Part shown: positions 1 to 64,000 of the stretch, piece after piece
Numbering within the stretch: position 1 is the first letter of the stretch
Layout of the letters: the number at the start of each line of letters is the position of its first letter
Assembly: GCA_949361645.1 (NCBI GenBank)
Contig: OX442415.1
Span: 8,587,254-8,651,253, forward strand
Direction of reading: 5' to 3'
DNA: 64,000 nt
From: Spongilla lacustris
Lineage: Eukaryota > Porifera > Demospongiae > Spongillida > Spongillidae
Program-made: the position numbers and the translations under genes
The notes under the pieces: model-generated
What the model was told of the DNA's origin: nothing
Databases searched by the model: none
Seen by the model: the letters and a program-made list of their open reading frames with translations, nothing else

Positions 1-1
1 C

Positions 2-1480
2 CCAAGTAACATTCATGATCAGAAAATGGTATCTACAACAATTGATTGTTGGTCCAGGTTAGATCAAAAGGGGTTCTTTGGTGTTACTGCGCATTGGATA
101 ACGGAAGATTTCCATATGAGGTCAGTAACATTAGCTGCTGCTGCATTAGAGGTATTGCATAATGATAAAGATGAAGTTGTACATGAAGATGCTGATACAA
201 TTATTGTTTTTCTACGGAATATATTGAGCAGCTTTGGGGTTAAAGCATTCAGCATGACAGCTGATGGACCGACTGTGATGGACAAGGTAAGACGTGTGCT
301 ATATGACGAAGATAATACTTTTGGTCTTCGATGTCTGGCACACATACTACACAAGGCTATTGGGCACTCCCTAGAAACGGATGGTGTTAAAGAACCTGTA
401 GCAGTACTTAGTGAAGGAGTGAATCATATTAAAAAAAGCAACATTGCATCGCAAGAGTTAGCGCTAATGGTTCGCAAGCTAGAACTGAAAAGTACACTTC
501 ATCCTGACCAGCCTGCTCCTGAAAAGTTAGTTGTGAATGTAAAGTGGCGATGGGGTTACTCAAGCAAAATGATACATAGATATTTAGAGCTGAAACCTGC
601 TTGTGACATGCTGCAGGATAGTGAACAATGGGGTTTTAATGTATTATCTCTAACTCATAGTGACAAACATCTGTTAGTACAGATTGAATCCTATCTTGCT
701 CCTATTGCAAAACAGATTTTTTCTGTTGAAGGGGAACATTATGTTACTCTGTCAACTGCAATGCCGAAGGTAAAGTATCTGTTAGAAAAAGCTCTCTTAC
801 CTATTCCCTCAGATGCACAGTGCATCGCAATAGCAAAGGCAGTATGTAAAGATGACATATACCAACGTTATGTAAGTCTGTATATGGACACCAATGATCT
901 AGATGACCTTACACATGGCTTGCTATTTGCTGCAGCATATCTAGATCCACGTTTTAAGTCATTTGAACCTTTTATTAATGTAAGCGATCGAAAAGATTCA
1001 ATTACCTTTGCAGAAAAGAACATAAAGCTCTATCACAAGAGCCTTTTACAACGGGATCAAGTACTACCAACTGAATCATGCATAGCTGAACCACTTTCAA
1101 AAAGGGCAAAACATGTGTCTTCAGCTGATGATGACTTCGCCACTTTCATGTCAACGAGTTATCAAGGCGAAGGAAGTTCAAGTTCTGGAACATCTAAGGT
1201 TGATGCTTCAAGAGATTTGACTAAAGAATTGGCCCAATACTCAAAGATTGCTGCACAACCTCTTAAGGATGACCCTCTTGACTGGTGGAGAGTAGAAAGA
1301 AAACGATTCCCTGAGCTTGCCAAGGTTGCAAGAGTGGTTCTTGCTACTCCTGCTACGAGTGCTCCGACAGAAAGAGTATTTTCAAAGCTTGGACGAGTTT
1401 GTGCTAGGGAAAGAGCCCACATGAATCCCATCATGGCTGATGCAATAACATTTCTCGCTAGTAATCGCACTTGGAAATGA
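2..1480 (+). CDS. hAT-family transposase, 5' end outside window
   Basis: A hAT-superfamily DNA transposase, which cuts and pastes its element. The frame is open to the left window edge, so the N-terminal BED-type zinc finger, if present, lies outside; the first Met in the window is at 26. Counting from that Met, the TTIDCW segment holds a candidate first catalytic Asp (D7), SMTADGP a candidate second (D80), and RCLAHILHK is the conserved C..H motif after it. AAYLDPRFK (about residue 310) is the usual block before the dimerisation region. Residues about 418-484 form a hATC domain, with DWWR, LATPATSAPTERVFS and a terminal FLASNRTW block. No internal stop or frameshift is visible, so the copy may be young. 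Family assignment is firm; activity is not shown. Confidence 0.93.
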   Translation, partial: PSNIHDQKMVSTTIDCWSRLDQKGFFGVTAHWITEDFHMRSVTLAAAALEVLHNDKDEVVHEDADTIIVFLRNILSSFGVKAFSMTADGPTVMDKVRRVLYDEDNTFGLRCLAHILHKAIGHSLETDGVKEPVAVLSEGVNHIKKSNIASQELALMVRKLELKSTLHPDQPAPEKLVVNVKWRWGYSSKMIHRYLELKPACDMLQDSEQWGFNVLSLTHSDKHLLVQIESYLAPIAKQIFSVEGEHYVTLSTAMPKVKYLLEKALLPIPSDAQCIAIAKAVCKDDIYQRYVSLYMDTNDLDDLTHGLLFAAAYLDPRFKSFEPFINVSDRKDSITFAEKNIKLYHKSLLQRDQVLPTESCIAEPLSKRAKHVSSADDDFATFMSTSYQGEGSSSSGTSKVDASRDLTKELAQYSKIAAQPLKDDPLDWWRVERKRFPELAKVARVVLATPATSAPTERVFSKLGRVCARERAHMNPIMADAITFLASNRTWK

Positions 1481-1732
1481 GTGTATTGTGTTATTGTGTA
1501 CTGACTACTGAGCATGCATGTTGTGATTTAGAGTATTCATGTAATTTGATGTAAATTGATGTAATCCATATTTTATCAGTGTAATTTTATGTATAGGCAA
1601 TATAGCGCAAATTAACAATACCACATAGAATTATCCGGATAAATCCGAATTATCCGGATTTCGGAATCCGTTCGTATTTAAAGCGGTATTCGGTATCCGG
1701 ATAATAAACTTGTCGACGGATATAAAGCCTAC
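1481..1732 (+). repeat. 3' flank of hAT gene with TATCCGGAT motifs
   Basis: No gene. From about 1632 to 1705 the motif TATCCGGAT and close variants recur in both orientations, as in the subterminal repeats of hAT elements. A clear terminal CTG end with a target duplication was not found, so the right end of the hAT element is not fixed. Confidence 0.5.
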
Positions 1733-2273
1733 TATTCGTTCCTTCAATTCGATGTGCATGCATGTGGCGCGTAGCATAGGCGGCGGAAGGACATTTAGGT
1801 AAATAAACCTGGGGGGGGGGGGGGGGGGGGGCGCGGAAAAGTAAAACTGGGGGGAGGAGGTTCCCTTGCGATTGGCCGAATACGAACGGGGGGGGGGGGG
1901 GGGGGGGGGGGGGGGGCGGTGCATGGGGTCCCCACTACTGGATGCCTCTTCTATATACAACGGCGTTTCCACCCGGCACTCTCGTCTAGCGGCCGAGGCA
2001 CCTCCCTCTCGCCAGCAAGGGGGTGTGGGGGAGTGCTGTAAGTCCCCAGACCCCCAGAAGCTTTCACACTTTATGCTTCAAATCCGGCTAAAAATTAGTC
2101 GGCTGCCGTGCGAATACATGAACACGTACCCCCACCGAAAAAAAATGGCCCGTGTTTAAACGAGGGTATATCTTCTTCGTACTCGTTAACGCGTACGCTA
2201 GCTTCCATGTACCTGTTTAAACATTTCAGGAAAGAACTGGTACTCCAACAGGATAGCACGCAGCTGTGTCCAC
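1733..2273 (+). repeat. Element A, copy 1, left part (G-rich repeat)
   Basis: This stretch matches 60883-61414 nearly base for base, including two long G homopolymers (about 1811-1831 and 1889-1917) and the segment around TCGATGTGCATGCATGTGGC. The match continues at 12770 after a 10.5 kb interruption. It has no convincing coding content: the Pro-rich reading frames on the minus strand come from the homopolymers. The element is probably a non-autonomous transposon, but its own ends are not defined. Confidence 0.75.
2250..2273. repeat. Left copy of 24-bp direct repeat (target duplication)
   Basis: Twenty-four bases, starting AGGATAGCACGCAGCTG, recur exactly at 12770-12793. In the uninterrupted copy of element A near 61390 the same bases occur once. 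The simplest reading is a long target-site duplication around the insertion 2274-12769. Confidence 0.75.
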
Positions 2274-2280
2274 GGGTGTA

Positions 2281-2472
2281 GCTAAAACCAGGAGCAGGAG
2301 CAGGAGCAGGAGCAGGAGTTGCTACTTAAAACCAGGAGCAGGAGCAGGAGTTGCTACCTAAAACCAGGAACAGGAGCAGGAGCAGGAGTTGCTACCTAAA
2401 ACCAGGAGCAGGAGCAGGAGTTACTACCTAAAACCAGGAGCAGGAGCAGGAGCAGGAGCAGGAGTTCTTACC
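2281..2472 (+). repeat. CAGGAG minisatellite, left arm of B
   Basis: Five blocks of AAAACCAGGAGCAGGAGC-type sequence with variable numbers of the hexamer, separated by AGTTGCTACCT. The mirror array lies at about 3931-4120. Confidence 0.85.
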
Positions 2473-3930
2473 TAAAATCTCGTATATGAAAGGCGCAGTA
2501 TAGTACGTATTCCTTACGAGTAGGCTTAAGAGTGCATACCGCTCATTATAAGTTTCAGCTCGTACGGCGGGTATTGTAGTATACCATTTTCTCTACACAC
2601 GCGTGTACCCCGCATGCCTGTAGTATTGAGTAAAAGCACCATACATTTCTCCACATTTCTGATATAGATGAACAGAAACTGATTTGTTTTCTATTCAGTT
2701 CCACGGGGATGAACTTTGACAAATGCTGCAGAGTGGTCCTGACTGCCCTCCAGATAATTAATAGTGAATTCATTATTAGCACTACTGCATGGAAAGCAGG
2801 AGTTCTTTTATTCTTTTACGAATGTTGCGAAATTACAGTTATTTATACTAATAATAATTTTTGCCAGACAGAGGTAGACTGTCTGCTTCTTCTTGCCATA
2901 CTTCTGCATGGCTCCAAGTTGTCCCAGCACCAGGGCTCAATCTCCATCTTGACCTCTCTGAATTTTAGGCTGGTGTAAAGTGGTTGTTAGGCATTGATAC
3001 CTCCTAAGGCTGCCGATCCTGCTGTCATGCATGCACACTCGATTCAGTAAAGGTGTACTTGGATTAAGCGATGGTAACTAAATGTCAAATGCAGCTGGCT
3101 TGCCTAACACCTAGGGAGGGACCAGGACATCAGCATGCATATGCAGGTTGAGTACGCCATTGGTCATGCCCATAATGGGTAACACTCCCTGCCTCTACAT
3201 GGGCACCAACACATGCAAGATTCAAGAAATACATCTCGTAGTCTGTTGTAGTGGGAGACCACGTCACCTCTATGCCTGCAGGTTAATGCATGAGTTCCAA
3301 ACAGTGAGGGGGACAGTATGGATATTTGGCACCTTGGGAGGTATCAATGCCTAACAACCACTTTACACCAGCCTAAAATTCAGAGGGGTCAAGATGGAGA
3401 TTTAGCCCTGACACTGGGACAACTTGGAGCCATCAGCCATGCAGAAGTATGGCAAGAAGAAGCAGACATGCAGTCTAACTCCGTCTGGCAAAATTATTAT
3501 TATATAAATAACTGTAATTTTCCTAGCTAGGTACATGCATATAGGTATGGAAAGAACTGAGCAATGTCAAAAGAAATTATCAAGCTCAGCTGTTAGGGGC
3601 CCTGCTAGAAAATGCAGTATGCTCATGCAATTATCAACAGTGATCTGGAGGATTTGTCAAAGTTCATCCCCGTGGAACTGAATAGAAAACAAATCAGTTT
3701 CTGTTCATCTATATCAGAAATGTGGAGAAATAAATGGTGTTTTTACTCAATATTACAGGCATGCGGGGTGCACGCGTGTGTAGAGAAAATGGTATACTAC
3801 AATACCCGCCGCACGAGCTGAAACTTATAATGAGCGGTATGCACTCTTAAGCCTGCTCGTAAGGCATACTTACTATACTGTAAGGCGTAAGGCATACTTA
3901 CTATACTGCGCCTGTTCATAGAGATTTTAG

Positions 3931-4120
3931 GTAAGAACTCCTGCTCCTGCTCCTGCTCCTGGTTTTAGGTAGTAACTCCTGCTCCTGCTCCTGGTTTTAG
4001 GTAGCAACTCCTGCTCCTGCTCCTGCTCCTGTTCCTGGTTTTAGGTAGCAACTCCTGCTCCTGCTCCTGGTTTTAGGTAGCAACTCCTGCTCCTGCTCCT
4101 GCTCCTGCTCCTGGTTTTAG
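3931..4120 (-). repeat. CAGGAG minisatellite, right arm of B
   Basis: Reverse-complement counterpart of 2281-2472. It reads as CTCCTG units with GGTTTTAGGTAGCAACTC spacers. Confidence 0.85.
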
Positions 4121-7100
4121 CTACACCCAATCAACCCCTGTTATAGATATATATATATGGGACAGTTTCCGAGAAAATGATACTTCGCATATATAAATAT
4201 AAAGTTATAAAAATGCCTCGCGTTTGAATCGCTATAACTCCAGAACAATACATGATATTAACTTTCTATTTTCAACACATCATACTACACCATTGCTCTA
4301 TAATAAAATACATTTTGGGGCCTTGCATATGCTCCGTGCCAGTATTGCAACGTTCGATACCCCAGCGGGTTCAAACCCACCATAACTTTAGGTAGGAGTA
4401 ATCAATTCGCTTCAAATTCGGTTTGTAGGTAGAGAGGTCATATACCTATCGATTTGTTCTGTTCGTTAATTTTTATGTCATCCGTTGCGGAGATACAGCG
4501 GCGCAAAGTTGGTACACGTTTCCCGCTCGAATCGCGCCGTTGTACGTGCGTGAACTGCTTCCATACCAAATTACATGAATATGCAACTACTTCCTGTGGG
4601 CTGAGACTTGGATAACTTATAGCCACACCTATATATACTGCGCTAGCTAGCTAGCTGGAGTGGGTAAGTATTTAATCTATCGTCCCTGTTACAGTTGATA
4701 TTCGTTATCTTCTGTGTATAGATAAACGATATGCATAGCGACGTCCACTGAAGACAAGCTCGTAAGAGGTTCAATCGGCGGACGAGTTCGAGCCGGTACG
4801 GTTACGACGAGATATTCAAGATACTTTCGATGAGGATGGGGAGATCGAGAACGGTAGTGACGGCGGTCATACCACTGACGATGGTGGTTGTAGGAAGTAA
4901 ACAGCCGCTAAATCACCACCGGCCCCGCCCCCCACATATGGGCCATTGCAAGTCCAGACAGCAGCCCTGCAAAACCAACAGATGCAATGCAGAGCCACCA
5001 ACCCGCACTACCTAGGGAACCACCCGCCCATATCAGACCCTACACAGGAGCTACCAACTAACCAATGGGGTCAGCCTCCACAGTACAAGTAGAGATACTT
5101 ATACTAACCCTCTCCCTGCAAATGGAGTTGGCAGCCCTCACAATTTCAGGGCAGCCATGAACTACATGTACATGTACCAAGGGAAGTCACACATGCCCCC
5201 TCCCAACACTACCAGTGGAACTACATGTATTAGCCCTCACTGCAAATGGCCTTACATGTACATGTAAGCAGAACCCCATTGGTCCAGCCCCCTCCCCTCC
5301 CCACCCCCACTATTGATTATTCTCTGCAAGTTCAAGCTTAAGGGGCCAATGGAGCCATCCCCACACAGCAAAATCACCAGTCCCCATCACTACAGCCTTG
5401 CAAACTTTCAAAACAATACCTCCACACTGCAAGTAGTGGAGCCACCAGCTCTCTTACGGATGGGGTTACCAGACCTTGCACTGCCAGTATGGGAGCCCTC
5501 ACAAGCAGGGGTCAATAGATGCCAGTGGAGATGCCGCCCTCACACTACAAGTAGTCCCCATAAAGTACTGTACGTACACCCTCCCCTCTCCAAACAGTGG
5601 AACCATAAGCCCTCAATGCACGTGCTCCACACACTGAGACCAGCCACCTGGACCAATGGAGTCAGCTCCCTCACTGCAAGTGGACAGTATCATTGGACCA
5701 TTAATGCAAGTGAACTTAATAGCCACACGATACAAGTGAACTAACATGTAATACCTCCCGCACACTGCAAGTACTGGAGCCACCATCTCTCTTACAGATG
5801 GGGTTACCAGACCCTGCACTGCCAATGGAGATGCCAGCCATCACACTACAAGCAATTAAGCAGTCCCCAAATTTCAGGGGAAGCCATGAACTACATATGC
5901 ACTGAACGTACACCCGCCCTTTCACTGCAAGTGCCCTACACACTGGGACCAGCCCCCACGGCCCTCCTGCCCACTACCTGTCTTTCACTGCAGGTAGAGT
6001 CAACGGCCCAGGGACAAATGGGGTCAGCTCCCTCACTGCAAGCAGACAGTAACATTGTAACTATTAATGCAAGTGAACTTAAAAGCCCACACTGCATTCC
6101 AGTTAGCATCAGTGGAGCCATATTCCAGATGGAGTTATCAGACTGCCAGCAGGGAAGCCACCAGCTGCTAAACTCCCCGGGGTCATTGGGGGGTCCCACA
6201 ATAATGCATACTGGTGGATGGAGTCACACTGCAAGTGGAAATGGCACCCCGCACAATTTTAGGGAGCCACGAACTGGAGCCACACATGCCCCCACTATCT
6301 ATGGAACCATTCACCCTCACTAGCAGCCCCCACATATGACACCCTATCTCCCACTACCTATTATCATTCACTGCAAGTTTCAGCAGCCTTCTCAGCCTTC
6401 TCAATACAAGTGCACCATACCAATGACCATTCACTGCAAGTTCAAGGGGCCAATGGTCACACATCAAAACCACCATCCTCCATTGATCACTGCAAGTGAA
6501 CTAAACAACTGCACGATGCAAGTGAATTTCCATTAAATGTAAATGCCTCCACAATGCAAGTAGTGGAGCCACCAGCTCTGTTACAGATGGGGTTACCAGG
6601 CCCTGCATTTGGTCAATGCCAGCAGGGGTGCCCACACAAGCTGGGGTCAGTAGGTATTTGATGCCAGTAGAGATGCCAACCCTCACACTACAACCCATGA
6701 ACTACATGTACTGTACGTACACCTGCCCATCTCAAAACACTACCAATGGAACCATTAGGCCTCCTGCCCTGCACTACCTGCATGTCCTTCACTGCACGTT
6801 GAGTCAACATACGGCCCAGGGACCAATGGCGTCAGCTCCCTTACTGCAAGTGGACAGTATCATTGGAATCATTAATGCAAGTGAACTTAATAGCCGCACA
6901 TTACAGGTCCCGTTAGCACCAGCGGTTCTTGGTCTGTCAGCAAAGGAGCCACCAGCTGCTAAACACCCCAGGGTCATTGGGGCCCCCAGAATAATCATGC
7001 TGGTGGAAACTCACAACAGTGGAATTGGAATTGGTAACCCCCACAATATTAGGGGAACCATGAACTGGAGCCCCCCGCTATCCATGGAACCATTAGCCCT

Positions 7101-8054
7101 CACTTAGCAGGAGTACCTCCCACTACATGTACCTATCCTTCACTGCATGTTTCATCTGCCAAGATTACCAGCCGTATCACTACAAGTGCACCATACCCGT
7201 GAACATTTACCGCAGGTTCAAGGGGCCAATGGGACCACTGGAGCCATTCTCACACATTAGAACCACCATCCCCCATAACTGCAAGTGAACTTAACAGCCG
7301 CACAAGACAAGTGAACTTACATTTAATGCCTACACACTGCTACTAGTAGAGCCACCAGCTGCCACATTACCGGTCCTCACAAAACTAGACCCCATCATGA
7401 GGAGTGGAACCACACATGCAATGGAGCCATTAGCTCTCACTGCATGTGGACTAACTTACATGGTGCAGGCCCCAAACACTGGGGCCAGCCACAATGGCCC
7501 CCTATCCGCTTAACCTCACACAGTACAACCACCAGCTCCTCAATGCAAATGGAACCACCAGACCCACTACCTGTGAAACCTTTAACTCCCTACCTGTGAA
7601 ACTGACCAGTCATTAACCCCCACACTACAAGAGGACTTACACTGTCAGGAGAACCATCAACTACTAGTGGAGCTACCAGCCCGCATTGGACAAATGGGAA
7701 CACCATGCACCACTGAAGCAGCCTCCGTTTGTAGAGTGTACATGTATACGTTTTGAACACATTTTGTGTTGTAGATCTGAACTAAATGTTTGTGCATGTA
7801 CAGAGGCATGTACAGAGTTATTTTATCTGGGGTGGAAGTGAAGCCCATGCTGTTAGTGGTGAATATATTTACCAGCCCTATCGGTACTGATTGCGGGTGG
7901 TCTGCACCCGTGGTTGGTTTATATACACAAGCAGAGAGCTTTTTGGAAGAAAAAAAATAAGAATAAAACCCCCTACAGCTGGGAACTACATGTAGTGCTT
8001 TACATTGTTGAGGTACACTTAGCAAAACATGTAAGTGCCATTTTGGATGTGTGT

Positions 8055-8127
8055 CACGGTGAAGACATCAGAATTCATGACCGCACAAGTGAAGTTGGTG
8101 GTCATGAATTCCAATGTCTTCACCGTG
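8055..8127. other. Centre hairpin of palindrome C
   Basis: CACGGTGAAGACAT and GAATTCATGACC (8055-8082) are answered by GGTCATGAATTC and ATGTCTTCACCGTG (8099-8127), with a 16-base loop. This is the axis of the whole element. Confidence 0.9.
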
Positions 8128-8834
8128 CCAAATTATAGCTGTGACTGCGCATGCAATTTATGTGACATTCTAAGTGGCACTTACAAGTTTTGCAACTTGT
8201 ACATGTATCTCAACACTACACAGTTCCCAGTAGGCTTTTTTCTTTTCAAAAAGCCTTCTGCTTGTCTATATAAACCAACCACGGGTGCAGACCACCCGCA
8301 ATCAGTACCGATAGGGCTGGTAACTATATTCACCACTAACAGCATGGGCTTCACTTCCACCCCAGATAAAATAACTCTGTACATGCCTCGGTACATGCAC
8401 AAACATTTAGTTCAGATCTACAACACAAAATGTGTTCAAAACGTACACATGTACACTCTACAAACGGAGGCTGCTTCAGTGGTGCATGGTGTTCCCATTT
8501 GTCCAATGCGGGCTGGTAGCTCCACTAGTAGTTGATGGTTCTCCTGACAGTGTAAGTTCTCTTGTAGTGTGGGGGTTAATGACCAGTTTCACAGGTAGGG
8601 AGTTAATGGTTTCACAGGTAGTGGGTCTGGTGGTTTCATTTGCAGTGAGGAGCTGGTGGTTGTACTGTGTGGGGTTAAGTGGATAGGGGGCCATTGTGGC
8701 TGGCCCCAGTGTTTGGGGCCTACACCATGTAAGTCCCCATGCAGTGAGAGCTAATGGCTCCATTGCATGTGTGGTTCCACTCCTCATGATGGGGTCTAGT
8801 TTTGTGAGGACTGGTAATATGGCAGCTGGTGGCT

Positions 8835-9590
8835 CCCCTGCTGGCAGTCTGATTACTCCATACGTAAGAGGGCTGTTGGGGGTGGGTGCTGGGTGAGTCT
8901 GGTTCCACTGGTATTGTGTGTTTGCAGTGAGAGGGCTAGTGAGTGAGGGATGGCATTGCACGTTCACTCCTGGATCTCGGATACAACTTGCAGTAAAGGA
9001 TAGGTAGTGAGAGATAGGGCTGTGGGGGCTAGCCCCGTATGTGGGGACTGCTAAGTGAGAGCTAATGGTTCCATGGGCATGTGTGACTCCAGTTGATGGC
9101 TCCCCTAATATTGTGTGGGGTGCCGAATTCCTATTGCCGTGTGAGAGCTGGAGTCTCCACCAGCATGCATTATTGTGGGGGGCCCCCAACGACCCTGCAG
9201 AGGGTTTTAGCAGCTGGTGGCTCCCTCGTTGGACAGGTGCTAACTGGACTTGTTGTATGGGGCTATTAAGTTCACTTGCAATAATGCGTCTGTCCGCTTG
9301 TAGTGAGGGAGCTGACCCCTGGGCCAATAACTCAACATGCAGTGAAGGGGCAGGAGGGCTGTGGGGGCGGGTCCCAGTGTGTAGGGTAGTTGCAGTGAGG
9401 ACTAATGGTTCAAATGGTAGTGTTTGGAGAGGGGCGGGTGTATGTTCAGTGCATGTAGTTCATGGCTTCCCCTGAAATTTGGGGACTACTTGTAGTGCGA
9501 TGGCTGGCATCTCCACTGGCATATACATATTGACCCCAGCTTATGTGGGCAGTGCAGGTCTGGTAACCCCATCTGTGAGAGAGCTGGTGG
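8835..9590 (-). repeat. Extra module present only in right arm of C
   Basis: About 750 bases that interrupt the mirror symmetry: 7330-7375 pairs with both 8805-8835 and 9582-9625. Its words (GAGCCACCAGCTGCTAAA, CACTGCAAGTGAAC) are those of the other arm modules, so it looks like one repeat unit gained on the right or lost on the left. Confidence 0.7.
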
Positions 9591-12500
9591 CTCTACTATT
9601 AGCAGTGTGTAGGCATTAAATGTAAGTTCACTTGTCTTGTGCGGCTGTTAAGTTCACTTGCAGTTATGGGGGATGGTGGTTCTAATGTGTGAGAATGGCT
9701 CCAGTGGTCCCATTGGCCCCTTGAACCTGCGGTAAATGTTCACGGGTATGGTGCACTTGTAGTGATATGGCTGGTAATCTTGACTGATGAAACATGCAGT
9801 GAAGGATAGGTACATGTAGTGGGAGGTACTCCTGCTAAGTGAGGGCTAATGGTTCCATGGATAGCGGGGGGCTCCAGTTCATGGTTCCCCTAATATTGTG
9901 GGGGTTACCAATTCCAATTCCACTGTTGTGAGTTTCCACCAGCATGATTATTCTGGGGGCCCCAATGACCCTGGGGTGTTTAGCAGCTGGTGGCTCGATC
10001 CTTTGCTGACAGACCAAGAACCGCTGGTGCTAACCGGACCTGCAGTGTGGGGCCATTAAGTTCACTTGCATTAATGATTCCAATGATACTGTCCGCTTGC
10101 AGTGAGGGAGCTGACGCCATTGGTCCCTGGGCCGTATGTTGACTCAACGTGCAGTGAAGGACATGCAGGTAGTGCAGGGCAGGAGGCCTAATGGTTCCAT
10201 TGGTAGTGTTTTGAGATGGGCAGGTGTACGTACAGTACATGTAGTTCATGGGTTGTAGTGTGAGGGTTGGTATCTCCACTGGCATCATATACCTACTGAC
10301 CCCAGCTTGTGTGGGCACCCCTGCTGGCATTGATCGAATGCAGGGTCTGGTAACCCCATCTGTAACAGAGCTGGTGGCTCCACTACTTGCAGTGTGGAGT
10401 GTGGAGGCATTTACATTTAATGGAAATTCACTTGCATCGTGCGGCTGTTGAGTTCACTTGCAGTGATCAATGGGGGATGGTGGTTTTGATGTGTGACCAT
10501 TGGCCCCTTGAACTTGCAGTGAATGGTCACTGGTATGGACTGTACTTGTAGTGTGTGGGGGCTGCTAAGTGAGGGTGAAATGGTTCCATAGATAGTGGGG
10601 GCATGTGTGGCTCCAGTTCGTGGCTCCCTAAAATTGTGCGGGGTGCCATTTCCACTTGCAGTGTGACTCCATCCACCAGTATGCATTATTGTGGGACCCC
10701 CCAATGACCCCGGGGAGTTTAGCAGCTGGTGGCTTTCCTGCTGGCAGTCTGATAACTCCATCTGGAATATGGCTCCAATGGTGCTAACTGGAATGCAGTG
10801 TGGGCTTTTAAGTTCACTTGCATTAATAGTTACAATGTTACCGTCTGTTTGCAGTGAGGGAGCTGACCCCATTTGTCCCTGAGCCGTTGACTCTACTTGC
10901 AGTGAAGGACTAGTAGTGGGCAGGAGGGCCGTGGGGGGCTGGTCCCAGTTTGTGGGGCACTTGCAGTGAAAGGGCGGGTGTACGTTCAGTGCATATGTAG
11001 TTCATGGCTTCCCCTGAAATTTGGGGACTGCTTAATCGCTTGTAGTGTGATGGCTGGCATCTCCATTGGCATCATACCTACATGTACATTGTATTGACCC
11101 CAGCTTGTGTGGGCACCCCTGCTGGCAGTGCAGGGTCTGGTAACCCCATCTGTAAGAGAGATGGTGGCTCCAGTACTTGCAGTGTGCGGGAGGTATTAAA
11201 TGTTAGTTCACTTGTATCGTGTGGCTATTAAGTTCACTAGCATTAATGGTCCAATGATACTGTCCACTTGCAGTGAGGGAGCTGACCCCATTGGTCCAGA
11301 TGGTTGGTCTCAGTGTGTGGAGCACTTGCAGTGTAGGCTTATGGTTTCACTGTTTGGAGAGGGGCGGGTGTATGTACAGTACTTTATGGGGACTACTTGT
11401 AGAGTGAGGGCGGCATCTCCACTGGCATCTATTGACCCCTGCATGTGAGGGCTCCCCTACTGGCAGTGCAGGGTCTGGTAACCACATCCGTAAGAGAGCT
11501 GGTGGGGAGGTATTATTTTGAAAGTTTGCAAGGCTGTAGTGATGGGGACTGGTGGTTTTGCTGTGTGGGGATGGCGCCAATGGTCCCTTGAACTTGCAGA
11601 GAATAATCAATAGTGGGGGTGGGGAGGGGAGGGGGCTGGACCAATGGGGTTCTGCTTACATGTACATGTAAGGCCATTTGCAGTGAGGGCTAATACATGT
11701 AGTTCCACTGGTAGTGTTGGGAGGGGGCATGTGTGACTTCCCTTGGTACATGTACATGTAGTTCATGGCTGCCCTGAAATTGTGAGGGCTGCCAACTCCA
11801 TTTGCAGGGAGAGGGTTAGTATAAGTATCTCTACTTGTACTGTGGAGGCTGACCCCATTGGTTAGTTGGTAGCTCCTGTGTAGGGTCTGATATGGGCGGG
11901 TGGTTCCATAGGTAGTGCGGGTTGGTGGCTCTGCATTGCATCTGTTGGTTTTGCAGGGCTGCTGTCTGGACTTGCAATGGCCCATATGTGGGGGGCGGGG
12001 CCGGTGGTGATTTAGCGGCTGTTTACTTCCTACAACCACCATCGTCAGTGGTACGACCGCCGTCACTACCGTTCTCGATCTCCCCATCCTCATCGAAAGT
12101 ATCTTGAATATCTCGTCGTAACCGTACCGGCTCGAACTCGTCCGCCGATTGAACCTCTTACGAGCTTGTCTTCAGTGGACGTCGCTATGCATATCGTTTA
12201 TCTACACAGATAATAACGAATATCAACTGTGACAGGGGCGATAGATTAAATACTTACCCAGCTAGCTAGCTAGCGCAGTATACATAGGTGTGGCTATAAG
12301 TTATCCAAGTCTCAGCCCACAGGAAGTAGTTGCATATTCATGTAATTTGGTATGGAAGCGGTTCACGCACGTACAACGGCGCAATTCGAGCGGGAAACGT
12401 GTACCAACTTTGCGCCGCTGTATCTCCGTAACGGATGACATAAAAATTAACGAACAGAACAAATCGATAGGTATATGACCTCTCTACCTACAAACCGAAT

Positions 12501-12769
12501 TTGAAGCGAATTGATTACTCCTACCTAAAGTTATGGTGGGTTAGAACCCGGTGGGGTATCGAACGTTGCAATACTGGCACGGAGCAAGTGCAAGGCCCCA
12601 AAATGTATTTTACTATAGAGCAATGGTGTAGTATGATGTGTTGAAAATAGGAAGTTAATATCGTTTATCGTTCGGGAGTTATAGCGATTCAAACGCGAGG
12701 CATTTTTATAACTTTATATTTATATATGCGAAGTATCATTTTCTCGGAAACTGTCCCATATATATATAT

Positions 12770-12793
12770 AGGATAGCACGCAGCTGTGTCCAC
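12770..12793. repeat. Right copy of 24-bp direct repeat
   Basis: Exact copy of 2250-2273, immediately after the right end of palindrome C. The sequence then continues as element A. Confidence 0.75.
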
Positions 12794-13118
12794 AACTACG
12801 TCGATACGCTCGTTTAAACACGGGCCATTTAAATATTTTCGGTGGGGGCGGAGGGGTGATATATCTCGGTGGACAATATAAATATAATTTTTCACGCATG
12901 TATCTTAAAAAGAATACACGCAAGCTATAGCACCATACGAAAGTTCATTGCGACAACAAAGCCTGGTTCGATGTAGCGAAGCGGTTTATGACCGGTGTTT
13001 TATCTTATATATTATCTCTGGTTTTATGCTACATCAGAGATAATATATACATTATCTCTGGCTACATTCAAGCGCATGCGTTATTTATAACGCACGCTCT
13101 ATATACCATTAATTAGAA
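12794..13118 (+). repeat. Element A, copy 1, right part
   Basis: Matches 61414-61697, with the words ACAACTACGTCGATACGC and GGTGATATATCTCGGTGG, and a hairpin-like stretch with ATTATCTCTGG near 13010-13060. It is interrupted on the right by element D. Confidence 0.75.
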
Positions 13119-13920
13119 TATGGGATCGTTCACGACCTATCGCAAAAAAATGTTATAAAAATGGCATTACGTTTGAATTGCTATAACTTTCGAACGGTTA
13201 AAGTTATCACCCTCCTATTTTCAGCACTTCATACTGCCTCATTTATCTATGGTAGTGTACATTTTGGGGTCTTGAATATGCTTCATGCCAGTATAGCGAC
13301 ATCCGATACCCCAAAATGTTCAAACTCGCCCTAACTTTCGGTATCGCTCCAAATTCGGTTTGTACATAAAGAGGACCCTTAGCTAATGGATTGTTCTGTT
13401 CGTTAATTTTTATGCCATCTGTTACGGAGATACAGTTGAACAAACTACGTGCACGTTTTCGCGCTCGATCCCCGCCAATGATTTGAGCAAATCGCGTCCC
13501 GCTCAATGTATGGGGAGGCGGTGGTTGGATCATTGGCGTGAATAGAGCGGGAAAAAGTGCACGTAGTTTATTCAACTGTATCTCCATAACGGATGACATA
13601 AAAAATAACGAACAGAACAATCCAATAGCTAAGGGACCTCTTTATGTGCAACCGAATTTGGAGCAATTTGAGTATTCCTGCCGAAAGTTAGCGCGAGTTT
13701 GAACCCTTTGGGGTATCGGATGTCGCTATACTGGCATGGAGCATGTTCAAGATCCCAAAATGTACTATACCATAGATACATGGTGTAGTATGAAGTGCCG
13801 AAAATAGGAAGTTGATAGCTTTAACCGTTCGAAAGTTACAGCAATTCAAACGTAATGCCATTTTTATAACATTTTTTTATAATATGCGCTTAGGTCCCTT
13901 TTCTCGTGAACGATCCCATA
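13119..13920. mobile_element. Fold-back element D (0.8 kb), relative of C
   Basis: The ends TATGGGATCGTTCACGA and TCGTGAACGATCCCATA frame two arms of about 390 bases that are reverse complements of each other, with the axis near 13515. The arms resemble the outer 500 bases of C: shared words are GTTATAAAAATG, GTTTGAAT.GCTATAACT and ACATTTTGGGG, then GATACCCC, and TTGTTCTGTTCGTTAATTTTTATG. There is no coding content. It reads as a miniature derivative of the C family. Confidence 0.85.
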
Positions 13921-13969
13921 TAACTCGCGGAAGTCATGCATGCTTACAGAATTTAAGCTGTACTACCAA

Positions 13970-14235
13970 TGCAAAATCTGGGAGGGGGGAGGGTGGGGTG
14001 GGGGGTGGGGGGTGAATGATACTTCCGCCCCCCCTCCCCCCGTATAGCAAAAGTGGGGGGGGGGGGGGGGGGGGGGGGGGCAAAACTGCCGCAAAAGCCC
14101 CTAGCCCTCCCCCGTCTCCGCCGACTATGCATAGGCCCACGCTAACTTAATAACTGAATCCCTGAACAATACTGAACAAAGTTTCAGCCTTTATATGACA
14201 CCGCCCCCCCCCCCCCCCCCCCCCCCCATAGCCCC
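13970..14235. other. G/C homopolymer-rich low-complexity stretch
   Basis: No gene. It contains long pure runs of G (near 14056-14080) and C (near 14203-14226). These could form G-quadruplexes, and run lengths may be unreliable in the assembly. Confidence 0.8.
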
Positions 14236-14243
14236 ATTCCTAG

Positions 14244-14437
14244 ATCCGCCGGATACTACTAGTACGTACCAGAGGACTCCTAATTTTTTTTATCAGAATA
14301 TCCTTTATTGTATTTAAAGTACATCATGCAAGATCCGCCACTGGATACTACTAGTACGTACCAGAGGACTCCTAATTTTTTAATCAGAATATCCTTTATT
14401 GTATTTAAAGCACATCATGCACAAACAATCAACTGGC
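14244..14437 (+). repeat. Tandem duplication of about 97 bp
   Basis: GGATACTACTAGTACGTACC through ATTGTATTTAAAG.ACATCATGCA occurs twice in a row. Each copy is preceded by AGATCCGCC, the end motif of the CAGTGGCGGATC elements found elsewhere here. This suggests a scar of such an insertion or excision. Confidence 0.75.
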
Positions 14438-14590
14438 CTGTACATCACCTGTGGCCAGCTGCCTAGGTACTACGGCTAGATGGCCTGAGATGCATACATG
14501 GACTGTACAATACAGCAACTGCTTATTAAGGTCTGGGCACCCAAATCAACTACTCATGTTCGTATGTATTTAAAAAAAAAACTCGGATAG

Positions 14591-14830
14591 CTAGCTGCTG
14601 GTGTTGTGGATGGGACATACAGCACAATCACTAAAACTAGATAAGTGTTTTCCAAAGTGTTCAGGAGTGAGCCAGTTGATCTGTGTGCTCCAGGCCTTCT
14701 TCGGGCACTCCTGTATCTGCTGTCTGAAGTGGTCAGCTACCTGCTCCTCACTCCTGTCCAGCACCATGACACTCTTTAGGTAGTCCAGGTGCTTGATGCT
14801 GGTGAGCTCAGGGATGCCTGTACACTTCAT
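14591..14830 (-). CDS. Class I PI3-kinase catalytic subunit, last exon
   Basis: Eighty codons including the stop, preceded by a pyrimidine tract and CCCCCAG acceptor at 14831. It encodes the C-terminal end of the lipid-kinase domain of a p110-type phosphoinositide 3-kinase, the enzyme that makes PIP3 at the plasma membrane. The segments GIPELTSIKHLDYLK and SEEQVADHF, and the final TQINWL block, line up with the p110 pattern GMPEL..., the TEQEA helix and the W.T...NW end. The tail after that (HFGKHLSSF onward) is not conserved. The upstream kinase-domain exons were not found nearby, so the gene is incomplete or broken here. Isoform cannot be told. Confidence 0.85.
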   Translation of the reverse strand: MKCTGIPELTSIKHLDYLKSVMVLDRSEEQVADHFRQQIQECPKKAWSTQINWLTPEHFGKHLSSFSDCAVCPIHNTSS

Positions 14831-14904
14831 CTGGGGGTGGGAGGGGGAAGGGAAACATTGTTTATTTATCACCAACATTACATCATACCCATTCCTACCC
14901 GCCC

Positions 14905-15095
14905 CTCCCACCAGGTCCCATGGCACCCCATGTTGTAAGGCCACAGGGGTGGTAGGTGCCCCCCTGGCCACAACTGAGACAACGCACCCACATGGGTCTG
15001 GAGACTGGGGTAGTGACATCCACACAGTGGCTGTGTGGGCTATTCTTGAAAACCTGTATACATGGCCATCCATGTACAAAATACTATTTGATTCC
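14905..15095 (+). repeat. Dispersed repeat H, copy without minisatellite array
   Basis: The head CCCATGGCACCCCATGTTGT-AAGGCCACAGGGGTGGTAGG is followed by one degenerate GGTCTGGAGACTGGGG unit, then GGCTGTGTGGGCTA and ACAAAATACTATT. The same order occurs near 30.5, 42.3, 45.4, 49.9 and 52.8 kb. Confidence 0.7.
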
Positions 15096-15327
15096 TCCCA
15101 ATGCAGACATAGACTGAAGTATAAAGCTGACTTAAAATTTTGCATCCCTTATTCAAGTTAACATGCCTTGAATTTTAAGTTCATTTGTTATTTAAAGTCA
15201 CAAGATCTCCTACCTCCACCAAAGTATTTAAACATTACCTGCTCCCATTCTCCTGCTTCACTGCACACCCCATGCCAGCTCTTTCTTCATCAATAGCAGA
15301 AATTACTGTCTTTAGGAATCAAACAGA
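15096..15327. other. Intron or intergenic, nothing recognised
   Basis: No exon, repeat or regulatory site could be supported here. Confidence 0.5.
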
Positions 15328-16325
15328 ATGGTCTATGTAGTGTACATGTACATGTATGTGGTCTATGTGGTGCACATGGTGTACATGTATGTGGTGTATG
15401 TGGTGTACATGTATGTGGTGTATGTGGTGTATGTGGTGTATGTGGTGTACATGTATGTAGTGTATGTGGTGTATGTGGTGTACATGGTGTACATGTATGT
15501 GGTGTACATGGTGTACATGTATGTGGTGTACATGGTGTACATGTATGTGGTGTACATGGTGTACATGTATGTGGTGTACATGGTGTACATGTATGTGGTG
15601 TACATGGTGTACATGTATGTGGTGTACATGGTGTACATGTATGTGGTGTACATGGTGTACATGTATGCGGTGTATGTGGTGTACATGGTGTACATGTATG
15701 TGGTGTATGTGGTGTACATGGTGTACATGTATGTGGTGTATGTGGTGTACATGTATGCGGTGTATGTGGTGTACATGGTGTACATGTATGTGGTGTACAT
15801 GGTGTACATGTATGTGGTGTATGTGGTGTACATGGTGTACATGTATGTGGTGTACATGGTGTACATGTATGTGGTGTACATGGTGTACATGTATGTGGTG
15901 TATGTGGTGTACATGGTGTACATGTATGTGGTGTATGTGGTGTACATGTATGTGGTGTACATGGTGTACATGTATGTGGTGTACATGGTGTACATGTATG
16001 TGGTGTACATGGTGTACATGTATGTGGTGTATGTGGTGTACATGGTGTACATGTATGTGGTGTATGTGGTGTACATGTATGTGGTGTATGTGGTGTACAT
16101 GGTGTACATGTATGTGGTGTACATGGTGTACATGTATGTGGTGTACATGGTGTACATGTATGTGGTGTACATGGTGTACATGTATGTGGTGTACATGGTG
16201 TACATGTATGTGGTGTATGTGGTGTACATGTATGTGGTGTACATGGTGTACATGTATGTGGTGTACATGGTGTACATGTATGTGGTGTATGTGGTGTACA
16301 TGGTGTACATGTATGTGGTGTATGA
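15328..16325 (+). repeat. 24-bp satellite (TGTACATGGTGTACATGTATGTGG)n, 1 kb
   Basis: About 1 kb of units made of GTGTACATG, GTGTATGTG and ACATGTATGTG blocks, mostly with period 24. Block lengths are multiples of three, so reading frames stay open on both strands; these are not genes. The same unit in reverse orientation lies at 17070-17362. Confidence 0.95.
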
Positions 16326-16744
16326 TTTAAAGTGTGTGCATCAAAACTGCGATAGTTGCAGCTCTTATAAATTATAATGCAAACGTAGTGTAAATGGTTA
16401 CTCTTAAAACCAGTACCTGTGATTTTATTGCTAGCGAATCTTTTAGGTTTTTAGTTTCCCCTAAATTTGTACCCACTTAACTCGTGGACGCGGTGTTAAA
16501 ACCAGATGCTTATGTGTGTACAAAGCCCACAACTGCATTAGGAGGAGTATGTAACACAACTGTTATAAGTTATGAAATACAAATGTAGCGTAATTAATTA
16601 TTTGTGTTATGAACCTTTTATTGACACTATGCATGGATGCCAAATTCCTCCACTCTCCCATGCTTCCATACTTCCATACCTCCATACTTCCATACTTCCA
16701 TAGGGGGTAAAGAGGTGAATTGGGAAGTGGAGGATAATAGGTGC
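16326..16744. other. No gene; diverged copy of 17.7-17.9 kb
   Basis: The stretch around 16430-16500 (CTTTTAGGTTTTTAGTTTCCCC and GACGCGGTGTTAA) resembles 17820-17895. It contains a short ATACTTCC direct repeat at 16668-16700. No exon is seen. Confidence 0.5.
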
Positions 16745-16877
16745 TTGACGACTCCTCTGATGGTAGTCCACCAGAAAGATGCTCCACCATGAGCAGGTAT
16801 GAGGAGGGGGAGGTGTGGTATGAGGGAGGGGAAGATGACCTCTTTCCTTACCTCCCTCACACCTTCATTCTTGGCCA
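16745..16877 (+). pseudogene. Partial inverted copy of the acidic exon at 21.6 kb
   Basis: Translates to a segment with SPPERCS, RYEEGEVWY and DDLFPYLPHTFILGQ, ending at a GTATGT donor. The same segment, plus a longer upstream part, is encoded on the opposite strand at 21576-21782. The copy lacks part of the sequence between PERCS and RYEEGE. Function is unknown. Confidence 0.55.
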
Positions 16878-17062
16878 GGTATGTGTACATGCTACCAGTG
16901 CTGCTTGTGGCAAGTAGGGGAACAGGGTCTGTGGAGGAGGCAGCCAACCTCTGTCACACATCCCCAACCTTGGGAGGGTGAGGTAAGGGTGAGTGGTGAG
17001 ACTATAATTCTAAACCTGTATCCACAAATGTACTCAACACAAATCTGAAATTAAAAATCAAC

Positions 17063-17362
17063 AAACACCACAAACACCACATACATGTACACCATGTACA
17101 CCACATACATGTACACCATGTACACCACATACACCACATACATGTACACCATGTACACCACATACATGTACACCATGTACACCACATACATGTACACCAT
17201 GTACACCACATACATGTACACCATGTACACCATGTACACCACATACACCACATACATGTACACCATGTACACCACATACATGTACACCATGTTCACCACA
17301 TACATGTACACCATGTACACCACATACATGTACACCACATACACCACATACATGTACACCAA
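17063..17362 (-). repeat. 24-bp satellite, reverse orientation
   Basis: Units of CCACATACATGTACACCATG, the reverse complement of the 15.3-16.3 kb array. Together with the inverted exon copy between them, this suggests an inversion or palindromic rearrangement of the locus. Confidence 0.95.
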
Positions 17363-17960
17363 GGCATATTGCGGTACTACACTTATCATTTTATCATTTT
17401 GCACCCCTTCCCTTCTTGACTGTAAATTCATAAGCATACATGAGCCATCTATATCAATGCAGCTCTTGGTTTCCCTAATAATTAAAATTACATGTGCATG
17501 CAGACTCGCAAAACATCGTGTAAAGCATCCAAGTTAAAACGCACGCGGAAATGTATGGAGTTATTTAGACACGATAGAACACATGCACACAGTTAAAAAA
17601 ATACATCGCTTACGACTGAAAATTGTAAAAGTTCAACTTGGCTTATACAATGAGATTATTGCCGTTTTTCTACGATGATGAATTAAGGTTTCATCGGAAT
17701 GGACCCCTTTTATATCGCCGCATTTGTAGCATCCAGCAAGCTGAATGATCTCTCACAAAATGCACCCAATGTTGTCTCAAAAGTTGTACTTTCACATCAC
17801 TGTATTAATACCATCAGCGGACCTTTTAGTTTTTTTACTTCCCCCAAAAACGGCTTAAATTTACCCACTTTACTCACGGACGCGGTGTTAATTCTAACAA
17901 AGCGTCATGCATGTGTAACGCTGCATACATGTGTGCAGCGTTCACTGTTTACATGTAAAT
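17363..17960. other. No gene recognised
   Basis: Mostly AT-rich sequence. Around 17820-17895 lies the diverged copy of 16430-16500. No supported exon. Confidence 0.5.
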
Positions 17961-17980
17961 TCACACAGGGGACGTGACAA

Positions 17981-18127
17981 GTGGACACCAACCTCACCCT
18001 GCTTGTTACTGCATATCACAATACTTTGGTGGGTGACAAGGACACACCCCTCCGTGTCCCACTCAAACCCGGGACCGACGAGGGTGTGTGTGAAGATCTG
18101 TTCCCTAGCATACAACGGTGGGTGGAT
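17981..18127 (+). CDS. Possible exon of unknown protein
   Basis: An open stretch translating to NLTLLVTAYHNTL, then DKDTPLRVPLKPGTDEG and CEDLFPSIQRW, has non-repetitive, protein-like composition. It ends close to GTGGGT, a possible donor. The obvious acceptor at 17967 would give an in-frame stop, so the left boundary is unclear. The family is not recognised. Confidence 0.25.
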
Positions 18128-18890
18128 ACTCACACTACAAGGGGAAGGGGCGGGGCATGGGGAAGGGACAGAAGGATAACAGATCAAGTACATCTACAGT
18201 GTGCTGAAAGTTTACTAATATTACAAGCAGGCTCCAAAATAGCATGCGGTCATCGACCATTTTCATGGTCTTGTGAGGACAGGTTGACCGTTCAAGGTTT
18301 TTTATATTACAAGCGCAATAAAGTTATTCACAACTTTGTTGTATATTATTTGCTTGTGTTGTTCTATGTACAAAGTAATAAGGTTCATAATGTTGGCACT
18401 ACCCATCTAAGCATAAGGACTTTATGTTACACCTCTGATGCCACTACGGGCCGTGACAGCTGCTCAATTATAAAGCTATGAAATTTAAAACCAGTTGATG
18501 TGCATGAGGAAAGCACAGCCAGAAGAAGGACTGTATTAGTTGGTACATTCCTAAGATGGGGAAAAATTGTTGGCAATGATACTGCTTGAAAGTCAGTGTA
18601 ATATCAACTATTTGACCATCCATTTTATCAAAAATGTCCATTCAAATCTTACATTGACTGGACATTTGTCCAATCATTATGAAAACATTATTTCTGACTC
18701 TGACAAGTGACCAAAGGATGCGATGGGGAGGAGGGAGAAAGGAGGGGATGGTAAGGAGGTGTGTTCAGCTGATGTTAAGAACATGTGAGCCTTTCCCACA
18801 CACAACAACATCTCACACACACAAACCTAACAGACCCCATCCCCTAAGCAAGAGGGGTGTGGCTACAAACAAGCTCCCCTGAATACTTAC

Positions 18891-18997
18891 GCCACCATCT
18901 TCCTCCTGGTGATGTCCAGCTCATCATTGTTGGCAAACTGGAGCTGGTAGAGCCCTATCCCTATCATGGTACTGATCTCCATGTTGAGGGTCTTCTC
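18891..18997 (-). CDS. PI3K catalytic subunit, ABD-RBD linker exon
   Basis: A 107-base exon with a CCATAG acceptor at 18998 and GTAAGT donor at 18890. The encoded segment EKTLNMEISTMIGIGL followed by an acidic NNDELDITRRKM matches the p110 segment just after the adaptor-binding domain (the EKTL..IS..IG.GL...D....EV..FR pattern of p110 isoforms). In p110 proteins this comes before the RBD and C2 domains. Here it lies downstream, in transcription order, of the C2 exon at 19186-19378, so the local order is rearranged or two gene copies are mixed. Confidence 0.75.
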
Positions 18998-19185
18998 CTA
19001 TGGGGGGATAGGGGGAGAGAGGGAAAAACCCCACACTCACATAAGTTTGTGTACATTGTAGTGTTTACTGTTTACCAAATTAACCCAATTTATTATGTGA
19101 GTAATACAGTACACCAACTCTTTATTGATGCATACATGTAGGTACACACCCACAACCACATCCATAACTACACCCATAACCACAC

Positions 19186-19378
19186 CTTGGGAAGGTTCTT
19201 AAGCTGCACATCAAAGACCAGCCATTGGTTCCACCTCATGTAAGTGGTTGGGGACATCTCAGCTGTGTGGCAGGTGGATCCCAATAAATGCCCACCATGG
19301 TAGATACCCATCTCCACGTAGACCACCTCATTGTCAACAGGTTCATACTTGAAATTGTCCAAACCAACGACCCTGACC
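19186..19378 (-). CDS. PI3K catalytic subunit, C2-domain exon (copy 1)
   Basis: The exon has a CTTGCAG acceptor and AAG|GTGTGG donor. It encodes the start of the C2 domain, with DNFKYEPVDNEVVYVEMG, IYHGG and RWNQWLVFDVQLKNLP, matching the p110 pattern (V..GIYHGG.PL ... RWNEWL.FDI...DLP). The C2 domain of p110 contacts membrane and the regulatory subunit. It joins in phase to exon 20048-20166, which ends AG and is completed by the leading G here. A truncated second copy lies at 25757-25887. Confidence 0.85.
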
Positions 19379-20047
19379 CTGCAAGGTCAAAGGTGTGAGA
19401 TAGCACACCACCCCATACGTGTACATGTATGTACAAATGTGTACCCTTCTTATTGCCATAGTGATGGTTACCCAGAGGAATAGAACTTGTTAGGCTAATT
19501 GGCCAATTGGCCAGCAATAGTTGAATTTGGTTGGCCTTTTTAACAAACGGCCGGCCATTATTTTGTGTTGCTAAATGTCTCCCATATACCCATGCTAGAG
19601 CTAAAGCACAAGCAAGTACCCACAAGGCTAGAGTGCATGGCAGCAAGCCATGGCTGCCTTGTGTAGGTGAGCAAGTTACTCACAAATCAAAGTTAGTTGC
19701 AAGTACACGTTAGTTACTAGTGCAGAACAATTTTACACACGCGAGCTGCCTACATGTGCCCACACTAAACGTGTGTGTGATGACTACACAATGTGTGGGT
19801 TTTTCATCACTGGAAAGTGAGACTAGTGTACATGCCACTAATCACCATTGGAGGGACCAAGTTGAGTTACATACACACTGTACATGATATTCTCATTGTC
19901 TAAACTCAGTACTGCAATGACACACACTTTTATGAAAGTGCATCACAATCACTGAATAAAATCATCACTCAAAAGTACTGGGGCATACAAAATATTTCCT
20001 AAAATGTTTTGAAAATGGCCGGCTGCTAAATGTTCCTTTGGACTTAC

Positions 20048-20166
20048 CTGAACTCGTGTTGCATGTCCCATAGGGACATGGTGAAGACCTGGGTGTGCTC
20101 CTTGGACATGATGGAGAGGTCCTTGTGTGTGCCCGTGAGCCCAGTGGAAGGGTCTATAAGGTTCCA
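20048..20166 (-). CDS. PI3K catalytic subunit, RBD-C2 junction exon (copy 1)
   Basis: A 119-base exon with a CTCCAG acceptor and AG|GTAAGT donor. It encodes NLIDPSTGLTGTHKDLSIM, then QVFTMSLWDMQHEFR; the SLW motif begins the C2 domain in p110 proteins. It splices in phase to 19186-19378. The acceptor abuts a long purine tract (plus strand 20170-20335), which is a pyrimidine tract in the transcript. An equally intact copy is at 26558-26676. Confidence 0.8.
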
Positions 20167-20169
20167 CTG

Positions 20170-20335
20170 GAGAGGGGAGGAGGAAGAGGGGGAGGGGGAG
20201 GAGGAAGAGGGGAGGGGGAGGAGGAAGAGGGGAGGGGGAGGAGGAAGAGGGGAGGGGGAGGGGGAAGACAAGAGGTGGAAGAAGGGGAGGAGGAAGAGGA
20301 GGAGGAGGAAGAGGGGGAGGAGGAAGAGGGGAAAA
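20170..20335 (+). repeat. GGAGGAGGAAGAGG purine tract
   Basis: Imperfect 14-21 base purine units, directly upstream (on the minus strand) of a PI3K exon acceptor. The twin tract is at 26680-26785. Confidence 0.9.
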
Positions 20336-20440
20336 GTTAACCAGATAAGTACATGTATGATTGTTTACTTACAGGCTAATGGTATGGGCTATACACTCAA
20401 CATCATAAATGTACATGTAGATCAAGTAAATGCACATGTA

Positions 20441-21063
20441 CAGGGTGTTTCACAATCAAGGAAAATTGTTTATAAAATTACCACAAGCAGCTAATTAACT
20501 GGTGATTGTTGTTAAAAGTTCTAACCGCAAAAGAAGACATGCTGGTGAAATAAAATTAATATTATCCTTAATGGTTAATTAACAATAATTAAAGTCCCAA
20601 AACCCCTATTCATTTCAAGTAAATATTATTAATGTTAATAAATGTAGGGTTAGTGGTTAGTTAAAAGATGCAAACTGTACTTAAGTAACTGCTTACATTT
20701 AGAAGTTATTCAAGATTGAAATCTTGATTTTTTGATTTTCGCAATGTACTTGATTTAGGGGCCATTGTATCTCGATTTAGTGGTTTGAATTTATTAATAA
20801 ATTTGGCCAAGTTGATATTATTAAAATTCAAGGATATGTTGGAGCTTTTGAATGCCTCTAAAATGGTATGTTTTGATTCGGTGCTATCGAGAGTTACTAA
20901 TTCTTTTTGTTAATTTTAATTTTTTGATTATATTAAATTAATTATTATATTAATATTTAATTTGTTTACATCAACATTTAAGCTCAAGTTAATAGAGCAT
21001 TGATCAACAATTTAAAGTTAATTAACTGCTTGCAGTTAATTTATAAATGATTTTCCTTGATTG
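20441..21063. mobile_element. MITE F, copy 1 (truncated right end)
   Basis: Starts CAGGGTGTTTCACAATCAAG and ends in the inverted but incomplete TTTATAAATGATTTTCCTTGA-type end. The whole body is the reverse complement of 23835-24469. It is AT-rich and non-coding. Confidence 0.85.
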
Positions 21064-21575
21064 GCAACATACATGTACATGATAACAAAAATAACCTCCT
21101 CCCCATGCCTCTGCATGTGACATCCCCACCTCCCTGCAAACTGCCAATCTGATTCAAGTATATCGTGCACGCTGTGCAACACACATAAACACAACCACAT
21201 AGTACAACATCTACAGCACACGGAGTGAGAAAAAAACTGGAAGCAGCCTCTGTGCTGTCTAATGGAATGTGATGGGGACACCACCTAGCCCAAATGGTAA
21301 TATGCCAAGCAAACCTTTGCACGCTTCGCAGTACGGACAATGAATGGAATATTTATTGAATGTATAAAGCCTGACAACACATTTTTCAGCAACATGTTGA
21401 CGATATGATCCAGTGTGACAATATGTCTAGCCCTATCACATGGTTTCACCTTACATGTCTGGAGGTTGCCAATAAGAAAATGGTGCTGCCCTGACTGCTG
21501 GCCACAGTTCAAGTAATTCACATGCAGGCATACTGTAATCTTATATGTGTGTACACTGCATGCATGTATACATAC

Positions 21576-21782
21576 CTGGCCAAGAATGAAGGTGTGAGGG
21601 AGGTAAGGAAAGAGGTCATCTTCCCCTCCCTCATCATCTTCATACCACACCTCCCCCTCCTCATACCTGCTCCGTATACGTGGAGGAGCACGTGAACATC
21701 TTTCTGGTGGACCATCATCGGAGGAAGAGTGGTCAGACGTAGACCAATCACCTATCAAAATTACGTCATGGCGGGACTCCAC
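21576..21782 (-). CDS. Acidic exon of unknown protein
   Basis: Open from a Met at 21782 to a CCAG|GTATGT donor at 21576. It encodes a Ser/Asp-rich start (STSDHSSSDDGPPERCS), an RSRYEEGEVWYEDDEGG segment and DDLFPYLPHTFILGQ. The final part is repeated at 16745-16877 on the other strand. A second open stretch with a possible GTACGA donor lies just upstream (minus strand, about 21808-21900). No family is recognised. It may belong to the PI3K locus or to another broken gene. Confidence 0.4.
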
Positions 21783-21963
21783 CTCAGCTCTTTACCCCCA
21801 GGCTCCCTCGTACCTGGGCCAGAGTATTCATCATTTCATCTGTCAGCCGTGGTCCTACAGTACATGTCTCCTCAATGCATGAGCACCGCTCTCTTAGCTG
21901 CACGGGAATAGCAATATACTAGTAGCTAAAGATACTTCGCTCCTAAACTTCACTACAGCATAC

Positions 21964-22088
21964 CTGAACGTTCATGTAGTTGTCGCCTGATACGAGGAAT
22001 ACCTTGTACACTCCATCCTCCACTTCAGTTTTACCACCACTGGCTTGCCAGTCAGGCCGTTCAGAAATGGATTTGGGTTAAAGCACAT
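21964..22088 (-). pseudogene. SNRPF: SmF (snRNP F) exon with frameshift
   Basis: The segment [20 protein letters not shown] is nearly identical to the Sm1 start of small nuclear ribonucleoprotein F, a subunit of the seven-membered ring on spliceosomal snRNAs. After WRME two extra bases (TG, near 22028) shift the frame. The next frame then gives [15 protein letters not shown], the expected continuation of SmF (YKG.LVS.D.YMN.Q), up to a CAG|GTATGC donor. A CTCTGCAG acceptor sits just before the Met. The rest of SmF was not found. It is a broken gene copy or an indel error in a GTGT stretch. Confidence 0.75.
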
Positions 22089-22099
22089 GCCCTGCAGAG

Positions 22100-22600
22100 C
22101 CAAGCTACGCGCGCCTACAGCCATTTCTTCACGTGTCAACCTATATACGTGTATGGTCTGGGTACCAAGATCGGAGCGCGTTATTTTGAAACACGTAATA
22201 CGCAGTCAATTACAAGGCAATTGTCTTTGATTAGAAGTGAGGGAGCTAGGGTTGATGGATACTGATGAAGGTACGTGTACTATTAGTATTGGATAGTGTA
22301 CATGGAGGCATTGGATGGGAGGTATTAATGAACACGATACACTTAAAATGGCCGGTGCTGGAATAGTTCATTAAAAACATGCACCAAATAACATCACAAG
22401 CTTGGCACACTATAGTTTGGTAGTATGCACCCAGACAATTACATCAACTATAAGCTTAGTATAAACGCCTCCCCCCCCCCCCCCCCCAAAAAAAATAAAA
22501 AGTTTAACAAAGGCTAATTAAGTGCTGGAGACTCCCAAATTTGCATTTTAGCTCTTACACATGCATTAATCATGGATGATTATGCAGTGTAGTAGATTGT
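22100..22600. other. No gene recognised
   Basis: AT-rich sequence with a C homopolymer at about 22471-22488. No exon supported. Confidence 0.5.
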
Positions 22601-22790
22601 AAGTGGACCACTTCTGTGTGTGCCTGTGATACTGGGAATGGGGAGAACCTCTTCTGTGTGTGCCTGTGGTACTGGGAATGGGCAGGACCTCTTCTGTGTG
22701 TGCCAGTAGTACTGGGAATGGGAATGGGAAAGACCTCTTCTATGATCATAGTACTGGTATGTTGTGCCTACACCCTGTAGCTGTTTGCTG
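22601..22790 (+). repeat. GACCTCTTCTGTGTGTGCC minisatellite, block 1
   Basis: Three to four units of about 46 bases (GTACTGGGAATGGG plus ACCTCTTCTGTGTGTGCC), followed by a stretch repeated at 23220-23265. Confidence 0.85.
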
Positions 22791-23104
22791 CAGAAGAGGT
22801 GTGGCTAAGGTTCTCCAGGTGTGGAGGGTGTGGTTTGGTGTGTTGTATGGATGTGTGCTGTGGTAAGGATGTAATGTGGGAAGTGTTCTTGTGTTTAATG
22901 TACACTTGCCACTTTAACCTTTAATCTCCAGATGTCCTACGCATAGGACGATCATCGTCCTACGCGTAGGACTCTGTAAAAATGAATATTTTGGGCAAAC
23001 GATCAATGCAAATAAAAACTCCATAGTCTTTAGTAGTAGTTTATACAAAAGAAAATAGTACTGCTTTCTTAATCTCTGTGAGTAATGAAGATACACAGCA
23101 AAAG

Positions 23105-23270
23105 TGTGCTTGTGGTACTGGGAATGGGCAGGACCTCTTCTGTGTGTGCCTGTAGTACTGGGAATGGGCAGGACCTCTTCTGTGTGTGCCTGTAGTACTG
23201 GGAATGGGAATGGGGAAGACCTCTTCTATGATCATAGTACTGGTATGTTGTGCCTACACCCTGTAACTTC
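23105..23270 (+). repeat. Same minisatellite, block 2
   Basis: Copy of 22650-22790, including the tail TATGATCATAGTACTGG. Between the blocks lies the double palindrome GTCCTACGCATAGGAC and GTCCTACGCGTAGGAC (22935-22971). Confidence 0.85.
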
Positions 23271-23834
23271 AAGCAGCAACAAGTATTGTCAGAAAAATAA
23301 TGAAGACTTTTGGAAAGAAGGCTTTATAAGGATAGTCTTTCACACAGTAAAAAGTATGTGGTGCAGTGGAAAGGTGGGGGCTCCGTGACAGAATCTACGA
23401 GGTCCTCGTTTGCCATATGTCATTGGGCAGTGAAATGTCTCACGACGTGCAAAAGAGAAGAGAAGGAATGTATGAAGTAGCCAGCACATCAAGCTTCATA
23501 AAACATTCATAAAATGTTATGGTTATCATACTTTTTACTGTGACAATGAAATATTTTGCAATATACATTTTTAAGAACCTCATCTCTTTGTTTACATAAT
23601 ATAGACCAAGGGGATGAGATAAAAATAAATTCACAATTGGTAACATCACATAAGGCAACAGTAAAAAAAATGGACATTAGAAAAATTCATTTAAAGCGTG
23701 TTCACATGTGTTCAACTAATCAGCTGGTCACTCAAAAGGCATCACATGCTTATCACATGCTCTGGATGTCAGGTGAGGACCTTTTCCAGGGATTTACCAC
23801 CAAGTTTGCAACAGGGGGTGGGTTTCGGAATATA

Positions 23835-24469
23835 CAGGGTGTTTCACAATCAAGGAAAATTGTTTATAAATTAACCGCAAGCAGTCAATTAACTTTAAAT
23901 TGTTGATCAATGCTCTATTAACTTGAGCTTAAATGCTGATGTAAATAAATTAAATACTAATTTAATAATTAATTTAATAAAATCAAAAAATTAAAATTAA
24001 CAAGAAGAATTAATAATTCTCGATAACACCGAATCAAAATATACCAGTTTAGAGGCATCCAAAAGCTCCAACATATCCTTGAACTGTAATGATATCAACT
24101 TGGCCGAATTTATTGATAAATTCAAACCACTAAATCGAGATACAATGGCCTCTAAATCAAGTACATTGTGAAAATCAAAAAATCAAGATTTCAATCTTGA
24201 ATAACTTCTAAATGGAAGCAGTTACTTAAGTACAGTTTGCATCATTTAACTAACCACTAACCCTACATTTATTAACATTAATAATATTTACTTGGAATGA
24301 ATAGAGGTTTTGGGACTTTTATTATTGTTAATTAACCATTAAAGGTAATATTAATTTTATTTCACCAGCATGTCTTCTTTTGCTGTTAGAACTTTTAACA
24401 GCAATTACCAGTTAATTAACTGCTTGTGGTCAATTTATAAACAATTTTCCTTGATTGTGAAACACCCTG
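23835..24469. mobile_element. MITE F, copy 2 (complete, 635 bp)
   Basis: Perfect terminal inverted repeat CAGGGTGTTTCACAATCAAG / CTTGATTGTGAAACACCCTG, followed by a further similar AATTGTTTATAA block on both sides. It is AT-rich with no coding content. It lies in the opposite orientation to copy 1. Flanks are TATA and CATATA, so a short TA-type target duplication is possible but not clear. Confidence 0.9.
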
Positions 24470-24689
24470 CATATAAATATAGGGGGTGGGCAGAAATAAA
24501 AGTCTTCCCTCTGTACCATTAAATGGCATGCCATGTAGTTTTATATTTACATGGCACATGTAAACCAGGGGGTGGGTTAGCCAAAGGGGCAAACCAGAGG
24601 TGGGTAGGGGGTGGGAGCGGTAAATCTCTGTTTTCGTTTGGCCATGGGGAGTGGCACGCCCATCTTAGTTGACCACGAAGGACCTTGAG

Positions 24690-24850
24690 TACTTCCTGGA
24701 CCAGGGCAAGAAGGGTAGCATGTAGTCCTGACTGGACCAGGGCAAGAAGGGTAGCATGCAGTCCTGACTGCACCACGGCAAGAAGGGTAGCATGTAGTCC
24801 TGACTGGACCAGGGCAAGAAGGGTAGCAGTCCTGACTGGGCCACATGACC
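24690..24850 (+). repeat. 33-bp tandem repeat (GGACCAGGGCAAGAAGGGTAG)
   Basis: Four units of GACTGGACCAGGGCAAGAAG-GGTAGCATGTAGTCCT. Open frames through it are repeat-derived. Confidence 0.9.
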
Positions 24851-25326
24851 TGGTAGTCCACTGGTATGTTGTTACCACAACACACACACAGCCATTAGTC
24901 CCACAAAGCTACACATGCGAGTCCGTGAGCTAGATGAAAAACAGTTCTGGTAACTGCTCAGAAGGAAGCTTGCTGTCTGTACCACTCCTCATATGCATGT
25001 ACACATGTATATTAATGAGGCAAACTTACTCCCTCTTATCACCTCCATCTTTCCTCTTTCCCCTCTCCCACTGCAACCACATTAATTTTAGCACCTGAGC
25101 CCTCTGATAGCAACGAAGGAATGGAGGTCTGGGAACTGGTCGTGGAGGACTGGGGACCAGTGATGGTACCTTGGGGACCAACCCCATTAGCCAGAAGCAC
25201 AACATTGGCATATTGGAGGCCATGAAGCTGATCCGAGTGCCCAGGCCCACTCCACACCTGAGGACTGCTCTAAGATACCTGCTCAGTATTACATGATGTT
25301 CCATTTCTCCCTTCCTCCCTGCTCAG

Positions 25327-25537
25327 GTAGTGAAGAGCTCTGAGCAGGATCAGGTGACAGTTGTGGGGGCGGGGATCTTTGAGGCCCTGGCTGCCTATGA
25401 TAAGCTGAAGGTGGAGGGCATCATGATCAGGGTGGTGGACCCCTTCACCCTCAAGCCCATCCACAAGGACACACTGGTGAAGTGTGCCCAGGCCACTGGA
25501 GGGAACATTGTAACCATGGGAGACCACTACCCAGAAG
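25327..25537 (+). CDS. TKT: Transketolase exon (C-terminal domain start)
   Basis: CTGCTCAG acceptor, then an open segment with VVKSSEQDQVTVVGAG, EALAAYDKLK, IRVVDPFTLKPI and GNIVTMGDHY. This matches the animal transketolase segment that opens the third domain (VV.KS..DQVTV.GAG ... IRV.DPFT.KP.D). Transketolase is the thiamine-diphosphate enzyme of the pentose phosphate pathway in the cytosol. The best right boundary is a GC donor (GAAG|GCAGGG) inside the expected DHYYEGG motif. A possible next exon begins at 25709 but is cut off at the PI3K duplication junction (25757). No other transketolase exon is seen, so this is a fragment or pseudogene. Confidence 0.8.
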
Positions 25538-25756
25538 GCAGGGGGAGGAGGGAGGTGTGCATTCAAATATTGATAGATACCTGTGTGTGTGTGTGTACAT
25601 GTGCGTATTAGCATGGATAAAAGTCTACTATCAGCAAATCTTGTTTGAGGCTGATACCAGTGTGTGCTTAAGTGCATGTGGGTGAGGACATTATGGATCA
25701 TCTTGTGCATTGTGTAGGTGGCCTGGTTGGTGTGTATGCTGCCATGGTTGTTAGTG

Positions 25757-25887
25757 TTGGGGCCATCTCAGCTGTGTGGCAGGTGGATCCCAATAAATGC
25801 CCACCATGGTAGATACCCATCTCCACGTAGACCACCGCATTGTCAACAGGTTCATACTTGAAATTGTCCAAACCAACGACCCTGACC
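25757..25887 (-). pseudogene. PI3K C2 exon, truncated copy 2
   Basis: Same acceptor side and coding sequence as 19186-19378, but the homology stops at 25757. The 3' third of the exon and its donor are missing. It is therefore a broken exon joined to transketolase-side sequence. Confidence 0.8.
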
Positions 25888-26557
25888 CTGAAAGGTCAAA
25901 GGTGTGAGATAGCACACCACCACATACGTGTACATGTGTGTACAAATGTATACCCTTCTTATTGCCATGGTGAAGGTTACCCAGAGTAACAGAACTTGTT
26001 AGGCTAATTGGCCAATTGGCCAGCAATAGTTGAATTTGGTGGGCCTTTTTAACAAACGGCCGGCCATTATTTTGTGTTGCTAAATGTTTCCCATATACCC
26101 ATGCTAGAGCTAAAGCACAAGCAAGTACCCACAAGGCTAGAGTGCATGGCAGCAAGCCATGGCTGCCTTGTGTAGGTGAGCAAGTTACTCACAAATCAAA
26201 GTTAGTTGCAAGCACACGTTAGTTACTAGTGCAGAACAATTTTACACACGCGAGCTGCCTGCATGTGCCCACACTAAACGTGTGTGTGATGACTACACAA
26301 TGTGTGGGTTTTTCATCACTGGTAAGTGGGACTAGTGTACATGCCACTAATCACCATTGGAGGGACCAAGTTGAGTTACATTCACACTGTACATGATATT
26401 CTCATTGTCTAAACTCAGTACTGCAATGCCACACACTTTTATGAAAGTGCATCACAATCACTGAATATAATGATTGGTCAAAAGTACCGGGGCATATAAA
26501 AATATTTCCTAAAATGTTTTGAAAATGGCCGGCTGCTAAATGTTCCTCTGGACTTAC

Positions 26558-26676
26558 CTGAACTTGTGTTGCATGTCCCATAGGGACATGGTGAAGACCT
26601 GAGTGTGCTCCTTGGACATGATGGAGAGGTCCTTGTGTGTGCCCGTGAGCCCAGTGGAAGGATCTATAAGGTTCCA
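26558..26676 (-). CDS. PI3K RBD-C2 junction exon (copy 2)
   Basis: Same 119-base exon as 20048-20166, with intact acceptor and donor. The only visible coding change is HKF for HEF near the end. It lies directly downstream of the RBD exon 26924-27062 in transcription order, so this copy is in the expected order with its upstream exons. Confidence 0.8.
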
Positions 26677-26923
26677 CTGGAGTGGGGAGGAGGAAGAGGG
26701 GGAGGGGGAGGAGGAAGAGGGGGAGGGGGGAGGAGGAAGAGGGGGAGGGGGAGGAGGAAGAGGGGGAGGGGAGGAGGAAGACAAGAGGTGACCAGATAAG
26801 TACATGTAAGAGACAAAGAGTGTTATTTACAGGCTAATGGTCTGGGCTATAAACATGCCTATGAAACAACTGAACAATGAGGGGGAGGGGCCAAGTGCAC
26901 ATCCATATATGGTATGCACTCAC

Positions 26924-27062
26924 ATCAGGAATGCTCCTGGGCTTGTCCACAGCTCTATGTCCAGCTTCTTGTTAAGGCACCTCAGGATTGGCTCAAACTC
27001 CAGCAGGTCATGGTAACCATAGATATAGCTGTCATGGCCAGCTTCCTTAAGAACATAGTCCT
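26924..27062 (-). CDS. PI3K catalytic subunit, Ras-binding-domain exon
   Basis: The exon has a CCCAG acceptor and GAT|GTGAGT donor. It encodes DYVLKEAGHDSYIYGYHDL followed by EPILRCLNKKLDIEL, which matches the second half of the p110 Ras-binding domain (Y.LKVCG..EY......L....YIR.C). The acceptor is preceded directly by about 470 bases of (CCCT)n in the transcript. The reading phase (two leading bases) does not fit the two trailing bases of exon 27571-27655, so a small exon may be missing between them. Confidence 0.75.
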
Positions 27063-27069
27063 CTGGGAC

Positions 27070-27534
27070 ATGGAGGGAGGGAGGGAGGGAGGGAGGGAGG
27101 GAGGGAGGGAGGGAGGGAGGGAGGGAGGGAGGGAGGGAGGGAGGGAGGGAGGGAGGGAGGGAGGGAGGGAGGGAGGGAGGGAGGGAGGGAGGGAGGGAGG
27201 GAGGGAGGGAGGGAGGGAGGGAGGGAGGGAGGGAGGGAGGGAGGGAGGGAGGGAGGGAGGGAGGGAGGGAGGGAGGGAGGGAGGGAGGGAGGGAGGGAGG
27301 GAGGGAGGGAGGGAGGGAGGGAGGGAGGGAGGGAGGGAGGGAGGGAGGGAGGGAGGGAGGGAGGGAGGGAGGGAGGGAGGGAGGGAGGGAGGGAGGGAGG
27401 GAGGGAGGGAGGGAGGGAGGGAGGGAGGGAGGGAGGGAGGGAGGGAGGGAGGGAGGGAGGGAGGGAGGGAGGGAGGGAGGGAGGGAGGGAGGGAGGGAGG
27501 GAGGGAGGGAGGGAGGGAAGGAGGGAGGGTATTG
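27070..27534 (+). repeat. (GGGA)n microsatellite, about 465 bp
   Basis: More than 110 nearly perfect GGGA units with one interruption (AAGG) near 27519. In the transcript of the PI3K gene this is a (CCCT)n tract ending at the acceptor of the RBD exon. The long GGRE and PSLP reading frames are artefacts. Confidence 0.97.
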
Positions 27535-27570
27535 CTAAAATGTATATTTCAATGGTTGTTGAATTCTTAC

Positions 27571-27655
27571 GCATCTGTTGGGATTGCAAACCGGTCTCTC
27601 TTAACCACCTTGTCAGGGAAGACCTTCCTGATCACTTCATTTGCACTGGAGTCAA
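27571..27655 (-). CDS. PI3K catalytic subunit, N-terminal RBD exon
   Basis: An 85-base exon with GCTGCAG acceptor and GC|GTAAGA donor. It encodes DSSANEVIRKVFPDKVV and RDRFAIPTDA, like the first helix region of the p110 Ras-binding domain (the ..PEQVIAEAIRKK segment). The entry phase matches the trailing T of exon 28027-28234. Confidence 0.6.
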
Positions 27656-27839
27656 CTGCAGCAAAAAAAGTAACATGTTCACATACAACATGTAGCCACA
27701 TATGTAATCAGTATGTTTACATAGTGATACAACATACAGTGTACAGCCATAGATGTTGTCACATTCTATATTGACCAATATTGGGGACTGACAGAAGGGA
27801 CTTTATGATTAATGGTAGTCTCAAACTTTATTAATGCTA

Positions 27840-28022
27840 CAACATGCATATACACACATGCACACACACCCAAATACACATCCACTCACTTACACATATG
27901 CATATCCATACACATGCACACACATGCACACAAACTTACACACATGCATATCCAGGGCTCACACACACACTTACACACATGCATATCCATACACATATAC
28001 ACACACATGTAAACATGTACAC
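27840..28022 (+). repeat. CACACATGCA-type microsatellite
   Basis: Imperfect (CA)n with ATGCATATCCAT inserts. No coding meaning. Confidence 0.9.
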
Positions 28023-28026
28023 TCAC

Positions 28027-28234
28027 AGGTTGGTGTTCCCATTCGAGAGCCTCTCTTTGAAGCAAACTTGGTCTTCTTACTGGCCCACTTCTGGCCAAGT
28101 CTGGGGGAGTGCTTGGGTGTAGTACTGGTGGGAGAGAGGGGAACGGAAAGTCCTGCCTCCTCCCCAGCCTCTTCATCTGCCCCTACAGAAGGAATTTCAT
28201 GCTTTCCCTCTCCTTCCTTCGGCCATGAAGGGTC
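28027..28234 (-). CDS. Probable PI3K linker exon, Ser/Lys-rich
   Basis: Open between a CTGCCAG acceptor and an ACCT|GTGAGT donor. It encodes an acidic segment (GADEEAGEEAGLSVPLSP), then STTPKHSPRLGQKWASKKTK and KRGSRMGTPT. Its trailing base completes the first codon of the RBD exon at 27655. The composition suggests a disordered linker. Assignment to PI3K rests only on position and phase. Confidence 0.5.
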
Positions 28235-28499
28235 CTGGCAGGGGATGTGGGCGGGTCACTGGTGTTGGCCACACCCACTGGCTCAGGGGACTGTGTCTGG
28301 TTGTTCACTTTCTCTTGGTCTGGGGACTGGGGCTGCCTATGCTTAAGATCCGGGATATGACCAAGCTGTAACTACCTTAAAGCATAAATACTGTTCACCT
28401 GGAACATCCTATTGATGGTGGGGAAGGAGAAGGAGGGGGTGTGATTGCGACATGATACACAGAAAAAAGCCATCTAGATCATGGGTGAAAGTGTAGACT

Positions 28500-28652
28500 G
28501 CATCACATGATGCTCCCTCCACCCACATCACATGATGTTCCCTCCACCCACATCACATGATACATCACATGATGTTCCCTCCACCCACATCACATGATGC
28601 TCCCTCCACCCACATCACATGATGTTCCCTCCACCCACATGTTCCCTCCACC
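28500..28652 (+). repeat. CATCACATGATGTTCCCTCCACC minisatellite
   Basis: Six or more units of about 25 bases. Confidence 0.9.
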
Positions 28653-28655
28653 CAC

Positions 28656-28756
28656 CTATTGCCAGATATGGAGTTCCCTTTCTTCATGACATGCCTCACA
28701 TAGTCATCTCTGTGAACCATGTCCGATGAAGGGAATACGGAGGACTCCGGCATCAA
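28656..28756 (-). CDS. Putative first coding exon, unknown gene
   Basis: Starts at two Met codons (28756) directly after GCCGCCATCTTG. It encodes PESSVFPSSDMVHRDDYVR and HVMKKGNSISGN, and ends at an AATAG|GTGGGT donor. Position suggests the 5' end of the PI3K transcription unit, but the sequence is not a recognisable adaptor-binding domain. It could be the start of another gene. Confidence 0.4.
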
Positions 28757-28768
28757 GATGGCGGCTTT
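28755..28768 (-). promoter_or_regulatory. YY1-like motif at a start codon
   Basis: GCCGCCATCTTG on the minus strand (CAAGATGGCGGC on plus) is the YY1-type element found at transcription starts of many animal genes. It directly precedes the putative first Met, and no TATA box is evident. This supports a promoter around 28760-28900. Confidence 0.45.
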
Positions 28769-28799
28769 CAGGGGAGGTGGACGGTCAACATAAGGATAA

Positions 28800-29319
28800 T
28801 TTGCAGCTGGTACTGAAGTGTGACGATGCTAACAGGCATCTGTAAACGCCTGTGGGTTGACCACGTGATCGATATCTGTGTCGGGCAACGAGAAATCACA
28901 TACCATAGGCTAGGATGCGGCCATTGTATAATTTACACGTGGGGTACTTGTCGATTAGCAGCGTCAATCGTACAGCTGATCATGAACCCGTGTATGTGCA
29001 CAAGAGCCATACAGCGGGTGGAGACATTAGTGTCCCGGATACGTACTGCATGCATGATAGAGTGTACCTTTTGAAATAGCGCAGCTGCTGAAGATATCCG
29101 CCCACGTAATAGAATATTAATCATTTGATCATGACGTCACCGAGCTTTACATGTACTAAAATTTAGTATATTTGTAGAAATGTGAAATGTTATGCACGTA
29201 GCTATTTGGAAGACATACATGTAAACGTCTCAGCATATCATTGTATAAAAATACACACCTACAAACATCTCTAGATCCGTTAAATGGAAAGTCCAATAAT
29301 GTGACAACAGTAACCATGA
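28800..29319. other. Probable promoter and intergenic stretch
   Basis: No exon recognised. The stretch has more CpG (for example at 28850-29100) than the repeats around it, in keeping with a promoter for the minus-strand unit starting at 28756. Confidence 0.35.
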
Positions 29320-29552
29320 CTACCGGAGGTGGGAGGGCAGTTTTACCATCTCTTTAGTAAGGGTTGGATGGTCCTTTAGCACACGATCAAGTGCAGTAGC
29401 TCCTCTGGTGGTGAAGGCATTGCCAGATAGGTCAAGTTTCTTCAGTTTAGAGTGTTCAAGACCCTTGGCCAGTGAACATATAGCATCATCATACAGACCA
29501 CACCATCTCAACTCCAGGTCTTCCAATGTTTGGTTGTTGCTCAGTAGATGTA
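29320..29552 (-). CDS. NLR gene, last LRR exon
   Basis: CTCCTCAG acceptor at 29553, then an open frame to the stop at 29320. It encodes HLLSNNQTLEDLELRWCGL, DDAICSLAKGL, LKKLDLSGNAFTTRGATAL and a short tail ending PSHLR. These are ribonuclease-inhibitor-type leucine-rich repeats as in NLR receptors. The entry phase (two leading bases) fits the single trailing G of the LRR cassettes at 42-50 kb. A further open stretch on the minus strand at about 29829-29932 (TACAG acceptor, CAG|GTGAGG donor, phase compatible) might be an extra exon. Confidence 0.75.
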
Positions 29553-29935
29553 CTGAGGAGGGAACAACAAGAGATCAGGTATGTTATGTGTATTTAAGCA
29601 CAGCACCAAACATCAATAACACACACAATATCAAATCTAACAAGAGGTGGATCATGTGAGTCCCATGTGATCCTCAGGTTACTCCCTTAGCTACAATGTT
29701 CCACACAAAGTTCAGTATCTTTCTGGAGGTATCCACTTGCACCCCCATCTCTGTGGCACCTATCAGGTGTCCTCCTCTATGGGGTGTCTGATGTCTGGTT
29801 GGCTTTAGCTTCCAACTGAATACTTGCCTCACCTGATTGTGCTTCTGAGGCTTCCTGTTCCAACCCCTTCACTGACCACTTACTCCCCACTTCAGGACCC
29901 ACTTGGCCTGCATCACCACTTTCAACTGTACCTTA

Positions 29936-30135
29936 TGGCAGGGGGGGGGGGGCACACACTAAGGATGGTGCCCCCATACTACAGTGTAAATGATTGGCGA
30001 GGGCGGGGGGGGGGGGGGGGGGGGGACAGCCCTGGATCCAGCATAGCCTTTGTGGGAGGAGGGGGTGGCCCCCCCCCCCCCATAGCATATGAAATGCCGC
30101 CCCTCTGGCAGCAATATTGCTGGACCTCCCACCTC
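29936..30135. mobile_element. G-rich CAGTGGCGGATC-family fragment
   Basis: Two G runs and a C run surround CCTGGATCCAGCATAGCC and AAATGCCGCCCC, words shared with 57319-57430. It is a degraded piece of the G-rich transposon family. Confidence 0.55.
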
Positions 30136-30479
30136 CCCACCACACATGCTTCCATTTGATAATTACACACATGTATACCCTCATAGGTCCACGAGTAGAT
30201 TATGTGTTGTGTCATACTTAAAAAATATTTGCTGACAAATGTCAATGAAGCAGTGGATCGTGGCAGGGCATGGATACTATAGACTGCACACCCCCCCCCC
30301 CCCCCTACCTCCCACAGTTTTCGTGCCCCCTCTAGTAAATATCTCCCCCCCCTACCCCCACATAGATCCGGAGCTGGGGGTGATCCTATTTAGACCTGAC
30401 CAGGGGAAGGAGGCATGTGGTGCTGTGAAGTGTATTTTGCTTAAATCTTTGCATATATTGATGATGCAATCACATACTG

Positions 30480-30780
30480 CCTCACATGGACCACTGGTGG
30501 TCCCATGGCACCCCATGTTGTAAGGCCACAGGGGTGGTAGGTGCCCCCCCCGCCCCCACAACCCGGGCCTCAAGGCCGCAACTGAGACAACTAAATAATC
30601 CACCCACATGGGTCTGGGAACTGGAGTAGGGACACCCACACAGGTCTGGGGACTGGGGTAGGGACACCCACACAGGTCTGGGGACTGGGGTAGGGACACC
30701 CACACAGGTCTGGGGACTGGGGTAGGGACATTCACACAGGTCTGGGGACTGGGGGTAGGGACATTCACACAGGTTTGTTC
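30480..30780 (+). repeat. Dispersed repeat H with minisatellite (copy at 30.5 kb)
   Basis: The head CCCATGGCACCCCATGTTGT is followed by about five units of AGGGACACCCACACAGGTCT-GGGGACTGGGGT, then GTTTGTTCAAACGGCTAG. The H family recurs with variable unit number. Confidence 0.85.
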
Positions 30781-31225
30781 AAACGGCTAGCGAATAGTGC
30801 TACGGCTTAAAGGACTAATACATTACCTCTGCTCAAAGTTTGTGAGAGAGACACAATTGGTGTGGCACATTGATGGTCATAACAATCAAACCTTTTGGGT
30901 TTATTATTCACACTGATGGTGTGCTCATTGCAGTGGACATATTTTGAAGGAAAATAATCTGGCCAGCTGTATTTGAACAGTACCAATGACCCTGATGTGG
31001 TGACTGTCACACACTAGAAGGGCTTTGCTAAAGCTACATGGTATATGGTGTTTCAGTCTGCTCTCACAACCAGTCTTTTATTAGCATGAACATGGTTTTC
31101 AAAAGCCCTGTACTTATACATTCCTACCCAAGCATGCACAAGTTTCTGCAAGTCTGAATCAAATTTCACCCAAACTTATTTGATGGGTAGGACATCATGT
31201 GACATGACTAAGAGCAAAAAAAGGT
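30760..31225. repeat. Segment K, uninterrupted copy
   Basis: About 450 bases, including AACGGCTAGCGAATAGTGC and CACTGATGGTGTGCTCATTG. The same segment is found split in three pieces at 36681-36819, 39992-40076 and 40772-40995. This copy serves as the empty site for two insertions. Confidence 0.85.
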
Positions 31226-31821
31226 CACCCCTTAGAGGCTTCTGTTGTAGAGATATTATTGTGACTTTTTCCTTGGACAATGTTTGGTGCACTGTATTTG
31301 GTGATACATATTCCTATTGTTTGAAAGCATTGAATTAGACGGGAAATAAGCTCCCGCCTAAATATGGCTCGGAAAGCATGGTAACAAGTGGGATGGTACA
31401 TTGGCGGGGTTGTACTTGGTTATTGGTGGGGGCAGCTGTAAGTAAGCGGCACTTGACAGCACTGGTAAAAGCAGTTGCTGGAGACTGTTGTTCAGTCTAA
31501 GCATTCGTGCACAGCATAACCTACAAGCACCAGAAATTTTTTATGTGCATTTGTTATTCTCTGTTTGTTGCCAAAGGGTAGCATTGTGTGTGTCCTATTA
31601 CAAGAGCAGATTCCTTGACCGATGACAGATGACCCCTGGGCACAGAGAAGGCTGCAGCTCTTGGACTGTTTGAAGAATATGTTCGATGTTGTATGTGGCT
31701 GGGCAGTGCTAGTTAGAGGTTTCTTCCCCAATGTATGGTTGATATTTCCTATTAGAGGTTTTTCCACTGGGGCTTTTCCATAAGGAGATGCGGGCGCATC
31801 TCCTTTACAATATAGGTGTAT

Positions 31822-32440
31822 GTTGAGCCCCCTGCCCAGCCTTGTGTGTTGAGCCCCCTGCCCAGCCTTGTGTGTTGAGCCCCCTGCCCAGTCTTGTGTG
31901 TTGAGCCCCCTGCCCAGCCTTGTGTGTTGAGCCCCCTGCCCAGTCTTGTGTGTTGAGCCCCCGGCCCAGCCTTGTGTGTTGAGCCCCCTGCCCAGCCTTG
32001 TGTGTTGAGCCCCCTGCCCAGCCTTGTGTGTTGAGCCCCCTGCCCAGCCTTGTGTGTTGAGCCCCCTGCCCAGTCTTGTGTGTTGAGCCCCCTGCCCAGT
32101 CTTGTGTGTTGAGCCCCCTGCCCAGCCTTGTGTGTTGAGCCCCCTGCCCAGCCTTGTGTGTTGAGCCCCCTGCCCAGTCTTGTGTGTTGAGCCCCCTGCC
32201 CAGCCTTGTGTGCTGAGCCCCCTGCCCAGCCTTGTGTGTTGAGCCACCTGCCTAGCCTTGTGTGTTGAGCCCCCTGCCCAGCCTTGTGTGTTGAGCCACC
32301 TGCCCAGCCTTGAGTGTTGAGCCCCCTGCCCAGCCTTGTGTGTTGAGCCACCTGCCTAGCCTTGTGTGTTGAGCCCCCTGCCCAGCCTTGTGTGTTGAGC
32401 CACCTGCCCAGCCTTGAGTGTTGAGCCCCCTGCCCAGCCA
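31822..32440 (-). repeat. 26-bp minisatellite (GAGCCCCCTGCCCAGCCTTG)
   Basis: About 24 units of TTGAGCCCCCTGCCCAGCCT-TGTGTG with few variants. Frames on the minus strand stay open because 26-base units lack stops in all three registers. Confidence 0.95.
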
Positions 32441-32964
32441 TGTGTGTTGTGTGATAATGTATTGTTTTTGTTGTACATGTATGTGATGGTGTGGAGGTGT
32501 ATATGTGGATTTTAGTGGTGGATTGTGGGTGTTGTGCTGAATTGTGGTTGTTGTGGTTGATGTTGGTCCATGTACATGTATCTATCAGGTGGTATTATTA
32601 AGTTGACTTGCACAGGAGATGCTGCACCAACTGTCATGTGATCGTGGAATGGGGGCACGTACCATGCATGGCGTGCACATGCTTCTATATAATTAGTGAC
32701 CTACAGTGGAAATCGTGGTACTTGATCCTAAAATTTTTCTTGATGTGAATTTGATTCACTTGAATGTTTTTTGATTGATATAAACTGAAATAAAAATCTG
32801 ACAACGCACGTTTGTTACATAGTTGTTTGCCAATTAGCATTCATAAATACTACACATCACGTGACGTTTTGGTTTCACTACGACCTTGGAAAGTAAACAA
32901 ATTACCATTTATAGATTTAGGTGAATTTCTCTCTCGTTTGGTTATGAATTATTACGAATCGTGG

Positions 32965-32974
32965 TATATATAAA
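32965..32974 (+). promoter_or_regulatory. TATA box, left terminal repeat
   Basis: TATATATAAA, about 275 bases upstream of the transposase Met. The identical motif is present in the right repeat. Confidence 0.6.
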
Positions 32975-33198
32975 GAGTGGCCGTTTCCCCATCGTTTGCT
33001 CGAGGTGGATTTTTAGTCCGGTAAAAGGAAACGGTGTTTTCGATACAGACGCCATATTTTATACTGTTTTGTGTTAGGTCAGCCATTTCGCTATGCGCGA
33101 TTTCTATGTCTCAGAAATTTACAAGACAATAGTACGATCAGTACTTTATCGTAGGAGATCTTTCATACCGTGCCAATGCGCAGTGTATCGCTAACAAA

Positions 33199-33231
33199 AT
33201 GTCTTCAAAGAAATCTGGCTTAAAAACGTAG
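33199..33231 (+). promoter_or_regulatory. Short upstream reading frame in transposase leader
   Basis: ATG followed by nine codons and a stop, ending 9 bases before the transposase Met. Such a frame usually lowers translation of the next one. The right repeat has the mirrored sequence. Confidence 0.45.
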
Positions 33232-33240
33232 CCATTTGCA

Positions 33241-35148
33241 ATGAATGACATTAAAATAGTTACGTTATTTATGTTATCTTCTAGTTATTCGATTATGGCT
33301 GAGGGCGTTGGTTGTGTTGTTGACAGCGAAAACGGTTCTTTTCAGAACCAAATCACTCGTCGCTTGCCGAGAAGGGCTAGTCAAGCAGCAATATCAGCTT
33401 GGAAACCTCTTTGTGCAAGGAAATCTCCAAGAGGAGACCCGCGAGCTGGGGTAGCAAAACGGTCCATACTGCGAGCCAGCAAGTTTATGCGAATGAGCAT
33501 GACGAAGAGAAGGACTGCAGCTTCTATCGCGGAAAGTGCCATGAAAGAGTTGCAGTCTCTAGCCGAATTTATGCCTAATCTTGCTGATACGGATGCAAGA
33601 ACACTTGCCTTGCGGTTGTACTACTTAGAATTGGCGGATGGCATATCTCCCGTTCGTGCTCGGAACAAAGTTAGCCAAATGTTTTTAGTGAGTGCAGCTA
33701 CAGTGAAGAGATGGTCTGCATCGTGGGAAGCTACAGGAGAAGATGCATTGTTGGATCACCGAAGTGTACAGGATGAAAGAGATCCATCCCTACTTTTTGC
33801 TAGTCCAGCCCTTGTATTTGAGCTAAAAAACTGGATTAAAAAAAGGCTCAAACAAGGAGGCAAACATAAAGATGGTTATTTGACAATTCAACAATTGCAG
33901 AATTACATCAATGATGTTCTTTTCAACGATCCAGAGGTTGTGTCACCTGAATTACTGGATCTTCATGAAGCCAGATACCACTCTCGTCAGGTATCACGAA
34001 TGACTGTTCTAAGATGGATACACAAGCTGGGCTATAAGTGGTCTGATTCATCAAGGGCTCCTTTTTGTGATCGACACGAAGACCAGGATGTTATTGCCTA
34101 TCGTAATGAATGGGTAAAGAAAATGTTGTCTTTACAGTCACGTCTGCCAATTTTAAGCGAGGTAACTGGGAAACCTGAATGGTCTAACCTCCCTACAGGT
34201 GAAAAACCTCTTCTACATGGCAATCATGATGAGTGCATTTTGTATGCAAATGAAGGGAACCGGTTTGCTTGGGTAAGCAGTGATGCTTACCATATGAAGC
34301 CAAAAGGAGATGGAGCTACTATTATGGTAAGCGGTGTCTCAGTTTCATGTCATGGCTGGTTGGGACTAGAAACCATTGAGCCAAAAAGTGATGGAACATG
34401 GAACCATGAACATGTAATGAATAATCTTACAAAAGTAATTGATCAGTTTGAACTTTTGTATCCGGGATGCCAGTTACTGCTAACTTATGATAATGCTCCT
34501 TCTCACACTGCTGTACGAAAAGGGTCACTATCTACTGCTCGGATGAACAAGACTGATGGAGGCAAACAACCCATACTTACACAAATGGGATGGTTTGAAA
34601 CATTTGATTTGGCCACTAACTCAATGGCGAAAGTTTTGCAACAAATGTGGTATCCAGGGGAAGATGGAACACCCATTGCCAAAGGTGCATTAAAAATATG
34701 TAAAGAGAGAGGTTTAAAAGGGATTGACAAAATGAGGCTTGATGAACTCAGGGCACTGCTAGCATCCCAACCTGATTTTGCAAGTGTTAAGCCAGAGATT
34801 CAAGAAGAGGCAGAGCGTCGTGGACACATTCTACTGTTTGGCCCTAAATGCCACCCCGAGTGCATGCATGTGGAAATGTGCTGGGCATATGTCAAACAAT
34901 ATTGCAGACAGCATTGTGGACAAAGTATAACTACTCTGCGAACCACCCTTCAACATGCTTTATCAGAACAGCACCTGACTGTGAAGCAACATACTGCATT
35001 CTCACAACATGCTTGGAAGTGGATTGAGGCTTACTCAAATGAAGCAGATGGTGTCGTAGTGTATGAAACAATGAAAGCTCTCAAAAAAACACATAGGCAT
35101 CACCGCAAGGGAGTATATACAACTGTCCCTTTACCATCAAGCCAATAA
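33241..35148 (+). CDS. DDE transposase, Tc1/IS630-related, 635 aa
   Basis: Full-length frame without breaks. A basic N-terminal region (residues 37-92) precedes a helix-turn-helix (about 120-165, with VSQMFLVSAATVKRWSASWE). A second helical DNA-binding segment (about 190-265) ends TVLRWIHKLGYKW. The catalytic core has D330 in NHDECILYANEGNRFAW, D417 in LLLTYDNAPSH and E545 in CHPECMHVEMCWAYVK, a DDE set. Between D417 and E545 is an insert with a LeuArg-rich SAP-like helix pair (485-512). The IMVSGVSV and DGTWNHEHV segments are typical of the fungal and animal IS630-type family with HDE and FDN/YDN motifs. The Met at 33241 is chosen because it opens the conserved frame in both terminal repeats. 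Likely still active or recently active. Confidence 0.9.
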   Translation: MNDIKIVTLFMLSSSYSIMAEGVGCVVDSENGSFQNQITRRLPRRASQAAISAWKPLCARKSPRGDPRAGVAKRSILRASKFMRMSMTKRRTAASIAESAMKELQSLAEFMPNLADTDARTLALRLYYLELADGISPVRARNKVSQMFLVSAATVKRWSASWEATGEDALLDHRSVQDERDPSLLFASPALVFELKNWIKKRLKQGGKHKDGYLTIQQLQNYINDVLFNDPEVVSPELLDLHEARYHSRQVSRMTVLRWIHKLGYKWSDSSRAPFCDRHEDQDVIAYRNEWVKKMLSLQSRLPILSEVTGKPEWSNLPTGEKPLLHGNHDECILYANEGNRFAWVSSDAYHMKPKGDGATIMVSGVSVSCHGWLGLETIEPKSDGTWNHEHVMNNLTKVIDQFELLYPGCQLLLTYDNAPSHTAVRKGSLSTARMNKTDGGKQPILTQMGWFETFDLATNSMAKVLQQMWYPGEDGTPIAKGALKICKERGLKGIDKMRLDELRALLASQPDFASVKPEIQEEAERRGHILLFGPKCHPECMHVEMCWAYVKQYCRQHCGQSITTLRTTLQHALSEQHLTVKQHTAFSQHAWKWIEAYSNEADGVVVYETMKALKKTHRHHRKGVYTTVPLPSSQ

Positions 35149-35238
35149 CAACTATTTTTACAAGTTAATCATCGACATTCATCTCTGTATTGTAAATGTA
35201 TACAAGTATTTTGTATTTATATTTAAAACTTGTATTCT

Positions 35239-35766
35239 TCATGTCTTGTTATCAAATAGAGCATGTTCGCCGTTAGCTTCCCACACTGCAGACCATCTCT
35301 TCACTGTAACTGCACTCACAAAAAACATTTGGCTAACTTTGTTCCGAGCACGAACGGGAGATACGCCATCCGCCAATTCTATGTAGTACAAACGTAAGGC
35401 AAGTGTTCTTACATCCGTATCAGCAAGATTAGGCATAAAATCAGCTAGAGACTTTAACTCTTTCATGGCACTTTCCGCGATAGAAGCTGCAGTCCTTCTC
35501 TTCGTCATGCTCATTCGCATAAACTTGCTGGCTCGCAGTATGGACCGTTTTGCTACCCCAGCTCGCGGGTCTCCTCTTGGAGATTTCCTTGCACAAAGTG
35601 GTTTCCAAGCTGATATTGCTGCTTGACTAGCCCTTCTCGGCAAGCGACGAGTGATTTGGTTCTGAAAAGAACCGTTTTCGCTGTCAACAACACAACCAAC
35701 GCCCTCAGCCATAATCGAATAACTAAAAGATAACATAAATAACGTAACTATTTTAATGTCATTCAT
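35239..35766 (-). CDS. Stand-alone transposase N-terminal domain, 175 aa
   Basis: Encoded by the right terminal repeat in the opposite direction, starting from the mirrored Met. It covers transposase residues 1 to about 172 with roughly ten substitutions (S14F, Q104K, A119V, L129I and others, mostly mild). It ends at a stop right after the first helix-turn-helix. It has the basic region and DNA-binding helices but no catalytic residue. It has the same TATA box and leader as the full transposase. An inhibitor that occupies the element's ends is a reasonable inference; a passive by-product of long repeats is the alternative. Confidence 0.7.
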   Translation of the reverse strand: MNDIKIVTLFMLSFSYSIMAEGVGCVVDSENGSFQNQITRRLPRRASQAAISAWKPLCARKSPRGDPRAGVAKRSILRASKFMRMSMTKRRTAASIAESAMKELKSLADFMPNLADTDVRTLALRLYYIELADGVSPVRARNKVSQMFFVSAVTVKRWSAVWEANGEHALFDNKT

Positions 35767-36032
35767 TGCAAATGGCTACGTTTTTAAGCCAGATTTCTTT
35801 GAAGACATTTTGTTAGCGATACACTGCGCATTGGCACGGCATGAAAGATCTCCTACGATAAAGTACTGATCGTACTACTCTCTTGTACATTTCTGGGACA
35901 TAGAAATCGCGCATAGCGAAATGGCTGACCTAACACAAAACAGTATAAAATATGGCGTCTGTATCGAAAACACCGTTTCCTTTTACCGGACTAAAAATCC
36001 AACTCGAGCAAACGATGGGGAAATGACCACTC

Positions 36033-36042
36033 TTTATATATA
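36033..36042 (-). promoter_or_regulatory. TATA box, right terminal repeat
   Basis: Mirror of 32965-32974, about 275 bases upstream of the 175-residue frame. Confidence 0.6.
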
Positions 36043-36475
36043 CCACGATTCGTAACAATTCATAACCAAACGAGAGAGAAATTCACCTAAATCTATAAAT
36101 GGTAATTTGTTTACTTTCCAAGGTCGTAGTGAAACCAAAACGTCACGTGATGTGTAGTATTTATGAATGCTAATTGGCAAACAACTATGTAACAAACGTG
36201 CGTTGTCAGATTTTTATTTTAGTTTATATCAATCAAAAAACATTCAAGTGAATCAAATTCACATCAAGAAAAATTTTAGGATCAAGTATCACGATTTCCA
36301 CTGTATTCCTTGGACACTGTTTGGTGCACTGTATTTGGTGTAAAAAGCTCCTTCATGAAGGTATTATGAGGGATGTTTAAATTGTCTGTGGTGAAATAAT
36401 TATTGCCTTTTATAATAATTAGATCCTAATTGAACTGCCATACCATTTTGTACTGTAAAATGTTTCCAAATAGTC

Positions 36476-36667
36476 TTCAAGATGGAGAAGTTATATGCAA
36501 GATTAGGAGTTGTGTTGGCACTGGGTTTAGGGTGTAGAATATGGGAAGATACTGATTCTAGCAGTTTTGGTGCAATTCCACCTGCCTCCAAACTATGATG
36601 TTTTGATAGGCTATCAGGTTGGGGGAGGCATACAGAGAACACAGAGCTTAGAACATACAGTACAACA
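36476..36667. repeat. Segment L, copy 1
   Basis: About 190 bases repeated at 41013-41206 (AGGAGTTGTGTTGGCACTGG and TTGATAGGCTATCAGGTTGG). No exon. Confidence 0.85.
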
Positions 36668-36680
36668 TGGGTAGGGACAC

Positions 36681-36819
36681 CCACACAGGTTTGTGCAAAC
36701 AGCTAGTGAATAGTGCTACGGCTTAAAGGACTAATACATTGCCTCTGCTCAAAATTTGTGAGAGAGACACAATTGGTGTGGCACATAGATGGTCATAACA
36801 ATCAAACCTTTGGGGTTTA
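36681..36819. repeat. Segment K, copy 2, first piece
   Basis: Matches 30775-30905. It is broken at 36819 by the insertion 36820-39991. Confidence 0.85.
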
Positions 36820-37169
36820 TCAGGACCTACGTTAGTAGGTCCTGTGTAGGATTTCAAGTGTGATGAACATGATTAACAAAACACCCGATTCCACTATTGC
36901 CGATGCATCGTAGAATCAGTTGGCCTTTAGCGAGCGTATTTGGTTACAACCGAAGATTACTTACAATGTAGTAAAACTGCCGACACTTAGAAAGCTCAGA
37001 CAACAAAGATAACGCTCTCTCGTTCCCACACTCTAACCAAAAAAACGATTCCTTCCAGATCTGATAAGATAAGATTTACAGATAAGAGGTGTTTTGCACT
37101 GTATCTTTGTCACCATTGAAGCCATTATGCGGAAGCACTAGAACCAACAAGTTACAAACTTAGTGCGAG

Positions 37170-37680
37170 TTGGATTTGTTTTATTATTTTCGTAAGGGGA
37201 GCTATGCTTGACACAAATTCGCAACTTAGTTGTTAGCAATAGCCCACAACAGATTTTATCGGCCCTTGGAAGCCATAAAGTGGAGATCCAGAATAAACTT
37301 GTGGTTGAACACGTGTTTCTGGTGAGTGTAGTATGCAGCTCAGCTGCAGTCGCTAAGAGAAATGCAAAGTATATTGCTAGTGCAATTATGACACTGACAG
37401 TTGTGGTTGTGCTGACGAGTCGCACGGTGAAGCTCCGAAAGACCGTTCACGTAAAAAGAAGGAAAAAAAGGAACAATTTGACACTACAAAGCGGGTTAAG
37501 CCGATCCAAAAGTAAGATGAGTGTGAAGCTGGGAAACCACTGTATGCAACTGACCGTTGCTATTAAGACCAAAGAAGTTGGCATTGGTTGGCCATGGGTG
37601 AAGGGTACAGGTGAGCTACCTAACATACAACGGGAGAATGTTACTATATTTGCGCCCCCCCCCCCCCCCCCCCCCCTCAT
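37170..37680 (+). pseudogene. Possible decayed coding sequence
   Basis: A 158-codon open stretch with one basic run (VKRRKKRNN) ends in a C homopolymer. A neighbouring frame has a KKKEKKEQFDTTKRVKPIQK-like segment. Neither resembles a known family. Probably remnant sequence of the 3.2 kb insertion. Confidence 0.2.
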
Positions 37681-37977
37681 GTAAGCAAGCTGTCAAAGAT
37701 GACCTGTTGGTAGGACCATTTATAAGTGAGTTTTGTTCAATGCCGACAATGGTAACGGGAATGTCCTCCACAAATGTGTGTCCTCTATAGTGGTCCCCAC
37801 CAGAGCAAATCAGGTGCTGCTCATTCAAGCTGGAAAGGTGATGTGAAATGGAACACCATCCCACCAGGATGGGGGTGAACCACTCGGAAAAGGTGGGTGT
37901 ATATGACTGTGTGTGTTTAGATGTGTTTGCCATGTCTCGTGGATATGTTGCCAAGCGGTGTAGTGTTGTGCTAGCTA

Positions 37978-38112
37978 TCCCCTCCCCTTCCCTCCTGTCT
38001 CATCTTCTCTTCTCTCCTACCCGTCCTCTCCATTCCCTTCTCCCTTCACCTCATCTCCCCAATCTCTCTTCTCTCTTCCCCTCCCCCTTCCCTCCTTTCT
38101 CCATTCTCTTCT
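37978..38112 (+). repeat. Pyrimidine-rich tract
   Basis: CTCCCCTTCCCTCCTGTCTC-like sequence, with no repeat unit of fixed length. Confidence 0.8.
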
Positions 38113-38838
38113 AAAAGACAAGCAGAACACATATGAAAATGAAAGCTAGTAGCCCTATTAAAAGAACGACCTTTAAGTTTAGTTGGAGCCCAACTACGTG
38201 TACTTCAAGTTTTACCAAAGCAAAAGCACGTGCTTGTTTATTGTACAAAGAGGATCAGAATTCGAAATAAAAGGCAGGCAATCTTTTGTGGAAATGGCCA
38301 ATTGCTCTGATCATATACATGTACTCACAACAAGGACAGACATTTATAGCGATTATTCCTGATGCCTTTACTACTGGCTTTGAAAAACATATGAGTACCT
38401 TCAGTCAAGAGGTGAGGGCTTTGAATCCTGTGATGATAGTTGTGATAGAGATTCATGTGGCCGGGTGTGGGCTATGTCAGTTTAGGATGCTCTGGTTGGA
38501 GCCATGGGAAGGGCATTTATGGTTTGAGCTCACATCATATATTGTGACTTCATACTAATGCCTCTCTTCCTCCACTACTACTTTGTTTAAGGGATCCCCT
38601 CGCCTTCCAGTCACATGCCAATTCAGAGACATTAACTGTTTAAAGGAAATTGATTGTGATGTGATTTAATGATGATGATAGCAAGTGAGCAGAACAAATT
38701 GTCTTATTGATACTGCTGTGATGTATGTGATGCAATGGGTTGTATTCCAAGATTCCCCTTCCTTCTACGTTTGTGCTCATATGCATGCAATGTATAAGTA
38801 CATGTCGGAACCCGCCAGGGAAAAAAAATAAAGTGAAA

Positions 38839-39991
38839 CAAGATATAAAAACTTAATTAAAATAAAATTCATGATGTAGGATTTGTATAGATAGCAATTG
38901 AAGGAAATAAGGAATTACGAATATTATGCATTCATTAAAATATTAATATTATACATACCTACATTATTTAGCACATTACCTGCCTGAGCTGAAATTCTGT
39001 GCTCAAAGTAGGTATGCAATATTTATAATTTACTGAATGCATAACGGTTTCCCCGCGAACGTCGCTTATAAGCGACACAATTATTATGTACGGTCACCGC
39101 GGACGTCGCTTATAAGCGACAAAACAACATGTTGATAGTTACACAAGTGTAACTTTTCGCCCATCGTACACATAAAGACCAAACCTTAGACATAGCTAGT
39201 AGACAGGCATGCGAACAAAAATCAACATAGTTTGAGCAACGTTACGTTCACAAATATACATTTCTATAACGCCCATACGGTAGAATATTTGGGTGTGTCC
39301 GAGCATCATGTGAGGACAGCTGGTATGGTCGTATCGAGTGGTATATTGGTGTCTTGAAACGTTATAAAGATGACTCAGGGTCAAGAAAACATGTTCTGAT
39401 TTAGTAGTGTTCAGCTTCACTAAAGAAAGAAAACGGCAGGAGTTCAAAGTATGCTCTATCATAAATAATGTTGGGACAATTCAATGTACGGCGCTCGTAC
39501 GTACGCTAGCACTGTTCAGCTTGTTTTCACGCACAAATCGTATATAAAATACATGCCTTCATCCTTAAATACTTGCCTAACAGTCCAGCGACGATAGTAG
39601 TTAGATTTCAAGTTCATAGCGTCTATGGCAACGGCACCGTCTCTGTAGGTAACCGACTCATTTGCTCACGGTAGGTTACGGATACCTTACCAGTGTGCTA
39701 CAAACAATCAGTTCATACCAGCGTGTAGAGAAATCACTTCTCTAACTGAATTTCAAAAGTTGCACTAAGAAGACTCGTTCGGTTCAAAAGTTATTTGGTG
39801 CTAATGACACTGTATCTAAAAATAGCAAATATCAATAATTAAATTCCGCGGTTACGTAGCTATAATTGATAATTAAATTAGCGGTAAACCGTTAATATCC
39901 GTAATTCCTTGTTTCCTTCCTTTTTACCAAATTGCTATCTATACAAATCCTACATCAGCAATTCTATTTTAATTTAAAATTTTATATCTTG
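38839..39991. mobile_element. MITE E, copy 2, with a 0.8 kb core
   Basis: Arms of about 110-120 bases (38839-38955, 39875-39991) read CAAGATATAAAA ... TTTTATATCTTG and match MITE E copy 1 (61699-62001). The core has two perfect 16-bp palindromes GTCGCTTATAAGCGAC (39061-39076, 39105-39120) and no recognised gene. Confidence 0.75.
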
Positions 39992-40076
39992 TTATTCAAA
40001 CTGATGGTGTGCTCATTGCAGTGGATATATTTTGAAGGAAAATAATCTGGCCAGCTGTATTTGAACAGTACCAATG

Positions 40077-40771
40077 CAGCGGCGGATCCAGGATTTCTGA
40101 AAGGGGGACTATATTCACAAGTGGGGGGTGGGTACTAGAGGGGGCGTGCCCCCTCCCGTAACAGCTAGGGGGTCTGGGGGAGTGCTGTAAGCTCCCCCAG
40201 TGGGGCCTGGGGCGAAGCCCCAGCCGCTTTTTCACTTTTGCGTTCATTTAGCATGAAAATAAGAATACTTTGAAAGTGTGTTTCTTATTGATAGCTAGCA
40301 AGCGCAATATTCGAGTCGATTAATATATGAGTCAACGTGGATAAGGATAGCGAATAGAAAACTCCACGCAAAGCCATTGTGACCGTATTCTGGTCTAAAC
40401 GACACACACGTTTTACCTTTAATAGTATTATATGCCTACTTGATTTAGCTCTACCTGTCTCCTGATGTAAACTATCTTGTTTTGATCGCTTACTTCTTGC
40501 TCGCACGGCAATATTCCATCGCGCAGCAGTAATACTAATAAAACACTGCACGCTTGGAGAGCCTTGGCTTTAGACCCCCCCCCCCACACGCACACACACT
40601 CACACACACTTTGGGTCGAATGCTAACTAGTTCACTCGCGTTCACTAAACGCTTCTTTTTTCAACTCGTCAATCATGTAATTAATTATTCATAAGTTAAT
40701 TTATTCATAACTGGACGGGCCGAGGGGGGGGTCTTTAGACCCCTTAGACCCCCCCCTGGATCCGCCACTGC
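40077..40771. mobile_element. CAGCGGCGGATCC element, 695 bp, 5-bp target duplication
   Basis: Ends CAGCGGCGGATCCAGG and CCTGGATCCGCCACTG. Flanked by CAATG on both sides (40072-40076, 40772-40776), whereas the empty site in segment K copy 1 has CAATG once. Non-coding, with G/C-rich ends. The CAG...CTG termini suggest a hAT-like non-autonomous element, but hAT elements usually make 8-bp duplications. Confidence 0.85.
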
Positions 40772-41206
40772 AATGACCCTGATGTGGTGACTGTCACACA
40801 CTAGAAGGGCTTTGCTAAAGCTACACGGTATATGGGGTTTCAGTCTGCTCTCACAACCAGTCTTTTATTAGCATGAACATGGTTTTCAAAAGCCCTGTAC
40901 TTATACATTCCTACCCAAGCATGCGCAAGTTTCTGCAAGTCTGAATCAAATTTCACCCAAACTTATTTTATGGGTAGGACAATCATGTGACATGCCAAAA
41001 AGCCCTGTACTTATCTTCAAAATGGAGAAGTTATATGCAAGATTAGGAGTTGTGTTGGCACTGGGTTTAGGGTGTAGAATATGGGAAGATACTGATTCTA
41101 GCTGTTTTGGTGCAATTCCACCTGCCTCCAAACTATGATGTTTTGATAGGCTATCAGGTTGGGGGAGGCATACAGAGAACACAGAGCTTAGAACATACAG
41201 TACAAC

Positions 41207-41890
41207 AGCTCCTCCCCCTGTCCCTTCCCTTGCACACATGTACACACAGGTTAATATTCACTACTTGTGATTCTCAAGTGCTCATGTTGCACTGTGGACC
41301 CTTTCTTGTCAGTGTGTTAGCTGGGCCAGTGTATAGGCTCAACAAAAGTCACAATGCCACTGATGTTTACTGTTAATACGTCGCCTCTGAGAGGATAGGC
41401 AAATTGACAGTGTCACTTCCTGCATTTCAGGATACGTTCCTGTCACCCTAACTACCCACCAGGCACCATTGTACATGGCAGCCATATACCCTTTTATGTA
41501 ACACATATTCATATTTAGTTGACAACACACCACAATGTGTACAGCTTCAGTGTGTACAGCTGTATTCCTACCTTTGCAGTGTGCTAGTATCAACAGGCAC
41601 AAAGCAGTGCAATCTTTGGGTACCAGCTATGGTTATGGCCTTGGAGGGAGAGCCTTTCATGCAGCAAGGTTTCTTCATTGCCCCGCCCATTCTTTGGCAG
41701 AGATGTATTTAAAAGTGATACCCTGTAACTGGTGTAACTGGGCATGGCAGAAGGTACAAAGTTCATGGGGTGTTGTACAAGTTGTGGCATCTCATCAAGT
41801 AAATATGTGTTACATAAAAGGGTATGTGGCTGCCATCTACAATGATGCCTGGTGGGTAGCCTGGGTGACAGGGTATGTGGCTGCTACATA
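41207..41890. other. Intronic, no exon recognised
   Basis: Contains a diverged direct repeat (GTTACATAAAAGGGTATGTGG at 41810 and a related reverse stretch near 41480). No supported gene. Confidence 0.5.
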
Positions 41891-41899
41891 CAATACAGG

Positions 41900-42115
41900 G
41901 ACATCCACACACGTCTGGGGTAGGGACATTCATACAGGTCTGGGAACTGGGGTACGGATGCCCACACGGATCTGGGGACTGGGGAGGGACACCCATACAG
42001 GTCTGGGGACTGGGGTACGGATACCCACACAGGTCTGGGAACTGGGGAGGGACACCCACACAGGTTTGTGCAAGTGGCTGTGTGGGCTACTCAAACCAGT
42101 ACAAAATACTATTTG
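41900..42115 (+). repeat. Dispersed repeat H minisatellite and tail
   Basis: About five units of the CACACAGGTCTGGGGACTGGG type, followed by the tail GTGGCTGTGTGGGCTACTC and ACAAAATACTATT. Confidence 0.85.
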
Positions 42116-42224
42116 TACCTTTACAATAATTTAACTTCAGGTTGAATATGTTTACATAGATAAAAAGTGGCTTTAATTGAATTTTCCATACTAAATAAAT
42201 GCCCCCACCCACCCCCACTGGCCC

Positions 42225-42415
42225 CACACACACACACACACATACACACACGCACACACACTCATTTTAATTGTGCCCACACAAATGGCCCCTGGTGGTC
42301 CCATGGCACCCCATGTTGTAAGGCCACAGGGGTGGTAGGTACACACACACATACAAACACACATACACACACGCACACACTCATACAAAAACACACACAC
42401 ACACCTTGCCCTGCT
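42225..42415 (+). repeat. (CA)n microsatellites around an H head
   Basis: Two CA-rich blocks flank CCCATGGCACCCCATGTTGT. Related CA blocks are at 42975-43070 and 47430-47525. Confidence 0.9.
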
Positions 42416-42479
42416 ACCAACAGTAATATTATCTTCACAAATGTTCTACAGTACATGTACCACTACTGGTACTACTTAC

Positions 42480-42647
42480 CAAGACTGGCTATGCTTTGGT
42501 CATCAAACATGTTGCATGATAGATCAAGTGAAGTCAATGTGGTGTTCATTCCAACAGCATTGCACACTTCACTAACACCATGTGGACCTAGTCCACAGCC
42601 CCATAGTCCAAGTGATGTGAGGACCTTGTTCTCTCTTAACATCGTCC
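42480..42647 (-). CDS. NLR gene, LRR cassette exon 1
   Basis: Exactly 168 bases between a CACAG acceptor (42648) and CTTG|GTAAGT donor, phase 1 to 1. It encodes two 28-residue leucine-rich repeats with variable words LGLWGCGL and LDLSCNMFDD. As in other NLRs, such repeats form the sensing arc. It is 667 bases from the next cassette. Confidence 0.85.
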
Positions 42648-43146
42648 CTGTGTAATAAAGGTACGTAACCATAGTTACTAACCAGCTCCATTATGTACCT
42701 ACATGTACATAAGTGATGTTATAGAGGTCAGAGGTCAGATGATTGCTTGTAATTAGTCAGATCACAGGTCCGGGGACTCGAGTACGTATACCCACACAGG
42801 TATGGGGACTGGGCAGGGACATCCACACAGGTCTGTGCAAATGGCTATGTGGGCTACTCAAACCAGTACAAAATACTATTAGTACCTTTCTAATAATATG
42901 CACTTTTTAAAACTTCAGGTTGAATTTGTTGATAAGTGACCTGAATTGATTTTTATGTACTAAGTAAATGCCCCCACCCCCACACACCCACACATACACA
43001 CACATACATAAACATACATGTATACACACATACACACATGCAAACACACTCATACACACACACACACACACCTTGCCCTGCTACCAACAGTAATATTATC
43101 TTCACAAATGTTCTACAGTACATGTAACACTACTGGTACTACTTAC

Positions 43147-43314
43147 CAAGACTGGCTATGCTTTGGTCATCAAACTCGTTCCCTGATAGGTCAAGTGAAG
43201 TCAATGTGGTGTTCATTCCAACAGCATTGCACACTTCACTAACACCATGTGGGCCTAGTCCACAGTGCCCTAGTCTAAGTGATGTGAGGACCTTGTTCAC
43301 TCTTAACATCGTCC
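43147..43314 (-). CDS. NLR gene, LRR cassette exon 2
   Basis: A 168-base, phase 1-1 LRR exon like the first, with variable words LRLGHCGL and LDLSGNEFDD. Intact splice sites. Confidence 0.85.
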
Positions 43315-43677
43315 CTGTGTAACAAAGGTACGTAACCATAGTTACTAACCAGCTACATTATGTACCTACATGTACATAAGTGATGTTATAAAGGTCAGAG
43401 GTCAGATGATTGCTTGTAATTAGTCGGATGTTCTGGGGGGTTAGGTTAGGAACATCCACGCAGGTCTGGAGAGACTGGGGTAGGGACACCTACACAGGTC
43501 TGGGGACTGGGGCAGAGACCCACACAGGTCTGGGGACTGGGGAGGGACACCCACACAGGTTTGTGCAAATGGCTGTGTGGGCTACTCAAACCAGTACAAA
43601 ATACTATTAGTACCTTTCCACGCATCCTATTTGCATAAATATTGGAAAGGTAGTATTAATTTATTGAAATATAAAAT

Positions 43678-43724
43678 AAGAGAATATATGAAAGGAATAA
43701 ATGCACATACTATTATATACACTA
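43678..43724 (-). mobile_element. 47-bp 3' end of RT element, 5'-truncated insertion
   Basis: The minus strand reads TAGTGTATATAATAGTATGT-type sequence that matches the 3' tail of the reverse-transcriptase element (60795-60842). It is flanked by two copies of AAATATAAAAT (43667-43677, 43725-43735). Copy 3 of the duplication (near 51000) has neither the 47 bases nor the second flank. A twin lies in copy 2 near 48138-48184. Confidence 0.55.
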
Positions 43725-43797
43725 AAATATAAAATCAAGTAAGTACATAGCATGGATACACGATAATGTGTACTAAAGGTGGCAGTCAGACAGTAAA

Positions 43798-45364
43798 CTA
43801 AAGAGTAGATGAGACTTGTGCAACCTTTGTAATCAGGTCTACAGGGGAGTGGTTAAAGGCATGGCCTATTGATTTGATCGAGCTCCTCTGATGCACATGA
43901 TGGAAAAGATGACATCCAGTCTTCAACTGTGTGTGCATGCCATTCCCCAGATCACATGATAACCGCTCCATCAACCCTTCCATTTGAGGATGATAACAAT
44001 CGACCCTTAGGTTTGTCAGAATCTCTCTCGGGACCCCAACTCTGGTGAACAACGGGATCAGTTCCTCTGCCACATGTTCCACATCTATTGACTTCAATAC
44101 CACAGCCTCTGGGTACCTTGTCACATAGTCACTAGGACATACTTGTTTCCTGACCTCCTGCTCATAAGAGGTCCAACAATGTCCATCGCAATCCTCCAGC
44201 CAAAACCAGCAACACCAATTGCTCAATCCCCAGGCCTTCTCCTTCCACATGGGGTTGCCAATGCTGATATAGCACCCCACTCTCTACATAGAACCACATG
44301 TTCCCCTTCATGCACTCTCCTTTTGCTGCTTTCCACAATGGCTACAAAGTAGGGTCTTCCCGCTGCAATCTCCGGATCCCTTCCACATTGAACAACTTCT
44401 CCCCCTCTCCATCGAGGTGCTTTGGCTTCTCCGGAACCTTCAAGCCTTCCTTAGCTGCACTCTGCTATCCATTGCAACGTCACTATCCACCTGTTCCACC
44501 ACAGGGGTAAGGCCTTTGCCCCACTCTGCCTCTCTACGTGCATCTTCTTCCATCCACTTCTTTGCCTCAGCCCACGTAGTCATTGCCATCACCAAACTCT
44601 TCTTGGTACCTTGAACCATCGGGCCAATCTTCACCAGCTCCGGTACATCTCTTCCCAACAGCACTGATATTGGAAGCTTTTTAACAGCTGCTGCCTCCAA
44701 CCAGTAGTGCTCCTCGTCCACGGCTAACGGATAGGGTACTCTATGCCCGTGTACCCAACACCATCACGTTCCTTCCCAACAGTCTCTTCCTGGGTACCAG
44801 ACATGATCACACCAGCATTCTCCCCAAACCCGTGTCCAACACCATATGGGAGACATTCATACCCTCTACCTTTGCGCTCCTCACAGGAACCAAGGTATCT
44901 CCACTTTCTGCCTCTTACTTCTGACTATTCCTAACTCCCTCGACTGGGACACTTACTGGAGATATGACCAATCTGATGGCATAAATAACACCTTGGACCC
45001 CTACCGAGGCTTCTCTGCTATGGCCTCCTTAGTACAAGTGTATCTCTCTGGGGTTTATCACTCTCCTGCAAAGTTTCAACTTCGTTGACACACTGCCTCT
45101 GCTTCAATGGGCCTCCTTCCTTACGTCAAGCCTGTTTGTACGTATCCAGCATCTTGCTCATCTTCACAATACCATCCACCTTATATTCATGCAGCCACTT
45201 TTTTGGTAAGCTTCCTTGACTAAATCAAACATCCGTCCGCCCTCCTTGGACTCAGCATCCTGGCACCTTTTCATCAGGTCACACTCTTTAGACTCTTCCT
45301 TCTCTTCCAGGTCAGCTTTGCTCCATGGCAATGCAAACCAGACATGCAATTTAATTATGCCCAT
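43798..45364 (-). pseudogene. Decayed Gypsy-like retroelement, copy 1
   Basis: Reading towards lower coordinates there are pieces of gag-like sequence (ADLEEKEESKECDLMKR), a protease segment with MVLDTG, and LPISVLLGRDVPELV. Then come an integrase zinc-binding-like stretch (LQREDP...) and integrase core pieces (DYVTRYPEAVVLKS, YHPQMEGLMERL). Frames are broken many times and the reverse transcriptase is missing. An LTR retrotransposon remnant in an NLR intron; three copies share the breaks, so decay preceded the duplication. Confidence 0.7.
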
Positions 45365-45384
45365 GCAATAAACAAATCACTGAT

Positions 45385-45600
45385 GGCCACATACTGCCTC
45401 ACATGGGCCCCTGGTGGTCCCATGGCACCCCATGTTGTAAGGCCACAGGGGTGGTAGGTGCCCCCTAGGCCCCCTGGCCGCAACTGAGACTACTGCATAA
45501 TCCACCCACATAGGTCTGGGGACTGGGGTAGGCACATCCACACAGGTCTGAGGACTGGGATAGGAACACCCACACAGGTCTGGGGACTGGGAGACATACC
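45385..45600 (+). repeat. Dispersed repeat H (copy at 45.4 kb)
   Basis: Head plus three minisatellite units. Also present at 49846-50061 and 52775-52990. Confidence 0.85.
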
Positions 45601-45647
45601 CCATTACATGTGTCCTTTACATGCAAGCATGAGGATGGATCATAAGG

Positions 45648-46564
45648 CAGGGCCAAATATAACGGTCGGTCATCGGACATTTACCGACCATTTCTGTTAC
45701 ATGTCCGATCATTCGTTTATACTGGCAGACAAAATGTCCGCGCGAAAACGTACTAGTACAGTAGCGTAGTTCTTGAACGCGTAGCTAAAAAGCGTCAAGT
45801 CGCTGTTTCAACCTTCGAGAAGTGGCAAAGAGAATACGATCGCGATCACCAGACTCTGACGTGGCTGAAATGCGAAAAAGATAGCGAAAACCGCAGCCTG
45901 GTTGGTACTTGTGGTGTCACGTGTGTCGCGAATACAAACACAAGATCTGTTCCATGAAGAATTACTCTGATGCATGGATTTCTGGTTCTACAAACCAGCG
46001 AACAACCAATGTGTTGGAACATGCAGCAAGCGATCAACATAAAGCTGCCATGACAAGTTTACGCACTTCACGCGCCAAAGCTAACAAAGAACCCGTTGTT
46101 AATTACGCTCCAACCGCTAGTTGTTTGATGACAATGCAAGAGCCTGATCAAGCACGGATGCGTCGCAAGTTTGATACATGCTACCTGATGGCAAAAGAAG
46201 GCATTGCATTTGAAAAGTTTCCCAAATTGTGTGACTTGGAAGAGCGGATATTGGACACGCCTACAGAACAGCCCCATCTGCGCAATCGTTTACATATTAA
46301 ATAGCGGAAGCTCTACGCCAGACATTTACACTTGACATATGGGATAAATGGCTTCCAAACGAAGAAGAAAAGTGATCAGTCTTTAGGTTTAAATACAATA
46401 AGAACAAACGCTTTAGTATGTACAGTAATCTTGTTGTCTGCTGATGTTGTATTGATTATGATACACCAATTGCAAAATAAATGCATGTCCTACCATGTCC
46501 GACCAACATTTAAAGTGGGTGGACATTATGTTTGGTCACTTTCATAACATTATATTTGGCACTG
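45648..46564. mobile_element. 917-bp hAT-like element with 5-bp target duplication
   Basis: Ends CAGGGCCAAATATAA and TTATATTTGGCACTG, flanked by TAAGG (45643-45647, 46565-46569). The empty sites are in duplication copies 2 and 3 (for example GATCATAAGGATATGAG at 50100). It carries a truncated zinc-finger gene on the plus strand. Confidence 0.88.
45909..46304 (+). pseudogene. Zinc-finger fragment of a hAT-type transposase
   Basis: The start MWCHVCREYKHK, followed by SMKNYSDAWISGSTNQRTT and NVLEHAASDQHKAAM, matches the zinc finger (C..C ... W..GS.N.R...L..H..S..H) of KIAA1586/ZMYM-type hAT-derived proteins. The frame ends after 131 codons without any catalytic or dimerisation region. Reading upstream, the exon start is not fixed. 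It is an internally deleted, non-autonomous copy. Confidence 0.7.
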
Positions 46565-46934
46565 TAAGGATATGAGAGGTTTTGATAGCCTATCAAAACA
46601 TAAACATATGTGGTTAGGTTGGAGGCAAGGTGGCAAACAGCTAGAATCCACCTGCTAATTTTACACATAGGTTTTCCATAATTGAAGACTATTTAGGAAA
46701 TGTTTACAGTACAAAATGGTATTAATCATGGCAAGGGTGTAGGTGGTGCAGTAAAAAGGCAAGCAGCCAAGGCCAGTTTGCAGCGTGTATGCAGTGACCA
46801 AATCACAACACCCCACAAACTTTGTACCCTCTACCATACCCAGTTACACCAGTTACAGTTCCACCAGGGCCTGTGACAGCGCAGGATTACTACTAACCAC
46901 ACACTGGTTATGTTACGTAATATTAGCAACTTAC

Positions 46935-47102
46935 CAAGACTGACTATGCTTTGGTCATCAAACTTGTTAAGTGATAGATCAAGTGAAGTCAATGTGGTGA
47001 TCATTCCAACAGCATTGCACACTTCACTAACACCATGTGGGCCTAGTCCACAGTCCGTTAGTCCAAGTGATGTGAGGACCTTGTTCTCTCTTAACATCGT
47101 CC
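46935..47102 (-). CDS. NLR gene, LRR cassette exon 3
   Basis: A 168-base, phase 1-1 LRR exon with variable words LGLTDCGL and LDLSLNKFDD. Its downstream intron begins with AATATTAGCAACTTACC-type sequence (plus strand), unlike exons 1, 2 and 4, and like exon 5. Confidence 0.85.
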
Positions 47103-47601
47103 CTGTGTAATAAAGGTACGTAACCATAGTTACTAACCAGCTCCATTATGTACCTACATGTACATAAGTGATGTTATAGAGGTCAGAGGTCAGATGATTG
47201 CTTGTAATTAGTCAGATCACAGGTCCGGGGACTCGAGTACGTATACCCACACAGGTATGGGGACTGGGCAGGGACATCCACACAGGTCTGTGCAAATGGC
47301 TATGTGGGCTACTCAAACCAGTACAAAATACTATTAGTACCTTTCTAATAATATGCACTTTTTAAAACTTCAGGTTGAATTTGTTGATAAGTGACCTGAA
47401 TTGATTTTTATGTACTAAGTAAATGCCCCCACCCCCACACACCCACACATACACACACATACATAAACATACATGTATACACACATACACACATGCAAAC
47501 ACACTCATACACACACACACACACACCTTGCCCTGCTACCAACAGTAATATTATCTTCACAAATGTTCTACAGTACATGTAACACTACTGGTACTACTTA
47601 C

Positions 47602-47769
47602 CAAGACTGGCTATGCTTTGGTCATCAAACTCGTTCCCTGATAGGTCAAGTGAAGTCAATGTGGTGTTCATTCCAACAGCATTGCACACTTCACTAACAC
47701 CATGTGGGCCTAGTCCACAGTGCCCTAGTCTAAGTGATGTGAGGACCTTGTTCACTCTTAACATCGTCC
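47602..47769 (-). CDS. NLR gene, LRR cassette exon 4
   Basis: Identical in translation to exon 2 (LRLGHCGL, LDLSGNEFDD), as expected for the duplicated unit. Intact splice sites. Confidence 0.85.
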
Positions 47770-48258
47770 CTGTGTAACAAAGGTACGTAACCATAGTTAC
47801 TAACCAGCTACATTATGTACCTACATGTACATAAGTGATGTTATAAAGGTCAGAGGTCAGATGATTGCTTGTAATTAGTCGGATGTTCTGGGGGGTTAGG
47901 TTAGGAACATCCACGCAGGTCTGGAGAGACTGGGGTAGGGACACCTACACAGGTCTGGGGACTGGGGCAGAGACCCACACAGGTCTGGGGACTGGGGAGG
48001 GACACCCACACAGGTTTGTGCAAATGGCTGTGTGGGCTACTCAAACCAGTACAAAATACTATTAGTACCTTTCCAATAATTTGCATCCTATTTGCATAAA
48101 TATTGGAAAGGTAGTATTAATTTATTGAAATATAAAATAAGAGAATACATGAAAGGAATAAATGCACATATTATTATATACACTAAAATATAAAATCAAG
48201 TAAGTACATAGTATGGATACACGATAATGTGTACTAAAGGTGGCAGTCAGACAGTAAA

Positions 48259-49825
48259 CTAAAGAGTAGATGAGACTTGTGCAACCTTTGTAATCAGGTC
48301 TACAGGGGAGTGGTTAAAGGCATGGCCTATTGATTTGATCGAGCTCCTCTGATGCACATGATGGAAAAGATGACATCCAGTCTTCAACTGTGTGTGCATG
48401 CCATTCCCCAGATCACATGATAACCGCTCCATCAACCCTTCCATTTGAGGATGATAACAATCGACCCTTAGGTTTGTCAGAATCTCTCTCTGGACCCCAA
48501 CTCTGGTGAACAACGGGATCAGTTCCTCTGCCACATGTTCCACATCTATTGACTTCAATACCACAGCCTCTGGGTACCTTGTTACATAGTCACTAGGACA
48601 TACTTGTTTCCTGACCTCCTGCTCATAAGAGGTCCAACAATGTCCATCGCAATCCTCCAGCCAAAACCAGCAACACCAATTGCTCAATCCCCAGGCCTTC
48701 TCCTTCCACATGGGGTTGCCAATGCTGATATAGCACCCCACTCTCTACATAGAACCACATGTTCCCCTTCATGCACTCTCCTTTTGCTGCTTTCCACAAT
48801 GGCTACAAAGTAGGGTCTTCCCGCTGCAATCTCCGGATCCCTTCCACATTGAACAACTTCTCCCCCTCTCCATCGAGGTGCTTTGGCTTCTCCGGAACCT
48901 TCAAGCCTTCCTTAGCTGCACTCTGCTATCCATTGCAACGTCACTATCCACCTGTTCCACCACAGGGGTAAGGCCTTTGCCCCACTCTGCCTCTCTACGT
49001 GCATCTTCTTCCATCCACTTCTTTGCCTCAGCCCACGTAGTCATTGCCATCACCAAACTCTTCTTGGTACCTTGAACCATCGGGCCAATCTTCACCAGCT
49101 CCGGTACATCTCTTCCCAACAGCACTGATATTGGAAGCTTTTTAACAGCTGCTGCCTCCAACCAGTAGTGCTCCTCGTCCACGGCTAACGGATAGGGTAC
49201 TCTATGCCCGTGTACCCAACATCATCACGTTCCTTCCCAACAGTCTCTTCCTGGGTACCAGACATGATCACACCAGCATTCTCCCCAAACCCGTGTCCAA
49301 CACCATATGGGAGACATTCATACCCTCTACCTTTGCGCTCCTCACAGGAACCAAGGTATCTCCACTTTCTGCCTCTTACTTCTGACTATTCCTAACTCCC
49401 TCGACTGGGACACTTACTGGAGATATGACCAATCTGATGGCATAAATAACACCTTGGACCCCTACCGAGGCTTCTCTGCTATGGCCTCCTTAGTACAAGT
49501 GTATCTCTCTGGGGTTTATCACTCTCCTGCAAAGTTTCAACTTCGTTGACACACTGCCTCTGCTTCAATGGGCCTCCTTCCTTACGTCAAGCCTGTTTGT
49601 ACGTATCCAGCATCTTGCTCATCTTCACAATACCATCCACCTTATATTCATGCAGCCACTTTTTTGGTAAGCTTCCTTGACTAAATCAAACATCCGTCCG
49701 CCCTCCTTGGACTCAGCATCCTGGCACCTTTTCATCAGGTCACACTCTTTAGACTCTTCCTTCTCTTCCAGGTCAGCTTTGCTCCATGGCAATGCAAACC
49801 AGACATGCAATTTAATTATGCCCAT
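48259..49825 (-). pseudogene. Decayed Gypsy-like retroelement, copy 2
   Basis: Near-identical to copy 1 (43798-45364), with the same frame breaks. Confidence 0.7.
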
Positions 49826-50473
49826 GCAATAAACAAATCACTGATGGCCACATACTGCCTCACATGGGCCCCTGGTGGTCCCATGGCACCCCATGTTGTA
49901 AGGCCACAGGGGTGGTAGGTGCCCCCTAGGCCCCCTGGCCGCAACTGAGACTACTGCATAATCCACCCACATAGGTCTGGGGACTGGGGTAGGCACATCC
50001 ACACAGGTCTGAGGACTGGGATAGGAACACCCACACAGGTCTGGGGACTGGGAGACATACCCCATTACATGTGTCCTTTACATGCAAGCATGAGGATGGA
50101 TCATAAGGATATGAGAGGTTTTGATAGCCTATCAAAACATAAACATATGTGGTTAGGTTGGAGGCAAGGTGGCAAACAGCTAGAATCCACCTGCTAATTT
50201 TACACATAGGTTTTCCATAATTGAAGACTATTTAGGAAATGTTTACAGTACAAAATGGTATTAATCATGGCAAGGGTGTAGGTGGTGCAGTAAAAAGGCA
50301 AGCAGCCAAGGCCAGTTTGCAGCGTGTATGCAGTGACCAAATCACAACACCCCACAAACTTTGTACCCTCTACCATACCCAGTTACACCAGTTACAGTTC
50401 CACCAGGGCCTGTGACAGCGCAGGATTACTACTAACCACACACTGGTTATGTTACGTAATATTAGCAACTTAC

Positions 50474-50641
50474 CAAGACTGACTATGCTTTGGTCATCAA
50501 ACTTGTTCCCTGATAGGTCAAGTAAAGTCAATGTGGTGTTCATTCCAACAGCATTGCACACTTCACTAACACCATGTGGGCCTAGTCCACAGTGCCCTAG
50601 TCTAAGTGATGTGAGGACCTTGTTCACTCTTAACATCGTCC
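50474..50641 (-). CDS. NLR gene, LRR cassette exon 5
   Basis: A 168-base, phase 1-1 LRR exon with LRLGHCGL and LDLSGNKFDD. It is the cassette nearest to the NACHT part of the gene, 2.9 kb from exon 53581-54070. Confidence 0.85.
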
Positions 50642-51059
50642 CTGTGTAACAAAGGTACGTAACCATAGTTACTAACCAGCTACATTATGTACCTACATGT
50701 ACATAAGTGATGCTATAGAGGTCAGAGGTCAGATGATTGCTTGTAATTAGTCGGATGTTCTGGGGGGTTAGGTTAGGGACATCCACACAGGTCTGGAGAG
50801 ACTGGGGTAGGGACACCCACACAGGTCTGGGGACTGGGGCAGAGACCCACACAGGTCTGGGGACTGGGGAGGGACACCCACACAGGTTTATGCAAATGGC
50901 TGTGTGGGCTACTCAAACCAGTACAAAATACTATTAGTACCTTTACAATAATTTGCATCCTATTTGCATAAATATTGGAAAGGTAGTATTAATTTATTGA
51001 AATATAAATCAAGTAAGTACATTGCATGGACACACGATGATGTGTACTAAAGGTGGCAG

Positions 51060-52754
51060 TCAGACAGTAAACTAAAGAGTAGATGAGACCTGTGCAACCT
51101 TTGTAATCAGGTCCACAGAGGAGTGGTTAAAGGCATGGCCTATTGATTTGATCGAGCTCCTCTGATGCACATGATGGAAGAGCGTAGAAGGGAGAAAGAT
51201 AGATGACATCCAATCTTCAGCTGTGTGTGCATGCCATTCCCCAGATCACATGATAACCGCTCCATCAACCCTTCCATTTGAGGATGATAACAATAGACCC
51301 TTAGGTTTGTCAGAATCTCTCTCTGGACCCCAACTCTGGTGAACAACGGGATCAGTTCCTCTGCCACATGTTCCACATCTATTGACTTCAATACCACAGC
51401 CTCTGGGTACCTTATCACATAGTCACTGGGACATACTTGTTTCCTGACCTCCTGCTCATAGGAGGTCCAACAATGTCCATCGCGATCCTCCAGCCAACAG
51501 GATTATGTGTGCAACTGTCGTGACCATTCTTCTAACTACAACCAGCAACACCAATTGCTCAATCCCCAGACCTTCTCCTTCCACATGGGGTTGGCAATGT
51601 TGATATAGCACCCCACTCTCTACATAGAACCACATGTTCCCCTTCATGCACTCTCCTTTTGCCACTTTCCACAATGGCTGCAAATTAGGGTCTTCCCGCT
51701 GCAATCTCCGGATCCCTTCCACATTGAACAACTTCTCCCCCTCTCCATCGAGGTGCTCCGATTTCTCTGGAGCCTTCAAGCGTTCTGCTGTGTGCAGCAC
51801 TGCTGCGTTGTCCAAACTATTCCTTAGCTGCACTCTGCTATCCATTGCAACGTCGCTATCCACCTGTTCCACCACAGGGGTAAGGCCTTTGCCCCACTCT
51901 GCCTCTCTACGTGCATCTTCTTCCATCCACTTCTTTGCCTCAGCCAGCGTAGTCATTGCCATCACCAAACTCTTCTTGGTACCTTCAACCGTCGGGCCAA
52001 TCTTCACCAGCTCCGGTACATCTCTTCCCAACAGCACTGATATTGGAAGCTTTTTAACAGCTGCTGCCTCCAACCAGTAGTGCTCCTCGTCCACAATGAC
52101 TTCGACTGGGGCTAACGGATAGGGTACTCTATGCCCGTGTACCCAACACCATCACGTTCCTTCCCCACAGTCTCTTCCTGGGTACCAGACACGATCACAC
52201 CAGCGTTCTCCCCACTCACGTGTACAACACCATATCAGAGACATCCATACCCTCTACCTTTGCGCTCCTCACAGGAACCAAGGTATCTCCACTTTCTGCC
52301 TCTTGGAACTTCTGACTATTCCTAACTCCCTCGACTGGGACACTTACTGGAGAAATGACCAATCTGATGGCATAAATAACACCTCGGACCTCTACAGAGG
52401 CTTCTCTGCTATGGCTTCCTTAGTACAAGTGTATCTCTGTGGGGTTATCACTCTCCTGCAAAGTCTCAACTTCTTTGACACAATGCCTCTGCTTCATTGG
52501 GCCTCATTCCTTACGTCAAGCCCGTTCGTACGTATCCAGCATCTTGCCCATCTTCACAATACCATCCACCTTATATTCATGCAGCCACTTTTTTGGTAAG
52601 CTTCCTCGATTAAATCAAACCTCCGTCCGCCCTCCTTGGACTCAGCATCCTGGCACCTTTTCATCAGGTCATACTCTTTAGACTCTTCCTTCTCTTCCAG
52701 GTCAGCTTTGCTCCATGGCAATGCAAACCAGACATGCAATTTAATTATGCCCAT
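51060..52754 (-). pseudogene. Decayed Gypsy-like retroelement, copy 3
   Basis: Same element as copies 1 and 2 but less deleted. The block from LPISVLLGRDVPELV through MDSRVQL...LQREDPNLQPLW stays open for 212 codons (51456-52094). The protease DTG region lies upstream in another frame. Confidence 0.7.
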
Positions 52755-53210
52755 GCAATAAACAAATCACTGATGGCCACATACTGCCTCACATGGGCCC
52801 CTGGTGGTCCTATGGCACCCCATATTGTAAGGCCACAGGGGTGGTAGGTGCCCCCTAGGCCCCTTGGCCGCAACTGAGACTACTGCATAATCCACCCACA
52901 TAGGTCTGGGGACTGAGGTAGGCACATCCACACAGGTCTGAGGACTGGGATAGGAACACCCACACAGGTCTGGGGACTGGGAGACATACCCCATTACATG
53001 TGTCCTTTACATGCAAGCATGAAGATGGATCATAAGGATAAGAGAGGTTTTGATAGCCTATCAAAACATAAACATATGTGGTTAGGTTGGAGGCAAGGTG
53101 GCAAACAGCTAGAATCCACCTGCTAATTTTACACATAGGTTCTCCATACTATTTAGGAAATGTTTACAGTACAAAATGGTATTAATCATGGCAAGGGTGT
53201 AGGTGGTGCA

Positions 53211-53580
53211 TATATATACAGCTGGCATATTAAGTCCAAACCACTGCATACTCTCCTGATAATATTCCTCAGTGTAATCTAATTAAAGAGCACCACTCAA
53301 GGACCCATCAAATGTACCATGATGTTGTGGGATAACCATTTCTCTCCATGGTAACATGGAGCACATAAGGTTAGCTGTGTAGGTGGTAGTTAACAGCTGC
53401 TATCCCAGGTATGGTTACTAGGGGGAGGAGGGGGAGGTCGGCCCACCACTTAGAGGTACCTAGAGGTCTTGGACCTTTTAGCTGTAAGAAATTGATTATC
53501 TCATCTGATATATAATTAGTTCATATTTGTAAGCTCCATTTGTAATATGTGACAGCTTTACCCATAGCCTCAATGCTCAC
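53211..53580. other. Intron, nothing recognised
   Basis: Unique sequence between duplication copy 3 and the post-NACHT exon. Confidence 0.6.
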
Positions 53581-54070
53581 CTAGAACAATAGCTCCTTGG
53601 TCCCCCAGCTTATCATTGTTAGTGAGGCCAATACTCTTGATGTAGTCAAAGGCTCTTCCCTTCTCAACCACTGCCAGCATCTTCATACATTCTGCATTGA
53701 TGGAGCACATTATTAGCTCAAGGCTCCATGGCTGTCTGCTGTTGGCAATACAGTACCCAAGAACATAACAGTCAAATGGATCCAAAGTTGTACCACCCAA
53801 TTTCAACTCCCATTCTCTGTCACCCATACACTTCTGTATGAGGTCAGGATCATGTGCTTCAAACAACCAATGAAGGCTTTCAACCAGCTTTCTTCTACCC
53901 TCCTCCTGGAATGCTGAGATACTTTGTATATCATCTTGCGATTGGAGCTTGGTCAGACCAGCCATGAACCTCACAACCATTGTCATATTGCTCTTCCTAA
54001 AGGATGTCCTTACAAACTCGGCCCTCTCACCAGGAGGCAGTGATGATATATACAAGGCTGCCATGAACTC
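53581..54070 (-). CDS. NLR gene, post-NACHT helical exon
   Basis: A 490-base exon with CTGTACAG acceptor and CTAG|GTGAGC donor, phase 1 at its end. It encodes FMAALYISSLPPGERAEF, MVVRFMAGLTKLQ, LHWLFEAHD and LDPFDCYVLGYCIANS. These are the helical-domain (HD2) motifs that precede the LRRs in animal NLRs (F.AA.YL ... F.AGL ... L.P.D...LGYC...S). It ends GLTNNDKLGDQGAIVL, the first LRR. Confidence 0.85.
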
Positions 54071-54379
54071 CTGTACAGTTTTAATTGGATGAAGTGATAT
54101 GAAGATGACAAGTACAGTTCTGGGACCTCTTGGAGCAGACCTGTATACAGCAATGGACCATCACGGATATGGGAATACAGACATACATGTATGCACAGCA
54201 GTAGTTACTTGGGGGGTGCCCCCCACATTACCCCTCACATGTAAAGGGGTATTAGTAGAAAAGGTTAGTAAGCTGGGGAGGAGCTTGACAGAATAGAATA
54301 ATAGGTTTCATGTATGATATACACATGAATTACTATAAATGGTGTGCATTCAAACGTCATGTAAATGTACTCCCATCCC

Positions 54380-54783
54380 AATGGACCCTTTGCATGAAGG
54401 ATCAGAAGTACGATAAACGTCACGTCTGAAGTACTAGAGACATTGTGTCACTTCGCGGACCTTTGCATAATAAAATGACAACGCTCAGAGTCATTCCTTC
54501 CGGCTCGGACTGTGATCCTTCGGCCGATCCAGTTCTTGGTCAAACTATGCTGCCAATAGTGAGTTTGACCGAGTCTGGCATACATGTATCCAGAGCCTTT
54601 TTTAAAGCCATCCATTTAAAAAGCATTACTATTGGCAGCATAGTGCGAGTGGGAAGGAATGACTCAGAGCATTATTACGCAAAGGTCAGTGAACGTGACA
54701 CGATGTCTCTAGGCAACTGCTGTGGTTTTTACTCCAGAGGTGATGTTTATCATACTTCCGATCTTTCATGCAAAGGGTCCATT
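54380..54783. mobile_element. MITE J, 404 bp
   Basis: Inverted ends AATGGACCCTTTGCATGAA / TTCATGCAAAGGGTCCATT. Inside, ACTATGCTGCCAATAGT is mirrored by ACTATTGGCAGCATAGT, and GAGTCATTCCTTCC by GGAAGGAATGACTC. Non-coding; it sits in an NLR intron. Confidence 0.85.
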
Positions 54784-54879
54784 TGTTTTACAAGTTATTA
54801 AAAATGTACTGTAAGAATGATAACTTCTTGGCCCACAGGGGTACCTGCAGTGAATAGCCTTGTCCCCAGACCTGTGGAT

Positions 54880-55005
54880 GGATTAGGATTTAGGAGTGCA
54901 GGATGGAGGAGGAGTGTGCAGGAGGGGGTAACCCTACTGCCCAGTACAATAAAGTTCTCCCATTGGGGTCTGGGGCAAAGCCCTAGCCTCTTTGCAATGG
55001 GCAGC
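54880..55005. mobile_element. Fragment of a G-rich element
   Basis: GGGGTCTGGGGCAAAGCCCTAG resembles 40190-40225 (GGGGCCTGGGGCGAAGCCCC). A degraded piece of the same family. Confidence 0.5.
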
Positions 55006-55097
55006 TGTTTGTACCTCACACCATATGGTACATGTACTCACAGGCCACACCCCAAATGTTGTTACTATAGAAACAAACAGACCACACCCCTTCCTAC

Positions 55098-55241
55098 CTA
55101 ATGTCTCCAATGCACCACCGATTCCATGGAATATCAGCCGATCTTCTTTAGTGCCATCATATGCTAGCTTGGCCAGTACCAGCAGTTGTGAAATAGTTTC
55201 CTCTGACACATCACCAAGCCAAGGGTATCTTGATGGTATGT
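55098..55241 (-). CDS. NLR gene, exon after NACHT
   Basis: A 144-base exon, TTTACAG acceptor and TTAG|GTAGGA donor, phase 1-1. It encodes IPSRYPWLGDVSEETISQLL, VLAKLAYDGTKEDRLIF and GIGGALETLG, the helical segment following NACHT in NLRs (L..LA..AY.G......LIF......L..LG). Confidence 0.8.
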
Positions 55242-55741
55242 CTGTAAACAGTGGGATCAAAACATGTCTATGTTCACACCAGTCACCACCACCTGCACAC
55301 TACTGGATCAGTACACATGTAGATAAATGACATGGATACCCGATTCTTGAAATAACTGGCCACTTCAAATCAAGACTTGTAGCACCAAAATGTATTTATG
55401 TTATACCATATCCACTTGTACTACTGGTAGTATGTACATGTGTACATTGTGTACATGTGCATAATACTGTACAGTACGTCAAGTAAGACCCCCCTCCCCC
55501 CCAAAATAAAATGGCTCGTGTTACAATGAGCATATTGTTGTGATCTTGAGCTCTGCTGCGCGCCGTTCATCAAAACCTTGTTAGAGCACATTTCTTTACA
55601 CAACGTTGAAGCTAGCGTTAATGGTTATGACGATAAGCTCATTTAAACATGATCCTTTTTGGTGGGTGCATATGGGGGAGGGGGGGGGCTTACTTGACGT
55701 ACTATGCACTGTAGAACACATCCACTGACAGGCAAGCTCAC

Positions 55742-56507
55742 AATTACTTGGAATGGTACATGTTCTCTTGGGTCTCTTGGCAGATGGAGACTTCACTGGC
55801 TTCTGCTCATGACGCTTCAGTACAGTCTTGACCAACAATTGGTACACTTCTGTGTGAGTTTGAGGAGGTTGGCTTTTGTTCTTCATCTGGTCTCTGAATA
55901 CCTGTACAACAATGGCACAGTTAAGGGGAACATACATTAAGCCATTGATGTGAGGATGATGTTCAAGATAGGACTTCAGCTGGTCCCTTAACTCCTTGTT
56001 GTGTTCAAGGGCACCATCAACATATCGCTGGATCTCTTCCTTACCAAAACCAATCACCTCAATGTACTGACATTTCATTGAGTGACACAGCTGATGGAGG
56101 TTTTGGTTAGCTGAAGGTCGGGTTGACACCAACACTGTCATCTTAGGAAGCACCTCCCCTCTGATGATGTCAGCAAAGATGGATGATGTCTGCAGATGGG
56201 AAGACAGCTCATCATAGCCATCAAGAACCATCATCACACCATCTCCATCTTGTGACCTTATCCAATCTACAACAGCCTCATGTTCTTGGGGTGCCTGTCC
56301 TTTATAACGAAAAAGGTCAGATATGTCCTTGGCATTCTGCACGCTCTCATCCCTCAAGCGTAGGAGGACAACAAGATGGTAGCCATGAAGGATCTCCTTT
56401 TGGGACCAGCAGACCCCAAAGTGCCAGCTGAATGTTGATTTCCCTATACCAGGAATCCCTTCCACTATGATGCAGCTAGCCCTCTCACCATCCCGTAACA
56501 AGCCAAC
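55742..56507 (-). CDS. NLR gene, NACHT exon
   Basis: A 766-base exon with a GATTTCCAG acceptor and AATT|GTGAGC donor (phase 0 in, 1 out). It encodes the NACHT NTPase that drives receptor oligomerisation. Walker A is EGIPGIGKSTFSWHF. LHGYHLVVLLRLRDESV follows as the next strand, Walker B is VMMVLDGYDELSS, and sensor 1 is MTVLVSTRPSA. IEVIGFGKEEIQRYVDG and LMYVPLNCAIVVQVFRD are the GxP-type end motifs. All key residues are present, so the receptor is likely functional. Confidence 0.92.
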
Positions 56508-56565
56508 CTGGAAATCAAAACATCTACTAATGCATTCTCACACACAGTTCTTGGAACACACCTAC

Positions 56566-56822
56566 CTGTCCAATCTCTATGGATCTTTTTAACTTTTTAA
56601 CTTCTTCTACCTTGGCGTGTATCATTGCCAGTGTGCAAATCTCCTCTTTCTCCTTAGGGAAGTCTTCAATACTCTCAACTGTGGACAGGTTGATGTAACA
56701 TTTGGAGACCACAGGTGACCACTGGTCTCCACATGGCTTTCTGTTATACACACTCCTCAGGTACTCTGCATATTGCCTCACTCCCTGTGGGACGTCAGTA
56801 GTGGGTGTAGCCAGAAGAGGAG
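56566..56822 (-). CDS. NLR gene, Death-NACHT linker exon
   Basis: A 257-base exon. The CCATCTAG acceptor at 56823 is chosen over a nearer CCCACAG because only it keeps the frame with the Death exon. It encodes ATPTTDVPQGVRQYAEYLRS, DQWSPVVSKCYINLSTVES and EEVKKLKRSIEIGQ. The W.P..S..YINL sequence is the usual pre-NACHT segment of animal NLRs. Ends in phase 0 at CAG|GTAGGT. Confidence 0.8.
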
Positions 56823-56876
56823 CTAGATGGAGGGAATTTTGGGCTAAGATATTATGTATAGCTCAAAGGTTATTAC

Positions 56877-57150
56877 CTTGAGCTATTCTCTTCTCTTCTA
56901 ACTGTTTAACACGATCAGCGGTAGCAATGTTGTCCAAGTCTCTCAACACCTTCACCAGTAATTTGTAAGTAGCATCACGTGCCTTGATCCTTTTCCATTG
57001 CAACAACATATTTTCCCTCTTCTCTCCTTCGCTACCACCTTCTCTATCGATGTCCCTGACCTTCTGATCACCGAGAAGTCTTCGGCCAACACGCCTCCAA
57101 TCAAAGTCATATCCAGTTATTGTGTAGATGTCGTCCTCACTGCACTCCAT
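56877..57150 (-). CDS. NLR gene, first coding exon with Death domain
   Basis: From the Met at 57150 to CAAG|GTAATA. It encodes 91 residues fitting a Death domain: FDWRRVGRRLLGDQKVRDID, EKRENMLLQWKR and ARDATYKLLVKVLRDLDN, ending in TADRVKQLE. The W..L.R.LG...I..I ... LL..W ... L...L ... A pattern is clear. A Death domain at the front of NACHT-LRR is known from sponges and links the receptor to adaptor or caspase signalling. The short leader ends CAACATAG before the Met, so a further 5' exon is possible. Confidence 0.85.
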
Positions 57151-57186
57151 CTATGTTGGGGTCGGGCTGCGCCCAACTGTTATAGA

Positions 57187-57200
57187 AATATATATATATT
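57187..57200 (-). promoter_or_regulatory. TATA-like element upstream of NLR gene
   Basis: A TATATATATATT stretch 40-50 bases upstream of the Met, beside the CGCGCGCTTTTAAAA sequence. A promoter here is plausible, but the distance implies a very short leader. Confidence 0.35.
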
Positions 57201-57318
57201 TATTTTTTAAAAGCGCGCGAACGTTGGACCAACGTACAATACTATAAAGGTGTGGCTAACGCTATGCGCATGCGTGTAAGTAATTCCTTGAGGGGGCCGA
57301 AAATTGGTTTGATACTGC

Positions 57319-57545
57319 CAGTGGCGGATCTAGCATAGCCTTGGGGGGGGGGGGGGGGGGGGGGGAAGGGGGGGGGGGGGGGCAGCAGTTCCCCCATTCA
57401 TATTAAATGCCGCCCCTGTCATGAAATTGCCGCCCCCCCCCCCCCCCCCCCCCCCACACCATGCGTGTGCACGCGCACTACTTACCGTAGGTAACGCACG
57501 CACATCTAGAAAGCACACCTTTTGTGGGTCGGGGGCGGCAATTTC
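57319..57545. mobile_element. CAGTGGCGGATCTAG element fragment
   Basis: Starts CAGTGGCGGATCTAGCATAG and carries G and C homopolymers (57343-57382, 57433-57455) around AAATGCCGCCCCTGTC. The right end is unclear. It lies between the divergent NLR and RT genes. Confidence 0.6.
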
Positions 57546-57564
57546 TTCATAATGCAAAAGTTTA

Positions 57565-60500
57565 ATGATTATAGATCTACATGTAGATATGAAATGTTAT
57601 CTATACCGGAAATCTATTACTCCTTCACCCGGTTCTTTAGTTGCCCATCATTTTGATAGTCCAAACCAGCTACATGTATCAGCATTAATCCCAGAGCCTA
57701 AATCACCTGGACAGGGTCCTTCCTTTCCTTCAGGCTCCCACTTCACCCTTAATGAATTCCAGTTCCAACAATCCTTGGCCCCTTCCTCCCAGTGTGGGTC
57801 ACAATCTCCAACTTGTTGCAAGTGCTACACCTCAGGTGCTCGTTGCACATCTTGTAAGTGTTGTCGAGAGGGGCACCCATGTGTGAACTGTTACCCGGGA
57901 AGAAGTGGGAAATGTGCTAACGTTGTTCTCTCAAGCACTGTCATCCTACCTGCATCTATACCACAATTAGAGACTGTTCTCCAACCCAATAGCTTGAATT
58001 CTCTTTCCAACAATCAGGGACAAGATTTACAGCCATCTATGCCTTGGACACCCTCACCTCAGAGTCCACTGTCTCTCACAGAAGAACAGGATTACAATGT
58101 CACTAGGCCACTCTCTCTCAACACCCCCTGTAACTCTGCAATGACTCCACACACATCTTTTCCATCATTGTTTGCTCCACTACCATGCCTTAGCAATGGC
58201 CATTCCAGTCCAGACTCTTCTATTTTGGAATTAACAGCTAATGATCCACTGCCAACACAGTCACATGTACGTGATGTACTACTTGAGCAGAGTGAAGTCC
58301 CGTCCTCTAGCCAACACCCCCATAAGAAATCCTGTCCAGTCCAAGGCTGCCAACAACTCATTGCTCCCACCATGTGGCGTCAACATATGACCTTACATGC
58401 TCAAGGTTTCTTCTCTGGTGCAGTACCTGGCTCTTGGCTTCAAGAACAAGATCTTTTCGTTTGTCCCAATTGTCAGCAGCTGGTGGCTAATTCACGCCAT
58501 TCTTCTCATCTTCGCAAATGCACACATGCCAATGCTGCACCTCCTAGTCTGTCCCCTCTCGGTGTCCAAGTAGCTGATCCTTCTCTTTTCCCCCTACCCA
58601 CATTTGAATCTGTGTGTAATCTATCAGGCCGCACAGTTCGGCACATCCCTTTGAAGGACAGACTTTCATTTGCTCTTGCTTTGTCTTCTGCCTTGAGGTC
58701 TGCTGTGCATGACAACTCTGAGGATGCTTGGCTGACGTTGTTAATGCTGCCTAAATGTGTTGCTTATCTCGGGCAAGGTTCCTGTACATGTGGCTAGGTT
58801 CCTTGCAGGGGGCAACCTAGTGGCTCTGGAGAATAACAAACCCAACTGCCCCCCCCGACATCCGGCCTATTGCAGTTGGAGAGGCTATTCGGTGTCTGGT
58901 TGGGAAATGCCTATGCTCCACTTCCTCGCTCCTTTTCAACTTGGGGTAGCTTGTCAAGGGGGTGCAGAAAAGATTATTCATGGCCTCAGAAGCTGTGTGG
59001 ACGAACATTGGCAGGAGGTTGATTTTGCAGTATTGAAGATAGATTTGCTCAATGCATTTAATCGGGTATCAAGGCAGGCCATCCTGAATGCTTGTGCCCT
59101 TCACATCCCAGAGCTGCTCCCATGGTCTCAATGGTGCTATGGACAACATCCCGCTTTGTGGCACTCTTTGGGTACTATTTCATCAGAAATAGGTGTACAA
59201 CAAGGCGATCCCCTAGGTCCCCTTCTTTTTTGTCTTGTATTGCAACAGATAATATCAGCAATTGCGGAGGATGTTGACTGTGAATCGCTATTGTTTCACC
59301 ACTGGTATATTGATGATGGTGTTGTTGCAGAGCCTGTTGCAGCCATTACTCGGGTTCTCGCCATCATCCAAGAACGAGGACCACCACTCGGCCTCAATAT
59401 CAACATCGCCAAATGTGAGGTGTTCAGTTTGAGGGATCTAAGTTCTTTCCCAGAGGAGATGAGGCGATCGAATGTGCATCACTTTGAGATCCTAGGGGCT
59501 CCCATAGGGGATTTAGTGTTCTGCGCAAAATTTGTAGCGCAGAAACAGTCAGAGGCTTCCAAATTGCTAAAGGAGTTAGAAGCTGTGGGTTCTATCGACC
59601 CCCAGGTGGCCCTACTTCTTCTCAGGCAATGTGGGAGCTATTGCAGACTAGTTCACTTAGCTAGGAACACTCCACCTCTCCTAGTCAATGAGGCCTTTGC
59701 CTTGTTTGATGATGGTGTGCAGCAATGCTTTTCGAAATGCACTGCAGTGGATGCTTCCGCTGCCACCTGGCAACAGGCTCAACTTAGCTTGAAAAGAGGG
59801 GGTTTAGGGCTTCGGAGCTTAAGTTTCCACTCTCCTGCAGCTTACATTGCTTCATTTTTGTCCTCAGGCCTTTCTCCATCATCAGGTACATGTAGGTATT
59901 TATCCTCGTCATTGCACCTTTACAACAGTTTAGTAGATCCCCAAGATTCTCTCACCCCTGAGTCTATAGGTGATTCTCCTCTTTCACGGAAGGTTCAGTC
60001 TTCCAAGATAGAAGAACAACAGTTCAATAATCTTTTTCACAATGCATCTGTGACTGACAGGGCTCGTCTTTTGTCCATCTCTTCCCCTCATGCCTCTGCT
60101 TGGCTGTCAGTCACTCCCTCCCCACAACTCAACCTCCACTTGGAGCCTGCTGAGTTTCAAGTAGCACTTAAGTGGTGATTGGGTATTCCAGTGGTCCAAG
60201 GCCAAAGTTGCCCTCACTGTCCTTCCTGTGTGTTGGATGACTTTGGCCATCACTCCCTCACTTGCAAACATGGAGGGGATGTGGTTTCGCGACACAATAA
60301 GCTCAGGGATGTGTTTTATGACTTCTGCCAACGTGCTTGCTTGGGTCCACGTCTGGAAATGGGTTGTGGGGCGGGATCTGATTCTCAATCCCGCCCAGCA
60401 GATGTTCTTGTTCCTAACTGGGACCTTGGCAAGCCGGCTGCATTTGACTTGTCCGTCACGTCTACGCTACAATCAAGTGTTCTGCTAGAAGCGAGCGTGA

Positions 60501-60772
60501 CGGCTGGTTCGGCAGCCCTGTTGGTTGAGAACAGAAAACACAACAGCAGCGACAAAAAGTGTGATGAATTGGGGTGGGCTTGTATCCCACTTGTTGTTGA
60601 GACCTACGGGTGTTGGGGGGCTGAAGCAGTGGCAGCATTATCAAAGCGTGCAGGTCGTCTCTCCATCAGGAATAATGAACTAAAGTCCAAGACCATTTTT
60701 AGCCTGTACAGCCGCCTAGGGTTGACATTAGTAAGGGCGAACTGTAGAGCTATCCTATCTAGGTTAACATGA
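57565..60772 (+). pseudogene. Broken RT element: CXC, zinc fingers, RT, nuclease
   Basis: A large non-LTR-type reverse-transcriptase gene. The first frame (57565-58797) has a Cys-rich CXC block (residues 84-118, CKCYTSGARCTSCKC...C..C) and zinc fingers at 257-278 and 300-321. The RT frame (58757-60178) has DLLNAFNR (96-103), GVQQGDPLGPLL (146-157) and a YIDDG active site (184-188). The end (60179-60772) has a C..C...H....C zinc knuckle with RHNKLRD, then RPADVLVPNW and FDLSVT, a restriction-like nuclease. Breaks are a missing stretch and frame change near 58790, shifts near 58850 and 58920, and an in-frame TGA at 60176. The RT family occurs in corals and sponges; its clade is uncertain. Confidence 0.8.
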
Positions 60773-60882
60773 CTGTTGAAGGACTTACTTTAGTGTATAT
60801 AATAATATGTGCATTTATTCCTTTCATGTTTTCTCTTATTCATTCATCTTATTTATATAAACCGGTAACGTTTTATTAATCT
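60773..60882 (+). other. 3' tail of RT element
   Basis: AT-rich. TAGTGTATATAATAATATGT and the following TTTATTCCTTTCATG recur inverted at 43678-43724 and about 48138-48184. The likely 3' end of the element is near 60842. Confidence 0.5.
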
Positions 60883-61697
60883 ATTCGTTCCTTCAATTCG
60901 ATGTGCATGCATGTGGCGCGTAGCATAGGCGGTGGAAGGACATTTAGGTTAATAAACCTGGGGGGGGGGGGGGGGGGGCGCGGAAAAGTAAAACTGGGGG
61001 GAGGAGGTTCCCTTGCGATTGGCCGAATACGAACGGGGGGGGGGGGGGGGGGGGGGGTGGTGCATGGGGTCCCCACTACTGGATGCCTCTTCTATATACA
61101 ACGGCGTTTCCACCCGGCACTCTCGTCTAGCGGCCGAGGCACCTCCCTCTCGCCAGCAAGGGGGTGTGGGGGAGTGCTGTAAGTCCCCACTGAGACCCCC
61201 AGAAGCTTTCACACTTTATGCTTCAAATCCGGCTAAAAATTAGTCGGCTGCCGTGCGAATACATGAACACGTACCCCCACCGAAAAAAAATGGCCCGTGT
61301 TTAAACGAGGGTATATCTTCTTCGTACTCGTTAACGCTAGCTTCCATGTACCTGTTTAAACATTTCAGGAAAGAACTGGTACTCCAACAGGATAGCACGC
61401 AGCTGTGTCCACAACTACGTCGATACGCTTGTTTAAACACGGGCCATTTAAATATTTTCGGTGGGGGCGGAGGGGTGATATATCTCGGTGGACAATATAA
61501 ATATAATTTTTCACACATGTATCTTAAAAAGAATACGCGCAAGCTATAGCACCATACGTAAGTTCATTGCGACAACAAAGCCTGGTTCGATGTAGCGAAG
61601 CGGTTTATGACCGGTGTTTTATCTTATACTGGTTTTATGCTACATCAGAGATAATATATACATTATCTCTGGCTACATTCAAGCGCATGCGTTATTT
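60883..61697 (+). repeat. Element A, copy 2 (uninterrupted at the C site)
   Basis: Matches 1733-2273 followed by 12794 to about 13090. It shows the site of the 10.5 kb insertion as a single, undivided sequence. It has two G homopolymers (about 60961-60978, 61036-61057). Broken on the right by MITE E. Confidence 0.85.
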
Positions 61698-61698
61698 A

Positions 61699-62001
61699 CA
61701 AGATATAAAAATTTAATTAAAATAAAATTGGTGATGTAGAATTTGTAGACAGCAATTGAGTAAAAAGTAAGGAAACAAGGAATTACGGATATTATGCATT
61801 CATTAATTTTATAAATATTACATGCCTACATTATTTAGCAAATCTACCTGCCTGAAATTCTGTGCTAAATGTAGGTATGTAATATTTATAAAATTAATGA
61901 ATGCATAATATCCGTAATTCCTTGTTTCCTTACTTTTTACTCAATTGCTGTCTACAAATCCTACATCACCAATTTTATTTTAATTAAATTTTTATATCTT
62001 G
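61699..62001. mobile_element. MITE E, copy 1 (303 bp)
   Basis: A near-perfect palindrome: CAAGATATAAAAATTTAATT ... AATTAAATTTTTATATCTTG. The axis is near 61850 around GCCTGAAATTCTGTGC. Non-coding. Confidence 0.9.
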
Positions 62002-62410
62002 TTTCACTCATTTTTATTCACTGCAAGCATGAAGAAAGAAGTATAAATGCATGTATTGGGCAACCTTGGAATACTACCATATATCATATTAATGATCTGC
62101 TCACGTGCAATCACTGAAACGTTATGGTAAACGGTTTTTTAATAGCAAGAATTTATATTACTAAACATTGATTATGTGTCATATATAAACCGGCCGGCAG
62201 AGCTGCGCCGTGACTGCCGTGTCAAAGATTACTTCGCATGGCGAGGAAGTAATATACCGGCATGCATATGCATGTACTTAGTCGGTCAGTTTCATAAGCA
62301 TGCATACATGGCATATACATACAGTTGTCAGTTATAATAAATATAAGTGTTCTTAGAATATAAATTAAGCCCACCCCTCTCCCTTCCTCGTCGCCTTCTG
62401 TACGGCCGAG
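62002..62410. other. No gene recognised
   Basis: AT-rich, with a CCGGCCGG site at 62190-62197. Nothing further can be supported. Confidence 0.5.
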
Positions 62411-62499
62411 CTCCGGGTGGCCCCCAGTAGGGATGCGGAGGCCACATGGCCCACGGGGCCGGCGGCAGTGGTGCAGCCAATGGAGCAGCCAATAGAGCT

Positions 62500-62698
62500 G
62501 GGGCCCGTGGAGCAGCCAGGGGTAGAGCAGGGGCCAGCGGTGGAGCAGGGGCCAGCAGTGGAGCAGGGGCCAGCGGTGGAGCAGGGGCCAGCAGTGGAGC
62601 AGCCAGGGGTAGAGCAGGGGCCAGCGGTGGAGCAGGGGCCAGCAGTGGAGCAGCCAGGGGTAGAGCAGGGGCCAGCAGTGGAGCAGCCAGGGGTATAG
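62500..62698 (+). repeat. GGAGCAGGGGCCAGCAGT minisatellite
   Basis: 18-base units (GTGGAGCAGGGGCCAGCG/AG) with interspersed CAGCCAGGGGTA variants, about ten in all. All frames stay open; the plus-strand translation reads VEQGPA repeats. Coding use is not supported. Confidence 0.9.
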
Positions 62699-62784
62699 TA
62701 TGAACTCATGCATGCCTCTTTTTGGAGTGAGGGAGGGCTTATAGACAGAGCCATTAATTTACATGGTGCCCCAAGGTCACAGCT

Positions 62785-63180
62785 GCAACAATCCTGCAAA
62801 GCATAAATCTCTTAGACAGATTGATAGCTCTTAAAAGAGCTGTAATTGGTTCCAGCTGATGTACTTGAGAGGATTGCTCCATGTTTAGGTTTGCAGCCAT
62901 AGTATATGTGTCAAAGTATAAGACCACATGCTGGGACACCATACTTGGAATCATGCAGGAAGTGTTAGTCCTGCAAATCTCTTAGACAAATTGATAGCTC
63001 TTACATTAGCTGCATGTAATAAATAGGATCCAGCAGAAAGCAGGAGAACATAATGGAGGATTGGTCCTCCATGTGCATGTTTTAGCAGCCATAGAAGCTA
63101 TGACAAGGTATAAGACCACATTGAACACACACTGGGCCACCATATATGGTATGGAATGCAGGAAGGGGCAGGCTTGTGGT
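62785..63180. repeat. Diverged tandem duplication, about 190 bp units
   Basis: CTGCAAA..ATAAATCTCTTAGACA, GATTGATAGCTCTTA and TATAAGACCACAT occur in the same order twice (62795-62965 and 62970-63180). Confidence 0.75.
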
Positions 63181-63259
63181 TTTATGGATGCAAAGTTGCA
63201 AGACAAATGTTGTATGAAAGTTGACACAGAAACTTTTTCACATGCCGTGCAGCTGTAGA

Positions 63260-64000
63260 CAGCAATATATTACATTACATATAAACACATACATGGGAAG
63301 GAGGCAGGCCTATTTTTAAAGATCGAGTGCGCGTATAAAAAGCGCTTGCCTGGAAAACGGTCAGCCGGCCATGCGGCCAAATTAATGGGCTAAAAATGGC
63401 GTCTGTCTAGCGTTGTGAAACATGGGGTGTCTATAAACCTCTCAAACTCCTTCATATTACCCTTACTACGTAACGTACTGCTGTAAACTCTTACATCCTG
63501 GCAGCAATAACTAATTTTCACGACTATTAAAATCGAATAACACGTGTTTATGATTGAGAATGGCGACGGTCAGGCAGACTGTCAGAGACTGACTCTTGAA
63601 GCCAATTTTGCCTCAGAGCAAAGGAAAGGGAAGCTTGATACCGATACCAAAAAGAGGCTACTCTTGCCACACGGTCCGCTCCATCTTCTTGAATGCCATA
63701 CTTGATCGCGCAACTTACTGTGACGCACCTGGTACCAGCATTACACCACTGAACTTCGTTACTGGACAACTGTGGTACGTATATATATGGTCAAAGCAGT
63801 ATCTCCTCCCCTTACAACCACTACTCCTACTTCTCCCCTTACCCCTACTCCTACTTCTCCCCTTACCCCTACTCCTCCCCTTACTAGTACTTCACGGCTG
63901 TTTGCGGCTGGAAACCTAGTTTATAAATAGAATATTACGGTATTAGTTTACATCCTCTTAGCAACCAGCCTAGCAACCTAGTATGCATCGAAAAGCTCGA
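63260..64000. other. No supported gene
   Basis: Open stretches exist (for example 63596-63919), but the second half is a CTCCCCTTACCCCTACTC-type pyrimidine repeat (63800-63890). AAAATGGCG and GAGAATGGCGACGG at 63394 and 63556 resemble YY1-type start sites; no exon chain could be followed. Confidence 0.4.

Follow-up and report, generated by a model that had tools for sequence, protein, structure and literature searches.

A Spongilla lacustris transposon family whose terminal arms repeat the start of the transposase gene: a standing architecture and a possible built-in repressor

The window analysed here (64,000 nucleotides of the sponge Spongilla lacustris, contig OX442415.1, positions 8,587,254 to 8,651,253) contains a DNA transposon both ends of which encode the beginning of the transposase, raising the questions of whether the second copy is an accident of this element or a standing feature of its family, and of what its product might do. 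The element, 3,600 bp at positions 32704-36303, is flanked on each side by TA and runs from a 5' end CAGTGG at 32704 to a 3' end CCACTG at 36303. An inverted-repeat search returned arms at 32702-33759 and 35248-36305 (flanking TA counted), 97% complementary and separated by 1,488 nt, with the gapless arm alignment spanning 1,046 of their 1,058 nt. Each arm comprises a 537 bp leader and the first ~173 transposase codons and, because the transposase start is thereby included, the right arm holds its own convergent frame of 175 codons, the product of which is 91% identical to transposase residues 1-175. A sequence-only reading of the window had described inverted repeats of ~1 kb containing the TATA box, leader, start codon and first ~170 codons, which we confirmed to the base, and a separate 175-residue frame in the right repeat, ending just past the first helix-turn-helix and devoid of DDE residues, which is the right-arm ORF of Table 1.

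Table 1 Features of the transposon, in window coordinates.
Feature	Position	Strand	Basis
Left flanking TA, target-site duplication	32702..32703		Sequence
Left terminal arm: leader with TATA-like box and transposase codons 1-173	32704..33759	+	Inverted-repeat search, alignment; homologous arms in 16 elements
TATA-like box, left arm (predicted promoter)	32963..32973	+	Sequence; same motif in L009 and L010
Transposase ORF, 635 aa, IS630-like	33241..35148	+	ORF; weak IS630 profile match; model and fold matches; triad inferred
Spacer, 90 bp, between the two convergent stop codons	35149..35238		Sequence
Right-arm ORF, 175 aa: transposase N-terminus and first predicted helix-turn-helix only, no catalytic residues	35239..35766	-	ORF; open in all but one of 12 intact-transposase elements
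Right terminal arm, inverted copy of the left arm	35248..36303	-	Inverted-repeat search, alignment
Right flanking TA, target-site duplication	36304..36305		Sequence

The element family is best read as IS630/Tc1/mariner-like. The transposase matched the NCBIfam IS630 profile NF033545 (E 5.4e-14) with 52.3 bits, below the cut-off of 100; Pfam returned four weak helix-turn-helix matches for the transposase, all under the cut-off, and none for the 175-aa short protein, and the single match of a PDB sequence search (E 0.67) is of no meaning. The first predicted helix-turn-helix, at approximately residues 116-171, was placed from a predicted model and fold matches, and the catalytic residues inferred from sequence are D330, D417 and E545, with a D-to-E gap of 127 residues. 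D330 and D417 were nearly invariant across 15 rows, in the lists of which E545 does not figure. The family may be a neighbour of Sailor (DD82E) inside the IS630-Tc1-mariner group, its transposase appearing IS630-like as that of Sailor is. In the excerpted description of Sailor (PMC8533490) the catalytic motif ranges from DD78E to DD111E, the target site is predominantly TATA, the TIRs usually start with GT or CC, occurrence in Porifera is reported, one fungal member has TIRs of 1,362 bp, and a coding duplication within the TIR goes unmentioned. Identity with Sailor was rejected on three features, namely the D-E spacer of 127 residues (inferred triad), the TA target site and the CAGTGG ends.

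Relatives were sought across the 248.6-Mb genome, from which all copies compared as DNA derive; 69 of 766 first-look candidates were scored, so that the number of intact elements given here is a lower bound. At least 12 copies encode a full-length, stop-free transposase (at least 604 of 635 residues aligned), distributed over six subfamilies (L009/L010; L012/L013/L014; L015; L016/L017/L018; L019/L020; L023). In 11 of these 12 the right arm is complete and its frame open, over 149-184 codons; the sole exception is L012, whose transposase is intact but whose right arm is missing its outer part. The right frame of L023, though open, is shifted out of the homologous frame by a 2-nt insertion in the helix-turn-helix region. 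TA is present at both ends of the same proportion of intact elements (11/12, L012 having no right end), and the elements read have the end letters CAGTG. Among the 26 loci in which arms were sought (L009-L034), 16 carry pairs of 1,009-1,149 nt with 89.9-99.9% identity. The arm pairs of the remaining ten are shorter, split or absent; nine of these loci have a broken or absent transposase and the tenth is L012. Where no intact transposase is present, shorter pairs do occur: 777 nt in L028, with an inner deletion, 654 nt in L034 and 763 nt in a small element next to that of L012. Short-TIR copies had been named in advance as the sign of an accident, and those found thus belong, L012 apart, to copies with a broken or absent transposase. 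Among six decayed elements (L055-L060), first-domain sequence persists on the right side of L057 (broken) and L060 (frame-shifted), L055 holds a junction-end remnant only, and L056, L058 and L059 hold none; as the search for an end motif came up empty in all six, they were read as truncated or decayed rather than as short-TIR copies. The small copies L033 and L034 were considered as brake-only elements and rejected, as they hold just short or broken pieces of the first-domain frame.

The extent of the duplication is almost constant. Aligned to the window transposase, the right arms of 16 out of 18 elements match as far as a codon between 165 and 175, and those of the remaining two as far as codons 157 and 188; the duplicated stretch ends in the predicted linker after the first helix-turn-helix. 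Differences at fourfold sites of the arm codons reach 0.55-0.79 in six of eight subfamily pairs (0.35 for L013-L015 and 0.04 for L019-L020), and this high divergence between subfamilies indicates that the layout is old. Given that no short-TIR copy occurs among the intact-transposase elements read with complete arms, and that 11 of 12 have an open right frame, the coding duplication in two arms is a standing architecture and no accident of the window copy.

The function that we tentatively prefer for the right-end frame, at a confidence somewhat short of probable, is that of a brake: its product, carrying the first predicted helix-turn-helix, would likely bind the element ends or pair with the transposase and thereby restrain jumping. 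The observations behind this proposal are the architecture itself, its presence in 11 of 12 intact elements, the near-constant stop point and, as described below, the concerted evolution of the two arms together with the separate right-arm clades of several subfamilies. Both arms would bear the same inward promoter, the left one driving the transposase and the right one the first-domain protein, which, once translated, would compete for the ends, sit on leader DNA or pair with the transposase, and in this way inhibit and limit jumping; a single helix-turn-helix may bind weakly. As copies of one arm, transposase and brake would use a common promoter and leader, so that both levels would rise with copy number. 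Gene conversion would keep the brake matched to the end-recognition domain of the transposase as that domain changes, and the junction-adjacent stretch, escaping conversion, would let the brake drift into a separate protein. With a little more reserve, we suggest that the whole family might work as a self-limiting circuit of two genes, with the terminal repeat itself as the brake gene: each end would consist of promoter and first DNA-binding domain, the left one continuing into the transposase and the right one ending in the domain linker, with conversion matching the specificity of the brake and the junction end allowing it to evolve as its own lineage.

The strongest rival of a brake is that the right frame is a passenger: the arms would be long because the promoter and start codon sit in the terminal repeat, and the frame, with no function of its own, would be held open by arm-to-arm conversion or, in a variant, by the danger of a broken right arm being copied into the transposase gene. 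Taken together, these two versions appear possible but rather doubtful. They draw on the way in which the arms evolve. In a tree of 55 of the 64 arm sequences (nine, from L012, L014, L017 and L018, were omitted as near-copies), left and right arms group by subfamily, with long branches separating the subfamilies, which points to concerted evolution. Direct traces of arm-to-arm gene conversion were seen in L011, in which the transposase is broken, both arms carry the identical two 4-bp insertions and the right arm switches from left-type to right-type near codon 150, and in L019/L020, where a 4-codon deletion relative to L019 is present in both arms of L020. Conversion of this kind is also the premise of a further, quite improbable explanation, that the right arm is a spare part, serving as template when a damaged promoter or N-terminal domain is repaired; conversion has, however, also spread damage, as in L011, and a repair template would favour full identity, yet the right arms retain their own junction sequence. 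Arm differences in the window element are unevenly placed, with 12 in the 591 nt upstream of the MAEG start codon, one in the next 240 nt and 27 in the final 231 nt before the right-arm stop, 16 of which fall in the final 51 nt. Likewise, the 581-bp leader of L016-L018 shows 0-1 arm differences versus 34 in the coding stretch up to the right-arm stop. Homogenisation is therefore strongest in the outer parts of the arms, and toward the junction the right arms keep sequence of their own. Right arms of the window subfamily group as a clade with SH-aLRT 99 (one of its six rows placed by sequence only), as do those of the L023 group (95), L021/L037 (96), L032/L048 (86) and L016/L031 (85); the remaining subfamilies show no such clade, and the right label is unclustered when the tree is taken as a whole (18 changes versus a shuffled mean of 18.7). 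Against a mere passenger stand the nearly uniform codon to which the copy extends in 16 of 18 elements, even though erosion of its inner part would leave the promoter and ends unharmed, and the right-specific tails that persist near the junction, beyond the reach of conversion.

Evidence of selection on the right frame is mixed. From 37 nonsynonymous codons and 27 synonymous changes in the four informative families with intact transposase, the left-right dN/dS-like ratio was 0.48; eight families gave 0.66 (96 and 50, respectively). Changes were assigned to sides by a polarised majority count over the eight families with both arms, among which the L021, L032, L025 and L030 groups have a broken transposase; this count replaced an earlier outgroup-free left-right count (ratios of 0.25-0.45 in intact-transposase elements with arm differences and 1.2 in L025) and is less favourable to selection. 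Right-side changes numbered 41 nonsynonymous to 14 synonymous over eight families (per-site ratio 1.0) and 17 to 9 in the four intact-transposase families (0.66, pooled), and left-side changes 26 to 14 (0.64) and 10 to 7 (0.50, pooled), respectively; 29 and 22 changes in the eight families could not be polarised. For the right frame, where a dN/dS below 1 had been expected, these ratios neither establish nor contradict a function, and clear purifying selection is absent from the right-side substitutions. One frame break was observed in four informative right arms versus 3.4-10.3 expected (P 0.15 at the lower rate and 0.0004 at the higher). Breakage of the right frame in most copies, the other anticipated sign of an accident, depends on the copies considered: the frame is open in nearly all intact-transposase elements, as above, but in 18 of 33 among all fetched arms, mostly of decaying copies, compared with 18 of 27 left frames (P 0.43). 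Indels between arms measure 9, 6 and 3 nt in the coding part and 1 and 16 nt in the leader of L015, and 6 and 6 nt versus 3, 8 and 1 nt in L025; L023 runs against this pattern of multiples of three (2, 3 and 5 nt in the coding part; 11, 1 and 1 nt in the leader), and the position-0 indels scored for L009 and L018 are artefacts of end placement. Retention of the frame to nearly one point over near-saturated divergence, free silent sites, few frame breaks and the arm indels of L015 and L025 speak for selection. Counting against a brake are the right-side ratios of 0.66-1.0, which at near 0.7-1.0 suit a passenger, and the possibility that nothing but conversion from the left arm keeps the frame open, together with the frame-break P of 0.15, the departure of the L023 frame, right frames open no oftener than left ones and the unclustered right label.

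The predicted promoter, TATATATAAA, lies ~261 bp inside each element end. In L009 and L010 both arms have the TATA-like motif at a distance of 261 bp from the end; in the other subfamilies the aligned position is occupied by a weaker A/T-rich stretch. Inner copies of the end motif were scored in eight arms, each against 200 shuffles. The window subfamily has a copy beside the TATA box, equalled by 8 of 200 shuffles; the best match of the seven other arms lies elsewhere, at position 459 on the other strand in L016 (2/200 as good), with 26-184 of 200 shuffles doing as well in the other six. An end-motif copy at the TATA box as a second binding site was rejected for this inconsistency across the eight arms. 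The claim of the sequence-only reading that binding of the ends must cover the promoter region found no support here, and its interpretation as a whole is partly supported, through the standing architecture of the duplication. That the coding part of the arms is retained as cis-acting DNA, bound by transposase or host factors, we consider the least probable explanation; several transposase-binding sites are reported in the long TIRs of Galileo in the excerpted text of PMC3688188, but the end motif has no consistent recurrence in the leader, which the scan covered, and conservation at fourfold sites is no higher in the duplicated codons than across the remainder of the gene, an absence of extra constraint on silent sites that argues against such a role. 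Convergent stops are 44-90 bp apart in seven of eight elements, with a 103-bp overlap in L023, and no consistent poly(A) signal was found between them (AATAAA/ATTAAA in 2/8 elements on the transposase strand and 3/8 on the other), counts on which a conserved signal serving both genes was rejected. This layout would suit antisense control, in which the right arm supplies an inward promoter and a transcript against the transposase gene that forms double-stranded RNA; we hold this to be unlikely, as the leader (~540-640 bp) would suffice and 500 further coding bases would be unneeded. Antisense control, repair template and cis-acting DNA are all less likely than either a brake or a passenger frame.

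MuDR of maize also has two convergent genes with promoters in its terminal repeats; its mudrA and mudrB differ, whereas here the second gene is a copy of the 5' part of the first. The remaining comparisons draw on excerpts of the papers cited. The KP and 66-kDa repressors of the P element are truncated transposase products with the N-terminal DNA-binding domain, for which repression was shown, and arise from small deleted copies or splicing (PMC7776569); KP belongs to an internally deleted, non-autonomous copy, whereas the present frame sits in the right arm of elements with intact transposase and its repressor role is a prediction. InsA of IS1 corresponds to the DNA-binding part of its transposase; as a repressor it binds the two ends and shuts down a promoter overlapping one of them (PMC12428005). 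It is read without a frameshift from the transposase gene itself, the two sharing one gene through frameshifting, in contrast to a second, convergent gene copy on the other strand of a eukaryotic element, with a putative function. TIRs of Galileo and other long-TIR elements recruit inner element sequence, but the recruited stretch is described there as irregular among copies and outside the transposase coding segment (PMC3573991). Tec elements of ciliates, related to Tc1/mariner, have TIRs of ~700 bp and one ORF on the other strand, which the excerpt does not describe as a copy of the transposase start (PMC7325037). No earlier account of such an architecture was found in searches of the open-licence PMC literature. 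The principle of a DNA-binding fragment as repressor is known from IS1 InsA and P elements; what would differ here is a brake gene inside the terminal repeat of an intact element. The transposase-derived repressors known so far are products of splicing, of frameshifting or of copies deleted by chance; if a terminal repeat is itself a repressor gene, the brake would be hard to lose without losing part of an end, and self-restraint would therefore be heritable with every full copy. The family is also natural material on gene conversion between long inverted arms, because left- and right-specific sites mark the tracts.

The right-arm protein has a right-specific tail, EANGEHALFDNKT. A tail resembling EANG.HALFDNKT occurs in six loci, and P0025, a protein from another record, ends at the same codon as this type of tail. 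The L019-type tail ESNHRF resembles EANHFTK of P0035 and EANHFTE of P0036, the latter being 65% identical to the L019 right protein. Protein relatives with a named organism came from Ephydatia muelleri, and P0019, from another record, is near-identical to the right-arm protein.

Comparison of arm sequences showed that two leader blocks are alike across subfamilies of the transposon, in left and right arms both, and that they are located about 290-330 bp inward of the element end and immediately 5' of the start codon. The first listed is TTTGGCCGAGTC..TTTTAA.CCGGTAAA-like and the second GCCATTT..ATGAAT..CATT-like; these blocks are perhaps start-site and leader signals.

Small relatives of the transposon were also found. 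One is a second element adjoining the transposon of locus L012, with ends of the same type, TACAGTGG, and a broken first-domain frame. The other, at locus L034, is palindromic, and several similar open matches of 120-123 aa were obtained elsewhere, which together with L034 possibly form a small non-autonomous family.

A tandem repeat with a 26-bp unit stops some 250 bp short of the transposon, on its left side, and several reading frames are open through the GGAG array. The two 160-aa frames are near-identical, 4,461 bp apart and surrounded by tandem arrays that match each other; a segment of about 4.5 kb is duplicated here in tandem. By motif, the C-terminal part of the 484-aa frame appears similar to a hAT transposase, the 301-aa frame with GIPGIGKST appears NACHT-like, and the adjoining frames, YIDDG being present in one, appear similar to a reverse transcriptase element.

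Positions of the small relatives and of features in the window
Feature	Location	Description
Open frame	window 26-1480	484 aa
GGAG microsatellite	window 27072-27529	114 units, perfect-looking
Tandem repeat	window 31817-32449	unit 26 bp, 24 copies
Paired frames	window 43798-44280 and 48259-48741	160 aa
Open frame	window 55596-56501	301 aa, containing GIPGIGKST
Adjoining open frames	window 57565-60772	YIDDG in one
Small element	L012:5897-7651	arms 763 nt, 89% identity
Palindromic relative (L034)	G000:C13:4058600-4060400	1.6 kb, arms 654 nt
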